Positions 1-37,514 of a stretch of DNA of 37,514 nt are shown one piece after another (position 1 is the stretch's first letter; every line of letters begins with the position of its first letter). The position numbers were made by a program, and so were the translations under genes. Source of the DNA: Alphaproteobacteria bacterium (GTDB taxonomy: Bacteria > Pseudomonadota > Alphaproteobacteria > Micavibrionales > Micavibrionaceae). The stretch lies in the NCBI GenBank assembly GCA_018608245.1, contig JABAZY010000051.1, positions 14,624 to 52,137 of the forward strand, read 5' to 3'. The notes under the pieces are model-generated. The model had not been told where the DNA came from and did not search any database. It saw only the letters and a program-made list of their open reading frames with translations.

Positions 1-806
1 GTGAATTACCGAAATTGCCATCATTGCGCTCCCCTTTTGAACCAGCGCCAGAGATAGAAGAAACCCTAAAAGAAAGACCCGAGCCTCTTTTGGAAGTTGC
101 GCCTTTTGATTCGGTAGTACCAGACAAGTCCTTATTTGTATCCCCTGTGCGTAATGAAAAAGATCGTTTTCAAAGATTAGAAAACGAATTACAAAAATTG
201 CGAAATGAATTTGACACAGTTCAACCATCAATTAAGCGTCTATCAGGTATTGAATCTGAATTAACTGATTTGATGAAACAAATTGAAAGTTCGCTTTCAT
301 ACCCACAAAAACCATATTCAGGTCCAACACAAAATGAATTCCCTGCTGTAAACACGCAAAATTTTCCAGTGCCTGCACCAACAGCTATGGCAAAACCGCA
401 ACCTGTTACCCCTCCTATGATGCAAAAGCAGCCTGCGGCAACAAACACAAATTTCAAAGTACCGACCCCAATGGCCACAACGGGACAATTACTTAACATC
501 CGCGTAGCCGACAGCGCAGGCAAAGCGCGTATTGTGATTGAGACATCAAAATCTTATAGACCTTCCGTTGATATTAACGGCAATAGTCTGATAGTTACTT
601 ACCCAGATGGCAAAGCCGACCTAGATGTTGCATCAATTCCTGTTAAATCTAAAAAAGTAAGATCTATTTCTAAAACCAATAATCCCAACGGTGGCTTTTC
701 TTTAAACTTCGCATTAGAGCCTAATTGCGGTCTAATGACACAAGGTTTTATCAAACCAAATAAAGATAGCTCTAACTACCGTCACTTTATTGACATCTCA
801 AGATAA
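1..806 (+). CDS. Coiled-coil / AMIN-like domain protein (5' end cut by window)
   Basis: The reading frame is open to the left edge, so the N-terminus is missing; the first in-frame start-like codon (TTG at 15) need not be the real start. The visible part has three zones: a charged coiled-coil segment (around residues 50-95 counted from TTG, with LENELQKLRNEF), a Pro/Gln/Thr-rich linker (about 95-155), and a C-terminal beta-rich domain (about 155-263) beginning LLNIRVADSAGKARIVIE. The pattern of that last domain, a hydrophobic strand then G-K-x-R-I-V-I-E, resembles AMIN domains, which target periplasmic proteins to the cell wall or secretion pores. A periplasmic or envelope role is therefore inferred. 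The missing N-terminus, possibly with a signal or TM segment, prevents a firmer call. Confidence 0.6.
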   Translation, partial: ELPKLPSLRSPFEPAPEIEETLKERPEPLLEVAPFDSVVPDKSLFVSPVRNEKDRFQRLENELQKLRNEFDTVQPSIKRLSGIESELTDLMKQIESSLSYPQKPYSGPTQNEFPAVNTQNFPVPAPTAMAKPQPVTPPMMQKQPAATNTNFKVPTPMATTGQLLNIRVADSAGKARIVIETSKSYRPSVDINGNSLIVTYPDGKADLDVASIPVKSKKVRSISKTNNPNGGFSLNFALEPNCGLMTQGFIKPNKDSSNYRHFIDISR

Positions 807-837
807 AAACACCCTTCCTACGATAGTACTATAGAAT

Positions 838-865
838 TGTATTCTGGTGACGCTCACGAGATAAT
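838..865 (+). promoter_or_regulatory. Candidate sigma70-type promoter for the 57-aa gene
   Basis: TTGTAT (838-843) and GATAAT (860-865) are separated by 16 bp and lie about 35 bp before the ATG at 900. Found by inspection only. Confidence 0.35.
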
Positions 866-899
866 CCCCTTATAAGATTTACACATTAGGGGGAATCAC

Positions 900-1073
900 A
901 TGAAAAGAATCTTGAAACCAATAAATGAAAACCCAACACCGCCCTATGTCGATGGTGATATTTTTTATGTATGCCCTTTAACTGGTGACAATCGTACTCT
1001 AGTTTTCCCAAACGACTCATTACTTGATATTCAAGATCATTTAAAGTGGCAAATAACAGAAAATGCATGCTAA
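900..1073 (+). CDS. Small hypothetical protein, 57 aa
   Basis: The ORF starts at ATG 900, preceded by a strong Shine-Dalgarno (AGGGGG at about 889-894), and ends with TAA at 1071-1073. The product starts MKRILKPINENPTPPYVDGD and contains FYVCPLTGD, with one Cys near the middle and one at the C-terminus. There is no TM segment or signal peptide. The good RBS and a candidate upstream promoter support a real gene. I do not recognise the family and infer no function. It precedes the peptidase at 1105 by 31 bp and may be cotranscribed with it. Confidence 0.6.
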   Translation: MKRILKPINENPTPPYVDGDIFYVCPLTGDNRTLVFPNDSLLDIQDHLKWQITENAC

Positions 1074-1104
1074 AATAAGACATATTTAATAATAAATTTC
1101 TCTT

Positions 1105-2145
1105 ATGCCTTTTCAAACCGTTGTCCTTAAAACTATAGAATATCTTTCTGTTCCGTCTGTTGTCGGGCATGAAGGATTCTTCATTCAATATTTAAATGAT
1201 GACTTCCAGAAATTAGGGTTAGAGACAAAAATTCACGATGGTATTTTAGAGGTATCAGGCAAGTCTCCCCATGCACAAATTATTTCAGCGCATATTGATA
1301 GACATGGCCTAATAAGCATTGGTGACGGTCAATATACCTATGCAGCACAGCATATTAAAGAAACCAAGTATGACGAAGAAAACACAACGTCTCAAGCGAT
1401 GCTAAAGGCTATTAGCACGCGCTTTGAACATGAAAAAGTCTATGCCTATCACCCCTACAATAATGAATTTTTAGGCAAGGGCACTATCCGTAGTTGTGAA
1501 AATTCCATGAAAAATGGCGATGCTATTTTCACCATTGATGATATGGCAGACATGCCTGTAGATACCCCTATCGCTTACGCCCGCAACGCAATGCATGACG
1601 AGCATTTTTTAAAAGGGCAAATTGATAATGTCGTTTCGATAGGTGTGATCTACACTCTTTTTCAAAATGGTTTTCAGGGTACTGTTTTATTTTCTATGGA
1701 AGAAGAAATTGGCAAAAGCTGGCTACACATCACCAATTGGCTTACTCAAAATAATATTCAAACAAAAGAATTAATCATACTAGACACCAGCCCCTATCGT
1801 GAAGCTGATCCGATTGAGCAAAACATGGTCATTCTACGTAACCGCGACAAAAGCGCAGGATTTAACAACGAACTGGTAACAAAATTAAAAAAACGATGTG
1901 AAGATTTAGGTATAGCCTATCAAGTAAAAGATGAATTTTTCTTATCACTAGGCCTATCTATTTCTGATTTAGGTTCAACAGAATTAGGGCGTGTTGTTGA
2001 TAATACAGATGGGCTATGGTCGGGGGCAACCATTCAAATCCCAACGCTTGAGTATCATACAAGTTATGAAACAACCAGCCGTGGGTGTATTGAGAGCTAT
2101 TATGCGATACTGCAAAATATACTAATTACAGATCCGATTATTTAG
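1105..2145 (+). CDS. M42-like metallopeptidase (aminopeptidase fold)
   Basis: The 346-aa product has the usual length for M42/M28-type dinuclear metallopeptidases. Candidate metal and catalytic residues appear in the right order: H63-x-D65 in SAHIDRHG, D174 in GQIDNVVS, the Glu cluster 199-201 in SMEEEIG, D227 in LDTSPY and H318 in LEYHTSYET. This matches the M42 scheme (HxD, bridging Asp, EE, Asp, His). There is no signal peptide, so it is probably cytoplasmic. The family removes N-terminal residues from peptides, but some relatives act on other amide substrates, so specificity is unknown. The Shine-Dalgarno before ATG 1105 is weak. It is convergent with the ROK kinase; the stop codons are a few bases apart. 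Confidence 0.7.
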   Translation: MPFQTVVLKTIEYLSVPSVVGHEGFFIQYLNDDFQKLGLETKIHDGILEVSGKSPHAQIISAHIDRHGLISIGDGQYTYAAQHIKETKYDEENTTSQAMLKAISTRFEHEKVYAYHPYNNEFLGKGTIRSCENSMKNGDAIFTIDDMADMPVDTPIAYARNAMHDEHFLKGQIDNVVSIGVIYTLFQNGFQGTVLFSMEEEIGKSWLHITNWLTQNNIQTKELIILDTSPYREADPIEQNMVILRNRDKSAGFNNELVTKLKKRCEDLGIAYQVKDEFFLSLGLSISDLGSTELGRVVDNTDGLWSGATIQIPTLEYHTSYETTSRGCIESYYAILQNILITDPII

Positions 2146-2146
2146 A

Positions 2147-3151
2147 TTATTTTTTTAACCCCAGCCAAGCAGCACCACGTACGCCTGATGAATCACCAAA
2201 ACGAGGGCGCTCCAACTTAGTATGCACAATGTCAGAGAAAATATAACGTGTCCAAACCTCAGGAACCATCGTATAAAGCTCATCAACATTGCTCATACCA
2301 CCACCCAAAACAACGACATCTGGATCAATAATATTTATAACAACCGACAAAGAACGTGCTAAACGATCTACATAGCGTTCTAATGCAGCAACAGCCTTTG
2401 GCTCTCCATTTCTAGCATTCGCAATAATATCATGCGTTGAAATATCTTCGTTTTCTACGCGTTGGTAGTCGAGTTTGAAACCTGTTCCAGAAATCCAAGT
2501 CTCTAAGCATCCCCTGTGACCGCAGTGACACTGTACACCGGGATACTCATTCCATTTCTTGTCATTTTGAAAAAAAGATATTTCTTTTTCTTTAACTTTT
2601 GGCCAAGGGTCTTGCGCAGAAAAGCTAGTTTCAAGTTTTTTTAAATCTTTTGAAAACACGCGCGGATAAGGTAACGGGTTATGCCCCCACTCGCCCCCAA
2701 TGCCATTAACACCAGAAAGAGGTTCACCATTAATAACTACACCACCCCCGCACCCTGTGCCAATAATGACACCAAACACGACAGAATGCCCTTTTCCTGC
2801 ACCATCCTTTGCTTCAGATACCGCAAAACAATTAGCATCATTTTGAATGTGAATTTCACGTTCTAATGCTTCTGCTAAATCTTTTTGTAAAGGGTGGCCA
2901 TTTAACCAAGTTGAATTAGCATTTTTAACCAACCCATGATCTTTAGAAACAGTACCTGGAATACCTATACCGACAGTCGCTTTAGCCCCTAAAGAAGCTT
3001 CAGCTTCTTCAATCAAATTCTTTATATTTAACACAGTGTCTTCATAAACACCCTGCGGGGAAGGAACGCGTTTCCGATAAAGCTCTTTACCATTATCACT
3101 AAGGCAAATTATTTCAGTCTTTGTTCCACCTAAATCAATACCAATATGCAT
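2147..3151 (-). CDS. mak: ROK-family fructokinase/mannokinase
   Basis: The protein begins MHIGIDLGGTKTE, the ROK phosphate-binding loop, and closely follows E. coli Mak as I recall it: VKNANSTWLNG, ANCFAVSEA, VIIGTGCGGGV, GGEWGHNPLP, SGTGF, the terminal GDSSGVRGAAWL and the zinc motif CHCGHRGCLE. It should phosphorylate fructose, and more weakly mannose or other hexoses, with ATP in the cytoplasm. At 334 aa it is about 30 residues longer than Mak; the extra, charged residues lie between the GEWGHNPLP motif and the zinc cysteines. It is the last gene of the minus-strand sugar operon, 6 bp after the HAD phosphatase, with no clear SD of its own, suggesting coupling. Substrate is inferred from family similarity. 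Confidence 0.85.
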   Translation of the reverse strand: MHIGIDLGGTKTEIICLSDNGKELYRKRVPSPQGVYEDTVLNIKNLIEEAEASLGAKATVGIGIPGTVSKDHGLVKNANSTWLNGHPLQKDLAEALEREIHIQNDANCFAVSEAKDGAGKGHSVVFGVIIGTGCGGGVVINGEPLSGVNGIGGEWGHNPLPYPRVFSKDLKKLETSFSAQDPWPKVKEKEISFFQNDKKWNEYPGVQCHCGHRGCLETWISGTGFKLDYQRVENEDISTHDIIANARNGEPKAVAALERYVDRLARSLSVVINIIDPDVVVLGGGMSNVDELYTMVPEVWTRYIFSDIVHTKLERPRFGDSSGVRGAAWLGLKK

Positions 3152-3157
3152 AAATCT

Positions 3158-3976
3158 TTAACCATCTATATGTTGCTCCAGAGGAGCCCTTGCTCCGTTC
3201 ACATGGGCAACATTAGGGGAAGATACAAGCCCTTGCAACTCAGAAAATGTCATCGGTACATAAATACCACCAAATTCTTGTTGCAATTTAGATACTTTAG
3301 TATCGTCCATTTGACCACACATATCGGTCAGTTGAATAACGGTCATTCCTGCGCGTAATCCAGCCTCAACACCTGTAGGGCTATCTTCTACAGCTAAACA
3401 ACTTACCTTAGTGAAATCCGCACTTAAACCAACTATAGCGCTCCGAGTTCTTTCACGCTCTATTGCCATATCATACATGGCTGGTTGTGGCTTTGAGGGT
3501 AAACCTAAGTTATTAGCTTCAGTCTCTGTGATCAATCCCGCCATGCAATCCAATGGATATCCTGTCCCTTTTAGATGAGGAACTGCTATTCTAGGTGGTG
3601 AATTAGTAACAGCATAAGCGGGTTTACCAGCGTCAAGAAACGCATTTGTTAAATCTAAAACAGATTGATGTGGTTGCACTTCGTCAATACGTTCAACATA
3701 TCTCTTCAATCTAGCCTTTTCGAATTCAGGTCCAGATACAAATGTTTCAGCAAACGGAGGATGCCATTCACATATCTTAGCCCAAACGCCTTTATCACCC
3801 AAACCAGCTAAAGTGTCCCAGTGTTTAGGTTCCACTTTATATCCCGCAGGTAAAGAAATTTCTCCGATAACTTCTCTGATAATAGGTTCAGAGTTAACAG
3901 CCGTGCCATCTATATCAATATAAAGCCCTGTATAACTTAGAAGTTCTTCTCTGCTTGTGATTATTTGTTGGCTCAT
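3158..3976 (-). CDS. HAD-superfamily phosphatase (beta-phosphoglucomutase-like)
   Basis: The 272-aa protein has all HAD motifs: I, D21-x-D23-G-T with SEP following; II, VTNSPPR; III, the Lys in LPSKPQPAMYDMA; and IV, VEDSPTGVEAG. A helical cap of about 80 residues sits between motifs I and II, typical of subfamily IA (beta-PGM, phosphoglycolate and sugar-phosphate phosphatases). A good SD (AAGGAG, about 7 nt before the ATG) precedes it. The gene lies between the AGE isomerase and the Mak-like kinase, so a hexose phosphate is the likeliest substrate, but the exact one cannot be read from sequence. Confidence 0.8.
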   Translation of the reverse strand: MSQQIITSREELLSYTGLYIDIDGTAVNSEPIIREVIGEISLPAGYKVEPKHWDTLAGLGDKGVWAKICEWHPPFAETFVSGPEFEKARLKRYVERIDEVQPHQSVLDLTNAFLDAGKPAYAVTNSPPRIAVPHLKGTGYPLDCMAGLITETEANNLGLPSKPQPAMYDMAIERERTRSAIVGLSADFTKVSCLAVEDSPTGVEAGLRAGMTVIQLTDMCGQMDDTKVSKLQQEFGGIYVPMTFSELQGLVSSPNVAHVNGARAPLEQHIDG

Positions 3977-3991
3977 TGTATACTCCTTAAA

Positions 3992-5158
3992 TTAACTCTG
4001 TTTTAGTTCTAAATATGCCGCAGATTCTCTTAGTACTGGGAAAATATGATATGGCGTTGTTCCTGGTCTGTAATCCGTTTCTGGTTTAAGATCTCTTGTT
4101 AAAAATTCAGTCCAATTTCCAGTCGTTACATCAATATAATGATCTTCTAGAACTTGCGTTAAGTTGCTAATCACTTTTTCAGCAGCATCAGCATATTCTG
4201 GATCAGCAGACATAATACAAGCGGCACGTACTGTTTCCAACGTTGGCCAGATACGTTTACTAGAATCAACAATCTCTCCATCTCGATTCTGAACATTGAA
4301 AACACCGCTATGTTCTTTATCAATGCCTTTTTCAATCACCCATGAAAATAATGCTTTTTTAGTATCTTCAATTCTTGGATCTTGAGAGCCTGATACTTCT
4401 TGATATCTTTGCAATAACCAAACCCATTCAGCATGATGCCCAGCCTCAACCAAATTACCCTCTTCTGAATGAGGATTTAAATCATCATCAAAAAATTCAC
4501 ACAGCGTCGTTGTCTCTTTATCTAACAGCTTATCGTAAAACAACTCGAGCATTTCATCTGCTTTTTGTAAGTAAACTGGGTTTTGGCTTGATTCATACAT
4601 GTAAATACACGCTTCCATCAAATGCATATGTGGATTTTGTCTACGCATCGCACCTTCTGGCACAAGATTGCTATCCAAAGATTCTGCTAAGCCTGGTTTA
4701 TCCTTAAGAGTAAAAGATTCATCTATAAAATTAAATGTCGTTTCTGCGTGTTTCAACGCATCAGGATTTTCAGTAGCATTGTAATACGCGGAACACGCCA
4801 ACAAAATAAATGCGTGACCGTATAGATCATATTTTTCATCATGAGGAGTCTTGTCTAGATTAATACTAAAAATTGAACCGCCAGTTTCTTCTACGTGATA
4901 ATTATCAATAATAAATTGAAAACCTTCATCAATTTTTGTTTTGTAGAGCTTATTATTCGGATCATCCTGTAATGCTTGAGAATATACCATCACTTGTCTG
5001 CATTGTGTTAATAGCCTTTTAGGCATATCTAATGGTTGATTGTCATTATTTAAGCGTTCATGAAACCCGCCTTGTTCATTATCAGAGAATAATTTAAACC
5101 AATTAGGTACCCAAATTAGGTGAGCCTGATCAAGTAAGCGTATTAAAAAGTTCTCCAT
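3992..5158 (-). CDS. AGE-family sugar isomerase/epimerase (mannose isomerase-like)
   Basis: The product is about 388 aa, the normal length for the N-acylglucosamine 2-epimerase / mannose isomerase (alpha6/alpha6 barrel) family. Family marks visible are PKRLLTQCRQVMVYSQA near the N-terminus, NPHMHLMEA, GHHAEWVWLL with the His-x-x-Glu-Trp active-site pattern, WPTLETVRA, and a terminal TTPYHIFPVLRE. I chose ATG 5158 because the longer frame only adds a TTG start and 17 unconserved residues. These enzymes interconvert mannose with fructose, glucose with mannose, or GlcNAc with ManNAc. Next to a fructo/mannokinase and a cupin phosphomannose isomerase-like protein, mannose/fructose interconversion is the favoured inference. 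Confidence 0.75.
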   Translation of the reverse strand: MENFLIRLLDQAHLIWVPNWFKLFSDNEQGGFHERLNNDNQPLDMPKRLLTQCRQVMVYSQALQDDPNNKLYKTKIDEGFQFIIDNYHVEETGGSIFSINLDKTPHDEKYDLYGHAFILLACSAYYNATENPDALKHAETTFNFIDESFTLKDKPGLAESLDSNLVPEGAMRRQNPHMHLMEACIYMYESSQNPVYLQKADEMLELFYDKLLDKETTTLCEFFDDDLNPHSEEGNLVEAGHHAEWVWLLQRYQEVSGSQDPRIEDTKKALFSWVIEKGIDKEHSGVFNVQNRDGEIVDSSKRIWPTLETVRAACIMSADPEYADAAEKVISNLTQVLEDHYIDVTTGNWTEFLTRDLKPETDYRPGTTPYHIFPVLRESAAYLELKQS

Positions 5159-5270
5159 TACAACGCTCACTTTATAGAAAGGTAAGGTTTCTGCTAAAAA
5201 ATAAAGCAAAAATGATAATCACCCATAAGTTTCTAATATTATACTACTTGATATAATTTGGTCCTCTGCC

Positions 5271-5900
5271 CTAATTTTCTAACTTTTTCAATTCACGCTG
5301 ATAAGATGGTTTAGCTATTATCTCAGCTTGAATTTCACGATATAAAATAACACTATTATACTCAACTTCAGTTGTAATTGGATAAGTGGGACGAGCCTTA
5401 GAATTAGCGTTACCAAAATCAGCTAAGCGCACATTGTCTAGTTCACGACATTTACCTGTTTGCGTTTCAATAACTATCACATCATCATCTCCAACGTTAT
5501 TCATACAATGTACAGATCCCTTAGGTAAAATTATGCTCTCACCTGCAGGAACCTCAAAACGTTCTCCATTAGAAATAACTGTTAAAACGCCTGATTCAAC
5601 CTCCCATAACTCTTCGCGTCCTTGATGGCGTTGCAAAGAAAGCATATTATTAGGGAAAACTGTGATTGTTTTTCTACAAATATCTTCACCAGAATCAGTT
5701 TTTCCAATCTCTAAAACCTGATTTGTTCCCCAAGGAGAGGGCACGTCCTGCCCACGAGAATATTCTTCCGTATCCGCCTCTAAAGAATATGAATCTACCG
5801 TCTCAATATCCGCAATATTCTCTGCATTATCAAAATCATAGCCTTCATTCCATTTTTTTGGAAAATCCTTCATATCAAACCCGTTCTGTAAGTTACCCAT
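5271..5900 (-). CDS. Cupin protein, type II phosphomannose isomerase-like
   Basis: The 209-aa protein carries one cupin core resembling the C-terminal isomerase half of bifunctional ManC/AlgA: VPSPWGTNQVLEIG, then LSLQRHQGREELWEVESG, PAGESIILPKGSVHCMNN and ETQTGKCRELDNVRLADFG. The His residues in QRHQ and VHC and the Glu in REELW are the expected metal ligands. The nucleotidyltransferase half of ManC is absent. A mannose-6-phosphate/fructose-6-phosphate isomerase role is plausible but unproven. The first 60 residues are acidic and not recognised. ATG 5900 has a good SD (AAGGA, 8 nt upstream). It heads the minus-strand sugar operon; a 112-bp gap separates it from the AGE gene. Confidence 0.7.
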   Translation of the reverse strand: MGNLQNGFDMKDFPKKWNEGYDFDNAENIADIETVDSYSLEADTEEYSRGQDVPSPWGTNQVLEIGKTDSGEDICRKTITVFPNNMLSLQRHQGREELWEVESGVLTVISNGERFEVPAGESIILPKGSVHCMNNVGDDDVIVIETQTGKCRELDNVRLADFGNANSKARPTYPITTEVEYNSVILYREIQAEIIAKPSYQRELKKLEN

Positions 5901-5956
5901 AGTTAAATTCCTTCATAATATAAATAATTTTTGTCATTTTTAAACTTTAATGTTTG

Positions 5957-5977
5957 ACTTATTTACTAGTTATAAGT
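5957..5977. promoter_or_regulatory. Imperfect inverted repeat in divergent promoter region
   Basis: ACTTAT and ATAAGT flank a near-symmetric ACTAGT core in the 122-bp gap between the cupin operon (minus) and the OtsB-like gene (plus). The placement would let one regulator act on both directions. The region is very AT-rich, so chance is a real alternative. Confidence 0.25.
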
Positions 5978-6022
5978 TAAAAAAGCAATTATTATTTACA
6001 TATAGAATTAAAAGGTGTGTTT

Positions 6023-7048
6023 ATGAGTAATAGTGTAATGAGTGATATGTTTGAAAAAATAGCCCATCAAAAAAAATTATCTATGCGTGAAGCGATAAAA
6101 AAAGCTTTTTTAATCTTTGATGTTGATTTCACGCTTTTAAACACAATGTGTTGTAACACTACTCCCGAACAAAAATCCTTATTAGCCAGGCAACACGCAG
6201 CCACAGGTGGCGGATCAGCTTTTTTCTCAGGCAGATCTATTGATGCGATTGATCTCCCCACAGGCGCTAAATATCCAGCAGCGGGTGAGCAAGGCGCAGA
6301 AATTCGCCTTTTGTTAAATGAAAGAAGAATTTCTCTCGCTGCTCCTATTAACTCCGCGGCTATTGCAGAAACTGCTCGTATATTAATAGGCGATCGTGTT
6401 CCTATCGTTGCGACAGCCGATGAAATTAGAGATTTATCCTCTAATAATCCCGCAGTACTTGTTGAACAAAAACCACATTCTTTAGCCAAAGTGCACAGAA
6501 TGACAAATCAAGTTGACCTTGTACGCGGTATTATTACAGAAGTAGGACATCAGCTTATAGCGGCACACGATCTGCATCATACGCATAAGGTCATGACAAG
6601 CGGCAGTGACGCCGTTGAAATCGTCCCTAGTGGAATTGCCCCAGATAGTGAAGCCTATGCACTCTTAACGGATCCTCAGCTTCAATTAATTGAAATAAAC
6701 GGATTAAATAAGGTGGCAGCGCTCCATACGTTTATGGCCATACCGCAATATAGAGACAGGGTTCCTGTATTTTTTGGCGATAGTGGTACGGATGGCGCGG
6801 CAATTAATGCAGCAGCCGAGCATTACGTTGGTTGTGGTGTTTGGATATTAAACAGTAATACAGAAGTCCCTCCAGAATACGCCGATGCTGTTAAATATAC
6901 TATTCCAACATATCATGATACATGGGATCATATTGAGGCTGGCGTTGTCTTTGCTGAAGCAGCTTTAAATAGACCCGAGAAAATTATCAGTTTACCAGTT
7001 CCTCAGGTATCGAGTGCTCTTGGTATGGCTACACCAACAGTTGGTTAA
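6023..7048 (+). CDS. HAD phosphatase, trehalose-6-phosphate phosphatase (OtsB)-like
   Basis: The order and spacing of motifs follow OtsB-type HAD-IIB phosphatases: motif I FDVDFTLL, motif II FFSGRSIDAID followed by AGEQGAEIR, then VEIVPSG, the Lys in NGLNKVAALHTFM, and VPVFFGDSGTDGAA as motif IV. Motif I has Phe where the family nearly always has Gly (DxDGT), although both Asp residues and the Thr are kept. At about 341 aa it is longer than OtsB (around 266). I chose ATG 6023, with AAAGG 7-8 nt upstream, over GTG 6017. No otsA synthase is nearby, so a trehalose product is only one option; another sugar phosphate from the adjacent module is equally possible. Confidence 0.65.
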   Translation: MSNSVMSDMFEKIAHQKKLSMREAIKKAFLIFDVDFTLLNTMCCNTTPEQKSLLARQHAATGGGSAFFSGRSIDAIDLPTGAKYPAAGEQGAEIRLLLNERRISLAAPINSAAIAETARILIGDRVPIVATADEIRDLSSNNPAVLVEQKPHSLAKVHRMTNQVDLVRGIITEVGHQLIAAHDLHHTHKVMTSGSDAVEIVPSGIAPDSEAYALLTDPQLQLIEINGLNKVAALHTFMAIPQYRDRVPVFFGDSGTDGAAINAAAEHYVGCGVWILNSNTEVPPEYADAVKYTIPTYHDTWDHIEAGVVFAEAALNRPEKIISLPVPQVSSALGMATPTVG

Positions 7049-7107
7049 AAATGCGTATTATGATATAGCTGTTTAAGTAACTTTTATCATAATTATAAGC
7101 ATATCTC

Positions 7108-8127
7108 ATGGTTTCAAAAAACATTCTTGTCCTAGGCGGCGCAGGCTATATAGGTAGCCATACTTGCAAAAAACTGCACGCTGAGCGCTTTACTCCCATC
7201 ACTATTGATAACCTATCAAATGGGCACCAACAGTCTGTTCAGTGGGGGCCTTTTGAGCAATTAGATATATTAGAGACAGATAAGCTAGCCACGCTGATGA
7301 AGCAATATAACGCTCAAGCCGTTATGCACTTCGCTGCCTTAATCGAAGTGGCCGAATCAGTTAAAGACCCAGAGTCGTTTTATAAGAATAATGTTTTAGG
7401 CACAAAATCAGTTTTAGAGGCCATGAATCAAGCAGGCGTGCATCATATTGTTTTTTCAAGTACCGCCGCCGTCTATGGTCAACCAGCGGATAACAACCCA
7501 CTCAAAGAAGATGCTTCACTCTCCCCCATCAACCCATACGGAGAAACAAAGTTAGAAGCAGAAAAATTAATACGTGCAGAAGCTAATATAAAATCAGTAG
7601 CTTTGCGCTATTTTAACGCTTGTGGTGCGGATACGAATGGGGATATTGGTGAAATGCATTACCCCGAAAGCCATTTAATTCCACTCGTTATTCAAACCGC
7701 TTTAAACATGCGTGACCAAATAAATATTTTTGGAACAGATTATAATACCCCTGATGGCACATGTGTGCGTGACTATGTGCATGTTGATGATTTAGCAGAT
7801 GCGCATATCAATGCCCTAAAATATTTAATAAACGGTGGAGAGAATGTAGCCTGCAACCTAGGCTCTAGTAATGGCTACAGCGTTCAAAAAATTATAGAGA
7901 GCGTCAAAAATATTACTCAAGAAAATTTCAAAATCGTTGAAGAAAAACGCCGTACAGGTGATTCTGCTTATTTAGTCGCAGACAATGCCCGCGCAAAAGA
8001 AATTCTAAATTGGGCGCCGCAAAAAGATTTAGAAACAATCATCGAAGATGCTTATCACTGGCATCAAAGTGATACTTACAAAAATTTCTGGGAAAAAATT
8101 TCCGAACGAAAAAAAGAATTAGTTTAA
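7108..8127 (+). CDS. galE: UDP-glucose 4-epimerase
   Basis: The 339-aa protein is full length for GalE, an extended short-chain dehydrogenase that interconverts UDP-glucose and UDP-galactose. Visible marks are the NAD-binding GGAGYIGSHT at residues 8-17, HFAALIEVAESV, the catalytic FSSTAAVYG Ser/Thr region, the NPYGETK catalytic Tyr/Lys, LRYFNACGAD, GTCVRDYVHVDDLADAH and YLVADNARAKEILNW. No SD is evident, but a TATAAG box lies about 8 bp before the ATG, so the mRNA may have a very short leader. The last bases overlap the convergent gene at 8119 by 9 bp. It probably supplies UDP-galactose for surface polysaccharide. Confidence 0.92.
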   Translation: MVSKNILVLGGAGYIGSHTCKKLHAERFTPITIDNLSNGHQQSVQWGPFEQLDILETDKLATLMKQYNAQAVMHFAALIEVAESVKDPESFYKNNVLGTKSVLEAMNQAGVHHIVFSSTAAVYGQPADNNPLKEDASLSPINPYGETKLEAEKLIRAEANIKSVALRYFNACGADTNGDIGEMHYPESHLIPLVIQTALNMRDQINIFGTDYNTPDGTCVRDYVHVDDLADAHINALKYLINGGENVACNLGSSNGYSVQKIIESVKNITQENFKIVEEKRRTGDSAYLVADNARAKEILNWAPQKDLETIIEDAYHWHQSDTYKNFWEKISERKKELV

Positions 8128-8631
8128 GCGCAAACCATTTTTGTCAAAAACACCAATTGGTAATTTTGTGTGCCAATCATGCAACATAAAAAATCCATCT
8201 GGTTTTGACTTGGTAATACCGTGAACTTGATCCACGATAAAAGTCACGCGACGTTTATCATAACCTGATAGACGGTAAAAATTTGGTCCAACCACTAGAA
8301 TCGGATAAATCTCAAGATCCTGTCCAAATTTACGTGATGTCTGATCCCGCAGGATATCACCATCATAAAAACCCTGTATAAGTTCGTCGCCACCATTCTC
8401 AGCTTGGGCGATCCAATCCTCTGCATACCATTCTTTATGGTCCCATTGTGGAACTTGTTCATGCTGGTTTTTCTCTAAATAAGGCTGATATCCCTTTATT
8501 TCACCATGCATTACATGCTTTTTTGACCAGAAATTATGCCATTTTTTCGTATCTGCAAGCGCATCAGTAGCACCTGAGAAGCATAAAACTAGTATTAAAA
8601 TCAATAGGTTATGTATTTTAAGGTATGACAT
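8119..8631 (-). CDS. Secreted hypothetical protein
   Basis: The 170-aa protein begins with a likely Sec signal peptide: MSYLK, a hydrophobic run LLILILVLCFSG, and a signal peptidase I-like site near DALA-DTKK. The mature part is rich in Trp, Tyr, His and charged residues (KKWHNFW, WDHKEWYAEDW, FMLHDWHTKLP), with no repeats or further TM segment. I do not recognise the family. A periplasmic location is inferred. It is convergent with galE, overlapping it by 9 bp, and divergent from the FlgC-like gene, with 55 bp between starts. Confidence 0.6.
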   Translation of the reverse strand: MSYLKIHNLLILILVLCFSGATDALADTKKWHNFWSKKHVMHGEIKGYQPYLEKNQHEQVPQWDHKEWYAEDWIAQAENGGDELIQGFYDGDILRDQTSRKFGQDLEIYPILVVGPNFYRLSGYDKRRVTFIVDQVHGITKSKPDGFFMLHDWHTKLPIGVFDKNGLRLN

Positions 8632-8671
8632 AATTAATTTCCAGATTATAAGACAATATTAACTCTAACTA

Positions 8672-8680
8672 TGATATACT
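8672..8680 (+). promoter_or_regulatory. Extended -10 promoter (TGATATACT), predicted leaderless start
   Basis: TGA followed by TATACT ends at 8680, exactly six bases before ATG 8687, so transcription would be expected to start at or next to the start codon. No Shine-Dalgarno precedes the ATG. The -35 is weak, as is usual for extended -10 promoters. Confidence 0.4.
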
Positions 8681-8686
8681 AATATC

Positions 8687-9076
8687 ATGGTAGATGCTAT
8701 ATCAACAGCCTTGTCAGGATTAAATGCCGCTTCTAATCGCATAGAAGCCAGCGCATCTAATATCGCGAACAGCACAACGACAAGCGCGCTTGATGATGAA
8801 AATGCAGCCCCTGCCCTTACGACAGCACAGAGTGCAGAAGAAAATGGCGGTGTTAGAAGTCAAATTATTCCAAAAGATCCTGGTATTGTTGAGCGTTTTG
8901 CACCTAATTCCCCCTTCGCAAATGAAGATGGAGTAGTCGGTGCGCCAAACGTAAATTTGGCTGAGGAAGCTGTTAATTTAAAATTAGCCGAAACAGCCTA
9001 TAGAGCAAATATAGCAACAATCAAAACAGCTAACGAAATTAGCGAAGCTCTACTCGATATCTTCGACGACAGATAA
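8687..9076 (+). CDS. Orphan FlgC-like flagellar rod-type protein
   Basis: The 129-aa protein has both ends of the flagellar rod/hook family. The N-terminus, STALSGLNAASNRIEASASN, and the following IANS are the rod-protein signature that forms the N-terminal helix. The C-terminus, VNLAEEAVNLKLAETAYRAN followed by IATIKTANEISEALLDI, matches the terminal helix of FlgC-type proteins. The middle is short and low in complexity. FlgC builds the proximal rod in the periplasm. No other flagellar gene is nearby, so this may be a stand-alone paralogue or an export-dependent rod-like protein rather than the main FlgC. Confidence 0.7.
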   Translation: MVDAISTALSGLNAASNRIEASASNIANSTTTSALDDENAAPALTTAQSAEENGGVRSQIIPKDPGIVERFAPNSPFANEDGVVGAPNVNLAEEAVNLKLAETAYRANIATIKTANEISEALLDIFDDR

Positions 9077-9094
9077 TTAATTCTCAAAAATTAC

Positions 9095-10081
9095 CTAAGA
9101 AGCTACTTTTAGGCCTGCATCTTTAATCATTTGCTGATCTGCATCTGTGTCATTATTCGCTGTCGTCAATAATTTTTCACCATAGAAAATTGAATTAGCG
9201 CCCGCCATCATGCACAGAATTTGTGCTTCGCGGTTTAGGATTTCACGACCAGCAGATAAACGCACACGCGTCTTAGGCATCACAATACGCGCAGTCGCGA
9301 CCATTTTCACAAGCTCAAGCGGATCAACAGGTTCACGATCACCCATCGGCGTTCCCTTCACAGGAACAAGCGCATTGATCGGCACACTCTCAGGATGAAC
9401 ATCTAAGTTAGCCAGAATTTCGAGCATACGTGCGCGGTCAGTATTAGTCTCACCCATGCCAATAATTCCACCACTACAAACTGTAACACCAGATTTACGC
9501 ACGCACTCAAGCGTATCAAGACGGTCTTGATAGGTACGCGTTGAAATAATTTCCTTATAAAATTCTGGAGAGGTATCAAGATTATGATTGTAAGCTGTTA
9601 ATCCAGCATCCGCTAAACGGTTTGCTTGATCTTGGGTTAACATACCTAGCGTTACACAGGCTTCCATGTCCATATCTTTAACACCCTTAACCATCTCAAT
9701 AACACGGTCAAATTCTTCACCATCACGAACTTGTTTCCACGCAGCCCCCATACAAAAACGACTGGCGCCTGCATCTTTGGCGATTTTGGCTTTTTCCAAC
9801 ACATAGTTCACATCAAGCAAAGGCTCTTTCTTCAAACCAGTTTTCTTGGCGAAATGAGCACTTTGTGGGCAATATTTACAATCTTCAGGACATGCGCCTG
9901 TTTTGATACTCAATAAACTCGCTAATTGAACCGTATTATCTTCGTGATATTCACGGTGAACGCCTTGCGCACGGTATAAAAGCTCCATTAACGGGGCTTC
10001 CAAAATCTCTAAAACTTCGTTTGTTGTCCAATTATGGCGTATTTCAGCGCTTGTTTCTGCGGTCATTGTATAAAAATCCAT
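9095..10081 (-). CDS. bioB: Biotin synthase
   Basis: BioB is the radical SAM enzyme that inserts sulfur into dethiobiotin, the last step of biotin synthesis. The radical SAM cluster motif is [12 protein letters not shown] (CxxxCxxC). Downstream are [34 protein letters not shown] (with the Cys of the second Fe-S site), [12 protein letters not shown] and [14 protein letters not shown] with its conserved Arg. The length, 328 aa, is normal. The start could be ATG 10081 or ATG 10066; neither has a clear SD. It is divergent from bioF across 43 bp, separate from the rest of the locus. Confidence 0.95.
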
Positions 10082-10089
10082 CTGTTTAA

Positions 10090-10118
10090 TTGATTTTCTT
10101 ACTATAGGGCATTATGAC
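10090..10118 (+). promoter_or_regulatory. Candidate bioF promoter with start at the ATG
   Basis: TTGATT (10090-10095) and TATGAC (10113-10118) are 17 bp apart, and ATG 10125 follows after six bases. The mRNA would be leaderless or nearly so, consistent with the lack of an SD. I see no match to the BioR or BirA operator forms I remember. Confidence 0.35.
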
Positions 10119-10124
10119 AGAGTT

Positions 10125-11300
10125 ATGCAAGATGTAGAGAAGCACTATCAGCAATTTATTGAACAACAGGCAAGCCAAGACCTGTTGCGCGCGCTTAAGG
10201 ATATTGAGCGCCCAACCTCACGACTTATACGTGCCGAGGGCAAAGAATACATCAACTTCTCCAGTAATGATTATTTAGGCTTAAGCCAACATCCTGCGCT
10301 CATAGAAGGTGCTAAAGCTTGGGCAGAGGAATATGGCGTTGGTTGCGGTGCATCACGATTAGTCACTGGTAATATTGAAGCCTTTACAAAATTAGAGACA
10401 AAAATCGCCAACTTTAAAGGAAAAGAATCTGCGTTAATTATGGCGTCAGGATTTCAGGCAAATGCTTCTGTCCTACCTGCATTATTTAATAAAGATATTT
10501 TGGGCGCAGAGCCGCTCGTCTTTACCGACAAATTAAATCATGCCAGCATGCATTTAGGGTGCAATGCCGCAGACATAAAACAAATTCGTTACCGTCATAA
10601 TGACATGGTGCATTTAGAAGAGTTATTAGAAGTACACAAAAATTCAGAGCAACCAAAATTTATTTTAACCGAGAGTGTGTTTAGCATGGATGGCGATGTT
10701 GCGCCCCTGACAGAAATTTATATACTCGCGAAAAAATATAATTGCTTCACGATTATTGATGAAGCCCATGCAACAGGAATTTTGGGCGACCACGGTCAAG
10801 GCTTGGCGCAAGGCGCAGATTTAGTGATTGGAACATTCAGTAAAGCCTTTGGATCTTTCGGCGCGTATATATCTTGCACCAACACTTTGAAAGAATATCT
10901 TATCAATAAATGTAGTGGCCTAATATACGCAACTGCCCTGCCTCCAACAGTTTTAGGTAGTATTGATGCGGCACTTGATTTAATACCTTCAATGGATAAA
11001 GAGCGTGCTCACGCACAAAATTTAGCGCAAGAATTTAGAACTGAAATGCAAACACTTGGATATGATACAGCCTCTTCTGAAACGCATATTGTTCCAATAG
11101 TTATTGGTGAATCAAATAACACTTTAGAATTAAGTGAACATTTAAAAGTACAAAACATTTGGGCGTCAGCTATTCGACCACCAACTGTGCCTAAAGGAAG
11201 TGCCAGAATTCGACTTACGTTTACAGCCGCACATACAGAAGATGATTTATCTCAATTAATCAGTGTGCTTAAAACCACCAGAACAAAAAAGGCTGCGTAA
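10125..11300 (+). CDS. bioF: 8-amino-7-oxononanoate synthase
   Basis: BioF is the PLP enzyme that condenses pimeloyl-ACP with alanine to make KAPA. The 391-aa protein has the family marks NFSSNDYLGLSQHP, GVGCGASRLVTGN, ESVFSMDGDVAPL, the PLP-contacting DEAHATGILGDHG and the lysine motif GTFSKAFGSFGAYI. It is the first gene of bioF-bioH-like-bioC. Its TAA overlaps the next ATG by one base (TAATG), suggesting translational coupling. Confidence 0.95.
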   Translation: MQDVEKHYQQFIEQQASQDLLRALKDIERPTSRLIRAEGKEYINFSSNDYLGLSQHPALIEGAKAWAEEYGVGCGASRLVTGNIEAFTKLETKIANFKGKESALIMASGFQANASVLPALFNKDILGAEPLVFTDKLNHASMHLGCNAADIKQIRYRHNDMVHLEELLEVHKNSEQPKFILTESVFSMDGDVAPLTEIYILAKKYNCFTIIDEAHATGILGDHGQGLAQGADLVIGTFSKAFGSFGAYISCTNTLKEYLINKCSGLIYATALPPTVLGSIDAALDLIPSMDKERAHAQNLAQEFRTEMQTLGYDTASSETHIVPIVIGESNNTLELSEHLKVQNIWASAIRPPTVPKGSARIRLTFTAAHTEDDLSQLISVLKTTRTKKAA

Positions 11301-11911
11301 TGGATATTGTTTTTGTTCATGGTTGGGGATCAGCTCCCTTTGTGTGGAAAGATATATTACCGCACTTCGAAAAAAATTATGATTGCCATACCATCAATAT
11401 GGGGTTTTTAGGCGATGAAGACTTCACTATGCCAGAAGGTAAATTCATTGGAATTGGGCACTCACTGGGTGGTTTATGGCTTTTGAAACATTATCCAGAG
11501 CAAATGATAGGTTTTATCTCTGTCGCTAGTTTTAATTGTTTCTATAAGTATATTCCTGAGCAAATCCTCGACTCCATGAAGCGAAATATGGTCCAAAATA
11601 GCGTTGATCAGGTAAAAGAGTTTTGGCATCACGCAGGCCTAGATCAATCAGGTGGATTTAAGAATTTAAAACCAGCTAAATTGATCGAAGGGTTAAGCTG
11701 GCTTTCAAAGTGGGATGCAGAGACGCCTAATGGATTACCCGTAATGGTTTTGGCCAGTCGTAATGACCATATTGTACCGAGACGTATGACCGAAAAAATC
11801 TGGGGGGAATACCCAATAAAATGGATTGACACAGGCGGTCACATGTTGCCTATTACCCAATCCGAATGGTGTACAGAACACATAAAGAGCTTTATTAATG
11901 AGTACGAATAG
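11300..11911 (+). CDS. bioH: Alpha/beta hydrolase, probable pimeloyl-ACP methyl ester esterase
   Basis: The 203-aa hydrolase has the oxyanion HGWG near the N-terminus, the nucleophile elbow GHSLGG (S55), D156 in SRNDHIVP and H181 in GGHMLP, giving a complete triad. Its place between bioF and bioC, with one-base and 14-base overlaps, strongly suggests the BioC-BioH route, in which BioH removes the methyl ester from pimeloyl-ACP methyl ester. It is shorter than E. coli BioH (256 aa), consistent with a reduced cap domain. Non-orthologous esterases (BioG, BioK, BioJ, BioV) do the same job in other bacteria, so the symbol reflects role more than proven orthology. Confidence 0.75.
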   Translation: MDIVFVHGWGSAPFVWKDILPHFEKNYDCHTINMGFLGDEDFTMPEGKFIGIGHSLGGLWLLKHYPEQMIGFISVASFNCFYKYIPEQILDSMKRNMVQNSVDQVKEFWHHAGLDQSGGFKNLKPAKLIEGLSWLSKWDAETPNGLPVMVLASRNDHIVPRRMTEKIWGEYPIKWIDTGGHMLPITQSEWCTEHIKSFINEYE

Positions 11912-12620
11912 AAAAGAAATTATTGCACAAAATTTTAGCGCAAATATTCTCACCTATGAGACTCATGCCAAAATTCAAAATCAAGTTGCTCAACGGCTTT
12001 GTGATTTAGTACGTGTTAACGATGATCCAGATCATATATTAGAAATCGGCTGTGGAACTGGCTTTCTAACAGAAAAATTAATTCAAAAATTCCCAAATGC
12101 ACATATCACAGCAATTGATACGTCGGCAAAGATGGTGGAACATTGTCAACAAAAATTTAAAGACTTAACCATTACTAAAATGGATGGCGAAACCTTAAAT
12201 TTTGATCAAAAATTTGATTTGATTGTTAGTAACATGACTATTCAATGGTTTGAAAACCTTGAGGATAGTATCAATAAAATAAAAGAATATTTAGTCCCTA
12301 ATGGTCAATTATTTTATAGCACAATAGGTGAAAATAATTTTCAAGAATGGCAAGAAACATTAGAAAAATTATCTCTACAAAATGGCTTAATTGAAATACC
12401 AGAGTATCAAGATATTATTAAAGAAGAATCATTAAAAGAAAATCATAGTTCAGCAAAAGAATTTTTGAAATTTATTCGAAAAATTGGTGCGCATCACCCA
12501 CGTGAAGGATACAAGAAACTTACCTCTTCACAATTAGAAAAAGCATGTGCAAAATTTGATCAAACCCATAAGGGTGCCATTAGCTGGCATATATTATACG
12601 GCCACTTTCAAAGACACTGA
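11898..12620 (+). CDS. bioC: Malonyl-ACP O-methyltransferase
   Basis: BioC methylates malonyl-ACP with SAM so that fatty acid synthesis can build the pimeloyl chain. The 240-aa protein has the class I methyltransferase SAM loop EIGCGTGFLTEKL, the acidic DTSAKMVEHC after strand 2, and FDLIVSNMTIQWFEN as motif IV, which is BioC-like. The N-terminal RKEIIAQNFSANILTYETHA matches the family's helix (AxxFxxAAxxYdxxA). It overlaps the esterase by 14 bp. Its 3' end overlaps the convergent bioA by 27 bp. Confidence 0.9.
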   Translation: MSTNRKEIIAQNFSANILTYETHAKIQNQVAQRLCDLVRVNDDPDHILEIGCGTGFLTEKLIQKFPNAHITAIDTSAKMVEHCQQKFKDLTITKMDGETLNFDQKFDLIVSNMTIQWFENLEDSINKIKEYLVPNGQLFYSTIGENNFQEWQETLEKLSLQNGLIEIPEYQDIIKEESLKENHSSAKEFLKFIRKIGAHHPREGYKKLTSSQLEKACAKFDQTHKGAISWHILYGHFQRH

Positions 12621-13943
12621 GTTCTTCTCTTGAAGTGCCGCTAAGCCCTCTAATATACCATCATACGCACGGGTAAGCTCGTCATCCGTAATACAATATG
12701 GCGGCATTAAATACACGGCATTTCCAAGCGGACGAATATTTAATCCATGCGATAAAAACCAATCACGCAGAAACTCAGCATCATCATTTTTATACCCGCC
12801 ATCATCACTATTTATATTAAATGCAAAGATAGACCCTTTCACACGTATTTTATGTGCGTAGGCATGACCTTCTAATCTTTTGATTTGTTCACGGTGACGC
12901 GTCTCAATATGCGCTACTTTTTCTAGCAATTTATTTTCTTCAAATAATTCCAAAGAACGCACGGCAATCGCACAGGCTAACGGATTAGCAGTAAAGGAAT
13001 GACCATGCAAAAATGCTTTACCAAAGCCTTTATCAAGAAACGCATCAAAAATACAATCGCGGGCAACCGTTATTGACATTGGTAAATATCCAGCAGTTAG
13101 TCCTTTTGACAGGCAAATAAAATCTGGTGTTACACCAATTTTCTGACAGGTGAACAAAGTTCCTGTACGACCAAACCCGACAGCCACTTCATCAAAAATA
13201 ACAAGGATATCATGTGCCCGCGCCATATCTGTGACGGCCTTAATAAATTCAGGACGACATAAACGAATACCGCCTGCGCCTTGCATTAACGGCTCAACAA
13301 TAAGCCCCGCAATGCTATCTTTATCCGCAATCATTTTTTGTTCAATAACTGCTAGAGCATCTTTTTCTTTTTGTTCTACATCTGTATCACTTTCCCATGT
13401 TGGAACGTAAGGAAGTGTCTCTACTTTAAACAGTAAATCTTCATACATATTAAAAAAACCACAGCCTTTTCCAACGGACATAGCGCCAACAGTATCCCCA
13501 TGGTAAGCACCTTCGAAAGCAAGGAAGTTTTTACGCTGATCTTCACCTTTATTTTTCCAATATTGAAACGCAAGTTTAAGCGCAACTTCTACAGCTGTTG
13601 AACCATTATCGGAGAAGAAAGTACGGTTTAAATCTTCAGGTAAAATACCTGCTAATTTCTCTGATAACTCAATTGCGGAAGGATGTGTAAACCCAGCAAA
13701 CATAACATGTTCCATCGTTTCTGCTTGGTCACGCAAGGCCTTATTAATATCCTCATTCGCATGACCGTGAATACACGTCCACCAAGATGAAATCATATCC
13801 AAAATTTCATTGCCTTCAACATCATATAGGCATGTGCCTTTTGCAGACTTAATCACAATTGGATCACGTTCCGTCATATGTTGTGTGAAAGGATGCCACG
13901 TATAACGCTTATCACGCTTAATATAATTTTCTACATCACTCAT
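12594..13943 (-). CDS. bioA: Adenosylmethionine-8-amino-7-oxononanoate aminotransferase
   Basis: BioA is the PLP aminotransferase that converts KAPA to DAPA, using SAM as amino donor. Visible motifs are RYTWHPFTQH at the N-terminus (substrate site), SSWWTCIHGHAN, FSDNGSTAVEVALK, EGAYHGDTVGAMSVG, FDEVAVGFGRTG, the PLP lysine in CLSKGLTAGYLPM and HGHSFTANPLACA. The length, 449 aa, is normal. The ATG overlaps the bioD stop by four bases (ATGA), so bioD and bioA are coupled. The 3' end runs 27 bp into convergent bioC. Confidence 0.95.
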   Translation of the reverse strand: MSDVENYIKRDKRYTWHPFTQHMTERDPIVIKSAKGTCLYDVEGNEILDMISSWWTCIHGHANEDINKALRDQAETMEHVMFAGFTHPSAIELSEKLAGILPEDLNRTFFSDNGSTAVEVALKLAFQYWKNKGEDQRKNFLAFEGAYHGDTVGAMSVGKGCGFFNMYEDLLFKVETLPYVPTWESDTDVEQKEKDALAVIEQKMIADKDSIAGLIVEPLMQGAGGIRLCRPEFIKAVTDMARAHDILVIFDEVAVGFGRTGTLFTCQKIGVTPDFICLSKGLTAGYLPMSITVARDCIFDAFLDKGFGKAFLHGHSFTANPLACAIAVRSLELFEENKLLEKVAHIETRHREQIKRLEGHAYAHKIRVKGSIFAFNINSDDGGYKNDDAEFLRDWFLSHGLNIRPLGNAVYLMPPYCITDDELTRAYDGILEGLAALQEKNSVSLKVAV

Positions 13944-14566
13944 GCGGCTTTTACCTCTTTGATTAAATCTATTTCAGGTTGAACAGTTAGCAAATTTTCT
14001 TTTGTTAGATTTTCGAAATGTGGAATCTCTGCGATAATTGGCGCATCACCGAATTCTTCTAATGCTTCTCTGTTATGTGGAGACAACGCCCCCTGCATAA
14101 TCAATCCCGCCACAGGAATACTGCGCTTCTTTAACGCTTCTAAAGACAATAATGTATGGTTGATCGTGCCCAAACCACTGCGGCAAACAACAATCGCAGG
14201 TACATTCAAATGACTAATCATATCAACAACGAATTGGGTATTATTTATAGGCACCATTAATCCCCCCGCTCCTTCAATAATCAAATTATCTGATGAAGGC
14301 AGTTGAAACTTGTCCATATCAATCGTCACACCATCACGGCGCGCAGATTCATGCGGAGACAAAGGTTGAGTTAATGAATAGGTTTCAGGATAAAAGCGAT
14401 TATCCGGTAGCCCTGTAAGCTCTTTTTGAAATTCTAAATCCGTTTGACCTTCTAAACCACTTTGAATTGGTTTCCAATAATCAAACCCTAGTGTAAGCAT
14501 AAGCCATGCACTTGCTACGCTTTTGCCTACATCGGTATCTGTACCAGTTATAAAATAAGATGACAT
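13940..14566 (-). CDS. bioD: Dethiobiotin synthetase
   Basis: BioD closes the ureido ring of DAPA with CO2 and ATP to give dethiobiotin. The P-loop is ITGTDTDVGKS near the N-terminus; KPIQSG, the conserved substrate and Mg site, follows, then EGAGGLMVPIN and the nucleotide-binding segment near the middle. The product is about 208 aa from ATG 14566. An upstream in-frame ATG at 14578 adds four residues and lies four bases after an AGGGG, so it is a possible alternative start. It is the first gene of bioD-bioA and faces the cNMP-fold gene across about 110 bp. Confidence 0.92.
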   Translation of the reverse strand: MSSYFITGTDTDVGKSVASAWLMLTLGFDYWKPIQSGLEGQTDLEFQKELTGLPDNRFYPETYSLTQPLSPHESARRDGVTIDMDKFQLPSSDNLIIEGAGGLMVPINNTQFVVDMISHLNVPAIVVCRSGLGTINHTLLSLEALKKRSIPVAGLIMQGALSPHNREALEEFGDAPIIAEIPHFENLTKENLLTVQPEIDLIKEVKAA

Positions 14567-14606
14567 AAGGCATAACATAGCGCCCCTAGCACTTAAAATC
14601 TAGAAC

Positions 14607-14633
14607 ATATCGTTAAAAAACGATATAATATCG
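14607..14633. promoter_or_regulatory. Three-half-site ATATCG operator over a consensus -10
   Basis: ATATCGTT (14607-14614), four A, then AACGATAT (14619-14626) form a perfect 8-bp inverted repeat. A third half-site ATATCG follows at 14628-14633, making a second, overlapping palindrome (CGATA-TAA-TATCG). A perfect TATAAT (14624-14629) lies across the second and third half-sites and serves the plus-strand cNMP gene; a weak -35 TAGAAC lies 17 bp upstream. The position between bioD and the cNMP gene would let one repressor control both. Confidence 0.5.
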
Positions 14634-14677
14634 GTGGTATTAATTTGTGTAATAATTAGAAGGTGTTAAGCATTAAC

Positions 14678-15055
14678 ATGGACAACAGTCAGTACGAAAC
14701 TTTCATATATCCTGAAGGGCGCGCCATTATCACGCAAGGTGATGAAGCCGTTGAAGCTTTCATGATCGAGCGCGGACGCGTCTCTGTTACTATGGAAAAA
14801 GATGGAAAAACGATTGAATTAGCTGAGCTGGATGAAGACCAGATATTTGGCGAAACAGCCCTATTTACAGGCGCGCATTATGGTGCAACGGTTACAGCGC
14901 TAGAAGAAACAACTGTGATCAAAATTACACCTGAAATTCTAGATATCAAGATCAGCTTTTGTGACCCAATGTTGCGTGCGCTTATTAAAATGATGATGGA
15001 ACGCCAAAAACGCTCAAATGATGCGTTGGCTGATTACCAATCTAAAGAAGAATAA
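14678..15055 (+). CDS. Cyclic nucleotide-binding-fold protein without DNA-binding domain
   Basis: The roughly 125-aa product is essentially one cNMP-binding beta-barrel: YPEGRAIITQGDEAVEAFMI, RGRVSVTM, then the phosphate-binding cassette region IFGETALFTGAHYGATVTAL and a C-terminal helix. The cassette keeps FGE and ATV, but the canonical Arg before ATV is replaced (HYGATV), so nucleotide binding may be weak or lost. There is no helix-turn-helix, so it is not a CRP-type regulator by itself; such proteins may sense a ligand and act on a partner. ATG 14678 was chosen over GTG 14663, which sits on top of the SD-like AGAAGG. Confidence 0.7.
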   Translation: MDNSQYETFIYPEGRAIITQGDEAVEAFMIERGRVSVTMEKDGKTIELAELDEDQIFGETALFTGAHYGATVTALEETTVIKITPEILDIKISFCDPMLRALIKMMMERQKRSNDALADYQSKEE

Positions 15056-15093
15056 TCATTGATTCTGAAGGCTTAACGCCTTAAAAAAACGCT

Positions 15094-16227
15094 ATGTCTT
15101 TGCCCCCTAACAATAATAAGATAAATAGCAAGAAATATAGCCATATACTCGCTAACCCCGCTGTGCTGTTTTATACATTGCCGTGGCTGATGCTCTTAAT
15201 AATTATTGGCACGGTAAGCCAACGCTATATCGGCTTATATGACTCAGTTCAGCTTTACTTTGCTTCCATCATCTTTTGGCTAGGCCCCCTGCCTTTGCCT
15301 GGCGGATTATTGACCATTGCCGTTATTACTTTGGCGCTGACGATTAAGTTTTTATTCTTTAGCAAATGGAACTGGGCGCAATCAGGCATTATCTTAACGC
15401 ATTTGGGCGTTCTCACTTTACTCTATGGTGGGTTAATTACATCCATCACCACTGTTGAAGGATACATGGTTATCCCAGAAGACGCTCAATCATCATCATT
15501 TTCTAGCTACCATGAGCGCATCTTTAAAATCACACCTGAAAAATCTGCCCCCATCATAATACCTTTTGAAACGCTTAAGATTGGCAAAGAAATTTCGGTC
15601 TCTGATTTGTCCTTTAAAATTTATAAAATTTGTCAAAATTGTTCAGCTCAGGCACCCACCAATCCAGAAGATGAAACCCTAAAAGCGTTAGCGGTAAATA
15701 TGGAGCTTATTTCCGTACCTTCCGAAAAGGAAAAAGAAGCCAATTTATCTGGAATTACCATTTCTGTTGTGAACTCTACTAATGAGGATGAACTAGGGCA
15801 ATATATTCTCTTAGAAGATATTCCCAAAAATCCTAAACTATCCGTCAGTGATAGTGAGACAGCAACTCTCTCACTCACCCGCGCACAAACACCCCTTGGG
15901 TTTGATATCAAACTAAATGATTTTAGGAAGATAAATTACAGCGCGACCAATAAAGCACGTGAATATAAATCTGACCTTATAATCTATGATCATGGCGTTG
16001 AGTGGCCAGTACACGTTAGTATGAACAAACCTTGGCGTTACAAAGGTTATACTTTCTATCAGTCTTCATTTGTTGAAAATCCTGATCAGGTAGCCACAGT
16101 TTTAAATGTTGTCCAAAATTCTGGTCGCGCATTTCCTTATATATCCTCCCTTATTATCTTTATTGGCTTACTACTACATTTGATCATTCGCCTAAATAAC
16201 CTTTCTAGAAAAGGTAGAGGCGCATGA
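15094..16227 (+). CDS. Cytochrome c biogenesis protein ResB/Ccs1-like (System II)
   Basis: The 377-aa membrane protein shows the ResB layout. TM1 contains TLPWLMLLIIIGTVSQ with the conserved GTxxQ just after it; two more N-terminal TMs follow (LLTIAVITLALTIKFLFF and ILTHLGVLTLLYGGL), then a large extracytoplasmic domain (about 125-340) with YKGYTFYQSSF, and a last TM (ISSLIIFIGLLLHLII). ResB and CcsA together export haem and attach it to apocytochrome c. The stop overlaps the ccsA-like ATG by four bases (ATGA). The N-terminal 20 residues are polar with many Asn and Lys. Confidence 0.82.
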   Translation: MSLPPNNNKINSKKYSHILANPAVLFYTLPWLMLLIIIGTVSQRYIGLYDSVQLYFASIIFWLGPLPLPGGLLTIAVITLALTIKFLFFSKWNWAQSGIILTHLGVLTLLYGGLITSITTVEGYMVIPEDAQSSSFSSYHERIFKITPEKSAPIIIPFETLKIGKEISVSDLSFKIYKICQNCSAQAPTNPEDETLKALAVNMELISVPSEKEKEANLSGITISVVNSTNEDELGQYILLEDIPKNPKLSVSDSETATLSLTRAQTPLGFDIKLNDFRKINYSATNKAREYKSDLIIYDHGVEWPVHVSMNKPWRYKGYTFYQSSFVENPDQVATVLNVVQNSGRAFPYISSLIIFIGLLLHLIIRLNNLSRKGRGA

Positions 16228-17900
16228 AGCATTTATTTATCTTAACGATGCTTATGATAACTTTGTTTACGCCAATGAAAGCGCAAGCAGAAGATATTAA
16301 ATTAGATAACTTTTCGAACTTACCCGTTCTTCATGAAGGGCGTGTAAAACCATTAGATAGCTTTGCTCGAATTTATCTTGAAACATTTTCTGGTCAATCT
16401 AGTCTGAAGGGACTCACCGCCATTGAGTGGTTAGCTGAGAGTATTTTCACCCCAGACTTAGCCGCAGAACGCCCTATTTTCAAAATTCGTGATTGGCAAG
16501 GTTTTGATTTAAAAGAAAACCCAAATGATCTTTATAACTATATAGAAATAAGCACATTAATTAGAACGCAGAATAAAGTTATTCTAGAATTAATGGAACA
16601 AGATGAAGCCTCTTGGTCACTTTCTCAAAAGCATTTGATGGAGCTGTATGAGCATTATATTCTCTATACCCAAATACTCCGTTCTTTGACCGCGATACTA
16701 CCGCTCAGCATCGATGAAAGTGAAGATAAGACGTATCTGGATTATAAAGATCAGGATAATAAACTGGCTATAGGCCTAAAAAAATTAATTGGCATTGAAG
16801 AAAATATAAATACGTTATTGCGTGTTATCCCCGCAAAGGATGATCAATATATCTCCCCTTGGCAGGCTGTGAAGCAAGGCAAACAAGACCAATTAAACAC
16901 TTGGGCAGATATTAGTAATGCTTATCGCAGTAAAAACTTAAATACATGGAATGATACTCTAGATAATATTGAAATACCCAAGCGCGTTAAAATTGAAACA
17001 TATTACAACAAAATCAATTTTATTGGATGTGCGTTGATATTTTATATCCTATCTTTCTTTTTAATCATTGCCCAAACTAGCTTCGTTAAAAACGTTAAGC
17101 TTAATAAGGCCATTGTAGCAACCTTAGTCATTGGTACGCTTGCTCACTTCATTCATTTAATATTACGCGTCTATATCCTTGAACGTGCGCCCGTTGGCAC
17201 ATTATACGAGTCTATTCTATTTGTCAGCTTCGGTTGTGTTATTGCCGCACTCCTTATTGAATGGCGTCAAAAAAATGGCCTCGGCACGTTAATAGGCAGT
17301 ATCTCTGGCGCTCTGTTATTAATCACGGCAAATAGCTTCGCGCCCGTTGATAATATGAGCACACTTGTTGCTGTCCTCAACACTAACTTCTGGCTCTACA
17401 CACATGTGCTGTGTATTACGCTCGGTTACAGCTGGTGCTTCATTACATCCTTACTAGCGCACTTCTATTTGGCTCAAAAAGCTTTTTTCAAACCGACCAA
17501 AGAGAAACTAAAATCAATTGAAATACCGCTCAAAAGTTTTGTCATTCTATCTCTCTTATTTACGATCATAGGAACGATTTTAGGTGGAATTTGGGCAGAT
17601 CAATCTTGGGGACGTTTTTGGGGCTGGGACCCAAAGGAAAATGGTGCGCTTTTAATTGTCTTATGGCTTGTATGGCTGTTACACGGACGGATCAGCAAGC
17701 ATATATCAAAAACAGGTTTCATCATTGGCTGTGCCTTCTTATCAATCGTCGTCACACTTGCATGGTTTGGCGTAAATTTATTAAGTGTTGGGCTTCATTC
17801 ATATGGATTTATCAGCGGTATAGCATGGAGCATTGTAGCCTTTAGCGTCTTTGAAATAGCCTTAATTTCCTTTCTTTACTGGTGGGCTAAAAAAGCATGA
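16224..17900 (+). CDS. ccsA: Cytochrome c biogenesis protein CcsA-like, with N-terminal periplasmic domain
   Basis: The 558-aa protein starts with a signal-like segment ending near KAQA-EDI. A periplasmic domain of about 220 residues, LPVLHEGRVKPLDSFARIYL at its start, is typical of the long CcsA proteins of Bacteroidota and delta/epsilon-type bacteria. From about residue 260 on there are eight or so TM helices with the haem-handling WWD motif WGRFWGWDPKEN at about residues 463-474 and His residues in the flanking loops. It works with ResB as the System II cytochrome c synthase. It overlaps both neighbours by four bases, so the three genes form a tight operon. Confidence 0.88.
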   Translation: MKHLFILTMLMITLFTPMKAQAEDIKLDNFSNLPVLHEGRVKPLDSFARIYLETFSGQSSLKGLTAIEWLAESIFTPDLAAERPIFKIRDWQGFDLKENPNDLYNYIEISTLIRTQNKVILELMEQDEASWSLSQKHLMELYEHYILYTQILRSLTAILPLSIDESEDKTYLDYKDQDNKLAIGLKKLIGIEENINTLLRVIPAKDDQYISPWQAVKQGKQDQLNTWADISNAYRSKNLNTWNDTLDNIEIPKRVKIETYYNKINFIGCALIFYILSFFLIIAQTSFVKNVKLNKAIVATLVIGTLAHFIHLILRVYILERAPVGTLYESILFVSFGCVIAALLIEWRQKNGLGTLIGSISGALLLITANSFAPVDNMSTLVAVLNTNFWLYTHVLCITLGYSWCFITSLLAHFYLAQKAFFKPTKEKLKSIEIPLKSFVILSLLFTIIGTILGGIWADQSWGRFWGWDPKENGALLIVLWLVWLLHGRISKHISKTGFIIGCAFLSIVVTLAWFGVNLLSVGLHSYGFISGIAWSIVAFSVFEIALISFLYWWAKKA

Positions 17901-18427
17901 AAACAAATTTGGCTATACTTACGGTTATTCTATCTTTAACGGCCCTTTGGACGATTTGGTCAAATACGCAAAAACCAAATATGCCTCCAATGGCGGTACA
18001 AAAAATTAGTGATTTTTCTTACAAAGATTTAAATGGTAATAATGGCGTGTTGTTTGACCATGAAGGGAAAGTGGTTTTCTTACATTTTTGGGCAACATGG
18101 TGCGCTCCCTGTATTGTTGAGCTACCTGAATTAATAAAGCTCACAAAGAGAAATCAAGATGAATTAATTGTATTAGCTATATCTAAAGACAAAAATACAG
18201 ATGATATAAAACATTTTCTTGATAAACTGGATACGCCACTCCCCAGCAACATAAAATTAATTTGGGATCAGGATAATAAAATATCAGAAGGTATTTTTGG
18301 CATATATAAGCTACCAGAAACAATAATCGTTAAACCTAATCTAACTATCCAGCAAAAAATTACTGGCGCAGAAGATAATTGGAATACACAAAAATGGATG
18401 GACCAGATAAGTAAATTGGCTCAGTAA
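17897..18427 (+). CDS. Thioredoxin-like protein, TlpA/ResA type
   Basis: The 176-aa protein has an N-terminal TM anchor (LAILTVILSLTALWTIW) and a thioredoxin domain with the active site FWATWCAPC (C69, C72), ELPEL after it, and the cis-Pro at about 140 in YKLPETIIV. It would reduce the haem-binding cysteines of apocytochrome c on the outer face of the membrane, matching the ResA/CcsX role. Its ATG overlaps the ccsA stop by four bases, completing resB-ccsA-resA. Confidence 0.88.
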   Translation: MKTNLAILTVILSLTALWTIWSNTQKPNMPPMAVQKISDFSYKDLNGNNGVLFDHEGKVVFLHFWATWCAPCIVELPELIKLTKRNQDELIVLAISKDKNTDDIKHFLDKLDTPLPSNIKLIWDQDNKISEGIFGIYKLPETIIVKPNLTIQQKITGAEDNWNTQKWMDQISKLAQ

Positions 18428-18430
18428 TTA

Positions 18431-19684
18431 TTAATTATCTTCTTCCATTTTTTTAAGTGTATCATTTGTTTCTTCAGCCATCATCACCGCAATAGACGAT
18501 GCCCGCGCAGGCATGATAAGGGAATCCCCTTGATCTTCCAATGGGACAGACTCTCTTGCCCGCATACGGAGCAAACCATAGATAAAAAATGCAAAGAAAA
18601 TAAAGGAGATAAGTGGGAAAAAGACAAAATTTCCAACCACCGACATACCAATCGACACCAAGAATGGCCCTAATGCCGCACCAACACCATTGACCAAAAT
18701 CAAAGAAGAAATTGCCGCCACATATTGACGTGGCTCCAAATGGTCATTTGTATGCGCTAAACATTGCCCGTAGATAGCCAAACTAGCACCACCAAATAAA
18801 AACATAAAAATATTTAAAAGTAGGACATTCCCTGCAAATACAAAACATGTTGCGGCTAATATAGAAGACATTAGCGTTAGCCCTAAAAGAATAGACCGTC
18901 TATCAAAGCGGTCCGATAATTTACCAATAGGGATTTGAAAGAATACGCCACCCATAATATAAAACGCCATAAAAAACGAAACCTCAGGTAGAGAAAATCC
19001 GCTTGCCTTGGCGTAAACAGCTCCAAGACCAAAAATAACGGCGCTACCTATCCCAACAACAAAAGCGCCTGTTAATCCTAGTGGCGATATTTTAAATAAG
19101 CTTTTAAGGGAAATATGCTCAGTTTCTTCAAAGGGTGGTGCTGGTCGCGTGCTTAGACAAATTGGTAATATAGCAATTGAAACCAAAATAGACGTCATAA
19201 CAAACAAATCAATCTGCGCGGGATCAGCGATATTGATCAAAAACTGCCCTAAAGCCAAACCAGCATAGGTAATAAGCAGATATAGACTCAGAATTGTTCC
19301 ACGCGTTTTATTTGTTGCCGAATTATTTAGCCAGCTCTCAACCACAATATATAACCCAGCATAAGCAAAGCCTGTGAAAACACGAATAATTGCCCATAGC
19401 CAAGGGTCAGAATACAGGCCATGTATCAATACAGTTGAAGATGCCAAGGATGCTAGCGCTGTAAAAACTCTGATATGACCCACTTTTGATATTAGTTTAG
19501 GTACATAATAAGATCCAGACAGGAACCCAAAATAATACAAAGACATGATTAGACCGATTAAAACGGTATCAAATCCTTCAATACTTGCCCGTATACCAAG
19601 TAATGTTCCTTGTAGGCCATTACCTACCATAATTATCGCAAGACCAAAGAAAATTGGCCAAGACGTTGTTAAAATACGGTACAT
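18431..19684 (-). CDS. MFS transporter (YcaD-like)
   Basis: The 417-aa protein has about 12 predicted TM segments. The N-terminus FFGLAIIMVGNGLQGTLLGI and motif A-like GKLSDRFDRRSILLG in the middle loop fit the YcaD/UMF-type branch of the major facilitator superfamily. The substrate is unknown. The C-terminus is a soluble, acidic tail. The gene is convergent with the cytochrome c operon (three bases between stops) and divergent from the CSD gene. Confidence 0.82.
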   Translation of the reverse strand: MYRILTTSWPIFFGLAIIMVGNGLQGTLLGIRASIEGFDTVLIGLIMSLYYFGFLSGSYYVPKLISKVGHIRVFTALASLASSTVLIHGLYSDPWLWAIIRVFTGFAYAGLYIVVESWLNNSATNKTRGTILSLYLLITYAGLALGQFLINIADPAQIDLFVMTSILVSIAILPICLSTRPAPPFEETEHISLKSLFKISPLGLTGAFVVGIGSAVIFGLGAVYAKASGFSLPEVSFFMAFYIMGGVFFQIPIGKLSDRFDRRSILLGLTLMSSILAATCFVFAGNVLLLNIFMFLFGGASLAIYGQCLAHTNDHLEPRQYVAAISSLILVNGVGAALGPFLVSIGMSVVGNFVFFPLISFIFFAFFIYGLLRMRARESVPLEDQGDSLIMPARASSIAVMMAEETNDTLKKMEEDN

Positions 19685-19936
19685 GGGTATAAAAATCCTA
19701 ATTATTGAAAAAGATGGTATAGAGCAGGTTAATTTTTATTACAAGTTATTTCACAGTAACATGTTGTTATATAATAATAATAGAAAAAAAATATAACCAC
19801 AACGGATTGAACGGCATCATCTATGGTTGAAAAAACTAGATTATTCTGTGTATATCATATAAATTACTAGTAACTAATGCTCTTAATATGTTAACAACTG
19901 TTATAGCTTTAGACTAAGTCACAGGAGAAATTAGTT
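19685..19936. other. 252-bp divergent intergenic region
   Basis: This very AT-rich region holds the promoters of the MFS gene (minus) and the double cold-shock gene (plus). For the plus direction, TTGAAA followed 18 bp later by TATATC (near 19825-19855) is a candidate, which would leave a 5' leader of roughly 80 nt before GTG 19937. I see no ORF with an SD and no strong hairpin. Confidence 0.4.
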
Positions 19937-20458
19937 GTGAGTATGGAAGCACTTTTAAAAGATCAACCAGAACCGACTGGTGAACCTTCGCAGGCGCACC
20001 TTAAATGGTTCAATACAACCAAAGGGTTTGGCTTTGCTGTTCCTGACGCAGATCCATGCGATGCCTTCATTCATATTACGACCTTACAAGATGCGGGTAT
20101 CACAGAATTAGGTGAAGGTGCCGTTATCCTATGCCATTTTGTTAAAGGCCCAAAAGGTGCATTAATCACAAAAGTAGAAGAGTTAATCAAGCTTGGTGAA
20201 AATCCAGCCCCAATTACTTTCCGTGTAAATGAAGAAGAAGAAGAAGCTTTTGAAACAATGGAAGGTACTGTTAAGTGGTACAAGCCTGACAAAGGATTTG
20301 GATTTGTTATTCCTGAAGATGGGCAAAAAGACGTTTTCATTCATAAAACTTGTTTAGAAAAAAATAATATTGATCTTTTAATTCCAGGTCAAAAATTAAA
20401 CATGGTTGTGCGCACTGTGACTAAAGGGCGTGAAGTTATTAAATTTGAACTTGTTTAA
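19937..20458 (+). CDS. Tandem cold-shock-domain protein
   Basis: The 173-aa protein has two cold shock domains. CSD1 (about 20-85) contains LKWFNTTKGFGFAVPD and DAFIHITTL; CSD2 (about 105-172) contains VKWYKPDKGFGFVIPEDG and DVFIHKTCL. The aromatic RNP1 (KGFGF) and RNP2 (FIH) residues are intact in both, so both should bind single-stranded RNA or DNA. Double-CSD proteins of this size are common in alphaproteobacteria. GTG 19937 was chosen because AGGAG lies 10 nt upstream, against 16 nt for ATG 19943. Confidence 0.88.
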   Translation: MSMEALLKDQPEPTGEPSQAHLKWFNTTKGFGFAVPDADPCDAFIHITTLQDAGITELGEGAVILCHFVKGPKGALITKVEELIKLGENPAPITFRVNEEEEEAFETMEGTVKWYKPDKGFGFVIPEDGQKDVFIHKTCLEKNNIDLLIPGQKLNMVVRTVTKGREVIKFELV

Positions 20459-20469
20459 TATTTAATTTA

Positions 20470-23400
20470 TTAAGCTGTCTTTGCCCGTTTAAATCTTCCA
20501 ATAATTTTATTTTTTAATCTACCGACTTTTTCGCGTAGCATAAGCGCGCATGGAGTAACAATTAACGTCAATATTGTCGAAAATGTTAAGCCAAATACAA
20601 TAGCTGTCGAAAGCTGTACCCACCATTGTGTTGACGGCGCCCCTTGAGAAACTGTACGGCCAATAAAATCAATATTGAGCTGTAATACCATCGGCATTAA
20701 CCCAAGAACGGTTGTCACTGTTGTCAATAAAACAGGACGCAACCGTTGCGCCCCCGTCAGTAAAATAGATTCTCTAACACTATTTCCTTCTGTGCGTAAT
20801 GTATCGAAAGTATCAATCAAAACAATATTATTATTCACCACGATACCAGCAAGCGCAATAACGCCCACGCCTGACATCACAATACCAAATGGTTGCCCCG
20901 TAACAAGCAAGCCAATCATCACACCAATTGTTGACATGATCACAGCAAACAAGATTAAGAACGCACTATAGAAACTATTAAATTGCGTTACCAAAATAAC
21001 AGCCATCATAAAGAGCGCGATGATAAATGCTTTTATCAAGAACTTACTTGCCTCTGCCTGATCTTCATTATCACCAGCAAACTGAATGGAAACACGTGGA
21101 TCAATATCACTTTGATTATCTTTTAACCACTGGGTTAATTCAACAACCTTGGCATTAACATTCAAACCTTCTTTCACATTAGCCTTTACTTCAAAAACAC
21201 GTTTCTGATCTACGCGGTTAATAATCCCCACAGCAGGCTTCGCTTCACGCTTTACAAAGTTACTAATCGGCACTGATCCGCCATCTGTTTCAATACGAAC
21301 TTTATCTAATTGATCTAATGTCCGGTCACCTACATCATGACGGATAACAATATCAACCTCATCTTCCGCACCATCAGGGCGGTAATCAGATACTTTTAAC
21401 CCGTTGGTAATCATGCGGATATAATCACCAATTAGGGATATATCGACATTAAATTTAGACGCTTGCGCACGATCAACATTCAGCTCCCACTCAATGGCAG
21501 GCAATGGACGACTATCTTCTATATCTATAAAATCTTCGTCATTTTGAATTTCTTTAACCAACTTCCCCACGATATCTGGTAATAATTCAGGAAAATCACT
21601 GCTAATTTCTATTTGAATATCCTTACCAGCTCCCGGTCCCTCTTCTTGCTTCTGGGCTTCAACGTAGATACCAGCAATGTCATTTGTACGATCACGAATG
21701 TCTTGAAGAATTGTCTCAACGCCATCACGCGTTCCCCAGCTTTCAAACTCAATCGTAATTTTACCTATCACATCTTCGGCAACAGCATCATTACCGCCCG
21801 GATCTTGTTTTCCTGCCTCTGTATAGAAGAGCTTAATCCCTTCACGATCAAGGACGCGGCTCTCAACTTGTTTAACGAGCTTATCCTGCTCATAAACAGA
21901 TAAATTTCCACGTGCATGGATTAATATACTGGCGGCACTTGGCTCAATATCAGGGAAAAACTCAACGCCCTTTCCAAACTTGCCATACGACACTTGTACA
22001 GCCACAAGCAGAATAACTGTCGCCAGCAAAACAAAACCAGGTATGCGCAAAGCACCTGAAAGAAACTTAAGATATACTCCAGTTACGCCCTTGATCTGTT
22101 TAATATTTTTTAAATCGCCTGCCGTCAAAGGCTTTTTAAAGGCGCCCTTAACAGGCTTACCGAATATCTTTCCCATCACAGGTACAAATATAAGCGCCAC
22201 CACCAAAGATGACCCCAACACAGCAATCAACGTAATCGGCATAAAGCGCATAAATTGTCCAACAATCCCCGGCCAAAATAATAGAGGCGCAAATGCCGCC
22301 AACGTTGTCGCTGTCGAAGCCATAATAGGCCATGCCATACGCGTTGCCGCTTCTTGATAGGCTTCTAACTTCGTTGCGCCTTCATTCATTTTACGGTCTG
22401 CATATTCCGTCACCACGATTGCACCATCAACTAACATACCAATAGATAAAATAAGCGCGAACAAAACAACCACATTCACGGTTAAGCCCATAATAAAGAT
22501 GATAAGCACCCCTGATAGAAATGAGCTTGGAATTGCCACCCCAATTAAACCTGCCGCCCGTGTGCCCATTGTCGCAATGACCACAATCATCACCAACAAC
22601 ACCGCACTAATCATATTATTTTGTAAATCAGTCAAACGTGTTTTGATGTCGTCAGATTGATCTAATGTATAAAGAACTCTGATGCCCTCGGGCCATAGTT
22701 TACTCTGTTCATCGACGACTGCCCGCACAGCTTCAGTTGTCTCAATAATATTTTCACCCGTGCGCTTCACAATATTAAGCGCCACTCCGCGCTGCCCATT
22801 AATCCGCGCAAAGGTTTTAGGGTCCTTAAATGTCTGGCGAATTTCTGCGATATCACGAACGCGGATAACGGAGTCCCCTTGCGTACGTAACGGCATATCC
22901 ATGATATCACCAGCACTCTCAAATAGCCCTGGCAATTTAACCGCAAAACTACCAACACCTGTATCAAGATTACCCGCGGCGACAAGCAAATTAGAACGGC
23001 TAAAGAATTGTAAGATGTCACCTCCACGCAGGCCATAGCTTTCCATCAAGCTAGGATCAACGATAATTTCAACGAGTTCCTCACGATCTCCAGCAATCTT
23101 GGCTTCTAAAACAGTGCCAACACCTTCAATTTTTTCTTGTAAATCTTGTGCAACTTTAACCAACGTACGCTCAGGAATTTCGCCTGAAAGTGTCACCACA
23201 AGCACAGGGAACAAGCTTAAATTAACCTCACTCACTTGAGGCTCACGGTCTAGACCATCAGGTAAATCTGCCTTTGCTTCATCAACCGCTTTTTGAACAT
23301 CATCTATAGCTTCATCTTTATCAAAACCTGCCTGAAACTCCAAAACAACATTGCCTCCACCCGTATAGGCCGTAGACTTTAGCTCTTTCACACCTTCAAT

Positions 23401-23622
23401 TGAGCTGACATGCTGTTCCATCGGACGCAACAATAACCGCTCAGAGTCACTTGGTGAAATTCCTTCCAGATACATAGAAATATAAATAATAGGAATATCA
23501 ATATCAGGCGATGACTCTTTTGGAATAGCTTGATAGGCGTAAAGCCCACCAATAAGCAAGAACACTAATATTGATAAAACAGTTCTAGTCCGTGCCAATG
23601 CTGCATGAATGATGTCTTTCAT
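20470..23622 (-). CDS. RND efflux transporter permease (AcrB/HAE1-like)
   Basis: The 1050-aa protein has the full RND architecture: TM1 near the N-terminus (TVLSILVFLLIGGLYAYQAI), a first large periplasmic loop (about 35-330), TM2-6, a second periplasmic loop (about 560-860) and TM8-12. The TM4 proton-relay motif reads SIGMLVDGAIVVTEYADRK: the first Asp is kept and the second of the usual DD pair is Gly. TM10 has AGIVVNNNIVLIDT. It uses the proton gradient to extrude substrates from periplasm or inner membrane. Its ATG overlaps the adaptor stop by one base (TAATG). No outer membrane channel gene lies in the window. Confidence 0.93.
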   Translation of the reverse strand: MKDIIHAALARTRTVLSILVFLLIGGLYAYQAIPKESSPDIDIPIIYISMYLEGISPSDSERLLLRPMEQHVSSIEGVKELKSTAYTGGGNVVLEFQAGFDKDEAIDDVQKAVDEAKADLPDGLDREPQVSEVNLSLFPVLVVTLSGEIPERTLVKVAQDLQEKIEGVGTVLEAKIAGDREELVEIIVDPSLMESYGLRGGDILQFFSRSNLLVAAGNLDTGVGSFAVKLPGLFESAGDIMDMPLRTQGDSVIRVRDIAEIRQTFKDPKTFARINGQRGVALNIVKRTGENIIETTEAVRAVVDEQSKLWPEGIRVLYTLDQSDDIKTRLTDLQNNMISAVLLVMIVVIATMGTRAAGLIGVAIPSSFLSGVLIIFIMGLTVNVVVLFALILSIGMLVDGAIVVTEYADRKMNEGATKLEAYQEAATRMAWPIMASTATTLAAFAPLLFWPGIVGQFMRFMPITLIAVLGSSLVVALIFVPVMGKIFGKPVKGAFKKPLTAGDLKNIKQIKGVTGVYLKFLSGALRIPGFVLLATVILLVAVQVSYGKFGKGVEFFPDIEPSAASILIHARGNLSVYEQDKLVKQVESRVLDREGIKLFYTEAGKQDPGGNDAVAEDVIGKITIEFESWGTRDGVETILQDIRDRTNDIAGIYVEAQKQEEGPGAGKDIQIEISSDFPELLPDIVGKLVKEIQNDEDFIDIEDSRPLPAIEWELNVDRAQASKFNVDISLIGDYIRMITNGLKVSDYRPDGAEDEVDIVIRHDVGDRTLDQLDKVRIETDGGSVPISNFVKREAKPAVGIINRVDQKRVFEVKANVKEGLNVNAKVVELTQWLKDNQSDIDPRVSIQFAGDNEDQAEASKFLIKAFIIALFMMAVILVTQFNSFYSAFLILFAVIMSTIGVMIGLLVTGQPFGIVMSGVGVIALAGIVVNNNIVLIDTFDTLRTEGNSVRESILLTGAQRLRPVLLTTVTTVLGLMPMVLQLNIDFIGRTVSQGAPSTQWWVQLSTAIVFGLTFSTILTLIVTPCALMLREKVGRLKNKIIGRFKRAKTA

Positions 23623-24725
23623 TATTCAGGCGTGCCCATTTCTTGATTATTTTTTACAATAGGTTTGACCGTCTGACCGTCCAAAACAAATTCCTGCCCA
23701 ACAATAATAAGGCGAATTTGATCTGGTAGACCACCAACCCATAAGTACTCAGGTGTGTCTTTTAGCAGATTAACGGGAACGAACTTAACTGCATTATTCT
23801 CATCTAAAATTTTGACACCAATTGAGCCATTATCAGACAGAGACAAAATAGATGGTGAAATTTTATAGGCTTTAACTTCATCAAGCGGTATATCAATCTT
23901 CGCCGTCAGCCCTTCCTTAATCGAGTGATCAGGGTTAGGGATAGACACTTCCATTTCAAATGTTCTTGTCTGATTATCTGCAACAGACGCAATATAGCTA
24001 ATCTCGCCTGATATTATACGCCCATCCAATAATATAATATTAGCAGGGCTTCCCTGCTTCACACCAATTAACTCTTTTTCTGTTAAAAACCCAGAAATCT
24101 CAACTGGGTCCAAATCAACAACCCCTACAACCTGACTACCCGCAGACACAAAATCACCTAGCTCAACCATCTGGTCATTCACCACGCCATCAAACGGCGC
24201 TTTGATGTTGATATTGGAGAGTGTTACGCGTGCTTGTTTTAGTTGTGCCCGCGCTGCTTCTAATTGCGCGCGTGCCTCAGCCAAACGAACTTTTGAGTTA
24301 AATCCTTTTTCTGATAAATCTTTTGCTGCCGTATATTGAATTTGGCGTTGGTTAAGCAACTGTTCAGCCTCTGCGACACGTGCAGAGCGGTCTTGAAGAC
24401 CCAATTTAGCAATAACATCACCACGTTTGACCATCCCTCCCTTTTCAACAATGATAGAGGCGATTTGACCGCTAATTTCTGCGCTCAAATTTACTTTACG
24501 TGACGCCTGCGTTCGGCCAGTGACAATTACATTATCTTTCAGTAACTGAAAATTGAGATCTTCAACCTGAACCTCTGGGATTTTCTCAGCTTTAATTTCT
24601 GCTGGCGCTTCTGCTCTATTCGTATCTGAATCAGCATCCGTCTTATCTTGACCTAAAACCCCGCTCAAAATCCAGCCAACTGCCAAAATTGATATAATAA
24701 CAGCAATAAAAAATGACTTTTTCAT
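23622..24725 (-). CDS. RND efflux periplasmic adaptor (membrane fusion protein)
   Basis: The 367-aa protein has an N-terminal membrane anchor (SFFIAVIISILAVGWILSGV), the split lipoyl domain (VNLSAEISGQIASIIVEKGG and IKAPFDGVVNDQMVELGDFV), a helical hairpin between the halves (AEQLLNQRQIQYTAAKDL to LKQARVTLSN) and beta-barrel and membrane-proximal domains. It links the RND permease to an outer membrane channel. It is the first gene of the two-gene operon; an inverted repeat lies upstream at 24775-24790. Confidence 0.92.
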   Translation of the reverse strand: MKKSFFIAVIISILAVGWILSGVLGQDKTDADSDTNRAEAPAEIKAEKIPEVQVEDLNFQLLKDNVIVTGRTQASRKVNLSAEISGQIASIIVEKGGMVKRGDVIAKLGLQDRSARVAEAEQLLNQRQIQYTAAKDLSEKGFNSKVRLAEARAQLEAARAQLKQARVTLSNINIKAPFDGVVNDQMVELGDFVSAGSQVVGVVDLDPVEISGFLTEKELIGVKQGSPANIILLDGRIISGEISYIASVADNQTRTFEMEVSIPNPDHSIKEGLTAKIDIPLDEVKAYKISPSILSLSDNGSIGVKILDENNAVKFVPVNLLKDTPEYLWVGGLPDQIRLIIVGQEFVLDGQTVKPIVKNNQEMGTPE

Positions 24726-24774
24726 AATTAAACCCAGCTTGTAATGTGAAGATGTTATAAAACATGAAAATGGC

Positions 24775-24790
24775 TCCCCTGTATAGGGGA
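24775..24790. promoter_or_regulatory. Perfect inverted repeat upstream of RND operon
   Basis: TCCCCT-GTAT-AGGGGA, six-base arms and a four-base spacer, lies about 50 bp before the adaptor ATG. A TATAAC box on the minus strand lies downstream of it, so the repeat would fall near the -35 region. This placement suits a repressor of the pump. It is also GC-rich in AT-rich surroundings. Confidence 0.45.
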
Positions 24791-24803
24791 TTTCAGCGTC
24801 AAA

Positions 24804-24846
24804 AATAAAAAAACCGCCTAAACCAGTAATATGGTTATAGGCAGTT
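24804..24846 (-). terminator. Rho-independent terminator of gcrA
   Basis: Read on the minus strand, GCCTATAACC, an eight-base loop and GGTTTAGGC form a stem with one bulge, followed by a run of T (TTTTTTTATTTTT). It lies 30 bp after the gcrA stop. Confidence 0.8.
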
Positions 24847-24876
24847 CATTAAATAATAACGCTACGTAATGTTTTA

Positions 24877-25368
24877 CTAGCTAACAGCTGTCTTGATTTC
24901 AAGATCAACAGGCGCGCCTGCATCAGCAACAAAGTCTTTCGCGTTCAATTCACGCGCACGTGATGTTACTTGGTAAGCCAATCTTGCATGTGTCTCACAG
25001 TAAGGAAGTCCTTCCATGCTATCACAGCCACAGAAAGTGAAATCGTCATTTTGTGGATCACCATGAGGCCAACGGCACATTTTATCACGTAAGTCTTCCA
25101 TCTTGATTTCCTTGCCCTTAAAGATAGGCTCTTTAGAGACGACACGTCTCGGCGGCGTCGCGGCAGGGTTATCAGACTTAACTTTCTTGTTAGTTTTTAC
25201 ATTTTGCTGAATAGGAGATAAACGGCTTGAAAGTTTCAAACGATGAGCTTTACCAATAACCGCGTTACGTGTAACACCTTCACCTAATTGTTTAGCAATC
25301 TCAGCAGCGGTTTTTCCCTCACCCCAAAGACGTTTTAAAAGCGCTACGCGATCATCACTCCAACTCAT
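24877..25368 (-). CDS. gcrA: Cell cycle regulator GcrA
   Basis: The 163-aa protein has both GcrA hallmarks: the N-terminal helix-turn-helix MSWSDDRVALLKRLWGEGKT with VTRNAVIGKAHRL, and the C-terminal sigma70-binding part CRWPHGDP, FCGCDSMEGLPYCETHARLA with its Cys/His set. In Caulobacter, GcrA binds RNA polymerase with sigma70 and activates promoters carrying CcrM-methylated GANTC sites. A strong SD (AGGAG) precedes the ATG. The gene is monocistronic, with its own terminator, and follows era across a 176-bp gap. It is strong evidence for an alphaproteobacterium. Confidence 0.95.
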   Translation of the reverse strand: MSWSDDRVALLKRLWGEGKTAAEIAKQLGEGVTRNAVIGKAHRLKLSSRLSPIQQNVKTNKKVKSDNPAATPPRRVVSKEPIFKGKEIKMEDLRDKMCRWPHGDPQNDDFTFCGCDSMEGLPYCETHARLAYQVTSRARELNAKDFVADAGAPVDLEIKTAVS

Positions 25369-25477
25369 TAGTCATTCTCCTGATGCAACCTAATAAAATA
25401 GCGACTAAATCGCTGATTTATATAAGTAATATTTTTTATATTTTGAAACTAAAAATACCTTATCAATCAAAAAATTT

Positions 25478-25493
25478 TCTGACTAGAGTCAGA
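25478..25493. promoter_or_regulatory. Perfect palindrome with a GANTC site upstream of gcrA
   Basis: TCTGACT-AG-AGTCAGA has seven-base arms and includes GAGTC (25486-25490), the CcrM methylation sequence. It lies about 110 bp before the gcrA ATG and about 50 bp after the era stop. A shorter repeat, AGCGA-CTAAA-TCGCT (25400-25414), sits closer to the gene. Confidence 0.4.
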
Positions 25494-25544
25494 GCCAAAA
25501 TAAAACCCTTTATCCACATAAACAAAAAAACTTTGTTTTTTATT

Positions 25545-26459
25545 TTAGGCTTTAGAGTTTAATCCCCACATCTCATAACGATCTTCATCGTCAAACCAGT
25601 TCTCTTGCACTTTAATGAATAATTTTAAATGCACTTGGGTTTCTAAAATATCTTCCAACTCTTCACGGGACATTTGGCCAATTTTTTTAATCATCGCCCC
25701 GCCCTTGCCTAAAATAATTTTTTTATGGGCTTCACGGGCAATGAAAATAGTTTGATCAATTTTAATACTACCATTTTCAAACGGTTCCCAGTTTTCAGTT
25801 TCGACCGTCAAATGGTATGGCAATTCTTGATGCAATGTTTTAAACAATTTTTCGCGTGTTACTTCCGCAGCCATTAAACGCATCGGCATATCTGTCACTT
25901 GATCTTCAGGAAAATGCCATGGCCCTGCTGGCATTTTATCTTTTAAATATTTCAAAAGATCACTAACCCCTTTTCCTTTTAACGCGGAAATCATAAAGGT
26001 TGCTTCAAAATCATATTCTTCATTAAGCTGTTGTGAGATGGTTAACAGCGCTTGCGGGTTAATACGGTCAATTTTATTTAACACTAAAATACAACGTTTG
26101 CCTGTCTCTTGCTGTAGGCGCTCCAAGATAATTTTTGTGCTGCCACCTATCTTTTTAGAGACATCTACAAGCAACAAAATCACTTCTGATTCAGCCACAC
26201 CTTCCCAAGCAGAGGCCACAATAGCGCGTTCCAATTTATTCTTGTTATCAGGTTGAAAAATCCCCGGCGTATCAACAAATACAATTTGTGTCTGATCTTC
26301 AATCACAATCCCTAAAACTCTAGTACGCGTTGTTTGCACTTTCGCTGATACAATAGAAACTTTAGTACCAATGATATTATTAATTAAGGTTGATTTACCT
26401 GCATTAGGCTCACCAATAACGGCTGCAAAACCAAATTTTGTGTTCTGCGTGTCAGTCAT
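25545..26459 (-). CDS. era: GTPase Era
   Basis: Era binds 16S rRNA and helps 30S assembly. The 304-aa protein has G1 GEPNAGKST, G3 DTPG, G4 NKID and the G5 region SALKG, and a C-terminal KH domain with HKKIILGKGGAMIKKIG. G1 reads EPNA where most Era have RPNV, a tolerated change. The ATG overlaps the rnc stop by one base (TAATG). It is the last gene of the rsh-DUF2062-acpS-lepB-rnc-era run. Confidence 0.95.
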   Translation of the reverse strand: MTDTQNTKFGFAAVIGEPNAGKSTLINNIIGTKVSIVSAKVQTTRTRVLGIVIEDQTQIVFVDTPGIFQPDNKNKLERAIVASAWEGVAESEVILLLVDVSKKIGGSTKIILERLQQETGKRCILVLNKIDRINPQALLTISQQLNEEYDFEATFMISALKGKGVSDLLKYLKDKMPAGPWHFPEDQVTDMPMRLMAAEVTREKLFKTLHQELPYHLTVETENWEPFENGSIKIDQTIFIAREAHKKIILGKGGAMIKKIGQMSREELEDILETQVHLKLFIKVQENWFDDEDRYEMWGLNSKA

Positions 26460-27151
26460 TATTTCTTACCTTTTAAATATTTCAACATTTTTAGTGCCAC
26501 AGTTTTTTCTGTTTGCCTACGTGATGGTCCCGTCGCAGAAATAGGTTCTTGCCCCTCAATAAGTATTTGAATGCTAAATTCTGGAGCATGATCCGGCCCA
26601 GTTTTATCAACAATTTTATATTCAGGAAGATCAAGTCCACGTGCCTGCACCCATTCTTGTAATTCTGTTTTAGGATCTTGCGGTGCTTCTTTTAATGTCT
26701 GGATATTGTCACCATATAAAGCCAAGACAACTTTTTCTACCGCCTCATAACCGCCATCAACAAAAATAGCGCCTAATAAAGATTCAACCACATCCGCAAT
26801 AATATTTTCATTAAGATGTCCACCAGAAGCACTCTCCGCATCTGACAAAATAATATGTTCATTGATTTTATGCGCAAGACCAATAATCGCCAAGGTTTTA
26901 CCCTGAACAAGCGCCGTATGGCGTTTCGCTAATCCACCTTCATTTTCACCCCTAAACTGAACAAATAAAGCATGTGAAATAACCAGCCCTAAAACACGAT
27001 CCCCTAAGAACTCCAATCGTTGGTAATTGGTCAACTCACCACTGCTTGAGTGTGTGAGTGCGCGCTTTAGCCATTTATGATCTTTAAATTCATAGCCTAA
27101 AATTCGCTGAATCTCTGTAAAATCATAATCACTAACGTTGCTTTTAGCCAT
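26459..27151 (-). CDS. rnc: Ribonuclease III
   Basis: RNase III cuts double-stranded RNA in rRNA and mRNA maturation. The 230-aa protein has the signature RLEFLGDRVLGLVI, the second catalytic cluster IIADVVESLLGAIFVDGG, and a C-terminal double-stranded RNA-binding domain (DPKTELQEWVQ to TEKTVALKMLKYL). Length is normal. It lies 3 bp after lepB and overlaps era by one base. Confidence 0.95.
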   Translation of the reverse strand: MAKSNVSDYDFTEIQRILGYEFKDHKWLKRALTHSSSGELTNYQRLEFLGDRVLGLVISHALFVQFRGENEGGLAKRHTALVQGKTLAIIGLAHKINEHIILSDAESASGGHLNENIIADVVESLLGAIFVDGGYEAVEKVVLALYGDNIQTLKEAPQDPKTELQEWVQARGLDLPEYKIVDKTGPDHAPEFSIQILIEGQEPISATGPSRRQTEKTVALKMLKYLKGKK

Positions 27152-27154
27152 AAT

Positions 27155-28003
27155 TTATTGAGCTTCTTCTTTAGGACGAACAGGGCCAATTTTTCTCAAG
27201 ATACGGCTGTAACGAATATTCTGGAACCATGTCATTGGATTGAATAAAACAGCTTCTTCTTCAGCAGAGAAAAACAAAATATCTGCACGACCGACTATAT
27301 TTTCAAAAGGAACATACCCTACAAATTGAGTTACACGGCTATCTTGAGAATTATCACGATTATCACCCATGACGAAAAAATGACGTGATGGCACCTTAAA
27401 TAATTCTGTATCATCTAACGGACCAATATCACTTTCTTCATAAATGCGGTGAATAATTCCACCTGGAAGTGTTTCAATATATTCTTTCAATGTCTGATTA
27501 TCAAAATCTGACCCCTGATCACGTACAAGGCTAACAAATTCACGTTCAACCCGAACGCCATTTATATATAGGCGCCCTTTTATAACCTGGACTGTATCAC
27601 CCGGCATTCCAACAATACGCTTAATATAATCAATTGACGGATTAGTCGGTAATTTAAACACCACAACATCACCGCGTTTAGGATCTTTCTCCGCCATACG
27701 CCCTTGAAAGTCAGCCAAGCCAAAAGGAAATGAATGCTTACTATAGCCATAAGCAGGTTTACTCACGAAGAGATAATCGCCCACTTTCAACGTTGGAAAC
27801 ATTGATCCTGAAGGGATATTAAACGGTTCGTATAGAAATGTACGAATGATCATAGCAAGAATAATTGCAATAATGGCTGTCTTTACAAACTCGCTCACTT
27901 CTTCCTTTGCATTTAAAGGTGCATCGACGCTATCAGGCTTTTTCTTGGGGTCTGCCTTCAGCACATTTTCTTGATCATCTTTGGGCTTAGTATCGCTCAT
28001 CAT
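27155..28003 (-). CDS. lepB: Signal peptidase I
   Basis: LepB cleaves signal peptides of exported proteins at the outer face of the inner membrane. The 282-aa protein has a charged cytoplasmic N-terminus of about 40 residues, one TM segment (FVKTAIIAIILAMIIRTFLY), the catalytic S67 in PSGSMFPTL, K128 in YIKRIVGMPGD, and the later box MGDNRDNSQDSR. Two ATGs lie side by side; the second (28000) has better SD spacing from AAGG. It sits between acpS (21 bp) and rnc (3 bp). Confidence 0.95.
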   Translation of the reverse strand: MMSDTKPKDDQENVLKADPKKKPDSVDAPLNAKEEVSEFVKTAIIAIILAMIIRTFLYEPFNIPSGSMFPTLKVGDYLFVSKPAYGYSKHSFPFGLADFQGRMAEKDPKRGDVVVFKLPTNPSIDYIKRIVGMPGDTVQVIKGRLYINGVRVEREFVSLVRDQGSDFDNQTLKEYIETLPGGIIHRIYEESDIGPLDDTELFKVPSRHFFVMGDNRDNSQDSRVTQFVGYVPFENIVGRADILFFSAEEEAVLFNPMTWFQNIRYSRILRKIGPVRPKEEAQ

Positions 28004-28024
28004 TATCCTTAGTTATCAGTTTGC

Positions 28025-28426
28025 CTATAGGGCTTCAATTAGTACTTGTGCCTGCGCATAGGGCGGTTCATCCGTTAAACTCAAATGCAGATAAGCTGTT
28101 TTACCTTCTGGCGTCATCGCTTGCAAGCGCGTATACGCGCCATTATAAAGTTTTAATTCTGGCTTTCCTAGATTATCGTTCAAAATCTCGATATCTTTCA
28201 TGTAAATACCGTCAATAAAGCCTGTTCCCAGCGCTTTTGCACAGGCTTCCTTCGCCGCATAATGCTTAGCAAAGGTCAAAATCGTTGTATTTGCCTTTGC
28301 TCGCGCGCTCGCCTTATCAATTTCTGCTTGCGTGTAATAACGTGACTGAAAGCGTTCACCGTGCTTTTCCATGATTTTTTCAAGACGACGAACATCCAAT
28401 AAATCTATCCCTGTGCCAATAATCAT
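28025..28426 (-). CDS. acpS: Holo-[acyl-carrier-protein] synthase
   Basis: AcpS moves the 4'-phosphopantetheine arm from CoA to ACP. The 133-aa protein has MIIGTGIDLLDVRRLEK (metal-binding Asp) and FAKHYAAKEACAKALGTG (metal-binding Glu), both diagnostic, and the usual length. It overlaps the DUF2062 gene by four bases (ATGA). Confidence 0.95.
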   Translation of the reverse strand: MIIGTGIDLLDVRRLEKIMEKHGERFQSRYYTQAEIDKASARAKANTTILTFAKHYAAKEACAKALGTGFIDGIYMKDIEILNDNLGKPELKLYNGAYTRLQAMTPEGKTAYLHLSLTDEPPYAQAQVLIEAL

Positions 28427-28950
28427 TTTTTATCCTTCAAATAGCGTGCTTTGTTTATGGCACAATAAAAAGCCCCATAAAAGAGTGGTAGAGTCACAAT
28501 CGCCAGAAAATACCCACCTAATAAAGTAGGCAAAAGAATTTTATATGGATAATCTCGTATACCCTGCAATAAAGACACATTAATTTCCTTAAGTAGAAAA
28601 TCTTCATACCCCAGAATGACAAATATGATTTTCCCGACTTGATATGATGCCGTCAGTATAAAAGGAAATGTCCACGGATTGCCAAACACCGTGCCAATAA
28701 CACCCGCAAAATAGTTCCATTTAAAGATAAAACAGATAAATAAAGCCTGAAGGATATGGAACCCTAATGTTGGCGTAAAAGAAATACTGCACCCTATCGC
28801 CAACCCAAATGCAATTGACGATGTTGTAGCGGGAATTCTTAAAACACGATGCTTAAAATAATTTAACGTACGTTTCCACCCCATGGATGGCCAAAATATG
28901 TTTCGAATACGTGAATGTATTTTTTGTTTATCACGGCGTTTAAATAACAT
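28423..28950 (-). CDS. DUF2062 membrane protein
   Basis: The 175-aa protein has the DUF2062 pattern: a basic N-terminus (KRRDKQKIHSRIRNIFWPSM), then IAFGLAIGCSISFTPTLGFH, FGNPWTFPFILTASYQVGK and a final hydrophobic stretch (LPTLLGGYFLAIVTLPLFYG). About three or four TM segments are likely. Its function is unknown. It lies 10 bp after rsh and overlaps acpS, so it is part of the housekeeping operon, in a place where related genomes often carry pdxJ. Confidence 0.82.
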   Translation of the reverse strand: MLFKRRDKQKIHSRIRNIFWPSMGWKRTLNYFKHRVLRIPATTSSIAFGLAIGCSISFTPTLGFHILQALFICFIFKWNYFAGVIGTVFGNPWTFPFILTASYQVGKIIFVILGYEDFLLKEINVSLLQGIRDYPYKILLPTLLGGYFLAIVTLPLFYGAFYCAINKARYLKDKK

Positions 28951-28960
28951 AGGCGATCAC

Positions 28961-31123
28961 CTATCTACCCTTGGCACGATCAACGGACGTAATTTCTGGT
29001 GTTGCGCGTAAAGCCGCGATCACATTATTTAAATGTTTTGTGTCAGTGACATAAACATCCAAAAGAATATCCCAGAAATCTAGCGAGCGATTAGTGATTT
29101 TCAAATTCACAATATTCCCACCGCTCTTACCAATCACAGTAGATACAGTCCCAAGACCACCTGGCTTGTTCATAAAGGTGATCTCTAAACGACCAACATG
29201 AGATTCTGGTGAATCTGGGCCGTCTCCCCACGCCACATCAATCCAACGCTCTGGAGTATCCGCAAATGTTTCTAACGTTTCACAATCAATTGTATGGATG
29301 GTAACACCCTTACCTGTTGTCACAATTCCGACAATACGATCCCCCGGAAGCGCATGACAACAACGTGCAAAATGGACTGCCATCCCTGGAATAAGGCCTT
29401 TAATTGGCACAGGTTTATCTGTGTCACTGCGGCGCGCCATTGCATAATCTTTAATATCACCAGACGGTACTTTCGCCATCTCAGCCTTATGCGCAGGGAA
29501 AATTGCCTTAAACACATCACGGGCAGAGAAGTGGCCAGAACCAATATTGGCATAAATATCATCGGCCTCTTCAACGCGTAATTGCTTTACAACACCCGCT
29601 ACTGCTTTTTCAGTGAATTCATATTCCTCTTTTTGGAATACTTTCTTCAACATAACCTGTCCAAGATTTATATACTCACTACGTTGTTGCTGGCGAATAA
29701 AGCGCTTAATATGTGAGCGTGCTTTCCCCGTTACAACAAAACGTTCCCACGCAGGAGAAGGGTTTTGGCTTTTTGAGGTAATAACTTCTACTTGGTCACC
29801 ATTCACAAGCTTTGTATTTAACGGCGCGATACGTCCATTAACTTTAGCACCTACACATTTATCTCCCACGCCCGAGTGAACGGCATAGGCAAAATCTACG
29901 GGTGTTGCGCCATTAGGCAGTTCAATCAAATCTCCCTTAGGTGAGAAAACAAAAACCTGCTCTTGAAATAATTCTAATTTTGTATTTTCTAAGAAATCTT
30001 CGGGGCGTTGTTCCTGTTCTAAAATATCCAACAATTCACGTAACCAGCGATAATTTTTTAAATCGCGTTGGTCAACTTTTTTCTGACCATCTTTATATGC
30101 CCAATGTGCCGCCACCCCGAGATCCGCTTCACGGTGCATTTCTTCCGTACGGATTTGAATTTCAATACGCTGACTTTCTGGGCCAATGATCGTTGTGTGA
30201 ATCGAACGATAACCGTTTGGCTTCGGCGTAGAAATAAAATCTTTAAACCGCCCTGGCACTGTTGGGAATTTCGAGTGAATAACGCCTAACGCATGATAAC
30301 ACTCACCCACATCATCAACCACAATACGGAACGCCATGATATCGGAAAGCTGCTCAAACGTAACGTTTTTACGCTGCATCTTTTTCCAAATGGAATAACG
30401 CGTTTTCTCACGCCCTGTTACCTTACAGTTAACACCTTCAGCTTTCATCAAACCATCAAGATCAGAGATGATTTTTTTAATAACGCTACCGCCCTCTTTA
30501 CGCAGAAACGATAGACGTTTACTGATACTGTCCTGTGCTTCTGGATTGATATACCCAAAAGATAAATCAGCCAACTCTTCCTTCACTTGATGCATACCAA
30601 TACGCTCAGCAAGTGGCGCATAGATATCTAATGTCTCACGCGAAATTCTAAATGTCTTATCGGGACGGTCTGCAAAATGATGAAGCGTGCGCATATTGTG
30701 AAGACGGTCTGCAAGCTTTACTAAAAGGGTCCGAATATCTTCTGACATAGCGAGCAACAATTTTCTAAAATTCTCAGCTTGTTTGCCTTCGAAAGTTTGG
30801 CTCTCAATTTTAGTCAACTTACTCACACCATTGACTAGATCAGCAACGTCTTTGCCAAACTTAGCTTCTAATTCCTCATAGGTGGCTGACGTATCCTCCA
30901 GCGTATCATGCAACATTGCCGTAATAATTGTATCAGGATCAAGGCGCATCTCTGCCAAGATCATCGAAACCTCAACAGGGTGCGTATAATAATCCTCGCC
31001 CGAGACACGCTTTTGCCCCTCATGCTTCTCTTTACAAAAAAGATAGGCTTCCTTGATTTTATCTTCATTGAGATCAGGCGAATAAGAACGCATAATCTTC
31101 AATAAATCTTGCAGTAATTGCAT
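28961..31123 (-). CDS. rsh: Bifunctional (p)ppGpp synthetase/hydrolase, RelA/SpoT homologue
   Basis: The 720-aa protein has the long-RSH domains in order: HD hydrolase (about 40-160, with YYTHPVEVSMIL and AMLHDTLEDT intact), synthetase (about 235-370, with FKDFISTPKPNGYRSIHTTI and AHWAYKDGQ), TGS (about 390-455, VFVFSPKGDLIELPNGATPV), a Cys-containing region (HFARCCHALPGD) and a C-terminal ACT domain (about 645-720). The intact HD suggests both making and breaking of the alarmone. It leads the operon down to era. An intergenic gap with a terminator separates it from rpoZ, so it likely has its own promoter. Confidence 0.95.
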   Translation of the reverse strand: MQLLQDLLKIMRSYSPDLNEDKIKEAYLFCKEKHEGQKRVSGEDYYTHPVEVSMILAEMRLDPDTIITAMLHDTLEDTSATYEELEAKFGKDVADLVNGVSKLTKIESQTFEGKQAENFRKLLLAMSEDIRTLLVKLADRLHNMRTLHHFADRPDKTFRISRETLDIYAPLAERIGMHQVKEELADLSFGYINPEAQDSISKRLSFLRKEGGSVIKKIISDLDGLMKAEGVNCKVTGREKTRYSIWKKMQRKNVTFEQLSDIMAFRIVVDDVGECYHALGVIHSKFPTVPGRFKDFISTPKPNGYRSIHTTIIGPESQRIEIQIRTEEMHREADLGVAAHWAYKDGQKKVDQRDLKNYRWLRELLDILEQEQRPEDFLENTKLELFQEQVFVFSPKGDLIELPNGATPVDFAYAVHSGVGDKCVGAKVNGRIAPLNTKLVNGDQVEVITSKSQNPSPAWERFVVTGKARSHIKRFIRQQQRSEYINLGQVMLKKVFQKEEYEFTEKAVAGVVKQLRVEEADDIYANIGSGHFSARDVFKAIFPAHKAEMAKVPSGDIKDYAMARRSDTDKPVPIKGLIPGMAVHFARCCHALPGDRIVGIVTTGKGVTIHTIDCETLETFADTPERWIDVAWGDGPDSPESHVGRLEITFMNKPGGLGTVSTVIGKSGGNIVNLKITNRSLDFWDILLDVYVTDTKHLNNVIAALRATPEITSVDRAKGR

Positions 31124-31139
31124 TACGTAACTCTTATGA

Positions 31140-31153
31140 TTAAATCGATTTAA
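31140..31153. promoter_or_regulatory. Perfect 14-bp palindrome before rsh
   Basis: TTAAATCGATTTAA lies 17 bp before the rsh ATG. The TTAA-N6-TTAA spacing differs from the CtrA box (N7), so I do not call it a CtrA site. It could be an operator or chance in AT-rich DNA. Confidence 0.25.
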
Positions 31154-31215
31154 TAACAGCCATTAGAGTAACACGGCTGAGGCTCAAAATCACCTTCTGA
31201 ATAGCTTTTAGGGCA

Positions 31216-31242
31216 TAAAAAAAGGCTGGATAACCAGCCTTT
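31216..31242 (-). terminator. Rho-independent terminator of rpoZ
   Basis: AAAGGCTGG-ATAA-CCAGCCTTT is a perfect 9-bp stem with a 4-base loop. On the minus strand it is followed by a T run and lies 22 bp after the rpoZ stop. Confidence 0.85.
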
Positions 31243-31264
31243 CATATTAATATTTAATCTCAGA

Positions 31265-31663
31265 TTATTCGCTAACAGGTCCGCCTGCTAAATCTGTAAG
31301 ATTTGGCTCTTCATCTTCAGCAGAGCCTTTAATTTCATCTTCAACGGGAGCCGCCGCTTTTTCTTCACCGCCAATTGATCCCCATTCTTCTTCACCATCC
31401 ATCATGTCAATAACGTCTTCACCATCATCGTCAAGCGCTATAACACGTTGGTTATTACGGATTAGGTCTTCTTTCAATTCTGCAACTTCTACTGTTTCAT
31501 CAGCAATTTCGCGAAGAGCAACAACTGGGTTCTTATCATTATCACGTTCAATCGTTAATGCAGCGCCAGAGCCAATTTTACGGGCGCGTTGAGAGGCCAC
31601 TAAAACAAGTTCAAAACGGTTAACTACTTTATCAATACAATCTTCAACGGTAACGCGTGCCAT
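31265..31663 (-). CDS. rpoZ: RNA polymerase omega subunit
   Basis: The 132-aa protein starts [20 protein letters not shown] and has [20 protein letters not shown] and [13 protein letters not shown], the omega signature. Omega stabilises the beta' subunit and is part of the ppGpp site. The C-terminal third is an acidic extension (EDGEDV.. to VEDEIKG), common in alphaproteobacteria. The gene has its own terminator and is divergent from the uracil-DNA glycosylase gene across 151 bp. Confidence 0.95.
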
Positions 31664-31814
31664 GATTTCTACCTTTAATTCTAATATATGGGCTGAATAA
31701 TCTGGTTTTATAGAGGGTTTTGATTAAAACCGCAAGCCCTTTAAAGGGGCATTATCCCACCCTAAAAGGCTTTTTTCAGCTTTATTTTCTACAAAAAGCA
31801 CCTTATGGATAGAT

Positions 31815-32471
31815 ATGAGCCAAAAAATGCAGACCAATAAGCCCCTTTTAATGCCCAAGCCTGATTGCCAGATATGCCCTCGCTTGGCGGCTTTTCGGGC
31901 GGAAAACCGTGCTAAATATCCAGATAAATTCAATGCTCCTGTTCCGTCCTTTGGGCCAGAGAGCGCAGAATTGCTTATTGTGGGCCTAGCCCCTGGCTTA
32001 AAAGGCGCTAATTTCACTGGTCGCCCCTTCACAGGCGACTTTGCAGGTGAGCTACTTTACAGCTCATTGCTAAAATACGGTCTCGCACAAGGTGAATTTA
32101 AAGCCCACCCAGATGATGGCCTAGAGCTGATTAATTGCCGTATCACCAACGCTGTTCGATGCCTCCCTCCTGAAAATAAGCCTACTGGCGATGAAATCAA
32201 CCAATGCCAGCCTTTTTTAAAAAGCCAGTTTGATCACATGCCAAACTTAAAGATCGTCATGGCGCTCGGTCTAATCGCCCATAACGCTGTTTTAAAAACC
32301 AGTGGTGAAAAATTATCGGCCTATAAATTCACCCATGGCGGACAGCACGAATTAGGTAATGGTCTAACCTTAATAGACAGCTACCATTGCTCAAAATACA
32401 ACACCTCAACACGTCGCCTGACAGAACCAATGTTCCATGATGTGTTTGAGATTATAAAATCTAACTTATAG
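31815..32471 (+). CDS. Family 5 uracil-DNA glycosylase (UDGb type)
   Basis: The 218-aa protein has the family 5 motif 1, LIVGLAPGLKGANFTGRPFT followed by GDFAG, and a motif 2 region reading DSYHCSKYNTSTRRL. Cysteines for the 4Fe-4S cluster are visible: C-x-x-C-P-R-L near the N-terminus, NAVRCLPPENKPT and QCQPFL. It removes uracil or other deaminated bases from DNA. The family lacks the catalytic Asp/Asn of classic UDG in motif 1, as here (APG). SD is weak; a second ATG at 31827 is possible. It is followed by cutA after 8 bp. Confidence 0.88.
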   Translation: MSQKMQTNKPLLMPKPDCQICPRLAAFRAENRAKYPDKFNAPVPSFGPESAELLIVGLAPGLKGANFTGRPFTGDFAGELLYSSLLKYGLAQGEFKAHPDDGLELINCRITNAVRCLPPENKPTGDEINQCQPFLKSQFDHMPNLKIVMALGLIAHNAVLKTSGEKLSAYKFTHGGQHELGNGLTLIDSYHCSKYNTSTRRLTEPMFHDVFEIIKSNL

Positions 32472-32479
32472 GTTAATAA

Positions 32480-32797
32480 ATGAGCCACCCAGTTATAATA
32501 ATTGTTACCGTACCAACAGAAGACATTTCCGAGAAAATTTCTCGTGATATTGTTGAAAAAAATCTAGCCGCAGGCATACAAATTAGTAATGTCAAAAGCA
32601 TTTATAAATGGGATGGTCAAATCAATGAGCGTATTGAATATGTTTTGAACATCAAAACCATGAACCATCATTTCAACGCCATAGAAAAAATTATTGATGA
32701 TCTTCACCCTTATGAAGTACCGCCCATTGAGCAAATAAAAATTGAAAAGGGTAAAGATAGTTATTTAAAGTGGGTCGAAGATAACACTAAACTTTAA
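32480..32797 (+). CDS. cutA: CutA-like divalent cation tolerance protein
   Basis: The 105-aa protein has the CutA pattern: an N-terminal strand IIIVTVPTEDISEKISRDIV, NLAAGIQISNVKSIYKWDG, a central NIKTMNHHFNAIEKIID and the conserved HPYEVPPIEQIKIEKG. CutA forms a PII-like trimer; its physiological role is unclear. It is downstream of the UDG gene by 8 bp. Its last 4 bp overlap the convergent leuA. Confidence 0.92.
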   Translation: MSHPVIIIVTVPTEDISEKISRDIVEKNLAAGIQISNVKSIYKWDGQINERIEYVLNIKTMNHHFNAIEKIIDDLHPYEVPPIEQIKIEKGKDSYLKWVEDNTKL

Positions 32798-34359
32798 TCA
32801 TCCGCAGGCTTAGATTTCTGACGTTTTGTTATCAATTTATTTAGCGCATGAACATAAGCACGAGCGGAGGATACAAGCGTATCTTTATCTGCTCCCTGCC
32901 CCGTCACGGTCTTACCATCTTCTTCTAAACGCACGGTCACTTCCGCTTGTGCGTCTGTACCACCTGTTACGGCATGTACTTGGTATAGCTGAAGCTTTGC
33001 ACCTTCATGTGGAATAATCTCACGGATACATTTAAAGATTGCATCAACCGATCCGTTTCCTTCTACTTTTGCAGATTGCTCTTCACCTTCAACAATCAGA
33101 GTCATCTCTGCTGTTTGTGGACCTTCAGTACCCGCCACGATTTGTAGTGATTTAAATTTGATATGATCATGATCACGACCGACTTCATCGTCTACAAGTG
33201 CAATTAAATCATCATCAAAAATTTCTTTTTTCTTATCTGCCAAATCTTTAAAGCGTTTAAAGAAGTCTTGGAACGCATTATCACCAATATCATAGCCAAG
33301 CTCTTTAATTTTTTCTTTTAACGCATGACGACCAGAATGTTTACCCAACACCAATTCTGATTTTGTAAGACCCACTGATTCAGGAGTCATAATTTCATAA
33401 GTTTGCGCATTTTTTAACATACCATCTTGATGAATACCGCTCTCATGGGCAAACGCATTCGCGCCTACAATCGCTTTGTTCGGCTGTACATTAAATCCAA
33501 CCGTCGTTGATAACATCTTCGACGCGCGCGTTAGCATTTCAGTTTTTATATTATTGTGAAACGGTGCTTTATCATTACGTGTCCGAATGGCCATCACAAT
33601 TTCTTCCAGCGCCGCATTACCTGCACGCTCGCCGATACCATTAATAGTACATTCAATCTGACGCGCCCCAGCTTGAATACCTGCCAAGCTATTTGCTACT
33701 GCTAACCCCAAGTCATTGTGGCAATGAACAGACAAAATCGCTTTATCAATATTTGGCACGCGATTCATTAACATAGTTATTTGCGCCGCATATTCTTCTG
33801 GCACCGCATAGCCGACCGTATCTGGAATATTAATCGTTGTTGCACCACATTTAATCGCAGTCTCAACACACTGACAAAGGAAGTCATCTTCCGTACGGCT
33901 ACCATCTTCCGCAGACCATTCCACATCATCAGTAAAACTACGCGCAAATGTGACGCTCTCGGCAACTGCTTCCAAAACAGTCTCTGGCGACATTTGTAAC
34001 TTATGCTTCATATGAAGCGGTGATGTTGAGATAAAGGTATGAATACGGCTTTGATGCGCAGGCTTAAGCGCTGTCGCTGACGCTTCAATATCTTTCTTGG
34101 TTGCACGAGACAAGCCACACACCACAGAATTAGTTAGAACTTTCGCAATCTCATTGACCGCTTCCCAGTCCCCCTGAGAAGCAATAGGAAATCCAGCTTC
34201 AATTACATCGACTCCCATTTCATCAAGAAAACGAGCTATCTTTAATTTTTCGTCCAAATTCATGGAACAACCAGGAGATTGCTCTCCATCACGAAGGGTC
34301 GTATCAAATATAATGACACGATTATTGGGATCTTGTTGATCAGTATTTGTAGAAGACAT
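32794..34359 (-). CDS. leuA: 2-isopropylmalate synthase
   Basis: LeuA condenses acetyl-CoA with 2-oxoisovalerate, the first committed step of leucine synthesis. The 521-aa protein has the N-terminal FDTTLRDGEQSPGCSMN, EAGFPIAS, the metal-binding SVHCHNDLGLAVANSLAG, TINGIGERAGNAALEE, and the C-terminal LeuA regulatory domain (about 390-510) that binds leucine. Length is normal for the LeuA type 1 form. AGGA lies 7 nt before the ATG. A 182-nt region upstream holds a leucine-rich leader peptide and two hairpins, so expression is likely controlled by leucyl-tRNA supply as well as by feedback. Confidence 0.96.
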   Translation of the reverse strand: MSSTNTDQQDPNNRVIIFDTTLRDGEQSPGCSMNLDEKLKIARFLDEMGVDVIEAGFPIASQGDWEAVNEIAKVLTNSVVCGLSRATKKDIEASATALKPAHQSRIHTFISTSPLHMKHKLQMSPETVLEAVAESVTFARSFTDDVEWSAEDGSRTEDDFLCQCVETAIKCGATTINIPDTVGYAVPEEYAAQITMLMNRVPNIDKAILSVHCHNDLGLAVANSLAGIQAGARQIECTINGIGERAGNAALEEIVMAIRTRNDKAPFHNNIKTEMLTRASKMLSTTVGFNVQPNKAIVGANAFAHESGIHQDGMLKNAQTYEIMTPESVGLTKSELVLGKHSGRHALKEKIKELGYDIGDNAFQDFFKRFKDLADKKKEIFDDDLIALVDDEVGRDHDHIKFKSLQIVAGTEGPQTAEMTLIVEGEEQSAKVEGNGSVDAIFKCIREIIPHEGAKLQLYQVHAVTGGTDAQAEVTVRLEEDGKTVTGQGADKDTLVSSARAYVHALNKLITKRQKSKPADD

Positions 34360-34380
34360 TTTTCTTTCCTTATTCGTTTT

Positions 34381-34407
34381 GCCTCAGGTGGGTAAACCCA
34401 CTACGGC
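34381..34407 (-). promoter_or_regulatory. leuA leader hairpin 2
   Basis: On the minus strand GTGGG-TTTA-CCCAC forms a tight stem, extended by GCC/GGC at the base across an internal loop. It ends about 20 nt before leuA's ATG. No T run follows, so it is not a canonical intrinsic terminator. Confidence 0.55.
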
Positions 34408-34444
34408 TATATCAATTCAGTTTATGTTTATTTCATGATTGAAA

Positions 34445-34492
34445 CCCCTGAACGTAGACGCATATACTTGCGCCTCATGCCCGTTCAGAGGG
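34445..34492 (-). promoter_or_regulatory. leuA leader hairpin 1 (anti- or pre-terminator)
   Basis: On the minus strand CTGAACG (with flanking CCC) pairs with CGTTCAG (with flanking GGG), and inside it AGGCGCA pairs with TGCGTCT around AGTATA. The left arm includes the last codons and stop of the leader peptide. A competing pairing exists between the CGCCCTC of the peptide's final codons and GAGGCG in the stem, so ribosome position could switch the fold. Confidence 0.6.
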
Positions 34493-34541
34493 CGATAAGG
34501 AGGTTTAGGAGCAGTAAGTTTCTAATCGAAATTTGTTGCAT
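34485..34541 (-). CDS. leuL: Leucine-rich leader peptide (leuL-like), 18 aa
   Basis: The ORF runs from ATG 34541 to TGA 34485 and encodes MQQISIRNLLLLNLLIAL. Seven of 18 codons are Leu, four of them consecutive (TTA CTG CTC CTA), using five of the six Leu codons. It lies 125 nt before leuA on the same strand, followed by two hairpins. This is the layout of amino-acid attenuation: shortage of Leu-tRNA stalls the ribosome in the Leu run and changes downstream folding. No SD precedes the ATG, and the promoter predicts transcription starting at the A of ATG. Confidence 0.8.
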   Translation of the reverse strand: MQQISIRNLLLLNLLIAL

Positions 34542-34547
34542 AGTTTT

Positions 34548-34576
34548 TTTTAACGGATTTTAACCTAAAGAGTCAA
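34548..34576 (-). promoter_or_regulatory. leuL/leuA promoter
   Basis: On the minus strand TTGACT (34576-34571), 17 bp, TTAAAA (34553-34548), then six bases and the ATG of the leader peptide at 34541. The -35 directly follows the stop codon of the preceding gene and includes a GACTC (GANTC) site. Confidence 0.5.
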
Positions 34577-34771
34577 TTATTTCTTCACTTCTTTATCTTT
34601 TAACTGACGGGCTTCATCAATCAGCATGACTGGAATTCCATCACGAATAGGATATGCTAAACCCGCTTGATCAGACACAAGCTCTTGTGCTTCTGCCTCA
34701 TAACGCAATGGCACTTTAGTTAATGGACAAACCAATATTTCTAATAATTTTGGATCAATTTCTTGGGTCAT
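34577..34771 (-). CDS. UPF0434/Trm112 family protein (YcaR-like)
   Basis: From ATG 34771 the product is 64 aa, [20 protein letters not shown] near the N-terminus and [16 protein letters not shown] near the end, the classic UPF0434 pattern. Only one Cys of the usual zinc set is visible. The start was chosen because GAGGA lies six bases upstream; the longer frame would need TTG. The ATG lies 2 bp before the stop of the upstream two-TM gene, so the two overlap slightly. Trm112-like proteins often act as partners of methyltransferases; the role here is unknown. Confidence 0.85.
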
Positions 34772-34772
34772 T

Positions 34773-35045
34773 TTATTCCTCGTCAGCCATTTCAAATTTT
34801 TCGTGTGATCTTTTTTTAGCCATATGATCCGAAATAACCAAAGCGGTTATAAACGATACAATAACTAAAATGTTAAACGGAACAGAGATAATTTTATCCA
34901 ATATAATAGCCACGAAAAGTAATAAAGGCGCCAATATAACAGCATGAGCCAAATAAACTATTCTGTAGAAATTACGCTCAACAGTTCTTCGATCATGCGT
35001 GTCTGCATAATACTTTCTCTTTATCTTCTCAATAAGATCGTTCAT
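34773..35045 (-). CDS. Small two-TM membrane protein
   Basis: The 90-aa protein has a charged N-terminal helix ([20 protein letters not shown]), two hydrophobic segments ([20 protein letters not shown] and [15 protein letters not shown]) and a charged C-terminus. I do not recognise the family. It lies directly after the proX-like gene (stop and start adjacent) and before the UPF0434 gene, so all three are probably one transcript. Confidence 0.65.
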
Positions 35046-35591
35046 TTAATTACTTCCTGCTTCGCTAAGGTCGACAATATGCGCTTCATGACCACAATCT
35101 TCAATAAATTTTATTAAGTCTGATGGCTTAATCGAAGCAGTCATCGTATTTAACAAAGGATGATAATTCACGATATCTGCCTCCATCATGCTCTTTTCCA
35201 AGCATATCTGAACCTGATTTTCGGTATCATTCACAATTGAAAAGGGACAAACAGAGCCTGGACGCACCCCTAAATATTCCCAAAGCCTATCACTAGAGCC
35301 AAAAGAAAGACGGTTAGAGCCAAGGGCATCTGGTAACTTCTTCATATCAACATCAACCGTTACAGGCAGCACAAGAAGGTAGTTTTTCTTCTTTTTATCC
35401 CGCAAAAACAAGTTCCGGCAATGCGTTCCAGCAATTTTGGCATCTACAGATTCACTCTCTGCGACGGTATAAACCGCCTTATGATGGTGCAATTCGTAGG
35501 AAATTCCTAAATTATCGAACTTTTCCATTAATTGCTCCGGAGACGTTGGCATCTCGCCTTGGTTCTCAATTTTCACAGCATTTTCAGTCAT
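35046..35591 (-). CDS. Prolyl-tRNA editing protein (YbaK/ProX, PrdX-like)
   Basis: The 181-aa protein has the YbaK/ProX fold marks of stand-alone editing proteins: YELHHHKAVYTVAESE near the N-terminus, GTHCRNLFLRDKKKKNYLLV with the conserved Lys, SFGSSDRLWEYLGVRPGSVC and VNYHPLLNTMTASI. Such proteins deacylate Ala-tRNA(Pro), correcting prolyl-tRNA synthetase errors. Stand-alone PrdX proteins are common in alphaproteobacteria, where ProRS lacks the editing insert. It heads the minus-strand run with the two-TM and UPF0434 genes. Confidence 0.88.
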   Translation of the reverse strand: MTENAVKIENQGEMPTSPEQLMEKFDNLGISYELHHHKAVYTVAESESVDAKIAGTHCRNLFLRDKKKKNYLLVLPVTVDVDMKKLPDALGSNRLSFGSSDRLWEYLGVRPGSVCPFSIVNDTENQVQICLEKSMMEADIVNYHPLLNTMTASIKPSDLIKFIEDCGHEAHIVDLSEAGSN

Positions 35592-35699
35592 TTACGTCCT
35601 TATTTCTTCATAATTTTGCATTTTTTTACGCTTTAACCATACTATAGATTAAATTATAGAGGTAAATTAGGCAATTTTTAGCTTTTGTTAACACTTTTC

Positions 35700-35708
35700 T
35701 GCCATAAT
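35700..35708 (+). promoter_or_regulatory. Extended -10 promoter (TGCCATAAT), predicted leaderless start
   Basis: TGC plus CATAAT ends at 35708, six bases before ATG 35715. The intervening TAGAGG touches the ATG and is too close to work as an SD. Confidence 0.35.
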
Positions 35709-35714
35709 TAGAGG

Positions 35715-35891
35715 ATGAATAGAAGACCTTTAGCAGAGCATGGAGTTGAAAGCGTTAATACTTGGAAAGGTATTGATTCCCCTGATGGCTCTATTAGTAT
35801 GAACATAGGTCAAGAATTTGGTATTAAAGATGGATTTTCACAAACAGCTTCAATTTCAACGGCACCTTCGACTGACTTCGGACTTGGCTGA
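35715..35891 (+). CDS. Small hypothetical protein, 58 aa
   Basis: The ORF starts MNRRPLAEHGVESVNTWKGI and ends with STAPSTDFGLG. Its TGA overlaps the ATG of the next gene by one base (TGATG), which supports it being a real, translationally coupled gene. It has no TM segment or Cys and is rich in Ser, Gly and Thr. I do not recognise it. Confidence 0.5.
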   Translation: MNRRPLAEHGVESVNTWKGIDSPDGSISMNIGQEFGIKDGFSQTASISTAPSTDFGLG

Positions 35892-36169
35892 TGATTAGTT
35901 TGGGGCAAAGCAATGATGGTCGATTAATCCTCGCCAGTAACCAACCCTTCCCGTCAGATGTAGCACGCGTTGAATATTTCCGTGATCAAAAACTTTTTAT
36001 GTTAATTTACGAAGACACTGAAGATGGCAGTGACCTTATGCCTTGTGAAATGAATGACACAGAGTCAGAAATCATCAAAGGTAGCCCAGACATACTCGTC
36101 ATTGTCAAAGAACATGAAGACGCAGATCCTTATGGGTATGTCAGCCCCCTCATACAAATTGGTGTTTAG
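35891..36169 (+). CDS. Hypothetical protein, 92 aa
   Basis: The acidic product starts MISLGQSNDGRLILASNQPF and contains ARVEYFRDQKLFMLIYEDTE and MPCEMND. It looks like a small soluble alpha/beta domain, with no TM segment. It overlaps the 58-aa gene by one base (TGATG). I do not recognise it; a partner role with the 58-aa protein is inferred only from coupling. Confidence 0.6.
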   Translation: MISLGQSNDGRLILASNQPFPSDVARVEYFRDQKLFMLIYEDTEDGSDLMPCEMNDTESEIIKGSPDILVIVKEHEDADPYGYVSPLIQIGV

Positions 36170-36258
36170 AGCAACTTTCCTCAATTTAGCACTTGATTTT
36201 CAAAATATATCCCCTATAAATCATTCATCTATCTAAAAGATGCCTTATGCATCATCGA

Positions 36259-36333
36259 GCGGGTGTAGCTCAGGGGTAGAGCGTAACCTTGCCAAGGTTA
36301 AAGCCGAGAGTTCGAATCTCTTCACCCGCTCCA
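36259..36333 (+). tRNA. tRNA-Gly (anticodon GCC)
   Basis: The sequence folds as a complete cloverleaf: acceptor GCGGGTG pairs with CACCCGC, D arm GCTC/GAGC, anticodon stem TAACC/GGTTA with loop TTGCCAA (anticodon GCC at 36291-36293), T arm GAGAG/CTCTT with TTCGAAT, discriminator T and an encoded CCA. It reads GGC and GGT glycine codons. No repeat of its 3' end, as expected at an integration site, appears elsewhere in the window. Confidence 0.97.
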
Positions 36334-36337
36334 ATTT

Positions 36338-36781
36338 TTATTCCTTCCATAGACCGCGTTTATTACGCTTAGCTTCTTTCTCTTCGCCTTGGTAAAATCC
36401 ATTTGAGTAGTCTTTGTAATCTACAGCCATACCCTCACGCACCATTATAGCAGCAATATCACCCTCTCCAAGCTTACAACGCATGGCTTCACGCTTATAT
36501 TTATCATTATTCACCCACACACACTTTAACGAAGCGTCTTCTATTAGGGCTTCAAGGTAAAGCTTAGACGTTGAAAAGTAAAAATGATCAGTTTCTGGCG
36601 CATCTATGCCCCATAATCTAATACGTTGATTGCCCGAAATAAACGTATCACCATCAATAACCGCATCTACATAGAAAACAGGAGCATGATCTTGCTCTTG
36701 CACATTTAAATATCTAATCGCGATTAACGATCCTAACACTACACAAATGACCAATAATGTTGATAGAGAATTTTTAATCAA
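36338..36781 (-). CDS. Membrane-anchored thermonuclease (SNase)-like protein
   Basis: The 147-aa protein has an N-terminal signal anchor (STLLVICVVLGSLIAIRYL) and an SNase domain: VIDGDTFI, QRIRLWGIDAPE (with Arg and Glu of the active site), DKYKREAMRC in place of DRYGR, where the catalytic Arg is kept, and EEKEAKRNKRGLW at the end. It is likely an extracytoplasmic Ca-dependent nuclease. The start is TTG 36781; the GAGGG upstream is very close, so the true start may differ by a codon or so. Confidence 0.78.
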   Translation of the reverse strand: MIKNSLSTLLVICVVLGSLIAIRYLNVQEQDHAPVFYVDAVIDGDTFISGNQRIRLWGIDAPETDHFYFSTSKLYLEALIEDASLKCVWVNNDKYKREAMRCKLGEGDIAAIMVREGMAVDYKDYSNGFYQGEEKEAKRNKRGLWKE

Positions 36782-36859
36782 TCCCTCGCGCCTTTATTTT
36801 AATTCAACTAATTGTATTCACTTAATATTAACTCATTTTTGCCAAGATAAATGAAATAT

Positions 36860-36889
36860 TTGCACCATGTTCATAAAACATGAGATAAT
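36860..36889 (+). promoter_or_regulatory. Promoter with palindromic operator in its spacer
   Basis: TTGCAC (36860-36865) and GATAAT (36884-36889) are 18 bp apart, and the spacer holds CATGTT-CATAA-AACATG (36866-36882), an inverted repeat with six-base arms. The pair lies about 45 bp before ATG 36934. Confidence 0.45.
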
Positions 36890-36933
36890 ATTTATGTAAA
36901 TAAATTGGTGTGTAAATTAAAGGTATGTAGTGT

Positions 36934-37304
36934 ATGAATATTTTAGAAGCATTTGAATTCCAACAGCTTGTCAAGCAACTTGAAGAAAACGGAATTAACT
37001 AGTTCAGCAAGTTCATCAAATCGACATTATTCAAGAAACGATAGACCAAGCGCCAGAAGATATTGATCCTGAAATGTTAGAATCATATCACGTACAACTT
37101 GATGTAGCTATTGATACGTACCACACTAATGTTGATCAACTCATTAATATCGAAAAGAATGCCGGTAATGATAGTATTAATTGGCAAGACATCAAAGACG
37201 AAGCTAATCGCTTAGTTATTGATAATTCAAGAAGAGATCTAGATAATTCTGGTATTAGCCTCAATAGAGGTATTTCAGATAATCGCCCTGTACCAGAAAT
37301 TTAA
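36934..37304 (+). pseudogene. Frameshifted small acidic ORF, about 123 aa
   Basis: The first part, MNILEAFEFQQLVKQLEENG then IN, starts at ATG 36934 with AAAGG about 10 nt upstream and stops at TAG 37000. In the -1 frame the ORF continues at once as LVQQVHQIDIIQETIDQ and runs to 37304. The second part has ATG 37074 but no SD there, and the amphipathic helix pattern (LVKQLE / LVQQVH) runs across the junction. A one-base loss, a sequencing error or a programmed shift are all possible, but the junction lacks a classic slippery heptamer. Two separate genes are a weaker alternative. Product unrecognised. Confidence 0.5.
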
Positions 37305-37382
37305 TAAATAATTTACGAGGGAGATTAGGATTAAAGCAATAGGCCATTGATCTGACTCATTTAAATAAATTCAATCTTTCTC

Positions 37383-37403
37383 ATTACCCCCAATATTACC
37401 CCC
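37383..37403. repeat. Tandem ATTACCCCC direct repeat
   Basis: Two copies of ATTACCCCC lie at 37383-37391 and 37395-37403, with a 12-bp period. They sit in a gene-free 210-bp tail (37305-37514). No other structure or SD-led ORF is seen there except an AAGAAGGGG near the right edge, which may precede a gene outside the window. Confidence 0.4.
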
Positions 37404-37514
37404 ATATATATTAGTCATTTAAAAAAGGGTACTAAAGTGATTGATTTATTAAGTATATTTTATAAACAAGAACACTAACTATACTGAATTTTAAGAAGGG
37501 GATTACCTTTTAAT

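Follow-up and report, generated by a model that had tools for sequence, protein, structure and literature searches.

A leucine-rich leader before leuA in Alphaproteobacteria: a putative translational attenuator whose Leu codons may double as an anti-Shine-Dalgarno sequence

The DNA analyzed here (the window; 37,514 nucleotides of contig JABAZY010000051.1, from a 2.0-Mb alphaproteobacterial genome assigned to the Micavibrionaceae) carries a short leucine-rich ORF and two strong hairpins before leuA, and the question that it raises is how such a leader could control the gene. Leader-peptide control is usually read as control of transcription termination. In the enterobacterial leu attenuator, the Leu codons of the leader sense leucyl-tRNA, and termination takes place at a hairpin with a U run; a leader that lacks such a run is difficult to read in this way. 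The window leader resembles the enterobacterial leader in its Leu codons but differs in lacking a U run and in having the Shine-Dalgarno (SD) sequence of leuA as its likely target. The first-pass annotation had named Rho, a weak terminator, or a block of leuA translation as possible off-switches. Of these, the block of translation is favored here over Rho and a weak terminator, through a pairing between Leu codons and the leuA SD region that the annotation had not seen, and the leader is probably a ribosome-mediated translational attenuator whose Leu codons double as the anti-SD. This reading offers an explicit, testable alternative in which sensor codons double as a lock on the ribosome-binding site. 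The features of the element are listed in Table 1.

Table 1. Features of the leuA leader region, in window positions
Feature	Positions	Strand	Evidence
Promoter, TTGACT (34576-34571), 17 nt, TTAAAA (34553-34548)	34548..34576	-	sequence
Leader peptide ORF, MQQISIRNLLLLNLLIAL and stop, 18 codons	34485..34541	-	sequence and relatives
S1, UCCUUAUCG in codons CUC CUU AUC G; base stem 5' arm, putative anti-SD	34493..34501	-	fold, swap and recoding tests
S2, CCUCUGAACG; last leader codon and stop codon, hairpin 1 5' arm	34482..34491	-	fold, covariation, swap test
S3, AUGAGG; possible alternative partner of Leu codons CCUUAU (34500-34495)	34473..34478	-	alignment, swap test
Hairpin 1 inner 7-bp stem, AGGCGCA with UGCGUCU	34456..34475	-	fold, alignment
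S4, CGUUCAGGGG; 3' arm of hairpin 1	34445..34454	-	fold, covariation, swap test
Hairpin 2, one copy of a dispersed 27-bp hairpin repeat	34381..34407	-	genome pattern search
S5, CGAAUAAGGA; leuA SD region, base stem 3' arm	34367..34376	-	fold, swap tests
leuA, 2-isopropylmalate synthase, 521 aa, proposed controlled gene	32794..34359	-	homology to annotated records

The leader ORF (34541-34485, minus strand) contains seven Leu codons, four of them consecutive, and its stop codon lies 125 nt before the leuA ATG (34359), as first described. In first-order resampling of the 350 nt upstream of leuA, an ATG ORF with at least six Leu in eight codons arose in 2 of 5,000 sequences, and the fold of the 206-nt region had a z score of -3.07 against dinucleotide shuffles. 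The promoter noted in the first-pass annotation is present immediately 3' of the upstream gene's stop codon, and its -10 element ends 6 nt upstream of the leader ATG; at the usual distance between a -10 element and the start site, transcription would therefore begin at the A of that ATG. The leader ORF is, judged from its sequence, very probably leaderless. Comparison supports the spacing: in 39 leaders hand-chosen from the Micavibrio-order set, the -10 element of the best -35/-10 pair ended 6 to 7 nt 5' of the leader ATG in 27 (a count made without a shuffled control), and a pyrimidine (C or T) occupied position -1 in all 39. SD-like motifs preceded the leader ATG in 2 of these 39 and the leuA ATG in 32. 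Promoter spacing and the -1 base in relatives support the earlier claim that transcription begins at the ATG itself, a start that remains inferred from sequence comparison. On the plus strand, a terminator-like stem with a T run (34511-34539) overlaps the start of the leader ORF; it probably reflects the stretch of A upstream of the leader as seen from the opposite strand.

The Leu run was kept in relatives, as were the stems described below. A short upstream ATG ORF with at least five Leu in eight codons was found at 35 of 82 leuA-like loci (mostly of the same order, with a few second copies and two loci with short upstream sequence), against a null rate of 0.8% in resampled sequence, and frequent leader endings were LLLLxRP-stop or LLLLIAL-stop. 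In a class-wide sample, leuA was matched at an E value of 1e-150 in 145 of 289 genomes (leuA places that were divergent, secondary, or broken, 15 in all, were left out), and an element call (at least two Leu and a stop-codon stem) was obtained at 84 of the 126 leuA loci, a count that includes some spurious calls and misses real elements such as the loci in G218 and G263 that were found by the RNA model. The Leu series of LRL-type leaders was short only. Some full-length leuA loci of the family had no Leu leader (e.g., L024, L028, and L036), and four loci without one (L067 to L070, in G031, G060, G062, and G033) had LeuA matches of about 395 aa that stop at about residue 393 of the query (521 aa). 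No convincing leader was seen at the Pelagibacter-named and SAG loci L121 to L125 and L127 to L163, where the single call (L134) was spurious. In the local NCBI taxonomy, Micavibrio is placed under Bdellovibrionota; by LeuA similarity, the Micavibrio sp. records fell beside Alphaproteobacteria.

Searched against 115 relatives, a covariance model built on the Micavibrio-type core gave 41 matches in 40 genomes, many of them the model's own sequences; by coordinates, 40 of the 41 lay immediately upstream of leuA, and the other (G069:C32) was at a contig end. Against the 289 class genomes, the model gave 39 matches in 39 genomes, all directly 5' of leuA when compared by eye, with 4 of the 39 among the sequences used to build it. 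Of 299 genomes sampled from the phylum, whose class composition is not given, 12 matched, and all 12 were Alphaproteobacteria. The whole window searched against Rfam at gathering scores returned a tRNA match alone and no leader family, and the sole match among six relatives at E values up to 1 was mir-598, below its gathering score.

Two samples underlie the pairing statistics. The first comprised 70 element calls in 162 loci, of which 61 were used after removal of spurious or weak calls (L015, L047, L067, and L134), duplicates (L084 and L086), and loci with a doubtful leuA start (L035, L112, and L126). The second, class-wide set comprised 84 calls in 126 loci, from which L178, L179, L195, L217, L233, L265, and L286 were dropped and near-duplicates were reduced from 77 to 65; L210 and L242 of this set repeat L109 and L118 of the first, so that the two are not wholly independent. 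An alignment of 33 sequences was drawn from 39, leaving out L020, L038, L039, L055, L073, and L078 as hard to align; two sequences (L002 and L018) are manual additions.

Comparison across Alphaproteobacteria supports two nested stems. In the first (hairpin 1), S2, which spans the final sense codon, the stop codon, and the bases after it, pairs with S4 around a second stem. RNAalifold placed 15 hairpin 1 pairs in the 33 chosen sequences, 11 of them with changes on both sides; neither any of the 500 column shuffles nor a slid version equaled this. The locus filter had demanded five paired bases (the last codon and the first two bases of the stop codon), and partner-swap z scores of -11.6 (61 loci) and -10.3 (65 loci) are inflated because of it; outside these five bases, the z scores were -5.9 and -5.0, respectively (0 of 20,000 permutations in each set). 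For the same reason, stop-codon types that changed with their partners were not counted as covariation; in the hand-added L018, TAA lies opposite CAGGGG. At least five T in the 8 nt after hairpin 1 were found at 15 of 126 loci, and neither window hairpin is followed by a T run in the sequence, in keeping with the two strong hairpins without T runs originally reported. Hairpin 1 was rejected as a terminator on this absence of T runs, and the off-switch is most likely of another kind.

The second stem (the base stem) carries the proposed mechanism, so that the filter-free values for hairpin 1 leave the probability of that mechanism unchanged. In the minimum-energy fold of the window, S1 (UCCUUAUCG) pairs with S5 (CGAAUAAGGA), which joins Leu codons to the leuA SD region. 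This stem was left unconstrained by the locus filter, and native partners paired better than swapped ones with z scores of -7.5 (61 loci) and -7.9 (65 class-wide loci), each with 0 of 20,000 permutations, in statistics that count loci related by descent as separate. Within groups of the first set, the permutations as good as native numbered 0 of 20,000 for LRL and 8 of 20,000 for LLL. Control segment pairs (S1:S4 and S2:S5) had z scores of -0.7 to +0.6 across both whole sets. Other excesses in the first set (S4:S5, -3.0; mid:S5, -2.2; S2:mid, -1.5; with S2:mid at -2.9 and S2:S5 at -2.2 among its Micavibrio-order loci) were gone in the class set (S4:S5, +0.2; mid:S5, -1.2; S2:mid, +0.6). At leaders with CUU CGA CUU AGG, several of them in records named Rhodospirillales, the partner had changed to match: L116 carries CACCUGAGUCGAAGGA, L101 carries ACGCCUAUUGUCGCAAGGA, and L098 carries CACCUAAGUUGAAAG, with an uninterrupted stem of 15 bp in L116 and long stems in L098 and L100.

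The base stem varied in strength and position. Its S1:S5 energy was weaker than -10 at 37 of 126 loci, and stems with an energy of -10 or better reached the interval from -16 to +3 at 42 of 47 LLL-type loci and 27 of 42 LRL-type loci. Strong stems ended at least 16 nt before the start codon at 15 of the 42 LRL-type loci and 5 of the 47 LLL-type loci. At LRL-type loci where the stem ends upstream of the SD, another consequence is possible, such as blocking of Rho or of ribosome standby. At L195 (G193), one of the loci dropped from the counts, a long pairing of ATTCTTCGACTTAGG with CCTAAGTGACGACGAAGAAT just before leuA was seen by eye, which indicates that the filter misses real elements.

The computed cost of opening the leuA SD and start codon also changed with the Leu codons. 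Masking the six codons that precede the final leader codon lowered the mean cost from 7.1 to 5.2 kcal/mol (P = 2e-10), and synonymous recoding of the same codons lowered it to 5.6 kcal/mol (P = 2e-8), with 126 loci treated as independent. In the window, the cost was 8.8 kcal/mol in free RNA, 2.8 with the Leu codons masked, and 4.0 after recoding, and 1 of 40 recodings left the site as closed as the native sequence. The drop on masking exceeded 1 kcal/mol at 73 of 126 loci; at the remaining 53, it was at most 1 kcal/mol or the cost rose, and the mechanism may differ there. A simulated ribosome was placed on 37 leaders hand-chosen from the Micavibrio-order set: with the A site four to nine codons before the stop codon, the cost fell by more than 1 kcal/mol in 26 to 30 of the 37; the SD was opened to this extent in 12 of 37 with the A site 12 codons before the stop and in 21 of 37 at the stop itself. 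In the window, these four to nine positions are codons 10 to 15, all Leu except one; the cost was 8.8 with codon 9 in the A site, 4.4 with codon 10, and 2.7 to 4.4 for each later codon to the stop. Codons 16 to 19, which lie past the Leu run, are included in that range, so ribosomes past the run or at the stop would also open the SD, and the sensing step would rest on the actual sites of stalling.

Similar anatomy was found in named species. The leader of Paracoccus denitrificans (L336) ends in GLLLLTLR-stop, has TATAGT 7 nt before its ATG, and forms a long stem between Leu codons and the SD, with an opening cost of 12.5 free and 4.4 masked. In Methylobacterium bullatum (L337), the element is present as CTCCTTATCCGCCCCTGA...CTCAGGGG. 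Both stems are present in Phaeobacter inhibens (L338), where the base stem sits 5' of the SD and SD opening cost 0.6 in free RNA and 5.7 when masked; this position and the cheap opening count against hiding of the SD in that species.

From these features, control of leuA would proceed as follows. Transcription would start at the leader AUG, on which ribosomes would load without an SD sequence. With charged leucyl-tRNA plentiful, the leader would be completed and the ribosome would leave, and the region of the stop codon would fold into hairpin 1; the freed Leu codons (CUCCUUA in the group of the window) would then pair with the leuA SD region and switch leuA off. With leucine short, a ribosome would stall on the Leu codons and cover them, and the ribosome-binding site of leuA would stay open. 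An additional pairing had been suggested in the first-pass annotation, in which the final codons could pair with GAGGCG inside hairpin 1. A pairing close to this site, CCUUAU with AUGAGG (S3), was formed in 90.9% of cells in the 33 chosen sequences, with weak covariation, and the matching S1:mid swap had a z score of -4.0 in the 61 loci and -0.5 in the class sample. Pairing of S3 with the Leu codons would free the SD; given a signal in the first set and none in the class set, it was rejected as the main switch and is kept as a possible local extra.

Hairpin 2, which had also been assigned a part in leuA control, was removed from the switch. A pattern search of the window's own genome found 13 such hairpins among 14 matches (the window and 12 other places), and a reversed control pattern found 0. 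The repeat consensus is about GCCGTAG-NNNN-YTTR-NNNN-CCTGAGGC, with an inner stem that varies and is mostly still complementary. Clear copies were confined to the genus of the window (by eye, in 29 genomes searched), 9 of 12 copies in 10 fetched stretches lay outside any stop-to-stop frame of 90 codons, and the repeat was present in 2 of 61 leuA leaders (L001 and L005).

Rho could replace the SD as the target: once the leader ribosome has gone, Rho would load on the leader or past hairpin 1, and a stalled ribosome or the base stem would block it. The shortage of T runs (fewer than five T at 111 of 126 loci) fits such a mechanism, the spacers after S4 look unstructured and G-poor by eye in many loci, and Rho would help to explain loci whose base stem ends upstream of the SD. 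Rho-dependent attenuation predicts neither covariation between Leu codons and the SD nor exposure of the SD by synonymous recoding, however, and the spacers after S4 are as short as 33 to 42 nt (L092, L013, and L007), and it is considered unlikely. Classical attenuation of the enterobacterial leu type, with hairpin 1 as a weak intrinsic terminator and CCUUAU:AUGAGG as the antiterminator, is more improbable still. The antiterminator pairing has its high frequency in the alignment and its excess in the first set in its favor, but that excess is missing from the class sample, T runs follow hairpin 1 at few loci, and a stall on the Leu codons would favor hairpin 1, which is the wrong sense for a terminator. 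In two related genomes (L077 and L079), inspection by eye showed a GC hairpin and a T run after a Leu-rich leader, as this type of attenuation would have it. These belong to the same order as the window and to another family; with leuA there apparently controlled by a terminator of the usual sort, the switch may have changed its output within this order. A terminator scan of their leader strand did not list the T-run hairpins, probably since it took loops of at most 8.

A TnaC-like arrest of the nascent peptide at a Pro-stop leader end, with leucine itself sensed, appears very improbable and was rejected. Most of the leaders found do end in Pro-stop or Leu-stop, partly by selection, since the filter asked for such an end. 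Yet L021, L042, and L052 keep a paired CCCCUG or CCUCUG, by eye, with the stop codon further downstream, and the Paracoccus denitrificans leader has neither end, so that it is the RNA pairing that is kept where the peptide ends differ. Translational attenuation through the Leu codons and the SD is the preferred reading.

Several known systems share parts of this design. In ermB and ermC, a drug-dependent stall on the leader ORF exposes the SD of the gene that follows, and the sensor codons are not known to be an anti-SD; the window element is alike in that a stalled leader ribosome is computed to open a downstream SD. No description of the element in Alphaproteobacteria was found in the open literature searched; an earlier one is possible, for example in the 2004 attenuator survey of Vitreschak, which reportedly covered proteobacterial attenuators. 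As far as the available text of PMC10117765 goes, trpL (rnTrpL) of Sinorhizobium meliloti is likewise a leaderless leader ORF that starts an alphaproteobacterial biosynthetic transcript and yields an sRNA, but it belongs to a trp attenuator, and that text reports no pairing of sensor codons with an SD.

The known system nearest to this one is LEU, an element of actinobacterial leuA predicted in 2005; it was described as combining a leader ORF that contains a Leu run, pairing of those codons with the leuA SD, and a pseudoknot (Seliverstov et al. 2005, PMC1262725). Both have a Leu-run ORF before leuA, a base stem of Leu codons and SD, and no intrinsic terminator. They differ in phylum and in the inner structure, which here is a plain hairpin holding the leader stop codon and in LEU is the proposed pseudoknot; the weakly covarying AUGAGG is a candidate for a crossing, pseudoknot-type partner in the Micavibrio group, with the S1:mid values given above. 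The window element is regarded as an alphaproteobacterial counterpart that would work like LEU, and membership in LEU is not claimed as proven. The authors of LEU preferred a binding protein over leader translation (PMC1262725), and mutations in the Streptomyces coelicolor leuA leader are cited there as inconsistent with classical attenuation, which counts against a translational attenuator here. A broader reading is offered tentatively, as somewhat short of an even chance: that the leaders form an unnamed, class-wide alphaproteobacterial RNA family with sensor codons as anti-SD and leaderless entry at an AUG, which shares one cross-phylum design with LEU through descent, transfer, or convergence and controls leuA translation. 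If true, it would account for leuA control in many Alphaproteobacteria, including Paracoccus denitrificans, a laboratory species, would add a possible new RNA family unmatched in the Rfam version searched, and would reopen the case of LEU, whose mechanism was left unresolved by its authors.

A pattern search for CTCCTTAGCTGCC...AAGGAG among 354 loci returned nothing. Among actinobacterial loci, no Leu-run leader was seen at a Streptomyces plasmid locus (L351). At a Tsukamurella plasmid leuA (L354), the leader MTYRGHLLLLPRHGGA, followed by its stop, has a -10-like TAGGGT 7 nt before its ATG and the same anatomy, with an S1:S5 energy of -9.3 and an opening cost of 8.8 free and 6.0 masked. According to the available text of PMC8079986, leuL1 of Streptomyces lividans (MRFGLLLLSCRGEGL and stop) is transcribed leaderless and is without a typical Rho-independent terminator. 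The string LLLLSC is common to the S. lividans leader and the alphaproteobacterial leaders L055 and L094, which may reflect descent, transfer, or chance.
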